A stretch of 64,000 nucleotides of DNA from Prevotella heparinolytica. GTDB lineage: Bacteria; Bacteroidota; Bacteroidia; Bacteroidales; Bacteroidaceae. The DNA lies in the NCBI RefSeq assembly GCF_004342845.1, contig NZ_SLXB01000018.1:1-64000 (forward strand), in the 5' to 3' direction. The notes below the pieces were generated by a model. That model had not been told where the DNA came from and did not search any database. It saw only the letters and a list, made by a program, of their open reading frames with translations. Positions 1-64,000 of the stretch are shown here, in pieces; positions within the stretch are counted from its first letter, which is position 1; each line of letters opens with the position of its first letter. The position numbers were made by a program, and so were the translations under genes.

Positions 1-92
1 GTTCCACCTCTTTCCATTCCGAACAGAGAAGTTAAGCCCGGTCACGCCGATGGTACTGCGTAACAGTGGGAGAGTAGGTAGCCGCCGTCTTT
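1..92 (+). rRNA. rrf: 5S ribosomal RNA, 3' part
   Basis: The window opens inside a 5S rRNA. The segment CCATTCCGAACAGAGAAGTTAAGC and the later GGGAGAGTAGGTAGCCGCC are the conserved loop and 3' helix of bacterial 5S rRNA. The 5' part of about 20 nt lies outside the window. A rho-independent terminator follows at once, so this is the end of an rRNA operon reading into the window. Confidence 0.95.
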
Positions 93-101
93 TTTGAAGA
101 G

Positions 102-136
102 GCCCCCCGTCCGGAAACGGACGGGGGCTTTCCGCT
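102..136 (+). terminator. rRNA operon terminator
   Basis: A 10-bp GC-rich stem (104-113 with 118-127) closes on a GAAA tetraloop and is followed by pyrimidine-rich sequence. It sits just after the 5S rRNA and should end the rRNA transcript. Confidence 0.85.
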
Positions 137-230
137 TTTGTGCCTTTGGGTTTCTGGACTTTTTGCTGTTTTTTTAAAAAACGACAAACTTTTCATCCTT
201 TCTTACCATCTAATATTGAATTGATTTTCG

Positions 231-238
231 TATTTTTG
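231..238 (+). promoter_or_regulatory. putative -7 element of the V-ATPase operon
   Basis: TATTTTTG matches the Bacteroides -7 consensus TAnnTTTG about 70 bp before the first ATPase gene. No convincing -33 TTTG lies at the usual 19-21 nt spacing, so this is a tentative call. The rest of 137-310 is AT-rich and holds nothing else I can name. Confidence 0.35.
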
Positions 239-310
239 GCAGCAATCTAATAAAAAGGAAAATATACGTATTTAATATTGTAATATAAATCAAATAATAC
301 TCCTGTAAAT

Positions 311-901
311 ATGGAAAACAAGATTCAAGAGCTGACCGATAAAATCTACCGTGAAGGGGTAGAAAAAGGAAACGAAGAAGCTCAGAGGCTTATCGCGAAG
401 GCTCAGGAAGAAGCAAAAAAAATAGTAGAGGATGCTCGTAAGGAAGCCGACTCTATTGTGACTGCCGCCCATAAGTCTGCCGACGAATTGGCAGAGAATA
501 CAAAATCAGAATTAAAATTGTTCGCCGGTCAGGCTGTTAATGCACTGAAATCCGAAATTGCTACTTTAGTGACGGATAAGATTGTGAATGCCGATGTAAA
601 AGCATTTGCCGAGAATAAAGAATTCCTTCATTCTTTCATCGTTGCATTGGCCTCTAAATGGTCTGCAAATGAGGCGATTGTCATCTCTACTGCTGATGCA
701 GAAGGTTTGACGAAGTATTTTGTGGCGAAAGCCAAAACCTTGCTGGGTAATGGAGTGAAGATTGAACAAGTGAACGGTATCAAGTCTTTGTTCTCCGTAT
801 CGCCTGCCGACGGTTCGTACAAAGTGAACTTCGGCGAAGAAGAATTTATGAACTACTTCAAGGAATTCCTGCGTCCGCAGTTAGTGGAAATGCTCTTTTA
901 A
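311..901 (+). CDS. atpE: V-type ATP synthase subunit E
   Basis: Peripheral-stalk subunit E of the bacterial V/A-type ATPase, 196 aa, about the family's usual length. The first 80 residues are a charged, alanine-rich helix (LIAKAQEEAKKIVEDARKEA), typical of the stator coiled coil; the C-terminal part is the globular head that contacts the catalytic A/B ring. It is the first gene of the operon E, DUF2764, A, B, D, I, K, all on one strand with short gaps. Start ATG at 311; no strong Shine-Dalgarno, as is common in Bacteroidota. Confidence 0.9.
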   Translation: MENKIQELTDKIYREGVEKGNEEAQRLIAKAQEEAKKIVEDARKEADSIVTAAHKSADELAENTKSELKLFAGQAVNALKSEIATLVTDKIVNADVKAFAENKEFLHSFIVALASKWSANEAIVISTADAEGLTKYFVAKAKTLLGNGVKIEQVNGIKSLFSVSPADGSYKVNFGEEEFMNYFKEFLRPQLVEMLF

Positions 902-911
902 CCCCTGAATT

Positions 912-1751
912 ATGAGTAAATACTATTACTTGGTAGCCGGTTTGCCCGAACTTTCTTTGGAAGATAGCAAGCTGAGCTATACAGTAGCAGATTTCAGGAC
1001 GGAATTCTATCCCTATTTGTCGGGTGAGGATAAAAAACTGATGGATTTGTTTTATCTGAAATTCGACAATGCCAATGTCTTGAAGCTGTTGAAGGATAAG
1101 GATGCCTCCATTGATTTGCGTGGAAATTTTTCGGCAGAGGAATTGATGGGCTATATTTCCCGGATGAAAGAGGGAGATGAGGTGTCCGAAAGCGTATTCC
1201 CTTCTTATTTGTCTGCTTTTATCTCTGAATATTTCAGTATGTCTGCCGGCGATGATGTCTTATATGAGAACCGTTTGACAGCACTTTATTATGCTTATGC
1301 AATGAAGTGCAAGAATCGTTTTGTGTCTTCATGGTTTGCTTTCAATCTTACCGCGAACAATATATTGGCAGCGCTTACGGCGCGAAAGTTCAAGATGGAG
1401 GTTGCCCCGCTTATTGTGGGTGATACGGAGGTGTGCGAGATATTGAGAACATCTAATGCGCGTGATTTTGGCTTGGGCAGTGAGGTGGAATACTTGGAGC
1501 AGCTGGTGAAAATCAGTGAAACGAGTGAGTTGCTGGATCGGGAGAAGAAAATTGACCAACTTCGTTGGGAGTGGATGGAAGAAGCTACTTTTTTCGACTA
1601 TTTCACGGTAGAACGTCTGTTTGTATTCCTGCAACAATTGGAGATGATTGAGCGATGGATTTCATTGGATAAAGAAAAGGGGAGCCAAATGTTTCGCAGC
1701 ATGATCGCTGCTTTGAAAGACGAGGTGCAGATACCCGCAGAATTCAGATAA
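912..1751 (+). CDS. DUF2764 family protein of the V-ATPase operon
   Basis: 279 aa. Starts MSKYYYLVAGLPELSLED and is helical and charged throughout, with no signal peptide or membrane segment. The family occupies this slot, between E and A, in V-ATPase operons of Bacteroidota and chlamydiae. No recognisable subunit C is encoded nearby, so it may fill the role of C, the funnel joining the rotor shaft to the membrane ring; that is inference from position and fold type, not something the sequence proves. It starts 10 nt after atpE. Confidence 0.85.
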   Translation: MSKYYYLVAGLPELSLEDSKLSYTVADFRTEFYPYLSGEDKKLMDLFYLKFDNANVLKLLKDKDASIDLRGNFSAEELMGYISRMKEGDEVSESVFPSYLSAFISEYFSMSAGDDVLYENRLTALYYAYAMKCKNRFVSSWFAFNLTANNILAALTARKFKMEVAPLIVGDTEVCEILRTSNARDFGLGSEVEYLEQLVKISETSELLDREKKIDQLRWEWMEEATFFDYFTVERLFVFLQQLEMIERWISLDKEKGSQMFRSMIAALKDEVQIPAEFR

Positions 1752-1769
1752 AACAAATAACATAATTAT

Positions 1770-3251
1770 ATGGCAACAAAAGGAACTGTAAGTGGCGTAA
1801 TAGCCAACATGGTGACCCTCGTCGTTGACGGCCCGGTGGCGCAAAACGAGATTTGTTATATCTCGACCGGTGGAGACAAGTTGATGGCGGAGGTGATTAA
1901 GGTGGTAGGCACCCGGGTCTATGTACAGGTGTTTGAGAGCACCCGCGGACTGAAGGTGGGAGCCGAAGCCGAGTTTACCGGACACATGCTCGAAGTGACG
2001 CTGGGACCGGGTATGCTTTCAAAAAACTACGATGGTCTGCAAAACGACCTCGACAAGATGGATGGCGTTTTCTTGAAACGCGGACAATACACCTATCCGT
2101 TGGATAAGGGAAGCAAATGGCATTTTGCTCCTTTGGTGAAGGTGGGCGACAAGGTAGAAGCCGCTGCTTGGCTGGGACAAGTGGATGAGAATTTCCAGTC
2201 GTTGAAAATCATGGTGCCTTTTGTACAAAAAGGCGTATGTACCGTGAAGTCCATTGCAGCAGAAGGCGACTACACCATCGAAGATACTATTGCAGTGCTG
2301 ACCGATGAAGAAGGCAACGACATCCATGTGAACATGATACAGAAATGGCCCGTGAAGCGTGCCATGACGAACTATAAGGAAAAGCCCCGTCCTTTCAAAT
2401 TGCTGGAAACCGGAGTACGTGTCATCGATACGGTCAATCCGATTGTAGAAGGGGGCACGGGATTTATTCCCGGTCCGTTCGGTACAGGCAAGACGGTGCT
2501 TCAGCATGCCATTTCCAAGCAGGCGGAGGCAGATATCGTAATCATTGCAGCTTGCGGTGAGCGTGCCAACGAGGTGGTGGAAATCTTTACGGAGTTTCCC
2601 GAACTGGTAGACCCGCATACCGGACGTAAGCTGATGGAACGTACCATTATCATTGCCAATACTTCGAACATGCCGGTTGCCGCGCGTGAAGCGTCGGTCT
2701 ACACGGCTATGACGATTGCCGAATATTATCGCAGCATGGGTTTGAAGGTGTTGCTGATGGCCGACTCCACTTCGCGTTGGGCACAGGCATTGCGCGAGAT
2801 GTCCAACCGTATGGAAGAGCTTCCCGGACCGGATGCCTTCCCGATGGATTTGTCATCCATCATATCCAACTTCTACGGTCGTGCCGGCTATGTGAAGCTG
2901 AATAACGGTGAGACGGGCTCCATTACATTCATCGGTACGGTATCTCCCGCCGGTGGTAACTTGAAAGAGCCGGTAACCGAAAACACGAAGAAAGTGGCCC
3001 GTTGTTTCTATGCCCTTGAGCAAGATCGTGCCGACAAAAAACGCTATCCGGCCGTTAATCCGATTGATTCTTATTCCAAATACATCGAATATCCCGAATT
3101 TGCCGACTACATAGGCAAGCGCATCAACGGCGAGTGGATTGGAAAGGTAAATGAAGTCAAAACCCGTTTGCAGCGCGGTAAGGAGATTGCAGAGCAAATC
3201 AACATTCTGGGTGATGACGGTGTGCCCGTAGAGTATCACGTGACGTTCTGA
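1770..3251 (+). CDS. atpA: V-type ATP synthase subunit A, cut short by an in-frame stop
   Basis: Catalytic, nucleotide-binding subunit A. Walker A is GPFGTGKT at residues 235-242. The beta-barrel N-terminal domain, the subunit-A-specific insertion (about 110-200) and the P-loop ATPase core are all intact, including PGPDAFPMD and the later TGSITFIGTVSP. The frame ends at TGA 3249-3251 after 493 residues, whereas the family is about 585 aa. The same frame continues after the TGA with the missing C-terminal helical domain, so this is a nonsense codon (or sequence error), most simply TGG to TGA, since family members carry Trp after the VEYHVxF motif. As read, the product would lack the domain that contacts the central rotor. 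It starts 18 nt after the DUF2764 gene. Confidence 0.85.
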   Translation: MATKGTVSGVIANMVTLVVDGPVAQNEICYISTGGDKLMAEVIKVVGTRVYVQVFESTRGLKVGAEAEFTGHMLEVTLGPGMLSKNYDGLQNDLDKMDGVFLKRGQYTYPLDKGSKWHFAPLVKVGDKVEAAAWLGQVDENFQSLKIMVPFVQKGVCTVKSIAAEGDYTIEDTIAVLTDEEGNDIHVNMIQKWPVKRAMTNYKEKPRPFKLLETGVRVIDTVNPIVEGGTGFIPGPFGTGKTVLQHAISKQAEADIVIIAACGERANEVVEIFTEFPELVDPHTGRKLMERTIIIANTSNMPVAAREASVYTAMTIAEYYRSMGLKVLLMADSTSRWAQALREMSNRMEELPGPDAFPMDLSSIISNFYGRAGYVKLNNGETGSITFIGTVSPAGGNLKEPVTENTKKVARCFYALEQDRADKKRYPAVNPIDSYSKYIEYPEFADYIGKRINGEWIGKVNEVKTRLQRGKEIAEQINILGDDGVPVEYHVTF

Positions 3252-3524
3252 AAATCAGAGCTGATAGACTTCGTTATCTTGCAGCAAGATGCTTTCGACG
3301 AGATTGATGCCGTGACTCCGATGGACCGCCAGGAAGAAATTCTGAACATGGTGATAAACATCTGTCATACAGAATTTAAGTTTGATAACTTCAATGAGGT
3401 GATGGAATATTTCAAGAGGATGATTAACATCTGCAAGCAGATGAACTACTCGAAGTTCAGGTCCGAAGCGTACGATGGCTTTTACAAACAGTTGTCGGAA
3501 CTGATAGAGGAGCGTAGAGCCTGA
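3252..3524 (+). pseudogene. atpA: detached C-terminal domain of V-ATPase subunit A
   Basis: Directly after TGA 3249-3251, in the same frame, come KSELIDFVILQQDAFDEID and about 70 more residues ending ELIEERRA, which is the C-terminal helical domain of subunit A. Adding 493 residues, the stop codon and these 90 residues gives 584, the normal length. A TTG at 3279 could start a separate short peptide, but nothing suggests that it does. The segment shows no further decay, so the stop is recent, read through, or an artefact. Confidence 0.85.
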
Positions 3525-3672
3525 AAGAGTTTGCTGTTTTGATGTTCATGACTTTCTGTCCGGGCTTTGCCGATGCAGGTTTGCGGCAGAAGAGGCGGAC
3601 GGGGAAATAGCGAGAAGAACAACGAGAGATTTAAAATGGTAAATAGTAAATTGTCAAATAGAAAATAAATAG

Positions 3673-5001
3673 ATGGCAACAAAAGCATTTCAGAAAATAT
3701 ATACCAAGATAACTCAGATTACGAAAGCCACGTGTTCGCTCAAGGCAACCGGGGTGGGGTATGACGAGTTGGCGACTGTGAACGGCAAATTGGCCCAAGT
3801 GGTAAAGATTGCCGGCGACGAAGTGACTTTGCAGGTGTTTGAGGGTACGGAAGGCATTCCTACCAATGCAGAGGTAGTATTCTTGGGCAAGGCTCCTACA
3901 ATCAAAGTGAGCGAACAACTTGCCGGACGCTTCTTCAACGCATTTGGCGACCCCATCGACGGCGGTCCCGCCATTGAAGGCGAAGAGGTGGAAATCGGCG
4001 GTCCGTCCGTGAATCCGGTGCGCCGTAAACAGCCTTCGGAGCTGATTGCAACCGGTATTGCCGGCATCGACTTGAACAACACGCTGGTGTCCGGACAGAA
4101 GATTCCGTTTTTTGCCGACCCCGACCAACCTTTCAATCAGGTGATGGCCAATGTGGCGCTGCGTGCCGAGACAGACAAGATTATTCTGGGCGGAATGGGT
4201 ATGACGAATGACGACTACCTCTACTTCAAGAACGTGTTCTCCAATGCGGGTGCGCTCGACCGTATCGTCAGTTTCATGAACACCACCGAGAATCCTCCGG
4301 TGGAACGTCTGCTGATTCCGGACATGGCTCTGACGGCTGCCGAATATTTCGCTGTGAACAACAACGAGAAGGTGCTGGTGCTGCTGACTGACATGACCTC
4401 TTATGCCGATGCCTTGGCCATCGTGTCTAACCGTATGGATCAGATTCCTTCCAAGGATTCCATGCCCGGCTCCCTCTATTCGGATTTGGCAAAGATATAC
4501 GAGAAGGCGGTGCAGTTCCCAAGCGGCGGTTCCATAACGATTATTGCGGTGACTACCCTGTCGGGTGGCGATATCACGCACGCCGTGCCCGACAATACGG
4601 GGTATATCACGGAAGGGCAGTTGTTCCTCCGCCGCGACAGCGACATCGGTAAGGTGATTGTAGACCCGTTCCGTTCCTTGTCGCGTCTGAAGCAGTTGGT
4701 TACGGGCAAGAAGACGCGTAAAGACCATCCGCAGGTGATGAATGCCGCCGTGCGTCTGTATGCCGATGCCGCCAACGCCAAAACCAAGCTTGAAAACGGT
4801 TTCGACCTGACGAACTACGACGAACGTACGCTTGCTTTTGCGAAAGACTACTCCAACCAACTGTTGGCCATCGACGTCAACCTCGATACCACAGAGATGC
4901 TCGATGTGGCATGGAGTTTATTCGGCAAGTATTTCCGTCCGGAAGAGGTGAATATCAAGAAAGAACTGGTAGACGAATTCTGGCCGGAAACAAATAACTA
5001 A
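3673..5001 (+). CDS. atpB: V-type ATP synthase subunit B
   Basis: Non-catalytic, regulatory subunit B, 442 aa. It shares the ATPase fold with A but lacks a canonical Walker A; the region reads GGMGMTNDDYLYF. Other markers are VNPVRRKQPSELIATGIAGID, SNRMDQIPSKDSMPGSLYSDLA and the C-terminal FDLTNYDERTLAFAKDY. It alternates with A in the cytoplasmic hexamer. A 148-bp gap separates it from the subunit A remnant; the gap is AT-rich near the start codon and holds no obvious terminator, so B-D-I-K probably stay in the same transcript. Confidence 0.92.
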   Translation: MATKAFQKIYTKITQITKATCSLKATGVGYDELATVNGKLAQVVKIAGDEVTLQVFEGTEGIPTNAEVVFLGKAPTIKVSEQLAGRFFNAFGDPIDGGPAIEGEEVEIGGPSVNPVRRKQPSELIATGIAGIDLNNTLVSGQKIPFFADPDQPFNQVMANVALRAETDKIILGGMGMTNDDYLYFKNVFSNAGALDRIVSFMNTTENPPVERLLIPDMALTAAEYFAVNNNEKVLVLLTDMTSYADALAIVSNRMDQIPSKDSMPGSLYSDLAKIYEKAVQFPSGGSITIIAVTTLSGGDITHAVPDNTGYITEGQLFLRRDSDIGKVIVDPFRSLSRLKQLVTGKKTRKDHPQVMNAAVRLYADAANAKTKLENGFDLTNYDERTLAFAKDYSNQLLAIDVNLDTTEMLDVAWSLFGKYFRPEEVNIKKELVDEFWPETNN

Positions 5002-5028
5002 TCGCTAATTAACTAATCACTAAAAGAA

Positions 5029-5634
5029 GTGGCTATCAAGTTTCAATATAACAAGACCTCCCTCCAGCAGTTGGAAAAGCAACTGAAGGTGCGCGTGCGT
5101 ACACTCCCCATCATTAAGAACAAGGAGAGTGCCCTGCGCATGGAAGTGAAGCGCTGCAAAACCGATGCTGCCGCGCTGGATGCGAGGTTGGAAAAGGAAA
5201 TCCAAGCTTACGAAGCCATGTTCGCCCTTTGGAATGAGTTCGATACTTCATTGATAAAGGTCAGCGATGTTCATCTTGGCGTGAAGAAGATTGCCGGCGT
5301 GAGAGTGCCGTTGCTCGAAAATGTGGATTTCGAGATACGCCCGTACAGCTTGTTCAGTGCTCCCAAATGGTATGCAGACGGGTTGCACTTGCTCAAGTTG
5401 CTGGCGCATACGGCCATCGAGCGCGAATTTACCGTTGCCAAGCTGAACTTGCTGGAACATGCGCGTAAAAAGACCACCCAGAAGGTGAATCTTTTTGAAA
5501 AAGTACAGATTCCGGGCTATCAGGATGCGCTGCGCAAAATCAAACGATTCATGGAGGACGAAGAAAACCTCTCCAAGTCGTCGCAGAAAATCATGAAGTC
5601 CCATCAAGACAACAGAAAGGAGGAAGAGTTATGA
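5029..5634 (+). CDS. atpD: V-type ATP synthase subunit D
   Basis: Central rotor-shaft subunit D, 201 aa. The long N- and C-terminal helices (FQYNKTSLQQLEKQLKVR and the lysine-rich end) form the coiled coil inside the A/B ring. I take GTG 5029 as the start because the family begins MAIKFQYNKTxL. The last 4 nt overlap the start of subunit I (ATGA), indicating translational coupling. Confidence 0.9.
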   Translation: MAIKFQYNKTSLQQLEKQLKVRVRTLPIIKNKESALRMEVKRCKTDAAALDARLEKEIQAYEAMFALWNEFDTSLIKVSDVHLGVKKIAGVRVPLLENVDFEIRPYSLFSAPKWYADGLHLLKLLAHTAIEREFTVAKLNLLEHARKKTTQKVNLFEKVQIPGYQDALRKIKRFMEDEENLSKSSQKIMKSHQDNRKEEEL

Positions 5635-7526
5635 TTACGAAGATGAAAAAACTCACTTTCTTGGTTTACCATAAGGAGTACGAACCGTTCTTGGATCGCT
5701 TGCGCGAACTCGGTGTGGTACACATCGTGGAGAAGCAACGGGGCGAACCTGACGAGGCGTTGCATGCCTCTTTGGCAAAGCGCACTGTTTATCGCAACCT
5801 GCTTGCCGATATGCGTAAACTTGCCGATATGTACCCCTCTCCCGAGAGTGGTGTGTCTGCCGGCAAGGAGCAAGCGGTGCAAGCTTCATCGGCAGTGCAA
5901 CACATGTTCGGGGCCATGCAGCCGGCAGCCGATGCGGAAACGCTGCGTTCCTGCTACGAACGGTTGCAGGATAACATACAGAAGAGTGCGCAGCGTGTGC
6001 AGTCGCTCGAGCGCGATGCCGCCCAGCTGGAAGTGTGGGGCGATTTCGATTGGCAGGCGGTGCATCGTTTGCAGGAAGCCGGTTGGAATATGCTGTTCTA
6101 CACTTGCCAGAACAAGGATTATGTTCCCGAATGGGAAGAACAGTACGACATAGTCAAAGTAGCAGAGCGAGGCGGTTATGTTTATTTCGTGGTAGTGGCG
6201 CAAGGTGCTGTCGAACTTTTTGCCGAGGCTGTTCGCCTGCCTTCCGTTCGCTTGTCGGAGTTGAAGGCTCGGAAAGTCGAGGCCGAAAGCCGGCTGGCAC
6301 AAGCCAAGTATGAATTGTCGGCATTCTGTCGTACCCATTGCGAAGCGATGGAAGCACATTGCGACGCTTTGCAGGACGACATCGACTTGATGACCGTGAA
6401 GCTCAACGGTGAGCGCATTCTCGAAGGTGCTGCCGTGCTGCTTGAGGGGTGGATTCCTGTCGATAGCGAAGCCGAAGTGCGCAACGAGTTGGATGCTTCG
6501 GGTGTGTACTACGAGCTGAAGTCGGCTTCGAAAGCCGATCCGGCTCCCATCAAGTTGAAGAACAATGCGTTCACCCGTATGTACGAAGTGCTGACGCGCA
6601 TGTATGGCATGCCCGAATATGCCGAATTCGACCCCACGCCGATGATTGCCCCGTTTTTCACCCTGTTCTTTGCTTACTGCATGGGCGATGCGGGTTACGG
6701 CATCATCCTCATTCTGCTGGGCTTCTACCTGAAACGCAAACTGTCTGCCTCGATGCGGGGAATGATGAACCTTGTCATTACCCTCGGTGTGGCCACCATG
6801 TTGCTCGGAGCGGTGTTCGGAACATTCTTCGGCGCGAATCTATTCGACATGAATCTGCCCGAAGAACTGAAACAATTCATGATTACAGGTAAGGTAGGAG
6901 CCACGAACTACGACAAAACCATGCTGCTGGCATTGATTATCGGCGTGGTGCACGTCATCGTGGGTATGACGGTGAAAGCTATCGTGTCAACCATACGTTT
7001 CGGCTTCAAGGATTCGCTCAGTGCATGGGCATGGCTGCTGTTGGTAGTGGGCTTCATTGCCACCGGTGCGCTGACTTCGTTGCAGCTCATTCCACAGCAC
7101 GTGTCTACGTGGGCATTCCTGCTCATCGGCGGCGTTTCTGCCGTGGGCATATACTTGCTCAACAACTTGCGGCGCAATGTTTTTGTCAACATTGGTGCAG
7201 GATTGTGGGACACGTATAACATGGCTACGGGACTTATGGGCGACATTCTTTCCTACATCCGTCTCTATGCCCTTGGTCTGGCAGGTGGCATGCTGGGAGG
7301 CGTCTTCAACCAGCTTGCCTTTATGGTGAACGACGCGGCCGGGCCGGTTCTGGGCTGGTTTTTCTGCCTGTTGATTCTCGTCTTCGGTCATACCTTGAAC
7401 ATAGGCATGTCTTGCTTGAGTGCATTCGTGCATCCGCTGCGTCTGACTTTCGTCGAGTATTTCAAGAACTCCGGCTATGAGGGGCGTGGCGAGGCCTATA
7501 AACCGTTTGGTTTTGTAAAAAAGTAA
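5631..7526 (+). CDS. atpI: V-type ATP synthase subunit I
   Basis: Membrane stator subunit I (the V-ATPase a-subunit homologue), 631 aa. Residues 1 to about 330 are soluble and helical (KKLTFLVYHKEYEPFLDRL). From about 340 there are some seven hydrophobic segments, beginning PFFTLFFAYCMGDAGYG. The conserved stretch GLMGDILSYIRLYALGLAGG carries the arginine that faces the proteolipid ring. It overlaps subunit D by 4 nt. Confidence 0.92.
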   Translation: MITKMKKLTFLVYHKEYEPFLDRLRELGVVHIVEKQRGEPDEALHASLAKRTVYRNLLADMRKLADMYPSPESGVSAGKEQAVQASSAVQHMFGAMQPAADAETLRSCYERLQDNIQKSAQRVQSLERDAAQLEVWGDFDWQAVHRLQEAGWNMLFYTCQNKDYVPEWEEQYDIVKVAERGGYVYFVVVAQGAVELFAEAVRLPSVRLSELKARKVEAESRLAQAKYELSAFCRTHCEAMEAHCDALQDDIDLMTVKLNGERILEGAAVLLEGWIPVDSEAEVRNELDASGVYYELKSASKADPAPIKLKNNAFTRMYEVLTRMYGMPEYAEFDPTPMIAPFFTLFFAYCMGDAGYGIILILLGFYLKRKLSASMRGMMNLVITLGVATMLLGAVFGTFFGANLFDMNLPEELKQFMITGKVGATNYDKTMLLALIIGVVHVIVGMTVKAIVSTIRFGFKDSLSAWAWLLLVVGFIATGALTSLQLIPQHVSTWAFLLIGGVSAVGIYLLNNLRRNVFVNIGAGLWDTYNMATGLMGDILSYIRLYALGLAGGMLGGVFNQLAFMVNDAAGPVLGWFFCLLILVFGHTLNIGMSCLSAFVHPLRLTFVEYFKNSGYEGRGEAYKPFGFVKK

Positions 7527-7552
7527 ACAATAAATAATCAATTATTAAATAA

Positions 7553-7993
<441 letters not shown>

Positions 7994-8057
7994 ACCTTGA
8001 TTTTAAGTAGGGCATAAGGGCGTCAAGAAACGCATGCTGCCTTTATCACATTTTTTT

Positions 8058-8130
8058 CAGGCGCAGATTACGCTTACCCTCACGGGTCTCGATTCTCCGA
8101 AACCGTGCTTGTCAGTGAAATCTGCGCCTG
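8058..8130. repeat. 73-bp imperfect palindrome, copy 1
   Basis: Left arm CAGGCGCAGATTA (8058-8070) is complementary to AAATCTGCGCCTG (8118-8130) at 12 of 13 positions; inner arms CACGG (8081-8085) and CCGTG (8103-8107) also pair. The same design recurs at 18795-18868 and 35479-35552. It lies 65 bp after atpK in the 497-bp gap before the glycogen synthase and may end or stabilise the ATPase transcript. Confidence 0.7.
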
Positions 8131-8229
8131 ATGCTGTTTTCATGATCTGCTGCCTTTCTTGTTTCCCCACACTTCGTCCTCCTTATACAGCCACTTCGCC
8201 CTCTTTCTTCCCTCATTTCGTCAGGCTTC

Positions 8230-8286
8230 AAGTGCGGCATTGGGAGTGCTGAAGTGCGGCATCGGGAGTGCTGAAGTGTGGCATCG
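8230..8286 (-). repeat. 22-nt tandem array 1
   Basis: Two complete units (8230-8251 and 8252-8273) differ at one position, and a third begins at 8274 (AAGTGTGGCATCG). Read on the minus strand, each unit begins CACTTCAGCA and ends ATGCCG. Period and anchor match the arrays at 14185, 18583, 39323 and 58214. The surrounding gap 7994-8490 shows no gene. Confidence 0.75.
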
Positions 8287-8444
8287 AATTCAAACAAACG
8301 GGGCGGGAGATAACCGTCGCTGCTTGCTTGGGCGGGCATAAAGGTGTGGACAGTATCCATGCGTCCTCTCCTTCTTTCGTCCCATGCAAACGTTTTTTAT
8401 ATTAGTTTTATCGATTAAAAGGCTTTTTTTCAAAGAATAATGCG

Positions 8445-8452
8445 TAATTTTG
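8445..8452 (+). promoter_or_regulatory. putative -7 element for the glycogen genes
   Basis: TAATTTTG fits TAnnTTTG and lies 38 bp before the glycogen synthase ATG. The region upstream is a T-run without a clear TTTG at -33. Confidence 0.4.
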
Positions 8453-8490
8453 CCCTATATTATTTTTAGAAAAGAGATTGTAACGTAAAT

Positions 8491-10152
8491 ATGATTAAAG
8501 AACTACTTACCCCCGACTATATCTTCGAAGCAAGTTGGGAAGTATGTAATAAAGTAGGCGGTATCTATACAGTTTTGTCCACCAAAGCAAGTACTTTGCA
8601 GACAAAGTTTCGCGACAAGCTGTTTTATATCGGGCCGGATGTTTGGCAAGGAAAAGAAAACCCTTTGTTTATCGAGTCCGACACTCTTTGGGCAGCATGG
8701 AGAAAGCATGCAGCCGAGAAAGAAAACCTTTCTGTCCGTGTCGGGCGATGGAATATTCCGGGCGAGCCTATCGTTATCTTGGTTGATTTCAATTCGTTTT
8801 TTGCGCAGAAAAACGAAATCTATACCGATATGTGGAACCGCTATCAAGTGGATTCGTTGCATGCCTACGGCGATTATGACGAAGCGTCCATGTTTGCTTA
8901 TGCCGCCGGAAGGGTGACTGAAAGCTTCTACCGTTATAATCTGCTGGAGACGGACAGCGTTGTGTTTCAGGCGCATGAGTGGATGACCGGTATGGCCGCG
9001 CTCTATCTTCAGGCCGCAGTGCCGGAAATAGCAACCATCTTTACTACCCACGCCACCTCCATAGGCCGTTCCATTGCAGGTAACGGCAAACCTTTGTACG
9101 ACTATCTTTTTGCATACAACGGCGACCAGATGGCTCGGGAACTGAACATGGAGTCGAAGCACTCTATCGAGAAACAGACCGCCCATTATGCGGATTGCTT
9201 CACCACCGTGAGCGAAATTACGAACAACGAGTGCAAGGAGCTGCTCGACAAGTCGGCCGACGTGGTGCTGATGAACGGATTTGAGGACGATTTCGTGCCG
9301 AAGGGCGCTACTTTTACAGGCAAGCGCAAGCGTGCTCGTTCAGCCATGTTGCGGGTGGCAAACTGTCTGCTGGGCGAGGATTTGGATGATGACACGCTGA
9401 TTGTAGGCACCAGCGGGCGATATGAGTTCAAGAACAAAGGCATCAATCTTTTCCTCGAAGCATTGAACCGGCTGAACCGCGACAGAAACCTGAAGAAAAA
9501 AGTGCTGGCTTTCGTCAATGTGCCCGGCTGGGTAGGGGAGCCCCGCGAAGATTTGCGGCAGCGCCTCAAGAGCAAAGACAAATTTTCCACTGCCTTGGAA
9601 TGTCCTTTCATCACCCATTGGTTGCACAACATGACGCACGACCAAGTGCTCGACATGCTGAAGTATCTGGGCATGGGCAACACGCGCGAAGACAAGGTGA
9701 AGGTGGTTTTCGTGCCCTGCTACCTCGATGGCAAGGACGGCATCTTCAACAAACACTACTACGACATCATTTTAGGTCAAGACCTCAGCGTTTATCCATC
9801 CTATTATGAGCCGTGGGGATATACTCCGCTGGAAAGCGTGGCCTTTCGTGTGCCTACCATCACCACCGACCTTGCCGGCTTCGGGCTTTGGGTGAACAGC
9901 CTGAAAAACCGGCACGGCATAGACGATGGCGTAGAGGTGTTGCATCGCTCGGACTACAACGATTCTGAAGTGGCCGACGGCATCAAGGACACCATTTCCC
10001 TGTTCTCTGCCAAAACAGAAACAGAAGTCAAAGAAATACGCAAGCGTGCAGCCCGAGTGGCCGAGCAGGCTTTGTGGAAACATTTCATACAATATTATTA
10101 TGAAGCGTATGACATTGCATTGCGCAATGCAATGAAGCGCCGGTTAATTTGA
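8491..10152 (+). CDS. glycogen synthase, GT3 (eukaryote-like) family
   Basis: 553 aa. Probably elongates alpha-1,4-glucan from a nucleotide-glucose donor in the cytoplasm. The N-terminal [21 protein letters not shown] is the GT3 glycogen-synthase signature (fungal/animal type) rather than the KxGGL of bacterial GlgA. The C-terminal Rossmann half carries [18 protein letters not shown], including the catalytic E-x7-E-like pair. It is followed after 31 bp by glycogen phosphorylase on the same strand, so synthesis and breakdown of the store look co-transcribed. Donor preference (UDP- or ADP-glucose) is not decided by the sequence. Confidence 0.88.
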
Positions 10153-10183
10153 AAGATATATTAATCAATTAGTAAATCATACA

Positions 10184-12748
10184 ATGAAGATTAAAGTTAG
10201 TAATGTAAACACTCCGAACTGGAAAGACGTGAATGTCAAGTCGCACATTCCTGCCGAATTGGAAAAACTGTCGGAACTTGCACGCAACATTTGGTGGGCA
10301 TGGAATTATGAGGCCACCGAACTGTTCAGTGACCTTGACCCTGCTCTTTGGAAAGAAGTGGGACAGAATCCGGTACTTCTGTTGGAACGTATGAGTTTTG
10401 CCAAACTCGAAGCACTTGCCAAAGATAAAGTCATTCTGCGCAGAATGGAAGATGTTTATTCCAAATTCCGCACATACATGGATGTGGCTCCCGACAGCAA
10501 ACGCCCTTCCGTGGCATATTTCAGTATGGAATATGGGTTGAACCATGTACTCAAAACATACTCCGGCGGCTTGGGTGTGCTTGCCGGCGACTACCTGAAA
10601 GAAGCATCCGACAGCAACGTCGATATGTGTGCGGTAGGTTTTCTGTATCGTTACGGCTATTTCACTCAAACATTGTCTATGGACGGGCAGCAGGTGGCCA
10701 ACTACGAAGCGCAGAACTTCGGCCAGTTGCCCATCGACCGTGTGTTGGACGAGAACGGCCGGCAAGTGGTGGTGGATGTGCCTTATATGGACTACTACGT
10801 GCATGCCTATGTGTGGAGAGTGAACGTAGGACGCATCGCCCTCTATCTGCTCGACACGGATAACGAAATGAACAGCGAGTTCGACCGCCCCATCACGCAT
10901 CAGCTTTATGGCGGCGACTGGGAAAACCGCTTGAAGCAAGAGATTCTGCTTGGCATCGGAGGTATGCTGACCTTGAAGAAACTGGGCATCAAGAAAGATA
11001 TTTATCATTGCAACGAAGGGCATGCCGCCTTGATAAACGTGCAGCGCATTTGCGACTACGTGGCCGAAGGATTGACCTACGATCAGGCCATCGAGCTGGT
11101 GCGCGCCTCCTCGCTTTACACGGTACACACACCGGTGCCGGCAGGTCACGACTACTTTGACGAAGGCCTGTTCGGGAAGTACATGGGAGGCTATCCTTCT
11201 AAGATGGGCATCAGTTGGGACGACTTGATGGACCTCGGACGTAATAATCCGGGCGACAAGAACGAACGTTTCTGCATGTCGGTGTTTGCATGCAACACTT
11301 CGCAGGAGGTGAACGGCGTGAGCTGGCTGCACGGAAAGGTTTCGCAGGAGATGTTCGCCTCCATCTGGAAGGGCTATTTCCCCGAAGAGAGTCACGTGGG
11401 CTATGTCACCAACGGCGTTCACTTCCCCACATGGAGCGCAACGGAGTGGAAGCATCTCTACGCCTCGCATTTCGATGAGAACTTCCGGTACGACCAGTCC
11501 AATCCCAAGATCTGGGAAGCTATATACAATGTTTCCGACGAAGAAATCTGGAAGACGCGCATGGTGATGAAGAATAAACTGATTGACTACGTGCGCAAGC
11601 AATACCGTGAAAGCTGGCTGAAGAATCAGGGCGATCCTTCGCGCATCGTTTCTTTGCTGGACAAGATTAATCCGAACGCGTTGATGATAGGTTTCGGCCG
11701 TCGTTTCGCCACCTATAAGCGTGCACACCTGCTGTTTACCGACTTGGAGCGTCTGTCCAAGATTGTGAACAACCCCGATTATCCGGTACAATTCCTGTTC
11801 ACCGGCAAGGCTCATCCGCACGATGGCGCAGGCCAGGGATTGATTAAGCGCATCATTGAAATCTCCCGTCGTCCCGAATTCCTCGGCAAGATTATCTTCT
11901 TGGAGAACTACGATATGCAGCTGGCACGCCGCCTGGTTTCCGGTGTGGATATCTGGCTGAACACGCCGACCCGTCCGCTCGAAGCATCCGGAACTTCCGG
12001 CGAGAAAGCGCTGATGAACGGCGTGCTGAACTTCTCCGTACTCGATGGCTGGTGGCTGGAAGGCTACCGCGAAGGTGCAGGCTGGGCATTGACCGAGAAG
12101 CGCACTTATCAAAATCAGGAGCATCAGGACCAACTGGATGCCGCCACCATTTACAGCATCCTCGAACAGGAAATCCTGCCTCTGTATTATGCGCGCAACA
12201 AGAAAGGTTATTCCGAAGGATGGGTGAAAACCATCAAGAACTCCATCGCCCGGATTGCTCCTCATTACACCATGAAGCGCCAGTTGGACGATTACTTCAG
12301 CAAGTTCTACAACAAGCAGGCCGAGCGTTTCAGGACACTGGCCGCCGATGGTTATGCCAAAGCCAAAGAGATTGCGGCTTGGAAGGAAGAAGTGGCCGGG
12401 AAGTGGGACAGCATCGAAGTGGTGTCTTCCGAAATGACGGAAGATTTGATGAAGGGTTCCATCGAGAGCGGTAAGGAATATACCATTACTTACGTCATCG
12501 ACGAGAAGGGATTGAACGATGCCATCGGCCTGGAACTGGTAACTACTTATATGGCTCACGACGGCCGGCAGCACGTTTACTCCGTAGAGCCGTTCGAGGT
12601 GGTGAAGAAGGAGGGCGACTTATATACCTTCAGGGTGAAGCACAAGCTGGAGAATGCCGGCAGCTTCAAGGTATCCTACCGTATGTTCCCGAAGAATGCC
12701 GACCTGCCTCACCGTCAGGATTTCTGCTACGTTCGCTGGTTCATTTGA
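10184..12748 (+). CDS. glgP: glycogen / alpha-glucan phosphorylase (GT35)
   Basis: 854 aa. Releases glucose-1-phosphate from alpha-1,4-glucan using phosphate and pyridoxal phosphate. Seen in the sequence: the N-terminal [10 protein letters not shown] block of the TIGR02094-type phosphorylases, the YFSMEYGLN and [18 protein letters not shown] blocks, and [14 protein letters not shown], whose lysine should hold the PLP. The C-terminal 100 residues (from about 750) form an extra beta-rich extension. It belongs with the preceding synthase and ends in a strong terminator. Confidence 0.92.
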
Positions 12749-12773
12749 GCTTGAGCACGCGATGCTGAAAGAA

Positions 12774-12808
12774 GAAGGCTGTCCTCGGATAGAAACGGGA
12801 CAGCCTTC
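12774..12808 (+). terminator. terminator after glgP
   Basis: GAAGGCTGTCC (12774-12784) pairs with GGACAGCCTTC (12798-12808) around a 13-nt loop and is followed by TTTCGCTTCT. It lies 26 bp after the glgP stop. Confidence 0.85.
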
Positions 12809-13011
12809 TTTCGCTTCTGTAAAGTTAACCCGAAAAACATCATTCACCTGTGTGATTCAAAAGAGAAACCGTTTTTCTGAACGTACTCTTCGGACGGTAT
12901 GACAAAAGTGCTGATTACACGGTTTTGATGCGATGCCCTCAAACAAAGCCACAAAAATGTCTTTACGACATCCTTGCGGCTTCATTTTTTGTGCCGAAAC
13001 GTTCGGGGAAA

Positions 13012-13380
13012 TTATGCACTTGTCATACTCTTGTTTTTGCGTGCACAATAACGTTCGCACTGGGCACAGATATCATAACCCAACATGGCTCCGAGAATGA
13101 AGTCTTCTTCGGGTGTCAGTTGATTCAGCGGGCGGGTCACCATGCAACGGATAGCGTGTATGCACTCCGGTCTTCCGAAGAATAGGTTAATTTTATTTTT
13201 GTCTACCGGCTGTATAAGGTACTCTATCTTCTGATTTCTCAGACGGGCTGTGGCAAATTCTTCGTATTTGCGGTTGACAGTATAGAGCACCATCTGGCGA
13301 ACTCCTTTCTTGAACTCATAGACGTGGTTCAGAAAGACTTTCAGGTCTGCGGGCAGAATGTCGGCGGATGATATCGTCAT
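13012..13380 (-). CDS. DUF2023 family protein
   Basis: 122 aa, soluble, no signal peptide. Markers are [17 protein letters not shown] and the C-terminal [17 protein letters not shown], with two or three cysteines that could bind metal. The family is restricted to Bacteroidota and related bacteria and is usually found beside flavodoxin, as here (49 bp downstream of it). A role in a flavodoxin-dependent electron transfer step is inference from that pairing; the biochemical function is unknown to me. Confidence 0.8.
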
Positions 13381-13429
13381 ATAATAAACACATGCAAAGA
13401 AAAAATCAAAAGGATATTTTGAACAAGCC

Positions 13430-13936
13430 TTAAAGCTTGCTCTTCAGTTCGGCCGTCCAAGCATCGATACGCCCGGCGGTTTTGTGGCTTTCGTTCACTT
13501 CGTCGAGGGCAAGCCCTACGAAAGCGCCGTTCACCACAGCGATGGATGAAGAGAAAGAATAATCGTCCGGACTGACTTTATTGCCCAAGAACGTGCATCC
13601 GGAGTCTTTCAGGTCTTCATAAAGTATTCCGATACCGTCGCAGAATGTGTCGCAGTAGGATTCTGAATCTCCACATCCGAACAGAGCGACAAACTTCATG
13701 GAAAGATCTGCGCTTTTCAGCACTTTCATACCGTCGTACCAGTCGTCTTGCAATTCGCCGTCACCCCACGTCGAAGTTCCCAATACCAATACCTCGTATT
13801 CCTGAACCAGTTCGGCGGTCATCTTGTCCACACTGTGTACGTCAGCGGAGGAAACGCCTAATTTCCCGGCTATCTGAGTAGCCAACTCTTCGCAGGTTCC
13901 GGTGCTGGAACCATAAAAAACACCTGTTTTCTTCAT
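13430..13936 (-). CDS. fldA: flavodoxin
   Basis: 168 aa long-chain flavodoxin. The FMN phosphate loop is [11 protein letters not shown] at residues 9-19; the isoalloxazine-binding loops are [15 protein letters not shown] (about 53) and [16 protein letters not shown] (about 90). It carries single electrons between redox enzymes in place of ferredoxin. The anaerobic ribonucleotide reductase pair lies upstream on the same strand across a 508-bp gap; flavodoxin can reduce NrdG-type activases, so a functional link is plausible. Confidence 0.93.
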
Positions 13937-14184
13937 CGTGAATAAAATAATTAATTTGTCTGCTGCAAAGTAAAGCCTTTGCCGGAGAATGTGAAATACC
14001 TACTTGTGGGGCTTTTCACGGTGTGCAGCTCCCTATTTTTGGTTAGCTTGTTTTGTGTAGAGATGTTTCTCGGCCTACCTATTAATGGGGATGCTGTATG
14101 CCCTTTACACATTTTCGGGTGACGGAGCGCAATGAGGAGGACGCGGGCTGATGGAAATAATTATTGCTGATAACAAGCGACTTA

Positions 14185-14294
14185 CGCTTGTACAAGTGAG
14201 AGGCCACACTTGTACAAGCATCGCTTTTTATTTGTACAAGTGCAGCCTTTCACTTGTAGGAGTGTAAGCTATCACTTGTACAAGTGTGCGTTGT
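14185..14294 (+). repeat. 22-nt tandem array 2, palindromic units
   Basis: Five units of exactly 22 nt (starts 14185, 14207, 14229, 14251, 14273), then a decayed sixth. Best copies begin CACTTGTACAAGTG, a perfect 14-bp palindrome; the last 8 nt vary. The array fills the middle of the 508-bp gap 13937-14444 between nrdG and flavodoxin. The remainder of the gap holds no gene; a possible flavodoxin -7 element (TTACTTTGC, minus strand) lies at 13965-13973. Confidence 0.85.
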
Positions 14295-14444
14295 CGGTAG
14301 GTGCAAGTGTTGAAGAGGTATGGATTGTTCCGCTTTGCCCTTCCTGAAAGCAGAAAATAGACCGAAAATAAACTTAAAGCAAGCCGGGTAAAAAACTTTT
14401 CTGTGAGAATTTAAACAGGAACTAAGGTTATTTCAAGACAGCTT

Positions 14445-14945
14445 CTAAATCTTGGGATTATAGTTGTAGGTCACGGTTTCGTTCCTTTTCAGCGAAGCCT
14501 GCACGTCTATCAGACGCTGGTTGCGGCTTCCCCGGAAGTAGAGCTCTTCATCCCGCAGCTCTTCTTTGAATTTTCCGTCCACCAGCACGTCGATGTATTC
14601 CAGCAGCTTGGCTTGGCGCGGATTGTTCAGCAGCTTTTCAAAAGTATATCCCGTATAGCACCAGATGTTTTTCCGGCTCTGTTTTTTGATGGCGTATGCC
14701 AGTTGGGCGAAGCCTTCGGGCTGAAACATGGGGTCGCCGCCACTGAAGGTGACGTCTGCAAAATTGTCGGCAAGCACTTTTTCCAGAATCTCGTCGACGC
14801 TCATCCGGCGTCCTCGGTTGATGTCCCACGAACCGGGATTGTGGCATCCGGGACATCGGTTGGGGCATCCGGCGGCATAAATGGCGGTCCGGAATCCCGG
14901 ACCGTCCACTGTGGTATCTTCTAATATATCAAGAATGGAAAGCAT
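14445..14945 (-). CDS. nrdG: anaerobic ribonucleotide reductase activating protein
   Basis: 166 aa radical-SAM activase that installs the glycyl radical on NrdD. The [4Fe-4S] cluster motif CxxxCxxC is C27-P-N-R-C31-P-G-C34; the SAM-binding GGDP motif is TFSGGDPMF. Length and position, 8 bp downstream of nrdD, are standard. Confidence 0.95.
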   Translation of the reverse strand: MLSILDILEDTTVDGPGFRTAIYAAGCPNRCPGCHNPGSWDINRGRRMSVDEILEKVLADNFADVTFSGGDPMFQPEGFAQLAYAIKKQSRKNIWCYTGYTFEKLLNNPRQAKLLEYIDVLVDGKFKEELRDEELYFRGSRNQRLIDVQASLKRNETVTYNYNPKI

Positions 14946-14953
14946 GGCTGTAT

Positions 14954-17161
14954 TTACTCGTGTATCGTTCTATCGTTCAGTTCGGCCAGTTTGGCATTGT
15001 TCCACCTGTCGGTGGTGCCTACCAGATAGCCGGTGATGCGCTGCAGCTTGTCTATGTGCTTGCTTCCGCATTTGGGACATACTTCCAGATTCGGAACGGA
15101 GTTTTCGTAACCGCAATCCAGACAACGGTTGCGGTTGTGGTTCACCGAGCCGTACCCGATGTTGTAGCAGTCCATCATGTCCACCACGCGCATGATAACT
15201 TCCGGATTGTGGGTGGCGTCGCCGTCAATCTCCACATAGAAGATGTGGCCGCCCCGGGTGAGGTCGTGATAGGGGGCTTCGACTTCGGCCTTGTGGCGGG
15301 CGCTGCATTTGTAATACACGGGCACGTGATTGGAGTTGGTGTAATATTCGCGGTCGGTGATGCCCGGCAACATTCCGAACTTCTTGCGGTCTATGCGGGT
15401 GAACTTGCCCGACAATCCTTCGGCCGGGGTGGCCAGAATGCTGTAATTGTGCTGATATTGGTCGGAGAACTGATTGGCCCGGTCGCGCATGTAGGTCACG
15501 ATTTTCAGTCCAAGTTCCTGTGCTTCCTCCGATTCGCCGTGGTGCTTTCCGAGGAGAGCCACGAGACACTCGGCCAATCCGATGAAGCCGATGCCCAGCG
15601 TTCCCTGATTGATGACGGGGGCAATGGTGTCATTGGGCTTCAGTTTGTCGCTGCCTATCCACAAGGCGGACATCAGCAACGGGAATTGCTTGGCGAAAGC
15701 TGTCTTTTGAAATTCCATGCGCTCGTGCAGTTGGCGTGCGGTGACTTCGAGCATGTAGTCCAGCCGGGAAAAGAAACGGGCGATGCGTTGTTCTTTATTT
15801 TCTATCTCTATGCACTCGATGCCCAGACGGACAATGTTGATGGTGGAGAAGGAGAGGTTTCCTCGTCCGATGGACGTCTTCGGGCCGAAACGGTTCTCGA
15901 AGACACGGGTGCGGCATCCCATTGTGGCAACCTCGTGCTGATAGCGCTTCGGGTCGTTGGCTTTCCACTCTTCGCTTTGGTTGAAGGTGGCGTCCAGATT
16001 CAGGAAGTTGGGGAAGAAACGGCGTGCCGTGACTTTGCAGGCCAACTGGTAGAGGTCGTGGTTGCGGTCTTCCGGCAGGTAGCTGATGCCCCGTTTTTTC
16101 TTCCATATCTGTATGGGGAAGATGGCGGTTTCGCCGTTTCCCACGCCCTGATAGGTGCTTTTCAGCAGTTCGCGGATGATGCAGCGCCCCTCTGCCGAAG
16201 TGTCCGTGCCGTAGTTGATGGAGCTGAACACCACCTGATTACCGCCGCGCGAGTGGATGGTGTTCATGTTGTGTATAAATGCTTCCATGGCCTGATGCAC
16301 GCGTGCCACCGTGTTGTTGACGGCATGCTGCACGATGCGTTTCTCGTCAGTCAGCCCGTCCAGAGGCTGCTGCAAATAATCGGTCAGTTCCTTTTGGTAG
16401 AGGTGTGAATAATCCTTGCAGTTAAGCTCTTCCAGATTCTTGATTTCCTCGATGTAGCTGTTTCGGACGTAGGGCGCCAGATAGAAGTCGAATGCAGGAA
16501 TGGCTTGTCCGCCGTGCATCTCGTTTTGGGCCGTTTCCAGCGAAATGCAGCCAAGGATGCTGGCGGTTTCGATGCGTTTGGCCGGGCGCGATTCTCCGTG
16601 TCCGGCAGAGAAACCGTATTTCAGAATATGGTCCAGCGGATGCTGCACGCAGGTCAGGCTCTTGGTGGGGTAGTAATCCTTGTCGTGGATGTGCAGGTAG
16701 TTGTGGCTGACGGCTTCCAGCGCTTCTTCGCTCAGCAAATAGTCGTCGACAAACGGTTTGGTGGTTTCGCTGGCAAACTTCATCATCATGCCGGCCGGGG
16801 TGTCGGCATTCATGTTGGCGTTCTCGCGCGTGATGTCGTTGGATTTGATATTGATGATTTCCAGAAACATGTCGCGCGTCTTTGCTTTGCGGGCGATGCT
16901 TCGCTGGTTGCGGTATGCTATGTACTTTTGGGCCACGTCTTTGCGGCTGCTCTTCATCAGTTCCAGTTCCACCATGTCCTGAATGGCTTCCACTGTCATC
17001 TGAGAGTCTCCTTTGAAGGAGATGTGGTCTGTAATCTGGTGTATCAGCTGTAAATCTTCACCCTTATCGGTGTGCAGCATGGCCTTACGGATGGCCGTGG
17101 CTATCTTTTCTTCGTTGAAGCCGACGATGCGTCCATCACGCTTTAGTACTGTTTGTATCAT
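14954..17161 (-). CDS. nrdD: anaerobic ribonucleoside-triphosphate reductase
   Basis: 735 aa class III reductase making dNTPs without oxygen. An ATP-cone regulatory domain occupies about residues 1-95 (VLKRDGRIVGFNEEKI). The glycyl-radical domain follows. The C-terminal zinc site is CLDCGY plus CPKCGS. The radical site is Gly711 in RITGYLVG, 25 residues from the end. It shares an operon with nrdG. Confidence 0.95.
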   Translation of the reverse strand: MIQTVLKRDGRIVGFNEEKIATAIRKAMLHTDKGEDLQLIHQITDHISFKGDSQMTVEAIQDMVELELMKSSRKDVAQKYIAYRNQRSIARKAKTRDMFLEIINIKSNDITRENANMNADTPAGMMMKFASETTKPFVDDYLLSEEALEAVSHNYLHIHDKDYYPTKSLTCVQHPLDHILKYGFSAGHGESRPAKRIETASILGCISLETAQNEMHGGQAIPAFDFYLAPYVRNSYIEEIKNLEELNCKDYSHLYQKELTDYLQQPLDGLTDEKRIVQHAVNNTVARVHQAMEAFIHNMNTIHSRGGNQVVFSSINYGTDTSAEGRCIIRELLKSTYQGVGNGETAIFPIQIWKKKRGISYLPEDRNHDLYQLACKVTARRFFPNFLNLDATFNQSEEWKANDPKRYQHEVATMGCRTRVFENRFGPKTSIGRGNLSFSTINIVRLGIECIEIENKEQRIARFFSRLDYMLEVTARQLHERMEFQKTAFAKQFPLLMSALWIGSDKLKPNDTIAPVINQGTLGIGFIGLAECLVALLGKHHGESEEAQELGLKIVTYMRDRANQFSDQYQHNYSILATPAEGLSGKFTRIDRKKFGMLPGITDREYYTNSNHVPVYYKCSARHKAEVEAPYHDLTRGGHIFYVEIDGDATHNPEVIMRVVDMMDCYNIGYGSVNHNRNRCLDCGYENSVPNLEVCPKCGSKHIDKLQRITGYLVGTTDRWNNAKLAELNDRTIHE

Positions 17162-17210
17162 AACTTTTTATGCTTAAAACGGGATTGGTTATTTAGAGTA
17201 ATTGTGGAAA

Positions 17211-17218
17211 CAAAGTTA
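17211..17218 (-). promoter_or_regulatory. putative -7 element for nrdD-nrdG
   Basis: On the minus strand TAACTTTG matches TAnnTTTG, 50 bp before the nrdD start. I see no -33 TTTG at the right distance. The rest of the 402-bp divergent gap (17162-17563) is AT-rich with no gene and no NrdR box that I could recognise. Confidence 0.45.
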
Positions 17219-17449
17219 TCATTCTTATTTGTAAGTTTATGTTTTTGGGAAACTTTTATCACTTTAAAAAGTGTTAATCGGTTGATTGTTAATTGTTTTC
17301 GTTTAGAAATGTGGAAACTTCTGGCGAAATAAAGTTTTCTAAAATGTTTGTTGTTGTGCGCCGAACTCTTTTTTGACGGCTGATGAATTTCGAAATGTCA
17401 AATGAAGATAAATATTTTGATGAGATGGTGTATTTTCAAATTCTTTGGT

Positions 17450-17457
17450 TATATTTG
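17450..17457 (+). promoter_or_regulatory. putative -7 element for the MetE-like gene
   Basis: TATATTTG matches TAnnTTTG on the plus strand, 107 bp before the chosen start. No matching -33 element is evident. Confidence 0.35.
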
Positions 17458-17563
17458 CGGCTAATCGGTTTTTTTTGAGAGTTCTCTTTCACGGATGTGT
17501 GGCTTTGCTTCCTGTGAAATCCGGGCAAAGCGCCGTTCGTTTTTTACAATAATCAAAAAAAGG

Positions 17564-18535
17564 ATGAATATGGCCAATGTGTCTCTTCCACTCAAGATTG
17601 ATATAGCCGGGGCGTTCTGTGTGCCCTCTGTGCTGAAGGATGCCCGCAAACAGTATTACGAAGGAAAAATGGGCCGGCAAACTTTGCAGGCGGTTGAGGA
17701 CGCGGAAGTGCGTCGTCTCGTGGAGCGTCTGAAGCAGGGAGGCATGAAAGTGGTGTCTGATGGCGGTTTTCGCACCCGCGATTTTTTGGAAAGTTGGGAA
17801 GGCATCCGCTCAAAGGACAATCGTCTTTTCTCCGAAGGCTCTCTTTTGGAGATTACAGGAAGGCTCGGCCTGCTTCGGCATCCCGTTCTGGAGGAATTTG
17901 CCTTTTTGGTGTCCGTAGCGGGAGAGGATGTGATGAAGAAGCAGCACGTTCCTTCGCCGGCCGAAGTCATGACACAGATTCTTCAACGGGTGGAGCGGTC
18001 TCAATTGGAAATGGTATATCCCGACATCCGGCTGCTGACGGACGACATTGCTTCTTGCTACAAAAGTCTGCTCACCTTGCTTTATGATGCCGGTTGCCGC
18101 TATATTCAGTTCGACGGCGTGCATTCCGTCATCATGGAGGAGACCGTCCGGCTGAACAACCGTGTGTTGCGCGAACGGCCTGCCGGAATGTATGTTGCTT
18201 TTCATGCACCCACCGACATGCTGGTGCAGTTGCATGGCGCCGATGCTTATTTTTTGAACTACGACTGCGGAGCCTGCGACCGCAACCGCCTGCTTTGGTT
18301 CATACACGAGAAAGAGGCCGTCTTCGGTTTTGTCCTCTCTCATTATCCGCATGAAGACGAATTGGACGAATTGCAGGCCAAGACGGAAAGCGTGTTGAAT
18401 TATATTCCCCTGAAACGTTTCACATTGTGTCTGCCGGACGCCAATGCGCTTCTTTCCCCGTCGCTTGCCGATGAAGAGAAGCAGTGGGAAACCGTGCGGC
18501 TTGGGATGATAATGGTAGAACGTATTTTTTCTTGA
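17564..18535 (+). CDS. MetE C-terminal-domain-like protein (methyltransferase fold, divergent)
   Basis: 323 aa from ATG 17564 (MNMANVSLPLKIDIAGAF); an upstream in-frame GTG at 17495 gives a non-homologous-looking leader and is less likely. The protein resembles the single-domain, cobalamin-independent methionine-synthase family (PF01717, YxjG-like): MKVVSDGGFRTRDF near the start, YIQFDGVHS in the middle. The usual zinc motif HxC reads HAP here (YVAFHAPTDM), and a later NYDCGACDR has spare cysteines, so one expected ligand is missing. It may be a divergent thiol methyltransferase or no longer catalytic. No neighbour suggests the substrate. Confidence 0.65.
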   Translation: MNMANVSLPLKIDIAGAFCVPSVLKDARKQYYEGKMGRQTLQAVEDAEVRRLVERLKQGGMKVVSDGGFRTRDFLESWEGIRSKDNRLFSEGSLLEITGRLGLLRHPVLEEFAFLVSVAGEDVMKKQHVPSPAEVMTQILQRVERSQLEMVYPDIRLLTDDIASCYKSLLTLLYDAGCRYIQFDGVHSVIMEETVRLNNRVLRERPAGMYVAFHAPTDMLVQLHGADAYFLNYDCGACDRNRLLWFIHEKEAVFGFVLSHYPHEDELDELQAKTESVLNYIPLKRFTLCLPDANALLSPSLADEEKQWETVRLGMIMVERIFS

Positions 18536-18582
18536 AACCGGAGGCAAGACGGAGGGTGGGGCATGGTGAACTCCTTCCTCCG

Positions 18583-18780
18583 CACTTCATCGGTCGCAAT
18601 ACCTCACTTCATCGGTCGCAATACCTCACTTCATCGGTCGCAATACCTCACTTCATCGGTCGTAATACCTCACTTTGTCGGTCGTAATCCCACACTTTAC
18701 GGACTTCAATCCCGCACTTTGTTGGCTGTAACCCAGCACTTTACGGCTTGCAATCCCGCACATTTCATCCGTCGCGTTGC
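18583..18780 (+). repeat. 22-nt tandem array 3 (longest, nine units)
   Basis: Nine back-to-back 22-nt units start at 18583 and every 22 nt to 18759. Units 1-3 are identical (CACTTCATCGGTCGCAATAC plus CT); units 4-8 drift but keep CACTT at the start and AAT or AAC-CC near the end; unit 9 is decayed (CACATTTC). Identical units at one end and diverged ones at the other suggest recent expansion. It fills the convergent gap 18536-18924 with the palindrome at 18795-18868; no gene is present there. Confidence 0.92.
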
Positions 18781-18794
18781 GTCATGATGTACAA

Positions 18795-18868
18795 CAGGCG
18801 CAGATTTCGCGAATCGACACGGTTTTTATGAATTGAAAAATCCGTGAAATCCGCGCAATCCGCGCCTG
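18795..18868. repeat. 74-bp imperfect palindrome, copy 2
   Basis: Left arm begins CAGGCGCAGATTTCGCG (18795) and ends at GACACGG; right arm ends CCGCGCCTG (18868). About 22 of 27 arm positions can pair. It lies 14 bp after array 3 and between two convergent gene ends. Same family as 8058-8130 and 35479-35552. Confidence 0.75.
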
Positions 18869-18924
18869 AAAATATCTGTCCAAACCGCAGTCCTTATTCT
18901 CGGACAGCGGAGTGGGAGGGGCTT

Positions 18925-20022
18925 TTATTTCAATACCTCGGCCAGTTTTTTCTGAATTTCGTCGCCATGCAGTCCGCGTGCAAGGATGGTTCCTTCACCG
19001 TCAATCAGTACGGTGTGGGGGATGCTGCTTACGGCATAGAGTTGAGCGCCTTCGCAGTTCCAGTATTTCAGGTCGGACATTTGCGGCCAAGTGATGTTCA
19101 GCTTCTTGATAGCGTCTTTCCATGCATCGGCGCTTTGGTCCAAAGACACGCCCACGATTTCGAAGTTCTTCTTCTTGTATTTGGCATAAGCGTCTACCAG
19201 GTTGGGCATTTCGCGGCGGCATGGTCCGCACCAGCTTGCCCAGAAATCAACGAGCACTACTTTGCCTTTGCCCACGTAGTCGGACAGCTTCACGGTTTTG
19301 CCTTCCGGAGTCTGCATTTCGAAGTCCGTAAACTTCTGGCCTACGGCCGTGGCTTTCATTTTCTTTACGTTATTCTTGATTTTGACGATGGTTTCGTCGT
19401 TGTCGAAAGCGGCGGGAATCTGCGGCATAAGCGGGTCAAGCTCTTCCACGCTCATGTAGTAATAGTTCTGCTTGAGCATCTGCACGCCTACGGGGTTGGC
19501 GATATTCTTGTTGATTCCGGCTTTGATGGCTTCTATCATCTTCTCCTCCAAGCTTTCCATCTCCTTGTTGTTGGCTTCGCGCTGTTCATCGGTCAGGGTG
19601 GTGTCCGACATGGATTCGTAGATGGTCATCATCTGTTTGCTCAGCCCGTTGACTTGCGTCCTGATTTCCTGATAGGTGTCATTGTTTACCGTACCCGTGG
19701 CCGAGTTGTTTCCTTCGGACAGCTTGATGTTGATTTTGCCGTTTTCGAGGAAGAAGTCGATGGTTGCTCCTTCTTTGCCTTCTGCCTTATAAGAGATGTA
19801 GCGGTTTACGGCAGTGTCTTGCTTACCTTTGAAGGTAAACGTTCCGCCTTTGATGGTGGTAGAGTCCAGTTTCACGAATTGGCGTCCTTCCACACTTCCC
19901 AGATACACGGTGTCGCCGTCGGCTGCACCATCTACGGTTCCGGTTACGGTGTAACCTTTGTTTTCGCCGTTACAAGCTGCAAACACAGCGGCAGCAGCCA
20001 GTAGATAAGTAAACTTTTTCAT
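18925..20022 (-). CDS. thioredoxin-like lipoprotein (TlpA/ResA type with DUF4369)
   Basis: 365 aa from ATG 20022; a longer frame from 20085 would hide the signal peptide and is rejected. Lipoprotein signal MKKFTYLLAAAAVFAAC with Cys17 as the lipid site, so it is anchored on the periplasmic side. An N-terminal DUF4369-like beta domain (about 25-110) and a helical linker precede the thioredoxin domain, whose active site is W264-C-G-P-C268 with the cis-Pro motif SSIPHTVLID. It is likely a periplasmic disulphide reductase of broad type. It follows rpsP but is separated by a terminator, with its own TATCTTTG -7 element at 20054-20061. Confidence 0.88.
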   Translation of the reverse strand: MKKFTYLLAAAAVFAACNGENKGYTVTGTVDGAADGDTVYLGSVEGRQFVKLDSTTIKGGTFTFKGKQDTAVNRYISYKAEGKEGATIDFFLENGKINIKLSEGNNSATGTVNNDTYQEIRTQVNGLSKQMMTIYESMSDTTLTDEQREANNKEMESLEEKMIEAIKAGINKNIANPVGVQMLKQNYYYMSVEELDPLMPQIPAAFDNDETIVKIKNNVKKMKATAVGQKFTDFEMQTPEGKTVKLSDYVGKGKVVLVDFWASWCGPCRREMPNLVDAYAKYKKKNFEIVGVSLDQSADAWKDAIKKLNITWPQMSDLKYWNCEGAQLYAVSSIPHTVLIDGEGTILARGLHGDEIQKKLAEVLK

Positions 20023-20070
20023 GCTATTCTTTTTTTGAAAAATAATATAGCGACAAAGATAATAAATAAA

Positions 20071-20100
20071 AATCCTCTCCGACATGAACCGGAGAGGATT
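20071..20100 (-). terminator. rpsP terminator
   Basis: AATCCTCTCCG (20071-20081) pairs perfectly with CGGAGAGGATT (20090-20100); on the minus strand the stem is followed by TTTTATTTATT. It lies 39 bp after the rpsP stop. Confidence 0.88.
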
Positions 20101-20139
20101 TTATCGTTTTAATCCTATTTTAGAATAAACTTTTGCTTA

Positions 20140-20703
20140 TTATTCAGCAGCAGTTTCTTCAGCAGCAGTTTCTTCAGCAGGGGCTTCTTCGGCTGCGGGA
20201 GCCTCTTCTGCGGGTGCTTCGGCTGCGGCTTTGGCAGCTTCTTCGGCAGCTTTCTTTTCGGCCAATGCTTTGGCTTTTTCTTCGTTTATTTTCTTCTCGG
20301 CTGCCAGACGGGCTTTTGCATCAGCTTTCTTGGCTTCGTCTTCTTTTGCTTTCAGGGCAGCCAGACCGCTTTGTTTGTTGTTCTTCCAAGCTTCGAATTT
20401 AGCTTCGGCTTCGGCTTCGCCGAATGCGCCTTTAGCCACACCGCCAAGGAGGTGTTTCTTCATGTAGACGCCTTCACGGGACAGGATGTTGCGAACGGTG
20501 TCGGTGGGTTGTGCACCTTTCAGCACCCAGTCGAGTGCGCGGTCGAATTTCAAATCTACTGTGGCAGGATTGGTGTTAGGATTATAAGTACCAATCTTTT
20601 CAATAAATTTACCATCACGTGGTGCTCTTACATCTGCAATCACGATGGAGTAGAAAGCGTAGCTTTTGCGTCCATGTCTTTGCAATCTGATTTTTGTTGC
20701 CAT
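20140..20703 (-). CDS. rpsP: 30S ribosomal protein S16 with long Ala/Glu tail
   Basis: 187 aa. The first 80 residues are standard S16 ([21 protein letters not shown], then GTYNPNTNP and [15 protein letters not shown]). The remaining 100 residues are a Bacteroidota-type extension: a lysine/alanine helix, then repeats of [20 protein letters not shown] type. The DNA here is a purine-rich low-complexity repeat and may slip in length. The gene has its own strong promoter and terminator. Confidence 0.95.
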
Positions 20704-20762
20704 TTAATTAATAATGTTTTGGTTAATGATTTGAATTATGCTACTATCTCGTAATAGCGGCG

Positions 20763-20793
20763 CAAAGGTACGCTTTTTCTTTTGATTTGCAAA
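20763..20793 (-). promoter_or_regulatory. rpsP promoter
   Basis: On the minus strand: -33 TTTG (20790-20793), a 19-nt spacer, and -7 TACCTTTG (20763-20770). This is a textbook Bacteroides sigma-ABfr promoter 60 bp before the rpsP start. Confidence 0.85.
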
Positions 20794-20837
20794 GGTATGC
20801 CTCCGTTTTTTTCTTCGGACTGTTTTCCGGAGTATTT

Positions 20838-22340
20838 TTACAACGTCACACCCGTCTTGAAAATGGCTATTTCCTTGTACCCGTTTTTTTCGTTGTTCAC
20901 GAATTCGCCGCTTGCCACCCGGATGATGTAGTCGATGAAGTGTTCGCAGGTTTTCTCCATCGGCTCGTTTTCGACGATTACTCCGGCGTTGAAATCAATC
21001 CATCCCGGCTTGTTCTTTGCCAGTGTGGAGTTGGTGGAAATCTTCATGGTGGGCACGTAGGTTCCGAACGGTGTGCCTCGTCCGGTGGTGAACAGCACCA
21101 TGTGGCAACCGCACGAGGCGAGGGCGGTGGCGGCCACCAAATCGTTGCCCGGAGCGGACAGCAGGTTCAACCCTCTGACCTTTAAGCGTTCGCCGTACGG
21201 AAGCACTCCTTCCACGTAACTTTTTCCGCATTTCTGCGTGCATCCCAGCGCTTTGTCCTCCAGCGTGGAGATGCCTCCCGCCTTATTGCCCGGCGAAGGG
21301 TTTTCGCCTACCGGTTCGCCGTGCGATAGAAAATATTCCTTGAAGTCGTTGATAAGCTTCACGGTCTCTTCAAATAATTCTTTGGTGCGGCAGCGATTCA
21401 TCAGTATGGTTTCCGCGCCGAACATTTCGGGTACTTCCGTCAGCACGCTTGTACCGCCTTGAGCCACCAGAAAATCGGAGAACATGCCCAGTAGCGGATT
21501 GGCCGTGATGCCGGAGAACCCGTCCGACCCGCCGCACTTCAAACCCACCCGCAGCTCGCTCAACGAGATGTCTTCGCGTTGGTCCCGACAGGCTTTGGCA
21601 TAGAGTTCGCGCAGCAGCTTCATACCTTCCTCGTACTCGTCGCCCACTTTTTGGGTCACCATGAATTTTACGCGCTCCGGGTCAAAATCTCCCAAAAACT
21701 CGCGGAACACGTCCGGCTGGTTGTTCTCGCATCCTAACCCCACCACGAGCACGGCTCCCGCATTGGGGTGCAACACCATGTCGCGCAGGATTTTCTTGGT
21801 GTTTTCGTGGTCTTCGCCCAACTGCGAACAGCCGTAGTTGTGCGGATAGACCATGATTGCGTCCACTCCTTTGCCACCCGTTTCGCGGCGCAAGCCTTCG
21901 GCAAGTCGGTTGATGATGCCGTTTACGCAACCCACCGTGGGGATAATCCATAGCTCGTTTCGCACGCCCACATCGCCGTTCTTGCGTCGGTAGCCTTTGA
22001 AAGTCAGGTGCTTCTTCGGGATGTCCAAATCCGCATTTACGGGTCGGTAGGTATATTCCAGCAGTCCGGCGAGATTGGTCTTGATGTTGTGCTCGTTCAT
22101 CCAGTCGCCCTTTCTTTGCGCTTTCGTCGCATGTCCTATGGGATAACCGTATTTGATGATGTCTTCGCCTGCTGCAAAATCTTTCAATGCAAATTTGTGT
22201 CCGGCAGGAATGTCTTCGTTCAGTGCGATTGTCATACCGTCCACGGTGATTGCTTCGCCTGACGACAGGGCAGAGATGGCTACCGCCACATTGTCGGCCG
22301 GGTTGATTTTCAAGTACTTTGTTTCCAACATGTCAGTCAT
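20838..22340 (-). CDS. uxaA: altronate dehydratase
   Basis: 500 aa. Dehydrates altronate to 2-keto-3-deoxygluconate (KDG). The N-terminal SAF domain (about 10-90) and the large C-terminal GD_AH domain are both present: GVRNELWIIPTVGCVN, GLGCENNQPD, LKCGGSDGFSGITANP and TQKCGKSYVEGVLPYGERL. The downstream KDG kinase and aldolase genes lie across the divergent promoter region, completing the galacturonate/glucuronate route. The 108-bp gap to the LacI-type regulator on the same strand makes co-transcription possible. Mannonate or galactarate dehydratase activity is less likely given length and motifs. Confidence 0.9.
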   Translation of the reverse strand: MTDMLETKYLKINPADNVAVAISALSSGEAITVDGMTIALNEDIPAGHKFALKDFAAGEDIIKYGYPIGHATKAQRKGDWMNEHNIKTNLAGLLEYTYRPVNADLDIPKKHLTFKGYRRKNGDVGVRNELWIIPTVGCVNGIINRLAEGLRRETGGKGVDAIMVYPHNYGCSQLGEDHENTKKILRDMVLHPNAGAVLVVGLGCENNQPDVFREFLGDFDPERVKFMVTQKVGDEYEEGMKLLRELYAKACRDQREDISLSELRVGLKCGGSDGFSGITANPLLGMFSDFLVAQGGTSVLTEVPEMFGAETILMNRCRTKELFEETVKLINDFKEYFLSHGEPVGENPSPGNKAGGISTLEDKALGCTQKCGKSYVEGVLPYGERLKVRGLNLLSAPGNDLVAATALASCGCHMVLFTTGRGTPFGTYVPTMKISTNSTLAKNKPGWIDFNAGVIVENEPMEKTCEHFIDYIIRVASGEFVNNEKNGYKEIAIFKTGVTL

Positions 22341-22448
22341 TTTCTTTTTTTGCGTTTCACCACTTACAACGTGCCGTTTGTCTGTGTGCTGTGCATCCGT
22401 TTTTTATTCGTGCGGCCGAATCGTACGTTGTCGGTTTGTAAATTCGGT

Positions 22449-23504
22449 TTATTTGTTATAGTAAAATTCGATATTCTCTTTGGTCAGCAGGTCGATGGGC
22501 ATGAAGTGCTCTCTTGCAATTTCTTTTTTCAGGATGAGATGCTCGCACAGCGCCCTGATGCCGTCGAACCCTTGCAGCGTGGGCTGCTGTGCAATGAGGA
22601 AGAAGATGCTTCCCTGCTTCAGGCAGTCTACATTGCGTTGCAGCAAGTCATAACCCATGAGGTTGAAGTCCTGCTTGTGTTTCTTCAGCAGATATTCGCC
22701 GATGATGTAGGCTTTGGAGTTGAAAGTGATTCCGTTCTTCACGGTGGGATGCTTCACGAAAAACTCGTCCAGCATCTGCGTATCCTCGCTGTCGCGTTTG
22801 GCGTGCAGGTCCAGCTCCCGGATGCGGCAGGCGGGATGATGTTTCTGCATGTACTCTCTGAATCCTATCTCGCGGCGTTCCTGTTGGTTAGACCCCACGA
22901 TACCTTCGTTGATCTTGCGGAAAATGACCACCTCCCCCGCATCTTCGCCGGCCAATAGCATCAGCATGCGGGCTGCGAAATAGCCGCTTTGGTGCGAGTC
23001 TTGCCCGAAGAAAGAGAGGGCTGGCTCTTCCTTGATATTGGAGTCTATATATATATAAGGTATACCTTGCAGGTTCAAATCCTCGGTGAAGGGCTTTGTA
23101 TATTGCGGAATGGTGGGGGCAAACATCACACCGTCCGGTTTCTGTTCCATGATTCGTCCCGATGCTTCTGCAAACGAATGATAGTCATACGGGTCGTAGT
23201 AGGATATCTGCACGGCAACGTTGAAGTCCGAATAAGTCTCCACCGCATTGTATATTCCGGTTTCCACATCCGTCCAGTACTCTCCTTTTTCGTGCTGTGG
23301 CAGCAGGCAGGCGAAGGCATACTTCTTGTTCGAGGCCAATGCGCTGGCATACATGTTGGGCTGATAATCCTGCTGCTTCAATATTTCCTCCACCCGTTTG
23401 CGGCTGGCTTCGGAAACGCCGCTACGCCCGTGAATCACACGGTCTACGGTTCCCACCGATACGTCCGCCAGTTTGGCTATATCTTTTATTCTGATTCTTT
23501 CCAT
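22449..23504 (-). CDS. LacI-family transcriptional regulator
   Basis: 351 aa from ATG 23504 (MERIRIKDIAKLADVSVGTV); the longer frame from 23606 adds an unlikely leader. Residues 4-50 are the LacI helix-turn-helix and hinge helix; the rest is a periplasmic-binding-protein-type sugar sensor (PQYTKPFTEDL, YIYIDSNIKEEPALSFFGQD). It probably controls uxaA and kdgK-kdgA in response to a uronate-derived ligand. Two look-alike palindromes at 23539-23554 and 23621-23634 are its best operator candidates. Confidence 0.88.
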   Translation of the reverse strand: MERIRIKDIAKLADVSVGTVDRVIHGRSGVSEASRKRVEEILKQQDYQPNMYASALASNKKYAFACLLPQHEKGEYWTDVETGIYNAVETYSDFNVAVQISYYDPYDYHSFAEASGRIMEQKPDGVMFAPTIPQYTKPFTEDLNLQGIPYIYIDSNIKEEPALSFFGQDSHQSGYFAARMLMLLAGEDAGEVVIFRKINEGIVGSNQQERREIGFREYMQKHHPACRIRELDLHAKRDSEDTQMLDEFFVKHPTVKNGITFNSKAYIIGEYLLKKHKQDFNLMGYDLLQRNVDCLKQGSIFFLIAQQPTLQGFDGIRALCEHLILKKEIAREHFMPIDLLTKENIEFYYNK

Positions 23505-23538
23505 CTGTTTCCTCGTTTTCTGTTTGATGGTTTGGTAT

Positions 23539-23554
23539 TTGTGTCCGCGCACAA
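23539..23554. promoter_or_regulatory. candidate LacI-type operator, site 1
   Basis: TTGTGTCCGCGCACAA has symmetric ends TTGTG/CACAA and lies 35 bp before the regulator's start codon. It matches site 2 (23621-23634) at 11 of 14 positions (TTGTGYYCGCRCAC). Binding by the adjacent regulator is inferred. Confidence 0.5.
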
Positions 23555-23594
23555 TAATAATTTTGATATTTTGGAGACAAATATATGATAATTT

Positions 23595-23623
23595 TTTGTA
23601 TTTCAAAAATTGTTGTATCTTTG
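23595..23623 (+). promoter_or_regulatory. kdgK promoter
   Basis: TTTG (23595-23598), a 17-nt spacer, then TATCTTTG (23616-23623), a good -7 match. The transcript would start near 23630, inside the candidate operator, with a leader of about 140 nt before kdgK. Confidence 0.6.
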
Positions 23624-23648
23624 TGCTCGCACACGAAAGGCGTGTGCG
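23621..23648. promoter_or_regulatory. candidate LacI-type operator, site 2, with inverted repeat
   Basis: TTGTGCTCGCACAC (23621-23634) contains TGTGC-NN-GCACA and overlaps the end of the -7 element, a position that would block transcription. In addition CGCACACG (23628-23635) and CGTGTGCG (23641-23648) form a perfect 8-bp inverted repeat around a 5-nt loop. Confidence 0.55.
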
Positions 23649-23770
23649 GCAAGTCTTACTCTTGGTTTATTCTTCATGTTTACAGTAGTTTAAGGCATTA
23701 TATGGCTTTGGAATGATAATTTGAAAGGAAATGAAATAAATTCATATTAAAATAAAAACATAAAAAGATT

Positions 23771-24796
23771 ATGGGAAAGAAAGTAGTTACATTGGGTGAA
23801 ATCATGTTGAGACTGTCTACTCCGGGCAACACCCGTTTCGTGCAGTCCGATTCTTTTGATGTGGTATATGGCGGAGGTGAGGCCAACGTGGCTGTCAGTT
23901 GTGCCAACTACGGACATGACGCTTATTTTGTAACCAAGTTGCCGAAACATGAAATCGGTCAGTCGGCCGTGAATGCGTTGCGCAAGTATGGCGTGAAGAC
24001 GGACTTCATTGCACGCGGCGGCGACCGTGTGGGCATCTATTATCTTGAAACCGGAGCTTCCATGCGTCCCAGCAAGGTGATATACGACCGTGCCCACTCT
24101 GCCATTGCCGAAGCCGAGGCGACGGATTTTGATTTCGACGCCATCATGGAAGGCGCCGACTGGTTTCACTGGTCGGGCATCACACCCGCCATTTCCGACA
24201 AAGCAGCCGAACTGACCCGTTTGGCTTGCGAAGCCGCCAAGCGCCACGGTGTCACGGTTTCTGTCGACCTCAATTTCCGCAAAAAACTCTGGACGAAAGA
24301 AAAGGCTCAATCCATCATGAGACCCCTGATGCGATATGTAGACGTTTGCATCGGTAATGAAGAAGATGCCGAACTCTGCCTCGGTTTCAAGCCCGATGCC
24401 GATGTAGAGGGTGGAAAGACGGACGCCGAAGGCTATAAAGGCATCTTCAAGGCGATGGCCAAGGAGTTTGGTTTCAAGTATGTCATCTCCACCTTGCGTG
24501 AGTCGTTCTCGGCCACACACAACGGTTGGAAAGCAATGATATATAATGGCGAAGAATTTTATGAATCGAAACGGTATGATATCGACCCCATTATCGACCG
24601 TGTGGGCGGCGGCGACTCTTTCTCCGGCGGAATCATCCACGGGCTGCTGACGAAGTCCAATCAGGGTGAGGCCCTCGAATTTGCTGTGGCCGCTTCGGCC
24701 TTGAAGCATACCATCAACGGAGACTTCAACCTTGTTTCCGTAGAGGAGGTAGAGGCGTTGGCCGGTGGCGATGCAAGCGGGCGCGTACAGAGATAA
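23771..24796 (+). CDS. kdgK: 2-keto-3-deoxygluconate kinase (PfkB family)
   Basis: 341 aa. Phosphorylates KDG to KDPG in the cytoplasm. PfkB signatures: the N-terminal GEIMLRLSTPGNTRFVQ and YGGGEANVAVSCANYG, and the C-terminal RVGGGDSFSGGIIHGLL, whose Asp is the catalytic base. The next gene, KDPG aldolase, uses the product. The start ATG at 23771 follows an AT-rich leader. Confidence 0.92.
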   Translation: MGKKVVTLGEIMLRLSTPGNTRFVQSDSFDVVYGGGEANVAVSCANYGHDAYFVTKLPKHEIGQSAVNALRKYGVKTDFIARGGDRVGIYYLETGASMRPSKVIYDRAHSAIAEAEATDFDFDAIMEGADWFHWSGITPAISDKAAELTRLACEAAKRHGVTVSVDLNFRKKLWTKEKAQSIMRPLMRYVDVCIGNEEDAELCLGFKPDADVEGGKTDAEGYKGIFKAMAKEFGFKYVISTLRESFSATHNGWKAMIYNGEEFYESKRYDIDPIIDRVGGGDSFSGGIIHGLLTKSNQGEALEFAVAASALKHTINGDFNLVSVEEVEALAGGDASGRVQR

Positions 24797-24944
24797 AATG
24801 CCGGCAGTCAGACAGTTTGCTGTTTGATTGCCGGGAAAATCGTCACTCGGAAATCAAGCACACAGTAAAAAGTTTGAAGAACGCATACCCCGAACATTTA
24901 AAATATAGAAAGTTGTAAATTCGTCAAATAGTAAATAAAGTAAG

Positions 24945-25613
24945 ATGGCAAAATTTGATAAAATAGCAGTGTTGAATAAAATCGACTCTACCGGAATGGT
25001 ACCCGTTTTCTATCATAAAGACGCGGAAGTTGCAAAGAAAGTGGTGAAGGCTTGCTACGATGGCGGCGTTCGTGCTTTCGAGTTCACCAATCGCGGCGAT
25101 TTTGCTCACGAAGTCTTTGCAGAAGTTGTGAAGTTCGCGGCAAAAGAGTGTCCCGAAATGGCCATGGGGGTAGGTTCCATTGTCGATCCGGCAACGGCAG
25201 CCTTGTATTTGCAGTTAGGAGCATGCTTCGTTGTAGGCCCGTTGTTCAATCCGGAGATAGCCAAGGTTTGCAACCGTCGTCTGGTGGCCTACACTCCGGG
25301 ATGTGGCAGCGTATCCGAAGTGGGTTTTGCTCAAGAAGCGGGCTGCGACCTTTGCAAGGTCTTTCCCGGCGATGTGCTCGGCGCCAAACTGGTGAAAGGT
25401 CTGCTGGCCCCGATGCCGTGGAGCAAACTGATGGTGACCGGCGGTGTAGAGCCCACACAGGAAAACCTCACTTCATGGGTGAAGGCCGGCGTGTTCTGTG
25501 TAGGTATGGGCTCTAAACTCTTCCCGAACGATAAGGTGGCTGCCGAAGACTGGGCCTACGTCACAGACAAATGCAAGGAAGCGTTGGGATATATTGCGGA
25601 AGCAAGAAAATAA
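24945..25613 (+). CDS. kdgA: KDPG / 4-hydroxy-2-oxoglutarate aldolase
   Basis: 222 aa class I aldolase splitting KDPG into pyruvate and glyceraldehyde-3-phosphate. The Schiff-base lysine is Lys138 in DLCKVFPGD; Glu46 in FEFTNR is the acid-base residue; [11 protein letters not shown] and TGGVEPT are phosphate-binding loops. It lies 148 bp after kdgK with no terminator between, and a strong terminator follows it. Confidence 0.93.
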
Positions 25614-25674
25614 TCCGGAGATGCGAAATCTTCGGGATTAGATGAGAAATCATTTTGTTTAAAGGTGTTTAAAG

Positions 25675-25723
25675 GAGACAACCATCGAGGTGCTTCGGCA
25701 TTGCGGTGGTTCGTCTTTTTTTT
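25675..25723 (+). terminator. terminator after kdgA
   Basis: AGACAACCATCG (25676-25687) pairs with CGGTGGTTCGTCT over an inner stem capped by TTCG, followed by eight T residues. It closes the kdgK-kdgA transcript. Confidence 0.85.
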
Positions 25724-25831
25724 GGGGGGTGAGAGGAAGTATTATTCAAGCCGGAAATGTTTATAAGTGTAAACCGTACTCCTCATGCGTAAAACAATGT
25801 TATAAAAAGGGCGGAAAATACACTTGTTGTT

Positions 25832-25860
25832 TTTGCACACGAAAAATAATCTTACTTTTG
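25832..25860 (+). promoter_or_regulatory. putative promoter of the first EPS segment
   Basis: TTTG (25832-25835), a 17-nt spacer, then TACTTTTG (25853-25860), an exact TAnnTTTG match. If used, it gives a leader of more than 500 nt before the first glycosyltransferase. Confidence 0.5.
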
Positions 25861-26382
25861 CAATGCGGTTGAGAAACTGTATTTGGATTTGAAGAAAAAG
25901 CCTGTTGAGGTTTCATTCGGCATTCAATGCTCCAAAGAGGGGTGCTGATAAGAAAAAATGGATAGGCTTTTTAGAATAAGATAAGTTTTTGTAATAGGTA
26001 AAAAGATTTGTAGATATTTTCCTTTCATAAGGAATGTTTTTAAGTTTGTGACAAACGAGTTTTGGTTTTGTAATAGGTTGATTAGTTAAGGTAAAAAGAT
26101 AGTGACTTTTGTTTTTTTAATAGGTTGATTAGTTTGTTTTTTAGGTAGAAAGAAAGATTGATTTTAGGTAACAATTTTTTTGATGCAATTAAAAAAGAAA
26201 AGCCTTTAAGGCTTTTCTTACAGTGGCGAGGGATTCGTGAGAATTTTCTCGTTTTTTTTATTATATAGATGAAGTTTTTTTTGATTGTTTGAGTAGTATT
26301 TACGTTCTTTTCCCTATATTTGTTTCTTGATATATGGGCAAGGAGCCTTAATCTCCTCTAAAAAGTTTAACTGGTATATAAA
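25861..26382 (+). other. long AT-rich leader with direct repeats and a hairpin
   Basis: No gene is visible. The motif TAATAGGT recurs three times (about 25992, 26072, 26131), twice as TAATAGGTTGATTAGTT. A perfect palindrome (AAGAAAAGCC at 26195-26204 with GGCTTTTCTT at 26210-26219, loop TTTAA) is followed by a T-run only on the minus strand, so it is a better terminator for minus-strand RNA. The layout recalls the long leaders of Bacteroides polysaccharide operons, but no UpxY-type antiterminator gene is present. Confidence 0.5.
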
Positions 26383-27555
26383 TTGACTTACATTCTGCAT
26401 ACAATAGATTGGCTTCTATACATAGTTTTTGGAATAAACATATTGTATTTATTAGTCTACAGCGTGGCTTCTTGCCGTCGCCCCCTTCCTTTATCTTCCA
26501 AAGCATCGCTACGGAAACGTTTTGCCATCCTCATTCCCGCTTATCGCGAAGACGCTGTGATACACGATTGTGTTCATTCCTGCCTGGAGCAAGACTATCC
26601 CCTTGAGAGTTACGATATCGTGGTTATTTCCGACCGCATGCAGCCCGAAACCAATGCCTCTCTCGCTTCGATGCCCATTCGTTTGGTTGAAGTCGATTTC
26701 GAGCATAGCACCAAGTCCAAGGCCTTGAATGCCGGTATGGCTGCCATTGGCAATGAATATGACATTGCCCTTGTGCTCGATGCCGACAATGTAATCCCTT
26801 ACAACTATTTGAGCGACATCAACGATTTTTTCGCCCAACCGGGTGTGGAAGTGGTGCAGACCCACCGTGTCGCCAAGAACTTGAATAGCGACATGGCTTT
26901 TTTGGATGCTATCAGTGAAGAGATAAATAACTCCATCTTCCGTCTCGGACACGTCAATTTGGGGCTCTCTGCTGCTCTGATAGGGTCGGGCATGGCTTTC
27001 CGTTACGACTTATTTTGCGACACCATGACCCGAATTAAGGCGGTGGGTGGCTTTGACCGTGAACTGGAGCTGACTTTGCTCTATGGTGGCAAGCGTTTTC
27101 ACTATTTGCCCGATACGTTTGTGTTCGACGAAAAGATTCAGAACGTTGACGACTTTTCTCGCCAGCGTCGCCGTTGGCTTTCGGCCCAATGGTATTATTG
27201 TCGGAAATTTTCCGGTCATCTGGGCAGGGCCATCATCGACCGTAACTGGGACTTTTGCGATAAATTCTTCCAACAGCTTTCCATCCCCCGCTTATTGTTG
27301 TTGGGCTTCACATTTCTTTTGTCCCTACTTGTCACTTTTTTCTGCTGGCAATGGGGGATGAAGTGGTGGCTGCTGTTGACGTTGCTGTTTGTGGCATTGA
27401 TGCTGGCCGTTCCCCGCAGGCTGTGTACCAGTCGTTTGGCCATGGCTCTTCAGAAACTACCCCACACCTTTTGGTTGATGGCGGGCAATCTCTTCAAACT
27501 ACGTGGGGCCAACAAAAATTTTATCCATACCAAGCATGGCATGACGGGGAAATAG
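26383..27555 (+). CDS. membrane-anchored family 2 glycosyltransferase
   Basis: 390 aa from TTG 26383, the only reasonable start (stop at 26368; no ATG before the N-terminal membrane helix). One N-terminal membrane segment, a GT2 catalytic domain with ILIPAYREDAVI and the DxD motif LVLDADNVI, a QRRRW-type acceptor motif (SRQRRRWLSAQW), and two or three C-terminal membrane segments: the plan of processive or inner-membrane GT2 enzymes. It resembles the GT2 at 48202-49428 in the second EPS segment (NNSIFRLGH against NNNLFRKAH; LSAALIGSGMAF against FSSALIGSAMAF), so the two are paralogues. Sugar specificity unknown. Confidence 0.85.
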   Translation: MTYILHTIDWLLYIVFGINILYLLVYSVASCRRPLPLSSKASLRKRFAILIPAYREDAVIHDCVHSCLEQDYPLESYDIVVISDRMQPETNASLASMPIRLVEVDFEHSTKSKALNAGMAAIGNEYDIALVLDADNVIPYNYLSDINDFFAQPGVEVVQTHRVAKNLNSDMAFLDAISEEINNSIFRLGHVNLGLSAALIGSGMAFRYDLFCDTMTRIKAVGGFDRELELTLLYGGKRFHYLPDTFVFDEKIQNVDDFSRQRRRWLSAQWYYCRKFSGHLGRAIIDRNWDFCDKFFQQLSIPRLLLLGFTFLLSLLVTFFCWQWGMKWWLLLTLLFVALMLAVPRRLCTSRLAMALQKLPHTFWLMAGNLFKLRGANKNFIHTKHGMTGK

Positions 27556-27580
27556 AGACCGAATTTGTATATTGAGAATC

Positions 27581-29491
27581 ATGATATACGGAAAAATTAC
27601 TTTAGAAAATTGGCGTACAGCCCTCGTAGAGGGCGAAGAGCCGGAATCTTCCTTTGAGAGTTATAATCTGAAAGTTTACTTCTATGGCACGCTGCTTAAC
27701 CGGGATATGCTTCAGGCAACCCCCGACGATACCAATGCCAAGCTTGCCGCCGATGTCTTTTTGCGCGATCCAATATCGGGTTTTTCTCTTTTAGACGGTT
27801 CGTTTACCATCGTCTACTACTCCGAAAACGAATGCGGAGTGGTGCGCGACCGTCATGGCACACATTATCCTATATATTGTATGGGTAATGGAGACTTTTC
27901 CTCTTCCTGGCAGGATTTGAAAAAGCGTTGGAGGGAGAAAACCAAAGAATACTTATGCTATGATGAATCGGCCTTGATTGGTTTTCTTCAGCGGGGCATT
28001 TTGAGATATGGAGAAAGCTGTTGGCATAGAATGTTCTCTTTGCCTGCCGGCCAGAAAGTCTGCGTGATGACAGAGGTCGGACTTATAAGGTCTATTATAA
28101 TACCGGTTAAAATCGAAGGGGTCAAAAGCTCTCCTCTTCCCACTTTGGAGAAGCTGAAGAAAAGCTTCCCTAATCTGTATAAAGACACGAAAGAAAAGAT
28201 CGGCCGGCTGATGGCGAAGCCTGTCTCTCCCGATACTTACGTCATTCCGGATATGGATTCGGATTTGGAATCCTTCTCCAGACGCTATGGCGAATTGCAT
28301 GCAAAGGCCATCAAGCGCCGCATCGGAGACAGTCGCCGGGTGGGCGTCCTTTTAAGCGGGGGTTACGATTCGGGAGCCAACCTTGCCGCCCTGCGCAGTA
28401 TTTACGACGGGCAGATAGACTCCTATTCGGTAGGCTTCAAAGGCGACACGTTGACGGAGTTGCCCATGGCCCGCCTGATGTCCGAAACCTTTGGCACCCG
28501 CCATCACGAGTACGAGATTGACGGCACGGAAATCACCGCCTTGCCCGATATTGTCCGTTTCTTGGGCGAGCCTTTTGTTGAAGGCGGGCTGATGGTGAAC
28601 TATTGCGCCATGCGCATGATAGGCGATGACAAGCCCGACGTCGTTCTGGGTGGCGATGGCAACGACCAATATTTCGGCACTTCGGGTCGCGAAGTGGCGC
28701 TGCACTATCTTGCCGCACGTGCAGGCATGCTTCCATTGATGAAAGGAATAGCGCGTTTGCTCGACCGTGAATTATTCGATACGGGAGGCAAGCTTTCGCG
28801 CATCCGTTTCCACTTGGACAAGATAGTGCATGTGTTGGAGGGCGAGCGTTTCGGCTTTTCCAATTCGGCATTGCGTGCTTTTATGCAATGTCCCGCAGAT
28901 TTTCATCCGGCAGTACCTCCCCGATCGGACATCCACAGTTTCAGGCATCTGTACACGCAACATGCCAGAATCTCCGATTTGGAGATTGACATCAACCGCA
29001 TCATCCTCTTCAAGGCTTCCCGCATGGCCCGTATGTTCAATAATAACCTGACGTTTCCTTTTATGGACTTGGAACTTTACCGTTTCTTGCAAGAGTTGCC
29101 GGTAGGGTTGAAGTGTAAGGGCGACAGTGTGTTGGATATTGCGCGAGGGCGTTGCACGTCTAAGTTTCTGCTGAAGCATCACTACAAACCCTTGTTGCCC
29201 GAAGCCATCACTTCGCGCAAGAAGCAAGGTGGTTTTGCTCCCATGCCTTTGTTCTTCCGCAACGATGCGCTGCGTGCCCGTTTCAAGGAGTTCATCCTAT
29301 CTTCCGGCATATACTGCGAATACCTTCGTCAAGACACCGTGGAGAAGTTCCTTACAGGCTACGACCGCGAGGCCGGACAGGAAAACAGTTGGTTCTGGCA
29401 TCGTCAAAACAAGGCATTGCAATATTTCAATCTGCTGACGCTTGTCACGTGGTGGGAAGAGTTTATAGAAAAGAAAGAGGTGAAATTATGA
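27581..29491 (+). CDS. asparagine-synthase-like protein lacking the glutaminase cysteine
   Basis: 636 aa from ATG 27581 (MIYGKITLENW); TTG 27572 is an alternative. The C-terminal half is an asparagine-synthase domain with the PP-loop LLSGGYDSGANLAAL and LGGDGNDQYFG. The N-terminal half keeps a glutaminase-like beta fold (SFTIVYYSENECGVVRDRHG) but does not begin Met-Cys, so it cannot use glutamine as family members with Cys2 do. Such proteins occur in polysaccharide and lasso-peptide clusters, where they amidate other substrates. Here an amide on a sugar acid or a regulatory role is possible; neither is shown. Confidence 0.75.
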   Translation: MIYGKITLENWRTALVEGEEPESSFESYNLKVYFYGTLLNRDMLQATPDDTNAKLAADVFLRDPISGFSLLDGSFTIVYYSENECGVVRDRHGTHYPIYCMGNGDFSSSWQDLKKRWREKTKEYLCYDESALIGFLQRGILRYGESCWHRMFSLPAGQKVCVMTEVGLIRSIIIPVKIEGVKSSPLPTLEKLKKSFPNLYKDTKEKIGRLMAKPVSPDTYVIPDMDSDLESFSRRYGELHAKAIKRRIGDSRRVGVLLSGGYDSGANLAALRSIYDGQIDSYSVGFKGDTLTELPMARLMSETFGTRHHEYEIDGTEITALPDIVRFLGEPFVEGGLMVNYCAMRMIGDDKPDVVLGGDGNDQYFGTSGREVALHYLAARAGMLPLMKGIARLLDRELFDTGGKLSRIRFHLDKIVHVLEGERFGFSNSALRAFMQCPADFHPAVPPRSDIHSFRHLYTQHARISDLEIDINRIILFKASRMARMFNNNLTFPFMDLELYRFLQELPVGLKCKGDSVLDIARGRCTSKFLLKHHYKPLLPEAITSRKKQGGFAPMPLFFRNDALRARFKEFILSSGIYCEYLRQDTVEKFLTGYDREAGQENSWFWHRQNKALQYFNLLTLVTWWEEFIEKKEVKL

Positions 29492-30525
29492 AAGTATCTG
29501 TCATCATTCCCGTTTACAATGTTTCCAAATACATAGAACGTTGTTTGCTCTCCGTCTTGAACCAAACCTGGCAGGATTTGGAGGTGATTCTGGTGAATGA
29601 TTGCACGCCCGATGACTCGATGGAGGTTATTGCGAACGTATTGTCGGAGCATATTCGGAGTTGGGTAGTTAAAATCGTTGTTCACGAAAAGAATAGAGGG
29701 ATAGCCGGTGCGCGTAATTCCGGTATCCGGTATGCGACGGGAGATTATTTATATTTCTTGGATAGTGATGATTACCTTACTCCACAAGGCATAGAGCAGA
29801 TGGCCTCTGTTGCCTTGCAATATAATGTGGATGTAGTTGCAGCTGAGTATGAGTTGGTGGGTAATGCACACGTTGTTACTTCCGAACTGAGATTCTCAGG
29901 ATTTTTGGAAAATAATGAGAAAGTTATTCGTTCGTATGCCAAAGACCAATGGGCGGTGATGCCTTGGAATAAATTGGTGCGGCATGAGCTGATAAAGAAA
30001 GAGCTGTTGTTTTTTGAGGAAACGATTGTGCATGAAGACGATTTGTGGTCCTTCAAATTGGCTTGTTGTGCCCAAAGTGCCTACGGACTGCCTGAAAAGA
30101 CCTATTATTATGTGCTTCACGCAAACTCTTTCATGGGAAAAACCTCCCCCAAAAAATTGCAGAGCCGGGTGCGTATCATAGAAATGGTTTACGATTACAT
30201 CACCTCTTCCGAGCGATTGAGAAACGCTCCCTATATTTATTTCTTTTATGAGACGATGAAAGCTCGTTATTTTGACGTGATTATGTATAATTCAAGTGAT
30301 TATGCTTTTTGGCGTCATGCTTATCAAGTGATTCGGCAAAAAAAATATATTTCTGCTTTCAAGGCCTTGTTCACGATGCATGTCTCTTTGAAAATGGCTT
30401 TGCGCAATTTGCATTATCTTTTTCCCGTGAAGGCCGGCTATTGGTATTATGCCGCTTTTGTGAAGTTTTCATATTATTTATTGGTTCTTCCGGTCAAAAT
30501 TAAACAACTGTTTTTTATAAAGTGA
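29488..30525 (+). CDS. family 2 glycosyltransferase
   Basis: 345 aa from ATG 29488, which overlaps the stop of the preceding gene (ATGA); the longer frame from 29389 reads back into that gene. GT-A domain: MKVSVIIPVYNVSKYIERCL, NDCTPDDSME, and the metal-binding DxD within YLYFLDSDDYLTP. Cytoplasmic, with a basic, hydrophobic C-terminus that may sit on the membrane. Donor and acceptor unknown. Confidence 0.88.
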   Translation: MKVSVIIPVYNVSKYIERCLLSVLNQTWQDLEVILVNDCTPDDSMEVIANVLSEHIRSWVVKIVVHEKNRGIAGARNSGIRYATGDYLYFLDSDDYLTPQGIEQMASVALQYNVDVVAAEYELVGNAHVVTSELRFSGFLENNEKVIRSYAKDQWAVMPWNKLVRHELIKKELLFFEETIVHEDDLWSFKLACCAQSAYGLPEKTYYYVLHANSFMGKTSPKKLQSRVRIIEMVYDYITSSERLRNAPYIYFFYETMKARYFDVIMYNSSDYAFWRHAYQVIRQKKYISAFKALFTMHVSLKMALRNLHYLFPVKAGYWYYAAFVKFSYYLLVLPVKIKQLFFIK

Positions 30526-30529
30526 GCCT

Positions 30530-31363
30530 ATGGATAAGAAAGTAAAAATTTTGGTTTGTGCCCATAAAGAAGTGGATTTGCCGCCACATCCGTATTTTTT
30601 CCCCATTCATGGGGGGGCGGCATTGTCATCAGTGGATTTGCCGTATATTCGCGATGATACGGGTGATAATATATCAGACAAGAATAAGAACTATTGCGAG
30701 TTGACGGCGCATTATTGGTTCTGGAAAAATAGCAAGTCCGATATTGTCGGATTAAATCATTATAGGAGATTCTTTGATTTTGGGTATATGAATGCTTTGT
30801 TCCTGCCTGAAAGGAAGTTTATGGAAATCAATGAGTTCTTGAACCAGCCCTATCGTTTCCCTGACAATTTGACTTCTTTGTTGGATAAATATGACATCAT
30901 CCTTCCTCCAAAGCGCAACTGGCCGTACAAGATTGTGACCCAATATGCCATCTTTCATATCATCAATGATATGAATATCCTACGAGATGTGATGCGCGAT
31001 GTGCATCCCGATTATTTATCGGCTTTTGATAGTTTGCTATACCATCAGAATGCCTATTCTCAATTCAATATGTTTATCACCAAGTGGGAAGTGTTCGACG
31101 CGTATTCCAAGTGGTTGTTCGAACTTCTGTTTGAAGTGGAAAAGCGCGTCAAGCTCTCTTCTTACGTGGATCAGGCGCGTGTTTTCGGTTACATGTCGGA
31201 ACGGCTGTTGAATGTTTATGTGATGAAAAATGGATTGAAAGCACTTCATGTGCCCGTGGTGACGGCTGTTACCGAAAGCGAGATGGGCGAAAGAATCACA
31301 GGACTCCGATACCGCTTGCGATATGTAAAAAACTATCTTATTTTTAAATTGTTTAAGATATAA
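30530..31363 (+). CDS. DUF4422 glycosyltransferase-like protein
   Basis: 277 aa. Family signatures KILVCAHKEVDLP near the start and the central KNYCELTAHYWFWKN followed by IVGLNHYRRFFDF. DUF4422 proteins are found in capsule and LPS clusters and are believed to be glycosyltransferases (some are galactofuranosyl- or other hexosyltransferases); the exact activity is not evident. It starts 4 nt after the preceding GT2 gene and 7 nt before the next. Confidence 0.85.
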   Translation: MDKKVKILVCAHKEVDLPPHPYFFPIHGGAALSSVDLPYIRDDTGDNISDKNKNYCELTAHYWFWKNSKSDIVGLNHYRRFFDFGYMNALFLPERKFMEINEFLNQPYRFPDNLTSLLDKYDIILPPKRNWPYKIVTQYAIFHIINDMNILRDVMRDVHPDYLSAFDSLLYHQNAYSQFNMFITKWEVFDAYSKWLFELLFEVEKRVKLSSYVDQARVFGYMSERLLNVYVMKNGLKALHVPVVTAVTESEMGERITGLRYRLRYVKNYLIFKLFKI

Positions 31364-31370
31364 AGTAACC

Positions 31371-32384
31371 ATGGAAAACACAGCCCCTATCATTTCGGTC
31401 ATTGTTCCGGTTTACAAGGTAGAGAAATATCTCGGAAAATGCTTGGAAAGTATCTTGGACCAGTCATTCGAGGACATTGAGGTCTTGTTAATAGACGATG
31501 GGAGTCCGGACAGTAGTGGTGTGTTGTGCGATCATTTTTCTTTGATAGACTCTCGCGTCAAGGTGTTCCATAAAGAAAACGGAGGTGTGGGTAGCGCACG
31601 TAATTATGGCATAGAGCGGGCTTTGGGCAAATACTTGGCATTTATCGATTCGGACGATTGGATAGAGCCTGATATGCTGGAGACACTGTACACGCAGCAG
31701 TTGCGCTACAATGCGGAACTTTCCGTTTGTGGGATGCAAAAAGACGATGAGGAGGGAAATGTGTTGTTTCGCATAGACAACGATGTGACCTATCTTGAAA
31801 ATCAGCATTATGCCATCCTTACTTTGTTCAATCAAGATAAGTATTATAAGTATCAGGGGTGGGTGTATAATAAGTTATATTTAAAGGAATTGGTGAATAA
31901 GTATCATATTCGTTTTCACGAAGAGATTGCTTATAGCGAAGACCGCCTGTTTAATTTCGATTATTTAAAGCATGTTGTTTCCGCCGTATTTTCCACACAA
32001 CCCAAATATCATTATTTGATTAGAGCAAACAGTGCCATGACATCTTCTAATGCCGGGAAAGTATACGAGGATAAATTTTCCAGCTTTATTCCTGCTTTCG
32101 AAGAGATGTTTCAATACAGTTGTGTCAATTACCCGTCCGAAATACAGCGTGCCGTAGCTTCAAATTATACGTTGGATGTAGTGAATCTCTATCTGAAATA
32201 CAGAAAAGAGATGAGGGATATGGAAATAGGGTGCCGGATAAGACAGATTGTGATGCGAATGCTTCCTTCTATGTCCAGTAGTGAAAGAATTATATATAGG
32301 ATTTTCCTTGTCCATCCGCTACTATATTATTGGTTTATCAAGCTCAGATATTATGGATCTTTACTAAAAACGTTTATTAAATGA
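31371..32384 (+). CDS. family 2 glycosyltransferase
   Basis: 337 aa. IISVIVPVYKVEKYLGKCL, IDDGSPDSSG and YLAFIDSDDWIEPD are the GT-A nucleotide-sugar and metal-binding motifs. It is similar in plan to the GT2 at 29488. Its stop overlaps the ATG of the glf relic, so the original operon continued directly into glf. Confidence 0.88.
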   Translation: MENTAPIISVIVPVYKVEKYLGKCLESILDQSFEDIEVLLIDDGSPDSSGVLCDHFSLIDSRVKVFHKENGGVGSARNYGIERALGKYLAFIDSDDWIEPDMLETLYTQQLRYNAELSVCGMQKDDEEGNVLFRIDNDVTYLENQHYAILTLFNQDKYYKYQGWVYNKLYLKELVNKYHIRFHEEIAYSEDRLFNFDYLKHVVSAVFSTQPKYHYLIRANSAMTSSNAGKVYEDKFSSFIPAFEEMFQYSCVNYPSEIQRAVASNYTLDVVNLYLKYRKEMRDMEIGCRIRQIVMRMLPSMSSSERIIYRIFLVHPLLYYWFIKLRYYGSLLKTFIK

Positions 32385-32557
32385 GAAAGTCTGATTATCT
32401 CATTCTCGGTGGTGGCTTGTACGGAGCTTTGTTTGTCCATAAAACCGCATAAAGAGGGAAAAGCCAGGTAACAGACAAGTGTCCGTATTTGGGTGGAAAC
32501 ATTTATTGAGAAAACGTGGAAAGCATCCATGTGCATAAATATGGAGTGCATATGGTA
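32381..32557 (+). pseudogene. glf: relic of glf, UDP-galactopyranose mutase (N-terminal fragment)
   Basis: ATG 32381 overlaps the previous stop (ATGA) and opens MRKSDYLILGGGLYGALFVH, the FAD-binding Rossmann start of UDP-galactopyranose mutase. The frame is then broken by TAA 32450-32452 and TGA 32507-32509, yet between and after them it still reads TDKCPYLGGNIY and ENVESIHVHKYGVHM, matching the mutase block DKR-PxxGGNxY-ENxEGIxVHKYGxH. Similarity stops near 32557, and some 300 residues are missing. The locus has therefore lost its own source of UDP-galactofuranose, unless glf is encoded elsewhere. Confidence 0.85.
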
Positions 32558-32605
32558 AACTATAAGACTTTTTCCTTGAATAACAGAGATAATAACAGTG
32601 GGCTT

Positions 32606-33796
32606 ATGAACATTTTATTTATGTATAACGGAATGTTCCATCCTCTTCGCGGAGGCTTGGAACGGGTGTCCGATTTGCTTTGTCGCGAGTTTGTCCGGAG
32701 GGGGCATTGCGTATTTTACTTGCATCATACATACGATGAAAAGATGTCAGGCTATTCCTATCCTGCATCCATGTCTTTCTTTCCCAATTCTTCGGTTACG
32801 GAGTTAAAAGAAAACGGTGCTTTTTATCGGAATTTCTTGATTCAAAATAAGATCGATATTGTTATTGTTCAAAATCCCATGGATTACCATAAACTGTGTG
32901 CCTTTTCTAAAGATTTGAGACATGTAAAGGTTGTTTCCGTGATACATTGCAACCCTTTGTATATGTATCACCATATGCATCTGCTCATGTGGCGGTTGAG
33001 GAATGACACGTTTATCGAGAAAATCAAAAGAGTGGCGCGTGTCATCAAAATGCCGAAGCGCAAACGCACATATCTGGAGTGGCTTAGAGGATGTTATGAC
33101 GGTGCTTTTGCCAATACGGATTTGGTGTGTTTGCTGTCAGAAAAGTTTATTCCGGAGTTGAGGAGCATTCGCATTAAGCATTTCGATATAAACAAGACAA
33201 TTGCCATAGGTAATCCCAATACGTATCCTCTGCAAGATATTTCCATCAATCGGAAAAAGAAACAGATTTTGTATGTAGGCCGGATAGAGTGGTATCAGAA
33301 ACGTGTAGATAGGATGGTGGTCATTTGGAAGAAACTTTACAAACAGTTTCCTGATTGGGAGTTGGTGATTGTGGGTGACGGATCTTTCAAGCAGGAGCTC
33401 GAGCAGAAGGCTGTGGGACTGGAACGCATTGCTTTTGTAGGGTGGAAAGACCCGGAGTCTTATTATAGAGATGCGGCTATTTTATGTTTGACCAGCGACT
33501 TTGAAGGTTGGGGGATGGTACTGACGGAGGCGATGACTTTTGGCACGGTTCCTGTGGCTTTTAATACGTATGCTGCCGTGACGGAGATCATAGAAAATGG
33601 TTGTACTGGGATATTAGTAAAGCCGTTTTCTTACAGTAGGTTTGCTGGCAAGTTGGCCATGTTGATGCGTGACGACGCTTTGCGTACCAAAATGGCTGCG
33701 AGCGGCAAGGCATATGTGCGGCGTTTTGACATACAACGGGTGGCCGATCGATGGGAATCTGTTTTTCGTAACCTGAAGGACGGAAGCCATTGTTAG
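32606..33796 (+). CDS. family 4 glycosyltransferase
   Basis: 396 aa from ATG 32606 (MNILFMYNGMFHPLRGGLER); the open frame reaches back to 32516 only because the glf relic is in frame with it. GT-B fold: N-terminal Gly-rich acceptor loop RGGLERVS and C-terminal donor site ILYVGRIEWYQKRVDRM with SDFEGWGMVLTEAM carrying the E-x7-E motif. It overlaps the convergent wzx gene by 4 nt. Confidence 0.85.
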   Translation: MNILFMYNGMFHPLRGGLERVSDLLCREFVRRGHCVFYLHHTYDEKMSGYSYPASMSFFPNSSVTELKENGAFYRNFLIQNKIDIVIVQNPMDYHKLCAFSKDLRHVKVVSVIHCNPLYMYHHMHLLMWRLRNDTFIEKIKRVARVIKMPKRKRTYLEWLRGCYDGAFANTDLVCLLSEKFIPELRSIRIKHFDINKTIAIGNPNTYPLQDISINRKKKQILYVGRIEWYQKRVDRMVVIWKKLYKQFPDWELVIVGDGSFKQELEQKAVGLERIAFVGWKDPESYYRDAAILCLTSDFEGWGMVLTEAMTFGTVPVAFNTYAAVTEIIENGCTGILVKPFSYSRFAGKLAMLMRDDALRTKMAASGKAYVRRFDIQRVADRWESVFRNLKDGSHC

Positions 33797-35328
33797 CATT
33801 TCCGTTTTATAATGCGATGAGTTAACGAGCGCATGCCGGGAGTTAGTAAATAGAGTAATATATAGACAGTTGTAGCATAAATAGAGGTGATGGTGGCACC
33901 GTATGCCATCCAATTGCCAAACGAACGTTGTGGGGCGAATATACGTTCTGGAAGCAAGTTGTGATAAGCAATGAGCGGCAGTAAGGCTATGAGCAGGTAC
34001 TTGGTGTAGTCCACCCAATAATGCGTCACTGGCATTTTGAACCCTTTTGCATAGAGGAAGCAGGGTTTCCAGATAACGATGAGTAGTAACTGGCTGGTAA
34101 TGTTTCCCAAAAGGATTCCGGGTAACCCCAAAAAATATCCTCCCGTTATGGCAACAATCAGATTGATGCAGATTTCTGCAACAGGTGCCCATGTATCTTG
34201 AAACAATCCATATCCGTAGATAAACTGGTCGGTGGCGCCGCGCGTATAGCCGATGAAGGAGTTCAGGATTATCAGGTACAGTATATGCCTTGATATGATA
34301 TATTCGTCTCCTAACCAGAGTGAGATAAAGGCGTCGGTCAGTTGGAGCAGGGCAAACGAAATCGTCCCGGCTATCAAAAAACGTATTCCCATCAGTTCCC
34401 AGAAAACCTGCAAGATGCGTTTGGTGTTGCCTTCTGCAATAAGGTTGCCCACACCGGCGTTGGTGCTTCCCAGCAGGTTGCTTATGAAGATACTGATTTT
34501 ATCAATGATGAGCGTATAGTTCCCGTAGTAGGCCACTGTCTTCAACGAGACGAAAGCGTACACTAAAAAAGGGGTGGTTTGAAACTGTACGAAACCGCCT
34601 ATCCGGTGTACAAACAGTTGCTTGGTATATTTTATGACTTCCGGATATTTCTTGAAGAGGAGCTTTCCTTGCTTTATTTCACTCCGCAGCCAAGGATATA
34701 CCTGATTCACCTTCCAATTTAGAATGACGGAGTAGGTGATTCCCAATAGCAGTTCCATGCTTATCCACAGGTAATAATTGCCTGTATAATACACCAGTGT
34801 CATTTGTAGGAGTGTTTTTATGATTATGGCGCTTTGGTAATAGGCTGTCACCACATAGTTTCTTTGGTCTGCTCCCAAGAGCGTTTGTTTGTAGTTGGCA
34901 AAATAGCCTATCAACGAGGTGGTGAGGTAAGAAAAGAAAGCAAAGCAGACAACTCCCAACTCGAAGACATTGTTGGGGAAGATAAGAGGCAGGAAACATG
35001 CAAGCACGCAGCCGGCACTTAGAATAATGAATCCGATGCGGCGGTATAAGAATCCGAAAACGGAGATTATCTCGTTGATTTTCGGCTCGTTGTGTTCAAA
35101 AAGAGGTTTGTACAGCACATAGCCTATCGCTGTGCTGATGCCCAGTTCGGCAAGATTAAGGAAGCCCAGCAGGTTGTTCATGGTGCCTATCAGTCCCATG
35201 AAATCGGCGCCCAGCGCATCCAGAAAAATCTTTCTTGAGAAGAAGGACAGGGCCAGATTCAGGAAGTAGAAGATGAGGTTGACCCGGGCATTGAGCAATG
35301 ATTTTTTTAGTCGCGAGGCTTCAGGCAT
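33793..35328 (-). CDS. wzx: polysaccharide flippase (Wzx, MATE/MOP fold)
   Basis: 511 aa with about 12-14 membrane segments spread evenly along the chain. It begins RLKKSLLNARVNLIFYFLNL and has LLGFLNLAELGISTAIGYVLY, typical of Wzx-like exporters. It would turn lipid-linked repeat units across the inner membrane. It is the only flippase in the window and lies on the opposite strand to the first EPS segment, with a 4-nt tail-to-tail overlap and no terminator between. Confidence 0.9.
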   Translation of the reverse strand: MPEASRLKKSLLNARVNLIFYFLNLALSFFSRKIFLDALGADFMGLIGTMNNLLGFLNLAELGISTAIGYVLYKPLFEHNEPKINEIISVFGFLYRRIGFIILSAGCVLACFLPLIFPNNVFELGVVCFAFFSYLTTSLIGYFANYKQTLLGADQRNYVVTAYYQSAIIIKTLLQMTLVYYTGNYYLWISMELLLGITYSVILNWKVNQVYPWLRSEIKQGKLLFKKYPEVIKYTKQLFVHRIGGFVQFQTTPFLVYAFVSLKTVAYYGNYTLIIDKISIFISNLLGSTNAGVGNLIAEGNTKRILQVFWELMGIRFLIAGTISFALLQLTDAFISLWLGDEYIISRHILYLIILNSFIGYTRGATDQFIYGYGLFQDTWAPVAEICINLIVAITGGYFLGLPGILLGNITSQLLLIVIWKPCFLYAKGFKMPVTHYWVDYTKYLLIALLPLIAYHNLLPERIFAPQRSFGNWMAYGATITSIYATTVYILLYLLTPGMRSLTHRIIKRKC

Positions 35329-35478
35329 AATAGGATTGGGATTATCTGAGTTCCCGCAAAGATAGAAATTTTTACTGATATTTTATCTATATTGTTGTGA
35401 GGGGAAAGAAATTCTGCCTTTTAAATTATACGCAGGAGAGAGGCGGAAACAAAAGTCGGTCGTGCGATGCCATAATGG

Positions 35479-35552
35479 CAGGCGCGGATTTTGCGGCATT
35501 TGACACGGTTTGTTTTGACGAGAGCCGTGAAATATGCGAAATTCCGCGTCTG
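35479..35552. repeat. 74-bp imperfect palindrome, copy 3
   Basis: Left arm starts CAGGCGCGGATTTTGCGG (35479) and runs to GACACGG; right arm runs from GCCGTGAAAT to CCGCGTCTG (35552). Same arm sequences and spacing as copies at 8058 and 18795. It lies 33 bp after the amidase stop (minus strand) and before wzx, so it may end the phage-like module's transcript. Confidence 0.72.
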
Positions 35553-35584
35553 AGGGAGGCCCATGAAGACGTTTTGTTTGTGTT

Positions 35585-36028
35585 TCACCATCTTTCTTTC
35601 TTCACCTCGAAGCAAGGGCACTGCTTGGTCCATTCCATCGGTTCGATTTCGCCGTTGTGGTTCAGGTCGGGGCTGAGGTCGCGGTGTCCTACGACTTTTG
35701 CACCCGGATGGTCGGCCAGCAGCACCCTGACGAGGACGCGTAGCGAGTGGCGTTGCCATTCGGTTCGCGTGTCTTTGGGGTTGCCGTAGTGGTCCAGACC
35801 GCCTTCATAGCACACGCCGATGGAGTGGGCATTGTGCCCACGGGCGTGGATGCCGACCCTCTCGACCGGGCGTGTGGTAAGGATGCGGCCGTCGCGACGG
35901 ATGTAGAAGTGATAGCCTGTGCCGTCAAATCCGCGTCGACGATGTGCCGCCTCCAGAGCCTGCTCGGTAAAGGGACGGTCCTCGCACGTGGCGCTGCAAT
36001 GTATCACGATCAGGTCAATGCGTCTCAT
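35585..36028 (-). CDS. N-acetylmuramoyl-L-alanine amidase (Amidase_2)
   Basis: 147 aa from ATG 36028 (MRRIDLIVIHCSAT); the longer frame from 36124 runs through the smalltalk gene in another frame and is rejected. Zinc ligands are His in IVIHCSA, His in VVGHRDLSPD and a Cys in the C-terminal CPCFEV; GYHFYIRRDGRI is the substrate-side strand. It has no signal peptide of its own, as in phage endolysins. It lies 5 nt downstream of the smalltalk gene. Confidence 0.9.
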   Translation of the reverse strand: MRRIDLIVIHCSATCEDRPFTEQALEAAHRRRGFDGTGYHFYIRRDGRILTTRPVERVGIHARGHNAHSIGVCYEGGLDHYGNPKDTRTEWQRHSLRVLVRVLLADHPGAKVVGHRDLSPDLNHNGEIEPMEWTKQCPCFEVKKERW

Positions 36029-36033
36029 TGCCG

Positions 36034-36144
36034 TCACAGATTGCCGCCGGTCATGGCATGTGCGCTGAAAGCACCCAGCAAGGCCGATGCCACAGCGATG
36101 ATCAGTTTCAGTACTTTGTCCCAAGTCGATGATTTCTGTTTCAT
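36034..36144 (-). CDS. smalltalk protein
   Basis: 36 aa, starting MKQKSSTWDKVLKLIIAVAS and ending MTGGNL. A short basic N-terminus, one hydrophobic helix (about residues 11-30) and a small polar tail match the 'smalltalk protein' family of Bacteroides. Its function is unknown. Position directly before an amidase, with TGA and the next ATG 5 nt apart, is the position of a holin in a lysis cassette; the size and single membrane helix would allow that, but it is inference. Confidence 0.82.
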   Translation of the reverse strand: MKQKSSTWDKVLKLIIAVASALLGAFSAHAMTGGNL

Positions 36145-36245
36145 GTTTCTTTTAGATAATCGGTTAGTAATTAGTTGGTTAGTGGTGGTTGATTAGCGGT
36201 TGGCGGCTTGTTGAGCACTAACCGCCAATCGTTCGCCGCTCCTCA

Positions 36246-36782
36246 TCATCCCAGCGGATTTTCGCTCTGTCCGCCTTCCGAGCCGGGGGTGCCGGAATGT
36301 TCGCCGGGGGTGCCGCTACCGGCGGACGGTTTATTCCCGGCAGGTTTGGAGGGCTCTTCGGACACGAGTTCGAAGACGATGTTGTTGGGCGCGCCTTTGG
36401 TGGTGGCGTTGCTGTCGTTTACCAGGCGGAAAGCGTTGGCCACGCGGAAGCGGATGTTGACGCGTTCGATGTTTTTCACCGTGCAATCTTTGGCCGCTTC
36501 GCTGGCGCGGCATCTGAAGGTGGTGTGGAAGATGCCGAAGCCGTCCAGCTGGACACTGTTGCCGTCGGTCAGGGTCTGACGCATCTGGCGGATGATGGCC
36601 TTGCCCACGTGCTCCACGTCTTCGGCCGACATGCCGCCGAGGGCTTCGATGTCTTGTGCCAGGCGGCTGAGGTTGAAGATTTTCGCATCTTTGGGCTTGC
36701 GTTTCAGGATATAGACCATGGGCGACTGGGTATTTCCGATTTTCTTGCGGCGCATGCTGCGTACTACTAATGCTGTTGACAT
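36246..36782 (-). CDS. HU-like DNA-binding protein with Gly/Pro/Ser tail
   Basis: 178 aa. Residues about 20-140 are the HU-HIG / TIGR01201 fold: MVYILKRKPKDAKIFNLSRLAQDI, then QMRQTLTDGNSVQLDGFGIF, which corresponds to the HU dimer core. The final 35 residues (SKPAGNKPSAGSGTPG onwards) are a flexible tail. This HU class recurs beside smalltalk and amidase genes in Bacteroides. It may shape or protect DNA during a specialised replication event. Confidence 0.88.
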   Translation of the reverse strand: MSTALVVRSMRRKKIGNTQSPMVYILKRKPKDAKIFNLSRLAQDIEALGGMSAEDVEHVGKAIIRQMRQTLTDGNSVQLDGFGIFHTTFRCRASEAAKDCTVKNIERVNIRFRVANAFRLVNDSNATTKGAPNNIVFELVSEEPSKPAGNKPSAGSGTPGEHSGTPGSEGGQSENPLG

Positions 36783-37130
36783 GATGATTGAGTGTTTTTT
36801 TTAATGTTTTGTTATAAAAAGTTTCTCTGTGCGAAACGGCGGGGCGGGGGAGATGTCTCTGCAGCGAATCTGTCCGCTTCGTTTCGTTGATGCAAAGATA
36901 GGAAGCCGCCGGGGGAGGGACGGAGGTTCTGGGAGGTTGGCGGAGGTTAGGAGAGGATATGGGAGGATAAAAAGGAGGATACGGTTGCATCCTAACCACT
37001 ACACACATCATGTGGCGGTTAATAGTTGAACAGAAAAAGGAAGAATAAGTCCTTTTAGTGTCCGGAATATCGCTGTTCCTATCGGCATCGGGAGTTCTGT
37101 GCCAAACTTCAGGCGGCTCCTTGCCCCTCT
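36783..37130. other. 348-bp gap with a -7 motif and a lone repeat-like unit
   Basis: No gene is evident. TATCTTTG on the minus strand (36893-36900) is a good -7 match about 110 bp before the HU-like gene. At 37083-37099 the sequence CGGCATCGGGAGTTCTG matches 16 of 17 positions of tandem array 1 (8230-8286), a solitary copy 29 kb away. Confidence 0.45.
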
Positions 37131-37382
37131 TCACGGTTCGCCCAGCGCGTCGACGATGAGCTTCACTTGTGCCGGGGTGTAGTGCCTGCTTGTGGGGCGC
37201 AAGCCGGTGGCCATAAGGCGTTGTTCCAGTCCGGGGGAGGTGCGTATCCATTTGTTGAAGCGGTTGACGGCCGTCTGCTGGCACACGTTGGGGAGGTAGA
37301 GCGAGGCGAGTTCGCCCTTCCCGTAGCTGTGTATCGGGAAGGGGGACTCGGGCAGTAGTTCTGCGGTTTTTCCGGTTTGCAT
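37131..37382 (-). CDS. DUF4248 family protein
   Basis: 83 aa, soluble, ending at an ATG 45 bp after the primase-helicase stop. The core IHSYGKGELASLYLPNVCQQTAVNRF is typical of DUF4248, small Bacteroides proteins with a helix-turn-helix look and conserved beside DUF4373 and primase genes. It may be a DNA-binding partner of the replication proteins; function unknown. A possible -7 element TACATTTG (minus strand) lies at 37416-37423. Confidence 0.82.
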   Translation of the reverse strand: MQTGKTAELLPESPFPIHSYGKGELASLYLPNVCQQTAVNRFNKWIRTSPGLEQRLMATGLRPTSRHYTPAQVKLIVDALGEP

Positions 37383-37427
37383 GTCTGTTGTTTTATTTTG
37401 TATTTATTACTGATACAAATGTAGTGA

Positions 37428-39254
37428 TTATTCGTTGAATAACCTACCGTTTTCGGCACTATTTTTCAGCCAATTTTCGTTGTCGAAACGTGTGTTCACG
37501 GGGCCCGGACGGTCGCCGTCGGGGGTGTGGACGATGTCTTCCTCGCAGGGCCAGTAGCGGCCGTTCAGCAGGTTGTAGACGAAGGAGGCCGAGGTGTGTG
37601 CCCTGCCCAGGTGCTTGAAGCGCACCTTGTCGATGTAGACGGTGACCATCTGCTTGTCGTCGTTGCGGTCTACGGCCAGGCAGTAGTCGGCCATGTTGCC
37701 GAAGTCGGCCGAGCCGTTGATGTCGTTCATCTCCACGCGGCGCAGCTGGCCGGTGTCGGTGCGGTTCACCTTGCGGGGGTGCACCACGAGGATGACGAGG
37801 CATTTGTTTTGCGTGGCAAACCGCCCTATCTTGCGCAGCGTGGAGCGGATGTTGAGCAGCTCGGATTCGCCCGCGGAGGCGGGAGGCGTTTCGAGGCGGT
37901 TCATGGGGTCGATGACGACGATGCGCACGCCCCTGCGGCGCACCACCTGGCGGGCTTTTTCAAGCACGTGGTCGATGGTGTAGCTTTCGTCGCCGGGCAG
38001 TATGTGCACGATGTTGTCCGTCAGCCAGCGTTCGGCGTGGTCGAAGAGGGCTTCGGTGAGACCTCCGTCGATGTGGAAGCGCTTGCCCGTGAGCTTTTCT
38101 ATCAGTTTGGACTGGTGGTAGACGATGGGCATGTTTTCGGGGCTGAAGTAGGCCACTTTCCACTCGTGGCGCAGGCAGAGGCGCAGGGCCAGTTCGTCGA
38201 TGAACTCCGACTTGCCGTCGCCGGGGCGTCCGGTGACGATCATGAGGCGTCCCGGCTCGAAGGTGCAGTTGCGGTCGAGGTTGTCCCAGCCCGTGCCGGC
38301 GCCTTGTTGCAGGCCGTTTTCGTAGAGGGTGCGGAGGTCGTCGTGGCACTCTTGCGCGGTGAATATGCCCTCCAGAGGCACTTCTTCGGCTTGTTCGAGG
38401 CAGATGCGCAGGCTCTCGGCGCCGTACTTCACGAGGTGTTCGTTGGCGTCCTTGCAGCCGGGGCCGAAGTGCACCGTGCGGCAGCGTTCGGCGCCGAGCC
38501 GGCGGATGAGTTCTTGGCGCAGCAGCATTCCGGCGGCGTCTTCGTCCACGGCGATGCAGATGCTCTGCTTGTCCTCGAAGTGGGTGTCGATGAAGCGGTC
38601 GAGCCACGTCAGGTTGGTGTTTGCGCCCGATGGCACGGAGATGACGTCGTTGCGCCCGGCGGCCATGCACGCGGCGGCGTCGAACTCGCCCTCGGTGATG
38701 ATGCACTGCGGGGTGCCCAGTATGCCGTCGATGTTGTAGGGGATGAGTTCGGCTCCGCTCACCATCATGAAGTGCTTCTGCGCGCTGCGGTACTTGGTGT
38801 TGACCAGCGTGCCGTTCTCGAAGTAGTTGAAGCAGATGCAGTTTTCCTCGCGGTTGTCGGCCGGCATGCGCCGGCGCTCTTCGGTGATGCGCAGCCGGGC
38901 CAGCAAGCCCTGGGGCAGGCAGCGGGTCTCGGTCCAGTAGCGTTCCAGCCGTTCGCTGAGCTGCATCTTCGAGGGGTCGAAGACGGGGCGGCGGAAGTGC
39001 TGCGGCGGGCGGGCGGCCTGCGTGCGCTGCTGCAACCGGAGGCTGTGCTCGCGGCGGGCGCGCTCTTCGGCTTCGTCGGGCACGTAGAAGCTCCAGCCGC
39101 AGTGGTGGCATTTGCACAGTCCGAGGTCTAAGTTCACGGAGAGCGATTTGTCTCCTTTGTGTCTGCGCGTGTCGTTGCATTGCGGGCAGACGGTTTTCAC
39201 TTTGCCGCTGTTGCGGCCGCGGGTGTCGATTCCATACTTGTGATAGTTTCTCAT
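37428..39254 (-). CDS. primase-helicase (zinc ribbon, Toprim, DnaB-like ATPase)
   Basis: 608 aa, arranged like phage T7 gp4. Residues 20-60 hold a primase zinc ribbon (CPQC and CKCHHC). Residues about 185-280 are a Toprim domain with ITEGEFDAAACMAAG and IAVDEDAAG. From about 320 a RecA/DnaB-type helicase has Walker A TGRPGDGKSEF and Walker B IVVIDPMNRLE. It should prime and unwind DNA. With a DUF4373 gene upstream and an HU-like gene downstream it forms a replication set of phage or plasmid type. The gene is markedly GC-rich compared with flanking EPS genes. Confidence 0.88.
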   Translation of the reverse strand: MRNYHKYGIDTRGRNSGKVKTVCPQCNDTRRHKGDKSLSVNLDLGLCKCHHCGWSFYVPDEAEERARREHSLRLQQRTQAARPPQHFRRPVFDPSKMQLSERLERYWTETRCLPQGLLARLRITEERRRMPADNREENCICFNYFENGTLVNTKYRSAQKHFMMVSGAELIPYNIDGILGTPQCIITEGEFDAAACMAAGRNDVISVPSGANTNLTWLDRFIDTHFEDKQSICIAVDEDAAGMLLRQELIRRLGAERCRTVHFGPGCKDANEHLVKYGAESLRICLEQAEEVPLEGIFTAQECHDDLRTLYENGLQQGAGTGWDNLDRNCTFEPGRLMIVTGRPGDGKSEFIDELALRLCLRHEWKVAYFSPENMPIVYHQSKLIEKLTGKRFHIDGGLTEALFDHAERWLTDNIVHILPGDESYTIDHVLEKARQVVRRRGVRIVVIDPMNRLETPPASAGESELLNIRSTLRKIGRFATQNKCLVILVVHPRKVNRTDTGQLRRVEMNDINGSADFGNMADYCLAVDRNDDKQMVTVYIDKVRFKHLGRAHTSASFVYNLLNGRYWPCEEDIVHTPDGDRPGPVNTRFDNENWLKNSAENGRLFNE

Positions 39255-39322
39255 AATAATTTCGTTTTATTTTTACAAAAAAAAAGATTTGGTTCGTAGG
39301 TGTGCGGGGCGGACTCCGGGGG

Positions 39323-39476
39323 AGGAGCGTCGTCTGCAAGCCCGCATTTGGCGGCCTGCATGCCCGCACCCGGTTGTCCGCAAGCCCGCACTTCGTCTCC
39401 TGCAAGGCGGCACTTCACTGCTTGCTGAGTGGCACTTTGAGGCCTGCAAGGCGGCACTTCATGGTTGTTGCGCCCT
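39323..39476 (+). repeat. 22-nt tandem array 4
   Basis: Seven 22-nt steps (39323, 39345, 39367, 39389, 39411, 39433, 39455), the first and last partial. Typical units read CACTT-N8-TGCAAGCCCG or CACTT-N8-TGCAAGGCGG. The TGCAA-CCCG end is the same as in array 3 although the two lie 20 kb apart. It sits in the 250-bp gap between the DUF4373 and primase-helicase genes. Confidence 0.85.
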
Positions 39477-39504
39477 CGGCCTGCGGGGCACATGGGGGGT
39501 GCGG

Positions 39505-40719
39505 TCAGCTGTTCCATGCCGCCGTGGTCTCGTCCCAGTAGGACGTGGCCGAGGGGCGCGGTGGTGCGTTCGCCGGTATGGGGCAGCCCAGATAGGTGCG
39601 TTTCCCGTCGATGCGCTGCTCGTAGCGGTAGGGGTCGGGAGGGGCGACGGCCGCTCTTCCGGGTGCGGCTTCCAGCTTGAGCAGGGTTTGCCGCAAGGCC
39701 TGCGAGGTGTTTCGTCCTGCCATGGTGAAGTAGGCGAAGTAGCGCTTCACGTCGCTGAGTTTCAGCAGTTCACCGCCTTTCCCAAGGTAGATGATGTGCT
39801 GTTCGAACAGCTTTACGGCCTCCTTCAGGTGGCGGCTCAGCAGGTCGCCGTAGCCGCTTTTCATGAAGACCACTTCGAGCCACGAGCAGTCGTTTTGCAT
39901 TTCGTCGAGGTAATGCTTCCAGTGTAGGATGGCTTTGTTTTCCTCCACCTCCACCTCCACCGGTGAGGGGGATATATGGGGGAGGTATTTTCTGTTCTTC
40001 TCTTCTCTGTTCTTTTCTTCTCTTACGCGCGCGAGGCTTTTGCGGTGCGTTAAGTTGCTGTTGCATAGTGGTTTATAGGTACTTTGGGGTGTCGTCCTGT
40101 TGCTTGCCGGTTCGGAGCCGGCTCGGAGTTGGCTCCGGGTCGGCACGGGGTTGGCGGGTAGTCCGCGCGAAGAAGAAACGATGACCGTTTGCCCGTTTTC
40201 CGGGGTGCCTCCGCTTGTGGGTTTCGTTGCCTTTTGGGACATCGTTTTTGTGATTTCACGGTTTGTCACCGGGGCGGCGGCTTCTTGGTCTGCCGGTTTT
40301 GTCACCGGGGCGTTGGAGGTTGCTTTCCCGTCGCGGGGCATGGTTTGTGCCGTTTCCGGTTTTGTTTCCGCGGCGTGGTTCCCGTTCTTTTTCCGTTTTT
40401 CGGTGGTATTTTTCTTTGACACAGATTGTTCCTTCCGCCACGGCTCGCAGAAGTCGATGGCCGACGAGAACATGTCTCCTTCGATGACGAACAGGCCGTA
40501 GTTCCTGACTATTTTTTCGAGATAGGCTTGTGGGAAGCCTTTCTGCTGTATGAGTTTCAGTTGCCCGAGGAAAAGGCGGTTGGAACTCTGGCCGTAAAGG
40601 TGTTCGATGATGAAGAGGTAGCTGCCATATCCGCGTGCTCCTTCTTCGTCGATGAGCTTGAAGAGCCTGCTGTCTTCGCTCATGTTGAAGCGGTGTTTAA
40701 ACCAACTATAGTTTTCCAT
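39505..40719 (-). CDS. DUF4373-type replication protein
   Basis: 404 aa. Residues 1-95 (ENYSWFKHRFNMSEDSRLFKLIDEEGARGYG) match the DUF4373 / Lin1244-Lin1753-like N-terminal domain found in phage replication initiators. The middle (about 100-250) is low-complexity, rich in Lys, Thr, Pro and Gln. The C-terminal quarter is helical again (LSRHLKEAVKLFEQHI) and ends YWDETTAAWNS. It likely recognises an origin or loads the downstream helicase. It is the first gene of the minus-strand module and has its own promoter. Confidence 0.8.
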   Translation of the reverse strand: MENYSWFKHRFNMSEDSRLFKLIDEEGARGYGSYLFIIEHLYGQSSNRLFLGQLKLIQQKGFPQAYLEKIVRNYGLFVIEGDMFSSAIDFCEPWRKEQSVSKKNTTEKRKKNGNHAAETKPETAQTMPRDGKATSNAPVTKPADQEAAAPVTNREITKTMSQKATKPTSGGTPENGQTVIVSSSRGLPANPVPTRSQLRAGSEPASNRTTPQSTYKPLCNSNLTHRKSLARVREEKNREEKNRKYLPHISPSPVEVEVEENKAILHWKHYLDEMQNDCSWLEVVFMKSGYGDLLSRHLKEAVKLFEQHIIYLGKGGELLKLSDVKRYFAYFTMAGRNTSQALRQTLLKLEAAPGRAAVAPPDPYRYEQRIDGKRTYLGCPIPANAPPRPSATSYWDETTAAWNS

Positions 40720-40761
40720 TTTCTTTTTTGTTTTGTTTCTGAGTTATGCTGTCATTGGCTG

Positions 40762-40793
40762 CAAAGTTAAGGCCTGCGAAGACAAAATGCAAA
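40762..40793 (-). promoter_or_regulatory. promoter of the DUF4373-amidase module
   Basis: On the minus strand: -33 TTTG (40790-40793), a 20-nt spacer and -7 TAACTTTG (40762-40769), 43 bp before the DUF4373 start. Good match to the Bacteroides consensus. Confidence 0.7.
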
Positions 40794-40799
40794 TGCACC

Positions 40800-40875
40800 A
40801 AAAGCCGGGTTCGCGGCATTTTATCGGCCTCAGAACATGCTGTGAGGGCTATAAAATGCCGCAAACCCGGCTTTT
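40800..40875. repeat. 76-bp near-perfect hairpin in a divergent gap
   Basis: Arms 40800-40824 and 40851-40875 are complementary at 24 of 25 positions; the outer part reads AAAAGCCGGGTT and the inner part GCGGCATTTTAT. The 26-nt loop has its own CCTCA/TGAGG pair. It lies 7 bp upstream of the -33 element of the minus-strand module and 300 bp before the AbiL-like pair, so it is not at a gene end. The rest of 40720-41177 is AT-rich and without a gene. Confidence 0.85.
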
Positions 40876-41092
40876 CATAAAATTATCGATAAATTGATAT
40901 TTTTTTTGATGGTTTTTATAAATGTCTTGTTAGTCAGTGGGTTATGGAAGCGCTTCGCCGGGGAGGGGAGGAGGTTCTGCTTCATCCGCGGCTTCTCGTA
41001 TTAGCATGAACACACGTTGATTAGTATGTTCTTATCAGTTGTTTATAAGTAATGAAATTTTTAAACCGATGTATTTCGTCTTTTTTCTATTT

Positions 41093-41169
41093 TTTGCTAT
41101 AATTTGACTTTGCGTATTGTTATTATGGGTTTTATTTGTAAATTCGCACATTGAATTTGCTATAATTTG
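41093..41169 (+). promoter_or_regulatory. duplicated TTTGCTATAATTTG motif before the ATPase gene
   Basis: The 14-mer TTTGCTATAATTTG occurs at 41093-41106 and again at 41156-41169, nine bases before the start codon. It resembles a promoter -7 region (TATAATTTG) but could equally be a repressor or autoregulatory site. Confidence 0.45.
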
Positions 41170-41177
41170 TCGATTGT

Positions 41178-42500
41178 ATGATATTAAGAGTAACAATAGG
41201 TAATCTGTATTCTTTTATGGAAGAAACTGCAATCAGTTTTGTTGCAGGAAAGAGTACAATGCATGGAGAACAGGTAAGCAGGGCAGAAAAGCGTGATGAT
41301 ATTTCTGTCTTGAAAGCCGGTGTTATCTATGGTGCTAATGCTTCCGGCAAAAGCAATATTATCAAAGCCGTTTCCGTGATACAAAAGATTGCTTTGTCTG
41401 GTGTGCCCAAGAAATATGTGGAACCGTTCAAATTAACTACCCCGAACAGCAAGCCCTCAAAGGTGGAAATGGAATTTAAAGTAGGGAAAAAGTTCTTTGC
41501 ATATGGAGTTGAATTTTCCTTTAAAGGTATAGTGGAAGAATGGCTTTATGAAATTAACAGTCGTACGGACAAGAAGATTTATGCACGCAAAATTACAGCA
41601 GATGGAAATGAATTTACATTTGGTGCAGTTAATGGTGATGCGGAAACGCTACAATTATTGAAATTTATAAGCCAGAGTACTCCTGTGACAGATAGTTTTC
41701 TCGCAGAGTACATTAAGCGAAATGGTAAGGGATTGCCTCTAATCAATGACGTATATCGTTGGATGAAAGAAAATTTGAAGATAATTTTCCCGGATTCACG
41801 TTATGACGGTATATTCATTCGTGCAGAGAAAGATGAGGATTTTGCAGCAGCAACTAAGTCTTTATTAGAGTATTTCAATACAGGCATTGTAGATATACGC
41901 CGTACTAAGGTGAATAAAGAAGATGTCGATTTACCTAAAAACTTAATAAATGAACTTTTGGCAGATGCAAAACCCGATAACATTTATGTAATTGCATCAC
42001 CGTCGGACTCTACTATTTATTTCTTTGAAACAGATTCAGAGGGAATAACGATTATATATAAGCAAAACGCAATCCATAAGGCTGCCGGCAACAATGAAGT
42101 TCCATTTGAGATGAGTGAAGAATCCGATGGTTCCATCCGCCTGTTGGACTTCATTCCTATGCTGATTGACCTTCGGCTGAATGAATCGGTTTATTTGGTT
42201 GATGAAATAGATCGCAGTATGCACCCTATGTTGTCACAAAAGTTATTAGAATATTATTTCAATCATCTTTCTAACGAGCGTGATACGCAATTGATATTCT
42301 CTACGCACGAATCCAACTTGTTGAATTTGGAGTTAATTCGGGCTGATGAAGTTTGGTTTGTGGAAAAATGTCAACAAGGAGCATCGCATCTTACTTCTTT
42401 GGCAGAATATAAGCCAAGGGAAGATATACGCAAGGGTTATCTGCAGGGAAGATATGGTGCGATTCCTTTCTTTGCTCCTATCAAAAGTTTAAAATGGTAA
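41178..42500 (+). CDS. AAA ATPase of an AbiL/RloAB-type defence pair
   Basis: 440 aa, AAA_15/AAA_21 family. Walker A GANASGKSN (about residues 51-59), an SMC-like signature region, Walker B SVYLVDEIDRSMHP, switch His in IFSTHESNLL, and the C-terminal GRYGAIPFF motif common in these ATPases. Partnered 6 nt downstream by an RloB protein, the arrangement of AbiLi/AbiLii and RloA/RloB. Such pairs act as abortive-infection systems, with the ATPase holding a nuclease-like partner in check; that mechanism is known only for relatives. AT-rich composition compared with the GC-rich neighbour module points to recent transfer. Confidence 0.85.
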   Translation: MILRVTIGNLYSFMEETAISFVAGKSTMHGEQVSRAEKRDDISVLKAGVIYGANASGKSNIIKAVSVIQKIALSGVPKKYVEPFKLTTPNSKPSKVEMEFKVGKKFFAYGVEFSFKGIVEEWLYEINSRTDKKIYARKITADGNEFTFGAVNGDAETLQLLKFISQSTPVTDSFLAEYIKRNGKGLPLINDVYRWMKENLKIIFPDSRYDGIFIRAEKDEDFAAATKSLLEYFNTGIVDIRRTKVNKEDVDLPKNLINELLADAKPDNIYVIASPSDSTIYFFETDSEGITIIYKQNAIHKAAGNNEVPFEMSEESDGSIRLLDFIPMLIDLRLNESVYLVDEIDRSMHPMLSQKLLEYYFNHLSNERDTQLIFSTHESNLLNLELIRADEVWFVEKCQQGASHLTSLAEYKPREDIRKGYLQGRYGAIPFFAPIKSLKW

Positions 42501-42506
42501 GCAGCC

Positions 42507-43148
42507 ATGAGAAAAAGAAAAGACTTTGAACGACCGGAAGGGATAAAATCCGCAAGATTGGTTGTCATTGCAGCTGAAGGCAGAAATTCTGAAAACATCT
42601 ACTTTGAGGCGATGAAAACCGAACGGTGTGCTTCGGATGTTCATGTGGAAATTCTGCATCGCGACTCAAATGATTCAAGCCCTGAGAGTGTTTACAAGCA
42701 AATTCGTGGATTTATAGCCGAATATAACATTGAAGATGACGACCAACTGTGGGTTGTGGTAGATAGGGATAAATGGAAAAACAAAATGCTTTCCTCGGTG
42801 GCGCAGCATTGTGCACAGAATGGCAATTTACACTTCTGTGTAAGTAACCCGTGCTTTGAATTATGGTTGCTGCTTCATGTGGAAGATATTGCTTCATATG
42901 ATAAGGAGCAGATGGAAGCTCTTTCCTTGAACCGGAAAGTGAACTGTCAGGATACGTGGCTGAAGAAACGCATGAAAGATTTGACCGGACATTATCATGA
43001 ATCGGATTATGATGCAGCTGCTCTTTTACAGCATATTGTTACTGCAATGGAAAGAGCGGAAAAATTGGATGTATCACCAAAAGACAGATGGCCTCAAAGT
43101 GTCGGAACAAGGGTTTATTTGTTGGCGAAGAGTATAATGAATTTATAA
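42507..43148 (+). CDS. RloB-family protein (probable Toprim-like nuclease)
   Basis: 213 aa. RloB signatures: VVIAAEGRNSENIYFEAM near the start (the acidic EGxxxE motif), DDQLWVVVDRDKW (acidic DxD) and the hallmark CVSNPCFELWLLLH. The acidic motifs recall Toprim/OLD nucleases, so it is the likely toxic effector of the pair. No toxin-neutralising gene other than the adjacent ATPase is present. It ends near 43148, followed by 150 bp without a gene. Confidence 0.87.
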   Translation: MRKRKDFERPEGIKSARLVVIAAEGRNSENIYFEAMKTERCASDVHVEILHRDSNDSSPESVYKQIRGFIAEYNIEDDDQLWVVVDRDKWKNKMLSSVAQHCAQNGNLHFCVSNPCFELWLLLHVEDIASYDKEQMEALSLNRKVNCQDTWLKKRMKDLTGHYHESDYDAAALLQHIVTAMERAEKLDVSPKDRWPQSVGTRVYLLAKSIMNL

Positions 43149-43297
43149 TCAAGAACACCCATCCTCCTCCCGAACCGTCAAGAAAAAAGAAAATAATCTC
43201 TCTATAAATTATCAAGAAAACGGAAAGGATAAAGCGGGGGCAGGGCAGCCTGATGCGCGGATGTGCCGTGCGTGCGTTGTTGTCACTCATCGTCCTT

Positions 43298-43521
43298 TCA
43301 GTGCTTGCGGGTGTGCTTGTACTTCCGGGTCACTTTCCTCATGGACGCCATTGCGCGCTCCATGCCTTTGGTGATTTCGGGCTGCTGCTCCATGTAGGTG
43401 CTCAGCACCTCCTTCAAGGTTTCCAACACGACGAGCGTTTCCGCTCTGTGAACTGTTTCGAACGAATAATTAAGAATCTCTCTTTCGTCGAATGCGATTC
43501 GGATGTCTACTTTTTATTCAT
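43298..43521 (-). pseudogene. small gene with a one-base frameshift at its start
   Basis: ATG 43521 opens MNKK and meets TAG after AAA AAG. One extra A in that run would continue as VDIRIAFDEREILNYS and on through EQQPEITKGMERAMASM to KYKHTRKH and TGA at 43298-43300, 74 codons in all. The downstream frame has no other start codon near its beginning, and the predicted peptide is well formed (acidic helix, basic tail). I do not recognise the family. A -7 motif TATCTTTG lies just upstream at 43541-43548. A homopolymer indel, a sequencing error or programmed -1 shifting at the A-run would all explain it. Confidence 0.6.
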
Positions 43522-43540
43522 AATTTTAAGTAAAATGGCG

Positions 43541-43548
43541 CAAAGATA
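43541..43548 (-). promoter_or_regulatory. -7 element of the frameshifted small gene
   Basis: TATCTTTG on the minus strand, 20 bp before the ATG. It supports the view that 43298-43521 is, or was, a real gene. Confidence 0.45.
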
Positions 43549-43672
43549 GCAAAATTCCCTTTCCTTGTATAAAAGAAAACAGCCGATTGCAGATGCGCAA
43601 GAGCGCAAAAGGAGGAAAAGCGTTTTTCTTCGCCGGACACGCCGGTTTTACCACAAAAAAACGGCCATGAAA

Positions 43673-43704
43673 TTTGGATACGGGCATGAAATGCCGTACC
43701 TTTA
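43673..43704 (+). promoter_or_regulatory. promoter of the lone GT2 gene
   Basis: TTTG (43673-43676), a 20-nt spacer and TACCTTTA (43697-43704), one base off the -7 consensus. The leader before the GT2 start is about 90 nt. Confidence 0.6.
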
Positions 43705-43798
43705 CGGCATGCAAGATTCTTGCGGAAACGTGAAAAGAAACATTCCCTCAAAACAAAACGCCATCATTACGATAAGCAGGAAACGTAACCACCCTAAA

Positions 43799-44863
43799 AT
43801 GGAGCAGAACAACCACCCTTTGATATCGTTCGGAATACCCGTGTACAATGCCGCCGGCCTGATAGAGCGCACCCTGCTGTCTGCCTTGGACCAAACCTAC
43901 CCGAACATCGAATACCTTTTTGTGGACGACAAGGGCAACAGCATGGACATCGTGCGCCGTGTGGTGAACGGGCATCCGCGCGGCCATGCCGTGCGCATCA
44001 TCGACCAGCAGCGCAATCAAGGGATAGCCGTGGCCCGCAACGCCATTCTGGACCATGCGCAAGGTGAGTATCTCTTTACGATGGACTGCGACGACGTGAT
44101 TGTGCCCGACTGCATAGAAATTCTTTACAACCAAATGCGGAGCCATCCCGTGGACTTCGTGGCCGCCTCGTTTGTGCGCATGGACATGAACGGAAATACC
44201 TACAAAGGCTGCCGCTACGACGACACCATCGTGGAAGGCGGCACCTATCCCGTGGCGCGCTACCGCTACGGCGAAGGCAAAGAACTGTTTGTGGCCTCGT
44301 GGAATAAGCTGTACCGGCTCGACTTCCTGAAAAAACACGACATACGCTGCCGGCCCGGACACTACAACGAAGACCCGTGGTTCACCTATCAAGTCATCCT
44401 GAACGCCCGTTCCTGTCACCTCATTCCCCACTGTACGCTGTACTACACCTGCAACCCCGAATCCGTGTCGGGCCTCTCCGCCTCGCGAGGATATACGGAG
44501 AAAATAGCACGCCAATACGTTGAGATACAGCAGTTGAAGAGCAACTACATTCGCCCCCTCACTGCCGAGACATTCTATCGCAACCTGTTGGCGGACATCA
44601 TGCAGATGAGCCTCTACCATGCCTACCGCATCGCCGACTCACGCCTGCTGCCTGCCGCCTTGAGGAAAGAGCTGATGCGGCAGATCCTGTCGGTATGTTT
44701 TACCGCCCCCGCCCGCGGCCACGGAGGAAAGCGAACGGCCAAATACCTGCTTCTCCGCGTTTTCTTCTCCCTGCCCATGACACTGAAGTGCGGCATGGTC
44801 GGTTTAGGCAGGACATTGCAAGTGAAAAAGCGGATAAGCAGGTGGGTGCATTTTAAACATTAG
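43799..44863 (+). CDS. family 2 glycosyltransferase
   Basis: 354 aa from ATG 43799 (MEQNNHPLISFGIPVYNAAG); the frame is open back to 43565, but that part crosses the promoter and is not protein-like. GT-A motifs: FGIPVYNAAGLIERTLLSAL, VDDKGNSMD, and DxD in YLFTMDCDDVIVPD. It is the only gene of the second EPS segment on the plus strand and meets it tail to tail, 21 bp from the phosphoribosyltransferase gene. Confidence 0.88.
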   Translation: MEQNNHPLISFGIPVYNAAGLIERTLLSALDQTYPNIEYLFVDDKGNSMDIVRRVVNGHPRGHAVRIIDQQRNQGIAVARNAILDHAQGEYLFTMDCDDVIVPDCIEILYNQMRSHPVDFVAASFVRMDMNGNTYKGCRYDDTIVEGGTYPVARYRYGEGKELFVASWNKLYRLDFLKKHDIRCRPGHYNEDPWFTYQVILNARSCHLIPHCTLYYTCNPESVSGLSASRGYTEKIARQYVEIQQLKSNYIRPLTAETFYRNLLADIMQMSLYHAYRIADSRLLPAALRKELMRQILSVCFTAPARGHGGKRTAKYLLLRVFFSLPMTLKCGMVGLGRTLQVKKRISRWVHFKH

Positions 44864-44884
44864 AATAAGAGCGTGTTTGTTATC

Positions 44885-45835
44885 CTATTCCTTTCCCGTC
44901 ATGCGCCGGATGTAATTGCGGATATCTAAAAGGAAGTTGCGCACCCGTGGCAGGCTTTGTCCCGACTTCAGGTTGTAGAGCAAAGACTTGGAGTCGTAAA
45001 TCATCCGGAAATTCTCGGTGCAGAGCACCGGTTTCTTGGTGAGACGGTTTATCTCGATGGCCTGCGAAAGGTTGCTTTCCACAAACAGCATATAGTTCAT
45101 GGACGAGGCAAACTCTTTCGCCTTGAACGAGGCGTGGCAGTTGGCACGCCGGCGGGCATCCATGTCGGGCAAATCGAGCATCACAAGTTTATTGTACTTC
45201 ACGTGGTGCTTGGCCAGCCATGCTTCCGTTTCAGGACGGTACTTCTCTAACCGTGAAGTCACCAGTGTGCCGATGGGAGCGCCGGGAATGAACAAGGGCT
45301 TGGCATTGAGCAGGAATTGACGGTAGCGCTCGCCGTCGTCATTCTCTTCGGGAGTAGGGTCTACGCACAACACACCATCGATGTCGAAACAAGCTTTCCG
45401 GATGCCGGTATGGTTCATGATGTTCCACTGAAAATAGCGCGGAAGGGGCACTGCCTCGAAATAGTAATCCACCAGATTCGTCTTCTCCGGAGCGGCATAC
45501 ACCACACAGTAGCTGATATCAAAGTCGCCTTGCAGTTCTTTCAGCAACTCTTTGCACTTGTTCAGGGCCGAGCCGGTTGCCACACTGTCGTCTACCACCA
45601 GAATCTTCTTGAACCGGTGCATGTCGAAAAATTGGCCGCGTTCGCCCGATTTGTAGATATGCCCGTTTCGGAAAGAATCCAGATCCGTCACCGGACGGTT
45701 CAGGTAAAGTGCCAGCAAATTGGCCGGAAACATGCCGCTGCGCGGGATGCCCACAATGAGGTCGAAATCGCGCGGCAGGATGTAGAGCCGCTTCAGAATG
45801 ATTTCGTTCAGGTCGTTTATGTTGCGATAGTTCAT
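44885..45835 (-). CDS. phosphoribosyltransferase-HAD fusion protein
   Basis: 316 aa from ATG 45835, overlapping the stop of the upstream glycosyltransferase by 4 nt (ATGA). Residues about 1-130 are a type I phosphoribosyltransferase with the PRPP loop ILVVDDSVATGSAL. Residues about 140-290 carry a HAD-like motif CFDIDGVLCVDPTPEEN and VTSRLEKYRPET. It could make or hydrolyse a phosphorylated sugar or nucleotide precursor for the polysaccharide; the substrate is unknown. A longer frame to 45982 is not supported. Confidence 0.78.
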   Translation of the reverse strand: MNYRNINDLNEIILKRLYILPRDFDLIVGIPRSGMFPANLLALYLNRPVTDLDSFRNGHIYKSGERGQFFDMHRFKKILVVDDSVATGSALNKCKELLKELQGDFDISYCVVYAAPEKTNLVDYYFEAVPLPRYFQWNIMNHTGIRKACFDIDGVLCVDPTPEENDDGERYRQFLLNAKPLFIPGAPIGTLVTSRLEKYRPETEAWLAKHHVKYNKLVMLDLPDMDARRRANCHASFKAKEFASSMNYMLFVESNLSQAIEINRLTKKPVLCTENFRMIYDSKSLLYNLKSGQSLPRVRNFLLDIRNYIRRMTGKE

Positions 45836-47031
45836 TTTTTCTCCTCCTGATAGTCTTTGATGATTCCATAAATTTTCTGTACGCTGTGCCCCCAACTGTG
45901 CGTCTCGGCAAAGGCCACGCGTTCCTGTTCCAGTTGTTTGTCGCCGATTTCTTTCACGGCGGCATCTATGGCAGACAGCCACTCTTCCTGATTGGCGGCA
46001 AGATGTGTGTGGGCCGAGAAGACGTCGCGCATGGTGTGGGTGCTGGTGGCTACCGTGGGCTTCCCCATAGCCAGATACTCGTCGATCTTCAAAGGATAGT
46101 TACCGTCGGTCATCGGGTTGACCATTTGCGGATTGATGCACACATCGTAGGCACGTAGATAAGCCGGCAGTTCGTTCACCGTCTTCTTTCCGAGAAAATA
46201 CACGTTGGGCACACTGTGGATGGGGTGTGCTTGAAAGCCTGCGTCTTCGGGTCCGGTGAACACAAAGCTGTACCGGGGACGCTGCTTAGCCAAGGTCAGC
46301 AGCAGGTCTCCGTCCAGACGCGTACTGTTCACTGTTCCCAAGTATCCGATGATGGGATGGGGGATGTTTTGTATGTCTTCCGGCGTCTCATATTTTTTTG
46401 AGGCGTCGTAGAGTGACAGGTTTACTCCGGTTTCAATCGGGTAGGTCTTGGGATTGTAAACTTGCAGTTCGGCCGCAAAATTGGTGGAATTGGCCAATAC
46501 GATATCGGCAGATGCCGCCAGCGCATATTCCGAGCGTGCACCGTGCTTGTGCCAATAGCGCTCGCCGATGACGTAGTCTCGCCGATAGTAGATGCTGATG
46601 GCGGGCCGGATGTACTCCTTCAGATAGCGGCTGCGGAAAAGGTCTGTGTCAATCAGGTGGATATAGTTTTTAAAGCCCAGTTCGCCGGCCATTTTCACTA
46701 TCCAGCGGCCCAGCTTTTTGTTGTTCACCCGGTTGAAGAGGTTGAACAACGGGGTAGGGAGCTGTCCCACGGGAAGCAGCGTAAAGGGGCAATCCAAAAC
46801 CCACATGTTTTCATTGATTCTTCGCAAGGCGGACGTTTCTCCTTTAAGCACCTTTATCCGGTGGCGGTAAGCGGCCGATTGCTTGTCGCCTTTCAGGCGG
46901 GAGGTAATGTCGAGTGGCGTGCTGACGTAGAGTACCCGGTTCTGCTTTGAAATCTCCAGAGCGGTATTTTTGATGGTACTGCCTATCTCGATGTCCCATG
47001 ATTGCAGGCTGGTGATGATGAAGTCTTTCAT
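45832..47031 (-). CDS. family 1/4-like glycosyltransferase
   Basis: 399 aa, GT-B type. The start FIITSLQSWDIEIGSTIKNTAL is of the class that acts on a lipid-linked chain; the donor half has IIGYLGTVNSTRLDGDLLL and NPMTDGNYPLKIDEYLAMGKP. It overlaps the next gene by 4 nt and follows the GT4 at 47078 by 46 bp. Confidence 0.82.
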   Translation of the reverse strand: MKDFIITSLQSWDIEIGSTIKNTALEISKQNRVLYVSTPLDITSRLKGDKQSAAYRHRIKVLKGETSALRRINENMWVLDCPFTLLPVGQLPTPLFNLFNRVNNKKLGRWIVKMAGELGFKNYIHLIDTDLFRSRYLKEYIRPAISIYYRRDYVIGERYWHKHGARSEYALAASADIVLANSTNFAAELQVYNPKTYPIETGVNLSLYDASKKYETPEDIQNIPHPIIGYLGTVNSTRLDGDLLLTLAKQRPRYSFVFTGPEDAGFQAHPIHSVPNVYFLGKKTVNELPAYLRAYDVCINPQMVNPMTDGNYPLKIDEYLAMGKPTVATSTHTMRDVFSAHTHLAANQEEWLSAIDAAVKEIGDKQLEQERVAFAETHSWGHSVQKIYGIIKDYQEEKK

Positions 47032-47077
47032 GGTCCTTTGAAGTTAAAGTATGCATGCTTGGTTGCATACGGGTTTG

Positions 47078-48205
47078 CTATTTTGATGATATCTCGCTGT
47101 AAATCTTCACATACTCCTCGGCTGTGTTTTTCCAAGAAAATTGTTCCACGCGTTTCAGGCCGTAGTGCACTTGCTGCTCGTAGAAAAGGTTGTCGGTCTC
47201 TAAGCGCAGCAGCGCGTCTGCTATCTCCTGCGGTTTTTGCGGATTGACAAGGAGGGCGCCTGTTCCTGCCACTTCGGGCATGGCGGAAGTGTTGCCGGTG
47301 ATGACCGGCGTGCCGCATGCCATAGCTTCGAGTATGGGAATGCCGAATCCTTCCTTTATCGAAGGGAAAAGAAAGGCGTAGGCTCTGTTGTACAGGGCCG
47401 GTAAATCTTCACCGGGCACATAGCCTGTATAAACGATATGGGCTGCACAGCTATCGATGCCCATATCGGCCAACAGGCTTTCTACGTAAGTTTGTTCCAG
47501 CCCGGTTACGATAAGTCTCAGTTTTCTTTTCGACCGGTTCAGGTACTCATGGTAGGAGCGTAATACGCCTCTTGTGTTCTTGCGCGGGTCGGTGTTTCCC
47601 AAAAACAGAAGGTACTCGTTTTCCGCTATGTATTTGCGGGTGACGGAAATCGTCTCGTCTTCTGGCAACAAGTGATATTGATTGCCGTATCCATTATAGA
47701 CTACACTGAGCCGGTTTTCCAACGTGGGGAATCTCTTTAGAATATTGGTGCGCTCTGTCTCGGACACTGTAATGACATGATGGCAGTGGCCTATAATTCT
47801 TGGAACATTCCAACGGCGGTAGTACCAGCCTAATTGTTGATAGCGCGACATCCCATCGGACTTCTCTTCGCCCAAAAAGATAATATCATGAAGTGTCAGC
47901 ACAGTGGGTATACCCGAATACAATGGTGCCGTGTTGGAGGTGCAATGCAACATGTCGACCTTTAAACGGCTGACGGCTAAGGGCAGAGCTATCTGTTCCC
48001 ATAGCGGATAGGTGGGGCATTTCAGATCGATGATATGGAGATTGGCCGATTCGTGCAGGCAACGATCTTCTCCGGGTGCGACAAACACAAAATATTCGTT
48101 GTCGTCTTTTCGGCTCTGAAGCTGTCTTAGAACCTCTAAAATAACAAAGTCCATCCCGTGTTTGTCGCATCGGAAGATGCGTTGTGCTTCAATGGCTATT
48201 CTCAT
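47078..48205 (-). CDS. family 4 glycosyltransferase
   Basis: 375 aa. Classic GT4: LTLHDIIFLGEEKSDGMSRYQ, YLLFLGNTDPRKNTRGVLRSY, and the donor-site PSIKEGFGIPILEAMACGTP (E-x7-E). Mannosyl- or related hexosyltransferase is typical for this group. It overlaps the GT2 upstream by 4 nt. Confidence 0.9.
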   Translation of the reverse strand: MRIAIEAQRIFRCDKHGMDFVILEVLRQLQSRKDDNEYFVFVAPGEDRCLHESANLHIIDLKCPTYPLWEQIALPLAVSRLKVDMLHCTSNTAPLYSGIPTVLTLHDIIFLGEEKSDGMSRYQQLGWYYRRWNVPRIIGHCHHVITVSETERTNILKRFPTLENRLSVVYNGYGNQYHLLPEDETISVTRKYIAENEYLLFLGNTDPRKNTRGVLRSYHEYLNRSKRKLRLIVTGLEQTYVESLLADMGIDSCAAHIVYTGYVPGEDLPALYNRAYAFLFPSIKEGFGIPILEAMACGTPVITGNTSAMPEVAGTGALLVNPQKPQEIADALLRLETDNLFYEQQVHYGLKRVEQFSWKNTAEEYVKIYSEISSK

Positions 48206-49428
48206 TGTTTTTCTGTTTTTGTCTCTGTTGAAACATTATTCTTTTTTTTCTTCTTCTTAAACTGTTTGATGTGACTGGATAGAGAAGCAAAAATAAGGAC
48301 AGGTAATGCCCAAAGAGCTTTTTTGAAGCGTCGGGCTATTTCACCTTCGGGCAAGGCCATGATAAATGTTAATGTGATGCCGGCTAATAGCATATACCAC
48401 TTGGGGCTCATGGTCCAATCGAGTATGGTCACGATGAAAGTACAGAAAGTAATAAGGGCTATGAGCAGGAAGCGGGAAGGAAGCAACCACTGGAACAGTT
48501 TGTTCACATAATCCCACTCTCCTTTCAGTAAAGCCAAAGGAAGTTGCTTTATGGCATGGAAAGTTGTGCTGTATTGAGTCTCGATCCATTCCTGCCTGCG
48601 TGCCTCATAACTGTCGGCATTATCTTCTTTCTTGCTGTAACACACCACGTCTTCCATGTATTCGGTATAGATGTTCTGCTTCAGCAGGGCTGTTTCTATG
48701 GATTTTGTCAAGTCCGAACCGGATAGGGTGGGCGCAATTCCATGAAACATCTGGAAATCGAATGCCATGGCCGAACCGATCAAAGCGGAAGAGAACCCCA
48801 TACGGGTATGTGCCTTACGGAAAAGATTGTTGTTGATTTCTTCACTGGCGGCACTGAGAATGGCAATGCTGGTGGTGAGGTTTTCCGTCATGCGGTGTGC
48901 CTGAATAGCGTCGCAACCGGAATAATATGCGTTGTTGAACAAATTGAGTGCATTGGGCACGATACGGTTATCGGAATTGAATATCACCACCATGTCATAT
49001 TCATTCGGAGAATAGCGTTCCATCACTTGCTGGATGGCATAGACCTTACTGCATTGCTCGCGATCGGGCACAACGATGTTGACCGGCATTTGCAGTATGG
49101 TGATGAAATCCTCTTCGGGCAACTGTGTGGCAGCCACGGCAATGTCGTATTTCTCGCGCGGATAGTTTTGCGTATCCAGAAAATGGTTGATGGATTCAAT
49201 CACTTCCTTACCGTTGCGCAATACACTGAACAATACCAGAAAACGTTGTTCTACTGCGGCTTTAGGATAGGGATTCTTATACTTGCCCAAGGAAAAAAGA
49301 GAACATATAAACAAATAAATTACCGGAATAGATAAAAATAGAAACAGCACAGCGTCGGCAATTTGCAGTGCATTGTTGTTCTCGTCCATCCACCAGTCGG
49401 GATTGAATATGGAAAAAATGTCCATCAT
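48202..49428 (-). CDS. membrane-anchored family 2 glycosyltransferase
   Basis: 408 aa. N-terminal membrane helix (ADAVLFLFLSIPVIYLFIC), GT2 core with IFNSDNRIVPN in the DxD position and RRQEWIETQYS as the acceptor motif, then two C-terminal membrane segments and a very basic tail with a run of six lysines. It is a paralogue of 26383-27555. The DxD is DN here (SDN), a small divergence. It overlaps its neighbours on both sides by 4 nt. Confidence 0.83.
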   Translation of the reverse strand: MMDIFSIFNPDWWMDENNNALQIADAVLFLFLSIPVIYLFICSLFSLGKYKNPYPKAAVEQRFLVLFSVLRNGKEVIESINHFLDTQNYPREKYDIAVAATQLPEEDFITILQMPVNIVVPDREQCSKVYAIQQVMERYSPNEYDMVVIFNSDNRIVPNALNLFNNAYYSGCDAIQAHRMTENLTTSIAILSAASEEINNNLFRKAHTRMGFSSALIGSAMAFDFQMFHGIAPTLSGSDLTKSIETALLKQNIYTEYMEDVVCYSKKEDNADSYEARRQEWIETQYSTTFHAIKQLPLALLKGEWDYVNKLFQWLLPSRFLLIALITFCTFIVTILDWTMSPKWYMLLAGITLTFIMALPEGEIARRFKKALWALPVLIFASLSSHIKQFKKKKKKNNVSTETKTEKQ

Positions 49429-50903
49429 ACGGATATTGTTTTTAGGGTTTTAACTGATTGTTTTTTTTGCCTGCTTTCCAAGAAATCGCACTCTATGTAG
49501 GAGCCGTTAAGGATGCAGGCCATGAAAGTGAACAAGAGGAACTGCGTGTTGGGCTGACCGAAAAACTGGTTGCCGTAGGCGCTCAGCATCAGTCCGAACA
49601 GAGAGCAGATCATGGCCGAAAGGATGTATCGTATCTTTGCGGTTTTCACTCTGAACATGATGACATAACAGCCCCACAGAATGAGCAATACGAATATGCC
49701 TACGTGTAGCAGTATGCCCACGATGCCGGTCTGCACCCATATTTTCACGTAGTAAGAGTCCACAGGGATTTCAGTGATGTAGCGTTCGCCGTATTTCCGC
49801 GATTCTACGCCGGCCAGTCCCATGCCCTCGCCGAAAGGCTTGTCCTTGAGGTATTCGGCTATGAGCTTCTGGTTTTCGAGTCGCACGTTGAGCGAAGCGT
49901 CTTCCGAAGGCTTAAAAGCTGTGCGCATGCGGCGCACATACTGGTTGCCCTCACCTATGTAGGTATGGGCAAAAAAGAGGTAGATGACGATGGCGCATGC
50001 GCCGACAATGGCCGTCATCTTTATGTTTTTGGCAATGATGGTGAAGAGTATCATCCCTCCCAACGGTACAATCATGGCTCCGCGGGTGCCCGACATGAAC
50101 ATGCCCACGATGGCAAGAACGGACACAAATGAATAAAACAGCTTGAACTTCTTGCTGCCGGTGTAGATCGCCAGAATGGCGTACATCAGCCCGAAGCCCC
50201 CCATGTTCGACCCGAAGTTGCCCGCATCGGAAAAAGTAGAGAAATAGCGCGTGCCCGATGAGAGCAGATGGGTGCGGTAGCTGCCGGCCATCAGCCACCT
50301 GATTTCGTATTCGTCGAAACCGAGCTCTTTCTGTATCATCATCTTGATGAAGGTGAGTATCACGAATATGGCCAGTCCGTTTATCAGATATTTCAGGTAG
50401 TTGTATTTGGTGAACAACACAGAGCAGAATATGGCCAGAAGCACCATGTTGGGATAGAAACTGCGCGAGTTTATCCAAGCCTCGGTCAATGCACTGGGAT
50501 TGATGAGTTCGATGAAACAATATACGAACCATACGAAAAAGCCCACCGTGAGCGGATTGAACGCCCGCTTCCACTGAAAATCGCGTGTAGTGAGGGCATG
50601 AAACAACATGCAGGCGAAAAAATAGATCAACGTCACCTCAAGCAGCGCGCTGATGTTGGTGAAGCGTTCTAACCGGCGGGCTATGGCTCCCCAGAAACAT
50701 GCCGTGGCCCCATAGGTGAAAAGGCTGATGATGGGATAACGAACCGACACGCTGAACCATAGCGCGGCAAGAGGAATGCCTGCTACGGCAAAAGCGCCGA
50801 TGGCCTGACCGCGCATGCAATAGTAGGCTATGGCAAACAATCCGGCCGCCACGACGGCGGAACTGATTGTTCCTATGGGTATGTCTCGGTTCGACGTCAA
50901 CAT
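49425..50903 (-). CDS. wzy: O-antigen-ligase-type polymerase (Wzy)
   Basis: 492 aa, about 12 membrane segments and a periplasmic loop (about 320-390) of Wzy_C/PF04932 type with GEGMGLAGVESRKYGERYITE. It polymerises repeat units on the periplasmic side, or ligates chains; the presence of a Wzz-type regulator next door favours polymerase. It overlaps the GT2 gene by 4 nt and starts 7 nt after the chain-length regulator. Confidence 0.85.
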   Translation of the reverse strand: MLTSNRDIPIGTISSAVVAAGLFAIAYYCMRGQAIGAFAVAGIPLAALWFSVSVRYPIISLFTYGATACFWGAIARRLERFTNISALLEVTLIYFFACMLFHALTTRDFQWKRAFNPLTVGFFVWFVYCFIELINPSALTEAWINSRSFYPNMVLLAIFCSVLFTKYNYLKYLINGLAIFVILTFIKMMIQKELGFDEYEIRWLMAGSYRTHLLSSGTRYFSTFSDAGNFGSNMGGFGLMYAILAIYTGSKKFKLFYSFVSVLAIVGMFMSGTRGAMIVPLGGMILFTIIAKNIKMTAIVGACAIVIYLFFAHTYIGEGNQYVRRMRTAFKPSEDASLNVRLENQKLIAEYLKDKPFGEGMGLAGVESRKYGERYITEIPVDSYYVKIWVQTGIVGILLHVGIFVLLILWGCYVIMFRVKTAKIRYILSAMICSLFGLMLSAYGNQFFGQPNTQFLLFTFMACILNGSYIECDFLESRQKKQSVKTLKTISV

Positions 50904-50910
50904 GCTTTGT

Positions 50911-53070
50911 TTATTTTACGGCGGCACGTTTCGAAGTCAGACCCAATTGAGCCAGACGGGTGAAGAAACTGTGAAGCAGGGTTCTTGGCGGAAGTTCGCC
51001 CGTGAAGCTCTCAACCACATCGCGGTCGGCATTGTTCAGATACAGTGCCATGGGGGTATCGCCCAATACTTCGCGCATGGACTTGAGGCGGACGTCATCA
51101 TCCTTACCCCATAGTCGGGCGGCATTGGCTATCAGCAGATTGAAGTCGGCCTGCTTTATCACTGCCAGTGGAAGAGTGGCGACACTGGGTGCGGGATATT
51201 CCACAAGGATAATGTCGGGCATCTGCTCCGCACTGTTGAGTTGCCAGAAATCGGATAACTGGCGAGCCTGTACGTAGGTCTGTGTGTCGGTCTCGAAGTC
51301 TATTCCGGCTTTCACCAACCGCACGTTAAGGTTTTCTGTCCGCCAATAATCGATGAAGTATTTGGCGAGGAAAGATTTTCCTTCTCTCTCTTCCATACTG
51401 AGCAGGTTGATGACCGTGGGACGACCGACCGCCAGATATTTATTGAGCTGACGACACGAATAGGCCGCCGCACGTCGGTTGCAAGCCTTGAGGAAGCCAC
51501 GGAACTTGAGGTTGCTGATGCCGTTGAAGGCTGCGATGACCGGAAGCCCCGTGAGCCGATGACTGCGTTCGGCGTCGCGCAACGTACGATCCAGCAACTC
51601 TATGATAAGGAAATAGGCACTGATGAACACAAGGCTGCTCACAAAGGCCACGATGATGTAGAACATACGTTTGCGCCCGTTGTCCTCAAGCGGGAAATCG
51701 GGTGGGGCGATGACTTGAAGGTTGGCGGTGGTCATCTTGATGTTCTGCAGGCGAAGGTGAGCCTCTGACAGACCGTGAAGTTGCTGACGGTAGGTATCTT
51801 CAGCTATGCCTACGGCGCGCTCTTTGCGCTTCACTTGGGTGCCTATGGGAGAAAAAGTCTGAAATTGGCTGAAAATATCGTCTCGTCTGTCTTTCAATAC
51901 CTTCAGTTCGGATTTGGCCTTGGCTTCGTTGATGCAAGCCAGAAGCCATTCGTTCACCATGTTTTCTATGCCTACCCCCTCTTTGGTGAAATTGTACTCG
52001 TTCAGGTTGTCGGACAGGTGGCTGATGGCTTGTTCCGTTTTCTTTAACTCGGTTTTATTTTTCGTTAACTTCTCGTTGTTGGCATAATTCTTGTCGGAGG
52101 TGAATATTTCTTCTTCCAAGATGTTTTGATTCAGGTTGGTAATCTTCTCCAATTGCTGTAACAGGTTTGTGTTGTCACGGATTATTTTGGCTCGTATATC
52201 CATTTTATCCTCTAACATTTTCCTCAAAGCCATGGCGCTCTCATAGGTGCGTGTAGCTTGTTCCTCACGGTCGTCTACCTCATATTTGGTTATGGCTAGG
52301 GCCTTGGTTTGTTCATCGTAGTTTATCACTTGCTTGGCTACGTTGTAGTTCATCAGGTCGTCCTCTTCCTGCGTCAGCTTTTCTTTGGCAAGCCTCACCT
52401 GTTCCTCAAAATAGGCTATCACGTTGTTGGTGGCGCTGAAGCGAAGAATCTCGTAAGCTTTCAACAGCTCGTCTTCTACAAGTTTCACCGTATTCTGGGC
52501 AATTCCCGGGTCTCCGCAGGTATAAGATATGTTCAGCAGGTCGCTGTTGTCCAACCTCTTTATGTCGATGGATTTAAGTGCGTTGTGCCCGTAGAAGGGT
52601 ACGGGACGGCTGAACATGGCATAGACAAAATTCCTGCCATTTTCTTTACGGTATTTTTGCAGATTTTCCGTGGTTTTTTCCACCGAGTTGCGGTCTACCA
52701 GTGCCAATACCTCTTTCGGGGTAGAGCGCAGCAACTGACGGTAGTGTTTGGCCTTGATGTACTGGTTGTCGTTCCACTCCTCGCCGTGCACTAAGTTGGT
52801 GGCAAGCAGTCGCAACGATACTTTCTCCAAGGTGCTTTTGGACTTGGCTATGTTGATAAGGTTGTCGAAAGTGCTTCCCACGTTCACCACTCTGCTGCCG
52901 TCAAGATTGGTTTCGTTGGTTACGCCTGCATAGATCTGACTGTTCACTGTGTAGGTGAAAGGCAGAAACTGTGTGAAGTAAATCACGACGATGGTTACGA
53001 GAAGACTGCCCCATACCAGCCAGTAGCGTATGCGGTAGAAGAACTGTGAAATGAACTGTACGATATCCAT
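50911..53070 (-). CDS. Wzz/GumC-type chain-length regulator with degenerate tyrosine-kinase domain
   Basis: 719 aa. Membrane helices near residues 16-36 and about 470-495 enclose a long periplasmic coiled-coil domain rich in Lys, Glu and Asn. The cytoplasmic C-terminal domain resembles a BY-kinase: INLLSMEEREGKSFLAKYF in the Walker A place and IILVEYPAPS in the Walker A' place, where Asp is normally found. The final residues show no tyrosine cluster. Export control without normal autophosphorylation is likely. It lies between wzy and the TolC-like gene. Confidence 0.85.
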   Translation of the reverse strand: MDIVQFISQFFYRIRYWLVWGSLLVTIVVIYFTQFLPFTYTVNSQIYAGVTNETNLDGSRVVNVGSTFDNLINIAKSKSTLEKVSLRLLATNLVHGEEWNDNQYIKAKHYRQLLRSTPKEVLALVDRNSVEKTTENLQKYRKENGRNFVYAMFSRPVPFYGHNALKSIDIKRLDNSDLLNISYTCGDPGIAQNTVKLVEDELLKAYEILRFSATNNVIAYFEEQVRLAKEKLTQEEDDLMNYNVAKQVINYDEQTKALAITKYEVDDREEQATRTYESAMALRKMLEDKMDIRAKIIRDNTNLLQQLEKITNLNQNILEEEIFTSDKNYANNEKLTKNKTELKKTEQAISHLSDNLNEYNFTKEGVGIENMVNEWLLACINEAKAKSELKVLKDRRDDIFSQFQTFSPIGTQVKRKERAVGIAEDTYRQQLHGLSEAHLRLQNIKMTTANLQVIAPPDFPLEDNGRKRMFYIIVAFVSSLVFISAYFLIIELLDRTLRDAERSHRLTGLPVIAAFNGISNLKFRGFLKACNRRAAAYSCRQLNKYLAVGRPTVINLLSMEEREGKSFLAKYFIDYWRTENLNVRLVKAGIDFETDTQTYVQARQLSDFWQLNSAEQMPDIILVEYPAPSVATLPLAVIKQADFNLLIANAARLWGKDDDVRLKSMREVLGDTPMALYLNNADRDVVESFTGELPPRTLLHSFFTRLAQLGLTSKRAAVK

Positions 53071-53083
53071 AACTGTTTGAACC

Positions 53084-53920
53084 TTATTTTTCTTTTACTA
53101 TTTTCACATTGGTAAGCATTTCGAGCAGGGTGATGGCGTTGTGTAGAGACACGCGCGCTTCGGCGTATGTGGTTACGGCTCCCGATCGGCGGGCACGTTC
53201 CAAAGAAAGCGTGATGATGTCTATCTTTCCTTGCACGAAGTTGTTTTCCGAAATCTTCATCTGCGCATTGTACAAAGCGGCGTTCTCGGCCTTGGCCTTG
53301 ATGGTGGCCAACTGTGCGGTGACGCTGTTGTAGGCATCCATTACCTTCAGCCTCCGTTCTTCCATCACTTGCTCCTGTGCATATTTCAATTGTTCGATGT
53401 TGTATCGGTAATTTTTCAGTTTGAGGGGACGGTTGATGAGGTCGCCCAAGCCGACGCTGATGCTGGCACCCACATTGAAAGTGCTGCGCGTCCCCGTCGA
53501 GGTGGCTTGATACCAATCCACATACGTGTCGCTGTTTTGATTCAAGGTGTTGAATCGCCCGTATGAGTAGTTTCCGTTCAGGCGGATATAGTTCCACCAG
53601 TTTCTTTTTTCCAAGCGAAGTGCATTTTCTTGCTGTGCCACTTGCGACTGCGCGCTCTTCACCATCGCGTTTTCCAATACCGCATCCAGAAATACGGAAA
53701 GAGGAGGAAGTTCCATCGAGTTGATTTCTTCCGGCACGTCTTGGTCAATGCGTCCGAGGGTGTTTGCTTCCAAAGCGGCATCACCTTCTTTCAATGCTTG
53801 CAGAATTTTGATGCGGTCTTCGCGCGACATCTCTTGCGCGGCACTTTCGGAGGGAAAGAGGAGCAATGCAAAAAGAGTTATGCTGCAAAGGGCAAACGGA
53901 ATATATCTGTTTCGTTTCAT
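53084..53920 (-). CDS. short TolC-family outer-membrane protein
   Basis: 278 aa with a signal peptide (MKRNRYIPFALCSITLFALL to ESAAQ). Two long helical stretches, PPLSVFLDAVLENAMVKSAQ and YNIEQLKYAQEQVMEERRLK, and a beta region (NWWNYIRLNGNYSYGRF) are TolC-like. Full TolC proteins are above 400 aa with two such repeats, so this one has about one repeat and may assemble from more protomers or act as an adaptor. It overlaps the sugar-transferase gene by 4 nt. Confidence 0.78.
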   Translation of the reverse strand: MKRNRYIPFALCSITLFALLLFPSESAAQEMSREDRIKILQALKEGDAALEANTLGRIDQDVPEEINSMELPPLSVFLDAVLENAMVKSAQSQVAQQENALRLEKRNWWNYIRLNGNYSYGRFNTLNQNSDTYVDWYQATSTGTRSTFNVGASISVGLGDLINRPLKLKNYRYNIEQLKYAQEQVMEERRLKVMDAYNSVTAQLATIKAKAENAALYNAQMKISENNFVQGKIDIITLSLERARRSGAVTTYAEARVSLHNAITLLEMLTNVKIVKEK

Positions 53921-55083
53921 ACGTTTTCTTTTTGAATAAATGCCGTAAAAGTTTTTAAAAGTATCTTCATATCCAATGCAAAGGAGAATTCTTTTGCATA
54001 TTTGATGTCCAGTTGTTTGCGCTCGTCGGCAGACATGCGACCGGAATCACCGCGTTTTTCTACCTGCCAAAGTCCTGTCAGCCCGGCGGGACCCATGAAG
54101 CGGTCGATGGCGTCGTCACTGGTCAGCAGTTCGGCTTCGTAGAGGGGGAGGGGGCGGTTGCCTATGATGCTCATGTCTCCCTTCAGCACATTGATGAGCT
54201 GTGGAAGTTCGTCGATGCTGTATTTACGGATGATGCGACCTACACGTGTGACGCGCGGATCGTTTTCTATCTTGACAAAGGCGTTCTTTTTTTTCTTCTC
54301 TTTCTGTTTGAGGAAGTCCTGTTCTGCCAGGACGAAGTCGTCGGAGATGATTAAGTCATCGGAAATGGGAATGTCGGTATCGTCGCCGATGAGGTCTTTC
54401 GCCTCTCCGGCCGACGGTTGTTCCGGTTCTTCGGATTGGTATTGGTTGAGGCTGCTCAACTCTCTCAGGCGTTTGTCGGCATCGGTGTACATGGAGCGGA
54501 ACTTCAGAAAGCCGAAGATGTTGTAGTTGGTGCCTACGCGCTTTGACTTGTAGATGACGTTGCCTTTACTCTCCAGACGGATGGCAAGGGCTGTGATAAT
54601 CAGTAGGGGGGAGAGCACAATAAGGGCTAAACTTGCAAAAAACAGGTCGAAAAGTCGCTTCCATAACGGAAGGTGAAAGATGTCGTCCCGGCTTCGGCTC
54701 TCTTTGAATTCTTGCAGTTTATTGGCCTCGCGTTTCTTGAGGTAGTCGCACATCTGCCGGATACTTTCTTCGGACGTTTCAGGTGGAAGAGTGTTTTGCA
54801 CCCCGGCTTTGATGTAAAGCGGGCGTTCTTCGGGGGTTATCTTGTCGGTAACCAATGTGATGTATACTCTTGGAAAGCGTTGGTGAAGACGGGTGATGGC
54901 GGGAGCGTCTGCTTCTGCCGAAGTTTTCTCATAAAGGATAGTCGTGCTGTATCGTTCGCGGATGCCATCGAGAATTTTTGGAGCTTTGGCAGCCTCGGAT
55001 ACAACGATGAACATGCCATTGGTCATTTGTTGCAAATGATCGATGGTAGTGCGATTCTTACCTATATAGATGTAATAGAACAT
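53917..55083 (-). CDS. initiating sugar transferase with N-terminal receiver-like domain
   Basis: 388 aa. Residues about 125-388 are a bacterial sugar transferase (PF02397): membrane re-entrant helix LWKRLFDLFFASLALIVLSP, KRVGTNYNIFGFLKFRSM, and catalytic KYSIDELPQLINVLKGDMS. It attaches the first sugar-phosphate to undecaprenyl phosphate. An acidic, Ser-rich insertion of about 65 residues (YQSEEPEQPSAGEAKD) lies before the catalytic motif. The N-terminal 120 residues look like a response-regulator receiver fold (TSEESIRQMCDYLKK at its last helix) without the phosphate-accepting Asp. A free receiver protein is encoded directly upstream. Confidence 0.85.
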   Translation of the reverse strand: MFYYIYIGKNRTTIDHLQQMTNGMFIVVSEAAKAPKILDGIRERYSTTILYEKTSAEADAPAITRLHQRFPRVYITLVTDKITPEERPLYIKAGVQNTLPPETSEESIRQMCDYLKKREANKLQEFKESRSRDDIFHLPLWKRLFDLFFASLALIVLSPLLIITALAIRLESKGNVIYKSKRVGTNYNIFGFLKFRSMYTDADKRLRELSSLNQYQSEEPEQPSAGEAKDLIGDDTDIPISDDLIISDDFVLAEQDFLKQKEKKKKNAFVKIENDPRVTRVGRIIRKYSIDELPQLINVLKGDMSIIGNRPLPLYEAELLTSDDAIDRFMGPAGLTGLWQVEKRGDSGRMSADERKQLDIKYAKEFSFALDMKILLKTFTAFIQKENV

Positions 55084-55103
55084 TCCTTTATGTAATGACT
55101 ATC

Positions 55104-55463
55104 TTAAATGAACTTCTTGATTCTTACTTTCAGCTCCATCGGGTTGAAAGGTTTCAGGATATAATCGGCCGCTCCGTCTTCGAGCAGTTTGATGCGGTTG
55201 CTGCTGCTGTCTTCACTGGAAAGCATGATGACAGGTATCTGTTTGAACAATTCGTTGCTTTTGAGGTAGTGTAGAAATTCGTCCCCGGTCATGTGGGGCA
55301 TGCGGATGTCCGAAATGATCAAAGCAGGTTCGTTGCCTTCGTGCAGCCACTCGATGGCTTTCAAAGGGTCTTCAACATAAGTAAAGTCGTACTCTTTCTC
55401 TAAATATGTCGAAAGTATCTTTCCGATGGTGGCTTTATCGTCTACTAACAATATCTTTTTCAT
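55104..55463 (-). CDS. single-domain response regulator
   Basis: 119 aa CheY-like receiver with no output domain. KILLVDDKATIG gives the acidic pair; Asp52 in LIISDIRMPHMTG is the phosphorylation site; the conserved Ser/Thr and Lys are in IMLSSEDSS and YILKPFNPME. No histidine kinase gene is in the window. It lies 20 bp upstream of the sugar transferase carrying a receiver-like domain, so it may regulate polysaccharide initiation by protein contact. Confidence 0.92.
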   Translation of the reverse strand: MKKILLVDDKATIGKILSTYLEKEYDFTYVEDPLKAIEWLHEGNEPALIISDIRMPHMTGDEFLHYLKSNELFKQIPVIMLSSEDSSSNRIKLLEDGAADYILKPFNPMELKVRIKKFI

Positions 55464-55512
55464 ACTCTTTCTTAATCGTGCGATAGGTTAAACATTGATT
55501 ACATTTTCTTTC

Positions 55513-57843
55513 TTATCTATATACATTGTTTTCGTTGGGGGACAGATACCAGTTTGTATTGACATTACGGTTTCTTGCCCAATCGAGGAACAACGGATAG
55601 TCCCCGGCCGACGGGTTGGAAGTAATGGAAATATTGACTAATTCTTTCGGATAACGGAAATTGGGTACGCAGATAGCCCAAGTGTTGTTCCCTGCCAAAT
55701 CGAGGTTGGTTTCCATGGTCATGCCGGCGGCGGTGGCTTTGTACTTCCAGAATTCATAGAGATGCACTTCCACGCGTTTCTGCATATACTGGTATTGATA
55801 GCAGATGAAGAAGTCCAAGTTGTCTTTGGAGAAGAGCGGAGTCTGCTTGGTTTGGTCGGCCAACTCGATGATGATTTCGTAAGTATAGCTCTTTCTCCCT
55901 TCGGCATGCAGGCCGGCTGTGCTGGCTGTATTGACATGGGTGCCTTGTTCTACCCCGAACACTTGATGCTCGTCGTTGAACAGGGGAATGACGATGTCGT
56001 TGTCTCCGTCTTCCATTTGGGTGGAGGAATTATAAGAGAAAAAACGTTTGCCCGTGCGTGGAGAGGTCAGTGTTTCTTGGAAACGGCGGTCGTCTCCACC
56101 GGTCCGGATGCTTCGGATGGCGGATTTGGGGATGTTGACAATACGCAACCCCGCACCTACGGTATGGCTGGCGCCTGCGGCTGCCAGAGTCACGTCGATT
56201 TGTATGGCTTTTATCGCATTGGTTTGCTTTTCGCGTTTATAAGAGGTCTTCACGTCGAGCACGATGTCGTTGAAGTCGTAGTCGCCCACCATGGGGAAGT
56301 TATCTTCAAAGGCATAGGTGTAGGTGATGGCTTCGTCTGTTGCGGAAGTCCCGCTGCCCGAAGCCGGAGTGTTTCCATTGCCGGTGCATTCGCCGGCGGG
56401 AATATGGATGGGGGCTTCTCCCCATTTGGACAGTGTGCCGTTTGTGTTGAGAAGGTAGCGCAGAAAAGTGTTACGCTTCCATACATCGGTTATTTCGTCT
56501 TTTTGGACTTCATAGTAAATATGCCCGCTCTTGTGTGCGAAACCATTCACGTCGGTCAGTGTGCCTATCTTTATCAGGGCGCTGCCGTTTTGCGGGCCGT
56601 TCGCGGTGATACCGCCCCAATTGACCGTGCCGTTGATGGTGAGCATGGAGTTGCTGCCCATGCTGATTGTTTTTCCCCAGCTCCCGTTCGGGGCGTAGTT
56701 GCCTATGGTTGCAGAGCAGTTGCTGCCCATGGTCAGACTCCCGTAAAAGTCTTGGGAAACGGTGAGGCGGCAACCATTCTCGATGAGGCTGTTGGAGTGG
56801 GAAACCGTCACCAGATTGACTTCACCTTGGTTCACCAGCTTGCAGCCGGCATTGGAAAGTAGCAGCGTGTTTAGTTCTGTTTTTCCACTATTATAGAAGA
56901 GGCCGACTCCGTCTATCTCAATGGTATGGACTTGAATGGAGCCCGCATTATAATTTAACCGACCGCCGGAAGCATTGGATAGGTAGATGTAGCCCGTTCC
57001 GCCGGTTTCACCCGCGATAGAGCCTCCCGGAAAGACGATGAATCGGCTGCTGCCGACAAGAAATAAGGATTTATCTTGGTTTCCGTCCTTCGGAAGAATA
57101 ATCTTGCCGCTACCGGTCACAATCAAATCTATGCCGGATTCTATTTTGGCGATATTGTTCCCGGGGTTCCAAGTGCCGTCGACAATCACGGTGGCCGTTC
57201 CGTCGTTGATTCCGTAAGTGGTTATCTTTCCTTGATAAGTGGTGCCTTTAGGAATCTTATAAACGTCGTTTTTTACGATGACGGTATTTTCTTTCAGCTC
57301 TTTGGCCGTTGTAAGAAGTGTATTGATTTCGGCTTCCGTGCGGTCGGGGGAGTAAGTGGCAATGCCGTTGTTGGCGGCGCGGGTTGCGGCACGGGTGGAC
57401 GGAGATACGCCGAATGATGCCTGCAAGCTTCCGTTCTCGATGGAGCAGAATTTCACTACACTGCGGTTGGCAGCATCGGTGAGGCAGACATATACCGCCG
57501 TCACGTCGATGGGGCAGTCCATCGTTGAAAGGAAGGCCATCTTATTGTTGGCTGTTCCTTCGGCAAGCAGTTGGGCTTTGGAGTTTTCCGTCAAAGGATT
57601 GTCATCGTAAATGCGGAGGGAGTAATCTGTTCCGGCATCCATATTGACGGTTACATTGATTTGGATGGAGCGTGTCATTTTCCAATCCATTTCAGGGTCG
57701 ATGTCTTTTACCGGAAACCGGTCTTGATAAGTAGCTTTTACTTTTTCCGGATTGAAAACATCTTCTTTACAGCCTTGAAAAAGGAATCCTACCACAGCGA
57801 GTAAGATTGAAAATGTATATGTGTATTTCTTTTTCTTTTCCAT
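55513..57843 (-). CDS. LruC-domain lipoprotein
   Basis: 776 aa. Lipoprotein signal ending LFQGC (Cys at about residue 25). The C-terminal region has the LruC hallmark EDNFPMVGDYDFNDIVLDV, an acidic, probably calcium-binding motif, and further beta-rich sequence. The centre (about 200-470) is Gly/Asn/Ser-rich with parallel beta-helix-like repeats (IYLSNASGGRLNYNAGS, TMGSNCSATIG). It is probably surface-exposed and may bind or scaffold the polysaccharide. It lies 49 bp upstream of the response regulator on the same strand, with no terminator between, so it is likely the first gene of the EPS operon. Confidence 0.85.
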   Translation of the reverse strand: MEKKKKYTYTFSILLAVVGFLFQGCKEDVFNPEKVKATYQDRFPVKDIDPEMDWKMTRSIQINVTVNMDAGTDYSLRIYDDNPLTENSKAQLLAEGTANNKMAFLSTMDCPIDVTAVYVCLTDAANRSVVKFCSIENGSLQASFGVSPSTRAATRAANNGIATYSPDRTEAEINTLLTTAKELKENTVIVKNDVYKIPKGTTYQGKITTYGINDGTATVIVDGTWNPGNNIAKIESGIDLIVTGSGKIILPKDGNQDKSLFLVGSSRFIVFPGGSIAGETGGTGYIYLSNASGGRLNYNAGSIQVHTIEIDGVGLFYNSGKTELNTLLLSNAGCKLVNQGEVNLVTVSHSNSLIENGCRLTVSQDFYGSLTMGSNCSATIGNYAPNGSWGKTISMGSNSMLTINGTVNWGGITANGPQNGSALIKIGTLTDVNGFAHKSGHIYYEVQKDEITDVWKRNTFLRYLLNTNGTLSKWGEAPIHIPAGECTGNGNTPASGSGTSATDEAITYTYAFEDNFPMVGDYDFNDIVLDVKTSYKREKQTNAIKAIQIDVTLAAAGASHTVGAGLRIVNIPKSAIRSIRTGGDDRRFQETLTSPRTGKRFFSYNSSTQMEDGDNDIVIPLFNDEHQVFGVEQGTHVNTASTAGLHAEGRKSYTYEIIIELADQTKQTPLFSKDNLDFFICYQYQYMQKRVEVHLYEFWKYKATAAGMTMETNLDLAGNNTWAICVPNFRYPKELVNISITSNPSAGDYPLFLDWARNRNVNTNWYLSPNENNVYR

Positions 57844-58087
57844 GGGTTGCTGTGCTATTTCTTGTTACGAACAAAAATACATTTAATAAAGTTAATATTC
57901 TTATCAATAGGTCACAAATGCTTTCTTGTTAACCTTTTTTAATCGTTCTGTTTGAGTGGATAAATCAAGTTTGTTGCAGGTATGGACAATTATACCGGAT
58001 TTCTTTCATGTCTCTTCTTATTTAAAAAGTTGTTTATTTTAATCTATAATCTTCTTCGGTTTAGGAGCTATTTTACTTTTTGCGAGG

Positions 58088-58095
58088 CAAAGGTA
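58088..58095 (-). promoter_or_regulatory. putative -7 element of the LruC-EPS operon
   Basis: TACCTTTG on the minus strand, 245 bp before the LruC start. No good -33 partner is present. The rest of 57844-58213 is AT-rich and holds no gene. Confidence 0.45.
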
Positions 58096-58213
58096 GGATA
58101 AAATATTCAATTAGTAGTTGTATATTTTGTTTTTTTATGCTATTTCTATGAAAGATTCTTTCAGAAAACTCTTTCGGGGAGTTTGCGTTTTCTTTGCCGT
58201 TTTGTTCTTTCCG

Positions 58214-58345
58214 AAGTGTGGGGATATCTTTCCTAAAGTGTGGGCGCATCTGTCCTGAAATGCAAGCATATACCCTGTAAGGTGTGGGCATATCTGGCTT
58301 GAAGTGTGGGCATGTGCTTCTTAAAGTGCGGGCATAGGTTTTCCA
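58214..58345 (-). repeat. 22-nt tandem array 5
   Basis: Six 22-nt units (starts 58214, 58236, 58258, 58280, 58302, 58324). On the minus strand units begin CACTT, CACCT or CATTT and end ATGCCCA in the best copies. The third unit is the most diverged. It lies between the EPS operon and trpA; its right end overlaps the tail of a possible small ORF (58321-58476). Confidence 0.85.
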
Positions 58346-58476
58346 CGGACTTTTCGCGCAGCCTTGCGTGCCTCGGCCTTGTAGAGCGTGAAAAGCATGC
58401 ACGCTATGATGTGAAAGTTGTAAAATATGTCTGCGGCGTTCTCTCTTTCCGGGGTTATTGCTTGGCGATTTTTCAT
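58321..58476 (-). CDS. possible 51-aa protein downstream of trpA
   Basis: ATG 58476, 29 bp after the trpA stop, opens a frame reading MKNRQAITPERENAADIFYN, then a hydrophobic patch (FHIIACMLFTLY) and a basic end (KAEARKAARKVRG). Codon use looks natural for this genome, but the last codons fall in tandem array 5 and I do not recognise the protein. It may be chance. Confidence 0.35.
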   Translation of the reverse strand: MKNRQAITPERENAADIFYNFHIIACMLFTLYKAEARKAARKVRGKPMPAL

Positions 58477-58505
58477 GTCTGAGGGAGTTGCAGGCCTGGC
58501 CCGCA

Positions 58506-59285
58506 TCATCTTTTCAAATCTTCTTTCAGTTGCGTTATCGCCTTTTCCGCGTCGCCTTCGGCTTCGTTGAGCAGGCTGACGAAACGGCTGCCTATGATGG
58601 CGCCCGAAGCGTTGGTGCAAGCAGAGTCGAAGGTCTGCCTGTTGCTGATGCCGAAGCCCACCATACGCGGATTGCGCAGATGCATGTCTTCTATCTTCTT
58701 GAAATAGGCCTGCTTTCGGGCGTCGAAATCTCGCTGTGCGCCGGTGACGGAGGCGCCGGACACCATGTAGATGAAGCCGTCGGTGTGATTGTCGATTTCC
58801 CTGATGCGGTTTTCGTCGGTTTCGGGGGTGATGAGCATGATGATGCGGATGCCGTGTTTCAGGGCGGTGGCTTTGTAGTCTTTTTCGTAATCGCGGAAAG
58901 GGAGGTCGGGGATGATGACGCCATCGATGCCGCATTCCGCGCATTTCCGGCAGAAAGCCTCGAAGCCGAATTGCATGATGGGGTTGAGGTAGCCCATGAG
59001 GATGAGGGGGATGCGCACGTCACGGCGGATGCCTTGCAATTGCTCGAAGAGGAGGCGCAGAGACATGCCGTTGCGCAAGGCACGGGCGGCTGCGTCTTGA
59101 ATGACAATGCCGTCGGCCATGGGGTCGCTGAAAGGGATGCCGATTTCAATCATGTCCACTCTGTTTTTCTCGAGGGTGCGGATGACGTCGGCAGTGCCGT
59201 CGAGCGTGGGGCAGCCGGCACAGAAATAGATGGAGAGCAGGTTCTTGGGATTTTCCTTAAAGGTTTGATTGATTCGATTCAACAT
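58506..59285 (-). CDS. trpA: tryptophan synthase alpha chain
   Basis: 259 aa. Cleaves indole-3-glycerol phosphate to indole. VDMIEIGIPFSDPMADG holds the catalytic Glu and Asp loop; LMGYLNPIMQFG and GIDGVIIPDLPF are further family blocks, and VGFGISNRQTFD is the phosphate site. It is the last trp gene; trpB is not in the window and probably lies beyond the right end. Confidence 0.95.
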   Translation of the reverse strand: MLNRINQTFKENPKNLLSIYFCAGCPTLDGTADVIRTLEKNRVDMIEIGIPFSDPMADGIVIQDAAARALRNGMSLRLLFEQLQGIRRDVRIPLILMGYLNPIMQFGFEAFCRKCAECGIDGVIIPDLPFRDYEKDYKATALKHGIRIIMLITPETDENRIREIDNHTDGFIYMVSGASVTGAQRDFDARKQAYFKKIEDMHLRNPRMVGFGISNRQTFDSACTNASGAIIGSRFVSLLNEAEGDAEKAITQLKEDLKR

Positions 59286-59395
59286 AATGCCTTGATATTT
59301 GACGTTCTACAATAGATCTATTTATCCTTTCACTTTCGGCTTCCGGTTCCGGGATTTGCCTTTGCCGTTTCGTCGGAAGCATGCGAAGCCGGTTT

Positions 59396-60007
59396 CTAAA
59401 ACAGCTTCTTCAGAAACCGCTCGATGCGCTCCGTGTCCTTGATGCCGGGTGAGGTCTCGAAACGGCTGTTGATGTCGATGCCTGCAAAGCGCGGATGGCG
59501 GAACTTCCTGATGGCCTCCGCACTGTATGGATTGATGCCCCCGCCGAGCAGGAAATCGGTAGAACCGTTGTAGCACAGCAGGAGATTCCAGTCGAACAGG
59601 TTGCCCGAACCGCCGTGTTGCGGACTCTTGGTGTCGAACAGATAGTAGTCGCACAGGCCGTCGTAGGCTGAAACGTCCCGCAGGTCTTTAGGTTGGGCAA
59701 CGGGGAAGGCCTTGATAAGGTGCAGTCCGCAGCGACGCAGCGAACGGCAGTATGCGGGCGATTCCTTGCCGTGCAGCTGAATGTAGTTCAACCCGAAACG
59801 GTCGGCATACATGAGGATGTTCTCTTTGCTTTCATCCACGAATATCCCCATGCGTCGGGCGGCTACGGGCAGGTATTCGGGCATCTGGCACAAGCAACGG
59901 GGAGACTTGGGATAGAAGATAAAGCCCATCATGTCCACGCCCAGTTGTTCTACTTTGCGGATGTTGCGGGCTTCCGTCATTCCGCATACTTTCACGATTT
60001 TCTTCAT
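59396..60007 (-). CDS. trpF: phosphoribosylanthranilate isomerase
   Basis: 203 aa TIM-barrel enzyme. KVCGMTEARNIRKV carries the catalytic Cys; IQLHGKESPAYC and LGGGINPYSAEA are the phosphate-binding strands. ATG 60007 overlaps the trpC stop (60004) by 4 nt. The 110-bp gap to trpA shows no terminator. Confidence 0.95.
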   Translation of the reverse strand: MKKIVKVCGMTEARNIRKVEQLGVDMMGFIFYPKSPRCLCQMPEYLPVAARRMGIFVDESKENILMYADRFGLNYIQLHGKESPAYCRSLRRCGLHLIKAFPVAQPKDLRDVSAYDGLCDYYLFDTKSPQHGGSGNLFDWNLLLCYNGSTDFLLGGGINPYSAEAIRKFRHPRFAGIDINSRFETSPGIKDTERIERFLKKLF

Positions 60008-60840
60008 AGGGCGGAGAGGGTTTCAATCATATCTTTCAGTGTGTCGCCCGGAGCATCGGTCTTCATGAAGGTCTCGCCGATGAGAAAGCCCCGGAAACCG
60101 GTTGCACGCAGGCGGGCGATGGTTTCGGGATGCGAAATGCCGCTTTCGGAAACAAGCAGGGGCGTGCCCGTACCTTCTGCGGCTTGCCGGAGCTGTTCTG
60201 CTATCCGGAAAGAGTTTTGCACGTCGGTGACGAAAGTGCCGAGGTGGCGGTTGTTTATCCCGATCATGTCCACATCCTTGTTTATGAGGGCTGTTTCTGC
60301 GGGGCTGTGAATCTCGAACAGCACCTCCAAACCGAGTGCGTGCGCTTGGGCGGTGAGTGTGCTGCTTTGCTCCGGAGTGAGGCAGGCTGCAATGAGCAGC
60401 ACGGCATCGGCTCCGACGATGCGGGCTTGCAAAAGCTGGTACTCGTCGATGATGAAGTCCTTGCGCAGGATGGGGATGTCTACGAGTGGACGGGCTGTGC
60501 GGATGTCGCGCAGGGAGCCGCCGAAGAATTTCTCATCCGTCAGAATGGAGAGTGCGGCGGCTCCGGCGGCTTCGTAGGCCGCAGGGACGACCTCTGCCCG
60601 GGCAGTTTCGTTTATCCAGCCTTTGGAGGGAGAACGCCGTTTGAACTCGGAGATGAGGCCTGTGGGCGATGCCGACAACGCGTGCTTCATGCTGCGGCGG
60701 GGAGTCGGCTCTTCTTGCATCAGAAACTCTACCTGCGCGCGCATATGTTCCGGCGAGATGGCCTGCTTTTGCTGCTCTATCTCCATCTTCTTGTGGGCGA
60801 TGATGGCCGATAGGATGTCATACTCTTTCTTGTTTGTCAT
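60004..60840 (-). CDS. trpC: indole-3-glycerol phosphate synthase
   Basis: 278 aa. Catalytic Lys in ISEFKRRSPSKGWIN; further blocks ILRKDFIIDEYQL, IGINNRHLGTF and LVSESGISHPE. It closes the indole ring on CdRP, the product of TrpF, and lies between trpD and trpF as expected. Confidence 0.95.
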   Translation of the reverse strand: MTNKKEYDILSAIIAHKKMEIEQQKQAISPEHMRAQVEFLMQEEPTPRRSMKHALSASPTGLISEFKRRSPSKGWINETARAEVVPAAYEAAGAAALSILTDEKFFGGSLRDIRTARPLVDIPILRKDFIIDEYQLLQARIVGADAVLLIAACLTPEQSSTLTAQAHALGLEVLFEIHSPAETALINKDVDMIGINNRHLGTFVTDVQNSFRIAEQLRQAAEGTGTPLLVSESGISHPETIARLRATGFRGFLIGETFMKTDAPGDTLKDMIETLSAL

Positions 60841-60916
60841 TTTATTTGTTACGGAGTATTGGTTTTGAATGTTGTTTGTAGAAGATTTTATTGCGCCTGA
60901 AGATTAAAGCCATACT

Positions 60917-61909
60917 TCAATTAATTTCTATGAACTTCTTCAGCGTCCTCAACGCACTTCCGCTTTCCAACGAGCGGCGCGCGATGTCGATGCACTCTTC
61001 TATCTCCTTCTGCGGTTCCATAACCTGGATGGCAAAGGCGGCGTTGACGACGACGCATTGCGTTTGGGCGGCGGTGGCCTCTCCTTTGAGGATATTGTCG
61101 AAGATGCGGGCGGCATCTTCCTTGCATGCGCCTCCGAACAGTTCTTCGGGACGGGCGGCATTGAATCCGAGGGCTTGCGGACGATAGATGCGCTCGTAGT
61201 TGCGGGTCATCACTTTGAACTCGTCGGTCAGGGAAATCTCGTCGTAGCTGTCGAGGCTGTTGACCACGGCAAAGTCGATGCCCAGTTTATAGAACACGTT
61301 GGTGTAGAGGCGCATTTGCGCAAGGTCGGCAACACCGAGCAACTGGTAGGCCGGCCGGCAGGGATTCACCAACGGTCCGAGCAGGTTGAACAGCGTGCGT
61401 ACGCCCAATGCCTTGCGCACGGGGCCTACCGACTTCATGGCGGGGTTGAAAAGCTGTGCATGCAGGTAGGCGATGTTGCACTCCTCCATGCTGCGTTTCA
61501 GTCTGTCGGGGTCGTTGCTGAAGCGCACTCCGTGCTGCTCGATGACATTGCTGGCTCCGCTCACGGAGGTGGCTCCGTAGTTGCCGTGCTTGGCCACTTT
61601 GTAGCCGGCTCCGGCAACGACGAAGCAAGCACAGGTGGAGATGTTGAACGTATTCTTCCCGTCGCCGCCCGTACCTACGATGTCGATGGGGCGATAGGGT
61701 GCGAAGTCTATCGGAATGCGCGTCTGCATCAGTGCTTCGCGGAAGCCGATAAGTTCGTCTACCGTGATGCCGCGCATTTGGAAGGCTGTCAGCAGCGCAG
61801 CTATCTGTGCTTCGGGATACATCTCCTTGGTGATGTTGAGGAGGATTTGTTTGGTCTCTTCCGAGCTGAGCTCTTCGTGATTGAAGAGGCGGGATAATAT
61901 GGCTTTCAT
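60917..61909 (-). CDS. trpD: anthranilate phosphoribosyltransferase
   Basis: 330 aa. PRPP-binding DIVGTGGDGKNTFNIST; anthranilate-side KHGNYGATSVSGASNVIE and FNPAMKSVGPVRKALG. Usual length. It is separated from trpG by 44 bp. Confidence 0.95.
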   Translation of the reverse strand: MKAILSRLFNHEELSSEETKQILLNITKEMYPEAQIAALLTAFQMRGITVDELIGFREALMQTRIPIDFAPYRPIDIVGTGGDGKNTFNISTCACFVVAGAGYKVAKHGNYGATSVSGASNVIEQHGVRFSNDPDRLKRSMEECNIAYLHAQLFNPAMKSVGPVRKALGVRTLFNLLGPLVNPCRPAYQLLGVADLAQMRLYTNVFYKLGIDFAVVNSLDSYDEISLTDEFKVMTRNYERIYRPQALGFNAARPEELFGGACKEDAARIFDNILKGEATAAQTQCVVVNAAFAIQVMEPQKEIEECIDIARRSLESGSALRTLKKFIEIN

Positions 61910-61953
61910 ATTTCTTTTATTTACTTACATTGTGCTTATACCTCTCATTTCGT

Positions 61954-62592
61954 TTAGGCTTTCAACCAGTTTTCCATGATTTTTTTCCCGTCGGGGGTCA
62001 GCACGGATTCCGGATGGAACTGGATGCCTCGGACGTCGTGTTTCCGGTGCTTCAACGCCATGATTTGCCCTTCGGGACTGATGGCGGTGACGGCCAGTTC
62101 TTCCGGAAAGTCTTCGGTGTCGACCACCCAAGAATGGTAGCGTCCCACGGAGATGGTGGCGGGCAGGCCGTTGAAGAGGTAATCGGGAGAGAGCGGCGGG
62201 AGGTGAGGAGTCAGCGGTGAACGATGGGCGACGAATGCTGTTTCTTTTTCGGGGGCATCTTCTCCTCTGACCGTTATTTCGGTCTGTATGCCGTGAAAGA
62301 CGTCGCTCAGATTGATGAGTTTTGCGCCGAACGCTTCTCCGATGGCTTGCTCGCCCAAGCAGACGCCGAGTATCGGTTTTTGTCCGGCGTATGTGCGGAT
62401 GACGTCAAGCAGCAGTCTGGCTTCACGGGGAATGCCGGGGCCGGGCGAGAGTATGATTTTGTCATACGGTTGCAATTCTTCGAGGCGGAACCGGTCGTTG
62501 CGCAGCACATCCGTTTCTGCGCCGAGCTCTTTCACCAAATGAGCCAGATTGTAGGTGAAAGAGTCATAATTGTCAATGATTGCTATTTTCAT
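61954..62592 (-). CDS. trpG: anthranilate synthase component II (glutamine amidotransferase)
   Basis: 212 aa. Catalytic Cys78 in GVCLGEQAIGEAFG; His and Glu in IQFHPESVLTPDG; oxyanion loop SPGPGIP. The family is usually near 190 aa; the extra 20-25 residues at about 111-136 (SPLTPHLPPLSPDYL) are Pro/Leu-rich and coded by a GTGAGGAGTCAGCGGTGA-like DNA tract that looks like intergenic repeat sequence inserted in frame. The active-site order is otherwise intact. Confidence 0.93.
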   Translation of the reverse strand: MKIAIIDNYDSFTYNLAHLVKELGAETDVLRNDRFRLEELQPYDKIILSPGPGIPREARLLLDVIRTYAGQKPILGVCLGEQAIGEAFGAKLINLSDVFHGIQTEITVRGEDAPEKETAFVAHRSPLTPHLPPLSPDYLFNGLPATISVGRYHSWVVDTEDFPEELAVTAISPEGQIMALKHRKHDVRGIQFHPESVLTPDGKKIMENWLKA

Positions 62593-62622
62593 GTTGTTCG
62601 TTGTTTATCGTTTTTTTTCTGT

Positions 62623-64000
62623 TTACATTTTCTCTGCCATGACGATGGCTTTCTTCAGTGCGCCGAGCTTGTTGTTCACCTCTTGCAGCTCGTACTCCTC
62701 GTTGCTCCGGGCCACGATGCCGCCACCCGCCTGAAACCAGAGCGTTCCGTTGCGGCTGACGAAGGTGCGTATGGTGATGGCCTGATTCAGCGAGCCGTTC
62801 AGCCCGATGAAACCGATGCAACCGCCGTATGCGCCGCGATTATGCGGTTCCAGTTCGCTGATGAGCTGCATGGCCCGTACTTTCGGCGCACCGCTCAGCG
62901 TGCCGGCCGGAAAAGTATCTACAAACGTCTTGATGGGGTTGGAGTCGTCGTTCAGCCTTCCGCTGACACGGCTCACGAGGTGGATGACGTGGCTGTAATA
63001 CTGCGTCTCTTTGTAGAAGTCCACCTTTACGTCGCGGCAGTTGCGGGAGAGGTCGTTGCGGGCAAGGTCCACCAACATGACGTGTTCGGCGTTCTCCTTC
63101 GGGTCATCGCGCAGATAGCGTGCACCGGCGGCATCCTGTTCGGCGTTGCCGGTGCGCTTCGTGGTTCCGGCAATGAAGTCAATGTAAACCAGTTTTCCCT
63201 CGATGCGGCAATGGGTTTCGGGCGATGAGCCGAAGATACGGAAACCTCCGAAGTCGAAATAGAAGAGGTAGGGCGAGGGGTTGATGCTGCGCAGGGCACG
63301 GTAGAGTTTGAAGTCGTCGCCCGTGAACCGTTGCTCGAAGCGGCGCGAAAGCACAATCTGAAACACGTCGCCGCGCATGCAGTGGGCAATGCCCCGCCGG
63401 ATGTTGGCTTTGTGCTCGTCGTCGGTGAGCGGCGAGGTGGTTTCGCCCACAGCCCGGAAATCATACGTCGTATAGTTGCGGTTGCGGATGGCCTTCTGCA
63501 CCTCGTCCAGCCTTGATTCTTCGCCGGGCGCCAGCATTTCGAGCAGCATCATCTCGTTTTTGAAATCGTTGAAGACGATGAGATACTTATATAATATGTA
63601 TAGCATATCGGGTGCGTCGTTCGTGGCTTCGCGGCTGTCTTTCACGGGGATGTTCTCAAAATAGCGCACGGCATTGAACGAGGTGTAGCCATACAGGCCG
63701 CAGTAGTTGCCATATTCGCCTTCTACGTGAAATCGGCTCAGAAAATCTTTTAGCGCATCCTCCGCGCGGTAGCCGTCGTCTACGGGATGCTCTTCGCGGT
63801 CGGCATCGGGCAGGCGGAACACAGCCGTGCCGTGGTCGATGCTGAAACTTGCCACCGGACACAGGCCGATGAAGGAGCGGTTGTTTTCGCTTCCGTGATA
63901 GTCCGAGCTCTCCATGAGCGCGCTCTGCGGAAAAATGTCGCGCACTTTCAGATAAGTGCTCACCGGTGTGTGGAGGTCGCCGAGCAGTGTGCGGCTGAGG
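62623..64000 (-). CDS. trpE: anthranilate synthase component I, 5' end outside window
   Basis: At least 458 residues. A GTG at 63963 is not the true start, because the frame stays open to the window edge and reads SRTLLGDLHTPVSTYLKVRD, the normal N-terminal Trp-binding region of TrpE. C-terminal chorismate-binding blocks: GTLSGAPKVRAMQLI, RGAYGGCIGFIG and AITIRTFV. With TrpG it makes anthranilate from chorismate and glutamine; feedback by tryptophan is expected. It is the first trp gene visible; the promoter and any leader lie outside. Confidence 0.95.
   Translation of the reverse strand, partial: LSRTLLGDLHTPVSTYLKVRDIFPQSALMESSDYHGSENNRSFIGLCPVASFSIDHGTAVFRLPDADREEHPVDDGYRAEDALKDFLSRFHVEGEYGNYCGLYGYTSFNAVRYFENIPVKDSREATNDAPDMLYILYKYLIVFNDFKNEMMLLEMLAPGEESRLDEVQKAIRNRNYTTYDFRAVGETTSPLTDDEHKANIRRGIAHCMRGDVFQIVLSRRFEQRFTGDDFKLYRALRSINPSPYLFYFDFGGFRIFGSSPETHCRIEGKLVYIDFIAGTTKRTGNAEQDAAGARYLRDDPKENAEHVMLVDLARNDLSRNCRDVKVDFYKETQYYSHVIHLVSRVSGRLNDDSNPIKTFVDTFPAGTLSGAPKVRAMQLISELEPHNRGAYGGCIGFIGLNGSLNQAITIRTFVSRNGTLWFQAGGGIVARSNEEYELQEVNNKLGALKKAIVMAEKM

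Follow-up and report, generated by a model that had tools for sequence, protein, structure and literature searches.

Dispersed minisatellites with a period of two helical turns are so far known in one relative of Bacteroides, Porphyromonas gingivalis. BrickBuilt, a minisatellite-MITE of this species, contains 19 copies of a 23-nt unit (AGAYCATARTATCCTCTCRTRTG) together with a leader, a tail and IS5-like inverted repeats; reported BLASTn matches are confined to P. gingivalis and homologues to P. gulae (PMC4596501). It is the closest known system to the locus described here, array 3 of a 64,000-nucleotide window, that is, the whole stretch of DNA analysed, taken from the draft assembly of a Bacteroides (G000; 3.64 Mb in 69 contigs) close to B. 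rodentium and B. muris. Both are intergenic, dispersed and spacerless tandem arrays. In each, a unit spans about two helical turns and combines conserved with variable positions, and the copy number differs between genomes. However, the unit of array 3 measures 22 bp, has by inspection no core in common with the 23-nt consensus, and is accompanied by neither leader, tail nor inverted repeat. Therefore, array 3 resembles the minisatellite part of BrickBuilt and is not a member of that family; pairs of its CACTT motif, moreover, occur 218 times in G000. Direct repeats of 22 nt are also mentioned for P. gingivalis W83, without positions or sequences, and these agree with array 3 in unit length and bacterial order (PMC4596501).

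Other known systems are more distant. REP/REPIN elements with their RAYT transposases are likewise intergenic, dispersed and species-specific short repeats, whereas array 3 is a direct array devoid of a palindrome. A RAYT/REP identity was rejected, since no Y1_Tnp (PF01797) protein was found in G000 and array 3 does not fold. Plasmid iterons are direct repeats of about 17–22 bp with two-turn spacing that are bound by Rep proteins; in contrast, the arrays considered here number in the hundreds and are chromosomal, they lie beside ordinary metabolic genes, and no initiator is known for them. Array 3 is not a CRISPR array, its units being contiguous without unique spacers, nor does it have the hairpin and U-run of an intrinsic terminator, while the neighbouring segment 18795–18868 does fold. 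A search of plasmids gave no match, and a literature search that excluded most subscription journals found no report of a 22-bp class in Bacteroides. In Bacteroides, the 22-bp step recurs in unrelated unit families across a gut genus, with at least one site at which the array persists although its sequence has changed. The interesting part is this persistence of the step with changing words, which raises a testable question, namely what measures 22 bp in Bacteroides cells. Moreover, the assembly and alignment of intergenic DNA may be misled by 22-bp loci, whose copy number may vary.

Structure of array 3 and its intergenic gap

Array 3 is a tandem array of eight contiguous 22-bp units in register (Table 1), which start at positions 18583, 18605, 18627, 18649, 18671, 18693, 18715 and 18737, each with CACTT. 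Identity at a lag of 22 bp reaches 0.75 over 18583–18780 versus 0.266 ± 0.032 (maximum 0.41) in 2000 shuffles, and TRF calls a period of 22 with 5.2 copies and 94% matches at 18583–18697. The first-pass annotation had described units 1–3 as identical and unit 4 as one base different, and the comparison of units bears this out. It had also followed CACTT through unit 8, correctly, and had seen a progressive drift over units 5–9. Instead, the identities between successive neighbours (22, 22, 21, 18, 13, 14 and 14 of 22) describe a step, with a sharp drop between units 5 and 6 and a flat course thereafter, rather than a smooth gradient; units 6 and 8 are alike.

Table 1. Features in and around array 3 and related arrays elsewhere in the window
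Feature	Position	Strand	Remarks
CACTT array related to array 3	8170..8286	.	two opposed halves
Palindromic CACTTGTACAAGTG-type array	14194..14310	.	gap nearly identical in the sister species G336
MetE-like (methionine synthase family) gene	17564..18535	+	ends 47 bp before array 3
Array 3	18583..18758	+	eight 22-bp units, CACTT core, units 1–3 identical
Degenerate ninth unit of array 3	18759..18780	+	begins CACAT, remnant; sister species matches at 17/22
Strong hairpin (CAGGCGCAGATT..CGCGCCTG)	18795..18868	.	fold z −4.75; dispersed element separate from array 3
TlpA/ResA-like thioredoxin-domain gene	18925..20022	−	DUF4369 + AhpC-TSA; converges on array 3
CACTT array related to array 3	39334..39476	+	
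CACTT array related to array 3	58197..58336	−	

The array is located in a gap of 389 bp between two convergent genes, one MetE-like, which gave no Pfam match, and the other encoding a TlpA/ResA-like protein. The RNA fold of array 3 is no better than that of shuffled sequences (z +0.8 on both strands), and a structured RNA was rejected for it. The longest inverted repeat that flanks it measures 8 bp, terminal inverted repeats are absent, and no flank is common to other arrays except for the separate hairpin. This hairpin, which is also present in other gaps, may act as a terminator for the two convergent genes. It belongs to a dispersed element of about 75 bp (GGCGCAGATT..AATCCGCGCC) that is distinct from the arrays, commonly lies 3' of genes, and was seen at 18795–18868, at 8062–8135, in the gap 35329–35584, and in gaps of L060, L074, L079 and L085. 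Rfam matches in this region all stayed below threshold; they fell on the hairpin and 5' of the thioredoxin-like gene.

The 22-bp class across the genome

Array 3 belongs to a set of considerably more than a hundred intergenic arrays with a 22-bp period in G000. The 218 matches to CACTT-N17-CACTT compare with 10 for the reversed control pattern, and the autocorrelation of intergenic DNA peaks at lags of 22, 44, 66 and 88 bp (z 27, 21, 14 and 9). In an 813-kb sample, much of which was picked around CACTT hits, the tandem period of 22 bp clearly outnumbers all others, with 63 clusters and a further 13 at 44 bp; the genome-wide counts of arrays rest on this sample and on the patterns. TRF arrays with a period of about 22 bp in the same sample are intergenic in 85 of 90 cases, lie in genes in 2 and at stretch edges in 3. 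A 50-kb E. coli control yielded no 22-bp period and a single period-21 match.

The arrays are denser in convergent gaps (25 in 15 kb) than in divergent ones (21 in 34 kb), and they keep away from start codons at a median of 320 bp. Their strand shows no bias relative to genes (6 vs 10), and a strand-specific role in mRNA was rejected for this reason. The step of 22 bp is common to several unit families of unrelated sequence, many of which consist of palindromic units; these other families fold well, with a mean z of about −3, whereas the CACTT family averages a z of about 0. Within non-identical units, core columns are 0.92 identical versus 0.57 in variable columns, although arrays were assigned by likeness to a consensus that itself includes the core. 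The order of units is partly common to different arrays (correlation 0.60 vs a null of 0.01 ± 0.095) and, thus, blocks of several units have probably been copied between arrays.

Persistence in related species and recent gain in G000

The gap of array 3 was compared in the 16 Bacteroides species, including G000, in which both genes are adjacent. The best lag is 22 in 13 of these, with p ≤ 0.025 in 12; at the gap occupancy of the sample, the chance of at least 12 of 16 is about 4e-6 if species are independent. The unit word varies in this gap, being CACTTCATCATCCCGAATGCCA in B. rodentium and, for example, GAGCACGCACGTCATCGAGTCC or AACCACACAGCTCAGTAAAGCA in other species. Members of the B. uniformis group have a terminator-like hairpin that forms between one unit and an inverted one. 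The comparison of this gap indicates an old locus that has apparently retained a 22-bp array in much of the genus while its word was replaced. Independent insertion into the same gaps is less likely as the cause; the absence from the sister species of another array of the main type, at L079:17233, which fits a roughly 290-bp insertion accompanied by an imperfect duplication, counts for it. In addition, units resemble each other within species across loci: those of B. rodentium agree with the units of a second B. rodentium gap at 19.3 and 17.8 of 22 positions, versus 15.5 and 13.8 for the orthologous gaps of G000, and G000 units are likewise closer to their own other gap than to the B. rodentium ortholog. 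For two gaps and one species pair, this likeness follows the pattern expected from concerted evolution.

Beyond the genus, the CACTT array was rejected as a feature of the whole order, its three-unit pattern being missing from, or very rare in, the majority of 295 genomes, some of which contain their own 22-bp families. Dispersed palindromic 22-bp families of their own, e.g., ACTTCACCTGCATGAAGTATAC and GTGCYGATAAYTATCGGCACTT, were seen in three other Bacteroidales, G392, G347 and G205 (L139–L148), the last from a different family of the order.

Sequence of the sister species, G336, can be aligned on either side, whereas query positions 594 to 709 are missing from it; otherwise the gap differs between the two species by roughly a fifth, as estimated from the alignment. 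G336 has about three units in place of the eight of array 3, no identical block, and retains the end of the array next to the thioredoxin-like gene, its last unit corresponding to unit 9. Since only about three units are found there, the identical units of array 3 represent a recent gain, which agrees with the recent expansion proposed in the first-pass annotation; most simply, units 1–3 would be younger than the split of G000 and G336. Loss in the sister cannot explain the identity of these units, although gene conversion could. The same nine units in an identical order, the outcome that the annotation had set against its own reading, are not what relatives contain between species. Growth at one end, as it had further proposed, is not supported by 28 family arrays with four or more units: neighbours identical at at least 19 of 22 positions stand at relative positions 0, 0.17 (both in array 3), 0.33, 1.0, 0, 0.8, 0.8, 0, 0.33, 0, 0.5 and 0.6, that is, 5', in the middle or 3' without clear bias. 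These positions are more in keeping with local duplication anywhere along an array than with one-ended addition. Its suggestion of a strain-typing locus is plausible, with one genome per species compared.

Other gaps differ widely between the two species, while the gap at 13936–14445 of the window, which holds the CACTTGTACAAGTG array, is almost identical; this may reflect either a recent transfer or strong conservation.

Proposed turnover and constraint, and competing explanations

The best explanation, to which a probability of about 0.7 is given, is that array 3 is an old intergenic minisatellite locus of a 22-bp class that is spread genome-wide in Bacteroides, with local turnover that lacks polarity, homogenisation within species, and a core that is kept. 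Whole 22-bp units would be duplicated or lost locally, through slippage or unequal recombination, and the unit number would shift accordingly; the identical units 1–3 would represent the latest duplication in the G000 lineage. Within a species, units at unlinked loci would be homogenised as arrays copy from or recombine with each other, or as dispersed copies re-seed them. The core (CCCA/CACTT) would be retained while the other half of the unit drifts. A constraint at the DNA level that is blind to orientation and has two-turn spacing would account for the fixed step, for the conservation of the core and for the absence of RNA structure. That this constraint is exerted by a hypothetical DNA-binding protein aligned every two helical turns is the leading, though tentative, proposal.

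A purely mutational origin is nearly as likely as such a bound-protein platform. The arrays would then be passive minisatellites, produced by a process that favours a 22-bp step, with no selection on core or spacing. Their orientation-blind placement away from gene starts is consistent with this possibility, and so is the fact that unrelated unit families have only the step in common. However, the far better conservation of the core than of the remainder of the unit argues against it, as does a step that outlasts the replacement of sequence at one locus in much of the genus; this account is somewhat doubtful.

A little less probable is that each array arrived within a MITE or a MITE-like block, array 3 being the degraded inside of one. 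Mobility does exist in the class. Arrays of the GACAGACACAAGTG type are carried by a MITE family (L078:7868–8458 in G000:C7, L050, L064, L065, L068, L072 and L081) with the terminal repeats CTGAGTTCGGGATA / TATCCCGAA(C/T)TCAG, a target duplication of 7–8 bp, TCTATTT, at one insertion, and a clean empty site in the sister species. In addition, some arrays like array 3 form part of a dispersed block, about 500 bp long, and the partly common order of units also favours this origin. In contrast, the main CACTT arrays mostly lack common flanks, array 3 shares only the separate hairpin, and an array occupies the same gap in most species. Given the MITE with its empty site and the lack of shared flanks at array 3, mobility occurs in the class and is conjectural for array 3.

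Less likely still is an iteron-like system that organises the chromosome, in which arrays at fixed sites would be bound by a putative chromosomal protein with a sequence preference that changes from species to species, word and protein co-evolving while the two-turn spacing stays fixed. Slightly more improbable is a role of the units in the upstream gene's transcript, as a structured RNA or as a terminator. The higher density in convergent gaps, the hairpin of the B. uniformis group and the well-folding unit families of G000 would suit such a role; nevertheless, neither array 3 nor, on average, its family folds better than chance, the arrays have no preferred strand relative to genes, and a separate hairpin already stands 3' of array 3. 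Finally, a directional, CRISPR-like growth from the 18583 end, the opposite end decaying, is very improbable: array 3 does have identical units at one end and a degenerate unit at the other, the end that the sister species keeps, but in other arrays identical neighbours lie centrally or 3', spacers are lacking, and no enzyme is linked to array 3.

Apart from the 22-bp arrays, longer intergenic arrays with a 23-bp unit were observed at L084:8313–8735 (96–98% matches) and L055:3245–3560 (90–92%), from which the diverged 22-bp arrays differ.

Follow-up and report, generated by a model that had tools for sequence, protein, structure and literature searches.

A conserved module that joins phage-type replication genes, candidate iterons and a lysis-like gene pair in Bacteroides and its relatives

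Six adjacent genes on the minus strand of the analysed window (the whole stretch of DNA, 64,000 nucleotides in length) combine phage-type replication genes with a small membrane protein and an endolysin-type amidase. The best reading of this module, to which we give slightly less than an even chance, is that it is a resident chromosomal replicon of phage origin, which lacks a capsid, carries a lysis pair and is maintained by selection. At the level of sequence it builds on the identities and the order of the genes, the selection that acts on them, an array of repeats, the association of repeat and initiator within genomes and the swapping of replicases and hydrolases between relatives. It would further entail iteron binding, local over-replication, a membrane lesion, a trigger and a benefit.

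Results

Genes and setting of the module

The window lies on contig C18 of a genome of 3.64 Mb that belongs to a species of Bacteroides. An initial annotation had placed six genes on one strand, and matches to Pfam, PHROG and NCBIfam recovered all of them on the minus strand and in the order given there. They are transcribed from DUF4373/DUF7833 through the primase-helicase, DUF4248, HU-HIG and smalltalk to the amidase. The genes and the features around them are:

39505..40719, minus strand: protein of 404 aa with DUF4373/Lin1244_N and DUF7833, a predicted replication initiator (Pfam, PHROG of homologues, AlphaFold)
37428..39254, minus strand: 608-aa primase-helicase of the T7 gp4 type, with a zinc finger, Toprim and DnaB_C (Toprim_2, DnaB_C, PHROG 239)
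37131..37382, minus strand: DUF4248, four-helix small protein, 83 aa (Pfam, 89 bits)
36246..36782, minus strand: HU-HIG DNA-binding protein with a Gly-rich tail, 178 aa (PF18291, PHROG 379)
36034..36144, minus strand: smalltalk (NF033879 / DUF6486), 36 aa, single hydrophobic helix in a holin-like position (NCBIfam, 50 bits)
35585..36028, minus strand: 147-aa zinc amidase of the T7-lysozyme type, its gene coupled to that of smalltalk (Amidase_2, PHROG 822)
39322..39461, no strand: six direct repeats of 22 bp between DUF4373 and the primase, candidate iterons/origin (lag-22 signal)
36921..36950, no strand: 10-bp-phased short GGAGGTTNNG repeats in the DUF4248-HU interval (sequence)
40800..40875, no strand: nearly perfect palindrome of 76 bp that lies some 80 bp upstream of DUF4373 (sequence)
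41178-43148, plus strand: ATPase (AAA_21) and RloB pair of the AbiLi/AbiLii type, divergent from the module (PADLOC)

The predicted initiator matches DUF4373/Lin1244_N with 23.2 bits, slightly below the Pfam cut-off of 25, and DUF7833 with 69 bits (cut-off 24.3), and its homologues match PHROG families of replication initiation and replisome organisers. Its AlphaFold model has two confident domains with a low-confidence linker between them, and we predict from it a winged-helix-like N-domain, a disordered linker and a helical C-domain; the best matches to this model in the PDB include winged-helix DNA-binding domains, none of them significant. The primase-helicase contains Toprim_2 and DnaB_C and matches PHROG 239 with an E value of 3e-89; this match and the prophage relatives described below mark the replication genes as phage-type. 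DUF4248, modelled with a mean pLDDT of 82.5, gave no significant match in the PDB. The HU protein matches PF18291 (HU-HIG) with 64 bits against a cut-off of 26.2, as well as PHROG 379, a DNA-binding family; a role for it in DNA packaging is a guess. The whole genome holds 22 matches to the HU-HIG family, 20 of them above the cut-off, and just two smalltalk genes.

The module is GC-rich (0.55-0.64 over 36-40 kb) and has an AT-rich flank (0.35-0.41 at 41-43 kb). The surrounding polysaccharide genes, among them glycosyltransferases, a flippase (33793-35328), a polymerase, a Wzc-type protein and a sugar transferase, reach 55083. As had been noted before, the window gave no sign of an integrase, capsid, portal or terminase, either in the list of open reading frames or, in a PHROG scan of 36 window genes, among the matches listed (25 of 36), which belong to replication, amidase and polysaccharide families and include no structural family. 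A search for an attachment site found none, and there is no tRNA in the window. Arrays similar to the 10-bp repeats occur in the DUF4248-HU interval of several relatives. The 22-bp repeats, the palindrome and the AbiLi/AbiLii-type pair had escaped the initial annotation. In the literature, smalltalk and DUF4248 are named just in lists or as an isolated gene of P. gingivalis.

Candidate iterons between initiator and primase

The spacer between DUF4373 and the primase contains an array that is new in the present analysis, namely six direct repeats with a period of 22 bp and the minus-strand core GAAGTGCSGSCTTGCRG. Its lag-22 signal was reached by none of 200 shuffles, and an AT-rich stretch (39250-39300) lies beside it. 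Regularly spaced direct repeats and an AT-rich stretch next to an initiator gene are also the arrangement of iteron replicons (plasmids and phage origins of the lambda-O type). In contrast to these, the module is chromosomal and a putative replicon, and its initiator matches Lin1244_N and DUF7833 and no plasmid Rep family.

Fifty-four loci had a measurable DUF4373-primase spacer, and in 27 of them the 22-bp lag was significant (p < 0.01 per locus against dinucleotide shuffles). These 27 are nearly all from Bacteroides and all include HU, and none of the loci without HU among the 54 had a significant 22-bp period in the spacer. In phages, the DUF4373 and primase genes overlap or touch, and both spacer and array are absent.

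A period of 22 bp does not by itself prove an origin, because such arrays are common in the same genomes (about 3 others per 100 kb, mainly intergenic). Dyads with an arm of at least 5 were present in 16% of the module repeats, compared with 50% of the background arrays and 6% of the shuffles. The module repeats are thus seldom palindromic and near the shuffles, and the array is therefore mostly of a different, direct-repeat kind. We regard it as a set of candidate iterons at which DUF4373 may bind and which may act as an origin. The array gives a formerly vague guess about local replication a specific, testable form. Control regions from Bacteroidaceae (L240-L279) held many intergenic arrays with a 22-bp period, of 2-4 units, half of them palindromic and differing in sequence between genomes.

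Solo initiator copies and the upstream palindrome

Three more DUF4373 copies, unlinked to the module and without primase, HU or amidase, were found in the window's genome (contigs C4, C29 and C3). After each of them come 22-bp repeats that share the window's core, AAGTGCGGgcTTgCGGa; those on C29 are the most worn. The proteins on C4 and C29 end after the linker, at 246 and 274 aa, and the C3 copy is broken. The 76-bp palindrome (fold z -6.0) also precedes the C4 and C29 genes at about the same distance, with 82-85% identity. We rejected chance or a MITE-like repeat as its explanation, since it precedes three DUF4373 genes of this genome; none was found, however, in the orthologous species.

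A corresponding pattern with another sequence was seen in a second species (G032), where the module repeat differs (GCACCTGGCAAA...) and two unlinked solo DUF4373 loci bear that genome's repeat. A counter-example is G017, whose two DUF4373-primase loci have different repeats. Cores that recur within a genome and differ between genomes are the pattern expected of an initiator and its own binding sites. Shared cores could equally record the spread of a small element; either reading would link the repeat to DUF4373.

The smalltalk-amidase pair

In the window, the amidase gene starts 5 nt after the smalltalk stop, and in several relatives the two genes overlap, in some by 4 nt. The amidase start is almost certainly the ATG at 36028, just past the end of smalltalk (36034), and not the TTG at 36124. 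The protein matches Amidase_2 with 66 bits and the lysis amidases of PHROG 822 with 171 bits, and residues H10, Y39, H115, K135 and C137, a complete catalytic set, are invariant in 12 homologues. We take these to be the catalytic residues of T7 lysozyme.

In a comparison of 93 homologues, smalltalk emerged as a short hydrophobic helix that has a leading Trp and is rich in small residues. The C-terminus reads ..GxxSC in 46 of them and ..AxAM (..ANAM) in 39, at the same column, so that the family resembles a signal peptide without a mature protein, with Cys (lipobox-like) or Met after AxA. Because of this signal-peptide-like end, a processed membrane peptide is possible besides a holin-like role. 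The pair resembles a holin-endolysin cassette in that a single-helix small protein adjoins, and is coupled to, a zinc amidase with all the expected catalytic residues (the 5-nt gap in the window, and a hydrolase at most 1.2 kb away in 26 of 56 loci); it differs in that smalltalk is a putative holin at most, with a signal-peptide-like C-terminus. The phage-like logic perceived in the initial annotation, replication genes and then a small membrane protein with an endolysin-type amidase, was borne out, and a replication-plus-lysis logic is supported at the sequence level. HU-smalltalk-amidase cassettes elsewhere in the window's genome (C1, L063) and at L083 and L084 are followed by very large secreted proteins, not by polysaccharide genes.

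Conservation, selection and modularity

Primase orthologues are present throughout Bacteroides, and the block, found in about 18 named species, sits for the most part in a polysaccharide locus of one Wzc/polymerase type, with glycosyltransferases on both sides. These orthologues, together with a set of neighbours far beyond chance, agree with the earlier description of the module as conserved. The genes kdgK-eda are also near the block in B. clarus (G031) and in G036. The position of the Bacteroides orthologues in one locus type points to vertical descent.

Median pairwise dN/dS was 0.10 for the amidase, 0.14 for HU, 0.15 for smalltalk, 0.18 for DUF4248, 0.20 for the primase and 0.28 for DUF4373, and 0.05-0.11 for the neighbouring polysaccharide genes. 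All six module genes are thus under purifying selection, which argues against a decaying remnant. Kept by selection in many Bacteroides species, the module therefore probably has a function.

Of 101 genomes sampled from the family, 41 contain smalltalk, and a single genome can have as many as nine copies. HU lies within 1.5 kb on the same strand in 51 of 56 smalltalk loci (91%), compared with 6 of 702 control points. A wall hydrolase is present at a distance of up to 1.2 kb in 26 of the loci (46%), compared with 4 of 702 controls; for both, the controls are at about 1%. Of the 56 loci, 22 have DUF4248 at most 3 kb away and 22 a replication gene at most 5 kb away, against 0 and 26 of the 702 control points, respectively. 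The 26 hydrolases comprise 16 Amidase_2, 5 M15, 3 P5-like and 2 Amidase_3 proteins; the replication slot holds DUF4373 with a gp4-type primase, a BT4734_N/DUF3987 protein or a DnaB-like helicase; and in the B. ovatus group a 101-aa protein without any match takes the place of smalltalk. Such unrelated parts in equal slots suggest that it is the combination that matters, i.e. a replicase, HU, a small membrane protein and a wall hydrolase. Since a replicase is missing from the vicinity of many HU-smalltalk cassettes, the lysis-like pair is not dependent on the replicon. A general link of HU-smalltalk to polysaccharide loci was considered and rejected as weak outside the genus Bacteroides, with polysaccharide genes near smalltalk in 10 of 60 regions and in 3 of 40 controls, one of these controls being itself a module.

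Circular and viral records

B. finegoldii 'plasmid 68' (NZ_OY725970, 3850 bp, circular, with primase and DUF4248) was rejected as evidence of a circular form and is an artefact, a contig broken at an IS. Many other 'plasmids' of that strain end in the ~126 bp that also terminate this one, and such sister records resemble broken contigs. The remainder of 'plasmid 68' can be aligned collinearly, with 97% identity, to the genome of another B. finegoldii strain. 'Bacteriophage sp.' records (MT83xxxx) were likewise rejected as evidence of packaging, as the informative ones carry bacterial SusC/D, efflux and glycosyltransferase genes. Two IMG/VR entries (L286, L287) were set aside as viral copies; they are provirus calls in isolate genomes that resemble the chromosomal module. 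In viral contigs, primase relatives are common, sometimes with DUF4373 alongside, and HU, smalltalk and amidase together were found in none of the contigs examined save such provirus calls. Several unverified faecal 'Bacteriophage sp.' records (MT835xxx-MT839xxx) hold genes of bacterial chromosomes (SusC/D, efflux pumps, a glycosyltransferase).

Discussion

If the module is a resident replicon with a lysis pair, DUF4373 would bind the 22-bp iterons in the spacer, open the DNA there and load the gp4-type primase-helicase, and extra replication of the surrounding locus would follow upon some trigger. HU-HIG and DUF4248 may give the DNA its shape or govern the switch. Smalltalk would form, or help to form, a membrane lesion by which the amidase reaches the peptidoglycan, and either the producing cell would be lysed or its wall opened locally. 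Smalltalk cassettes are currently annotated just as unrelated fragments, and several domains of unknown function would gain one if the module were shown to be a phage-type replicon with a lysis pair under chromosomal selection; the amplification or release of chosen loci by gut Bacteroides would then become testable, too. In a bolder version, which we hold to be a long shot, the module is a domesticated device that amplifies and releases DNA: on a signal, the polysaccharide/defence locus would be over-replicated from the module's own iteron origin, and some cells would lyse, their DNA feeding kin. Were this true, the scattered solo initiator-iteron copies would make up a network of such origins, or of incompatibility controls, across the genome.

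Of the rival explanations, use in defence is the strongest, although we consider it unlikely. The replicon would serve as a decoy or, through HU-HIG, as a sensor of phage replication or foreign DNA, and smalltalk and the amidase would kill the infected cell. Defence genes do lie in or beside the module: the AbiLi/AbiLii-type pair in the window and, between primase and HU in some relatives, type II RM with Vsr, a type III REase, AbiLi with RloB (L175), HEPN-MNT pairs and PF09820 ATPase-nucleases. PADLOC matched 103 families in 45 such cargo proteins and 9 in 80 control genes (counts of families, not of genes). Burroughs et al. reportedly proposed in 2017 that the HU expansion in Bacteroidetes recognises invasive elements, and HU-HIG proteins, which the operons concerned share with the module, are said to be predicted to act against them; to our knowledge, no iteron array, solo initiator-iteron copies or modular swapping are described there. 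However, these defence neighbours may be passengers of a variable region, and the six module genes have no PADLOC match apart from a weak one of the primase. Alternatively, the module would be a fossil of a temperate phage, its early replication and late lysis genes remaining after the loss of the structural genes and now drifting. Temperate phages of Bacteroidales do carry the same two genes (DUF4373/Lin1244 and a gp4-type primase-helicase, PHROG 239) in the same order, with primases 43-49% identical, and in prophages such pairs are neighbours of genes for RecE, a methyltransferase, ParB and a helicase; primase relatives are common in viral contigs, and the amidase is from a phage lysis family. 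Unlike the module, however, with its array between initiator and primase and with HU, smalltalk and amidase following, the phage pairs overlap or touch without an iteron spacer, amid phage recombination and methyltransferase genes. Purifying selection, which acts on each of the six genes in Bacteroides, the order kept while parts were repeatedly replaced by functional equivalents, and the lack of HU-smalltalk-amidase sets in the viral contigs examined, save the provirus calls mentioned, make a drifting fossil improbable.

A mobile role was also weighed. In an active satellite or transfer agent, which we find quite improbable, the module would amplify the polysaccharide or defence locus and free DNA for uptake or for packaging by a helper phage. 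An origin-like array, a primase-helicase and a lysis pair are found together, there are several copies per genome, and in one genome solo palindrome-DUF4373-iteron copies are scattered. Like phage satellites (PICI, P4, PLE), the module has few genes, capsid-less replication and defence cargo; it differs from them in having its own lysis pair, a position that is stable across species, as vertical descent would have it, and no integrase or att site found. Integrase, capsid and terminase had no match in the ORF list or, for PHROG, among the matches listed, the 'plasmid' copy is an IS-broken contig, and the virome copies are artefacts, with ordinary bacterial genes in the 'phage' records. Of the earlier idea of a domesticated satellite that replicates local DNA, local replication has thus gained weight from the iteron-like array and the core shared by unlinked DUF4373 copies, and mobility as a satellite has found no support. 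Very improbable, in our estimate, is a cell-wall helper, in which the amidase and smalltalk would open peptidoglycan for polysaccharide export and the replication genes would be unrelated passengers. The position inside a Wzc/polymerase-type locus in about 18 Bacteroides species favours it, as does the mention of an amidase in a three-gene CPS cluster (PMC12118408), but most HU-smalltalk-hydrolase cassettes lie outside polysaccharide loci, and the replication genes are under selection too. The proposal that the module serves the polysaccharide locus in repair or exchange has position as its sole basis. This position is conserved in the genus Bacteroides, but elsewhere most cassettes lie outside such loci; both this device and a satellite that releases DNA are conjectural.

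Parts of the module also occur in a prophage setting in the window's genome: contig C42 (L064) contains a prophage fragment, with a phage virion morphogenesis protein and a minor head protein, that includes DUF4248, HU-HIG and a P5-like endolysin.
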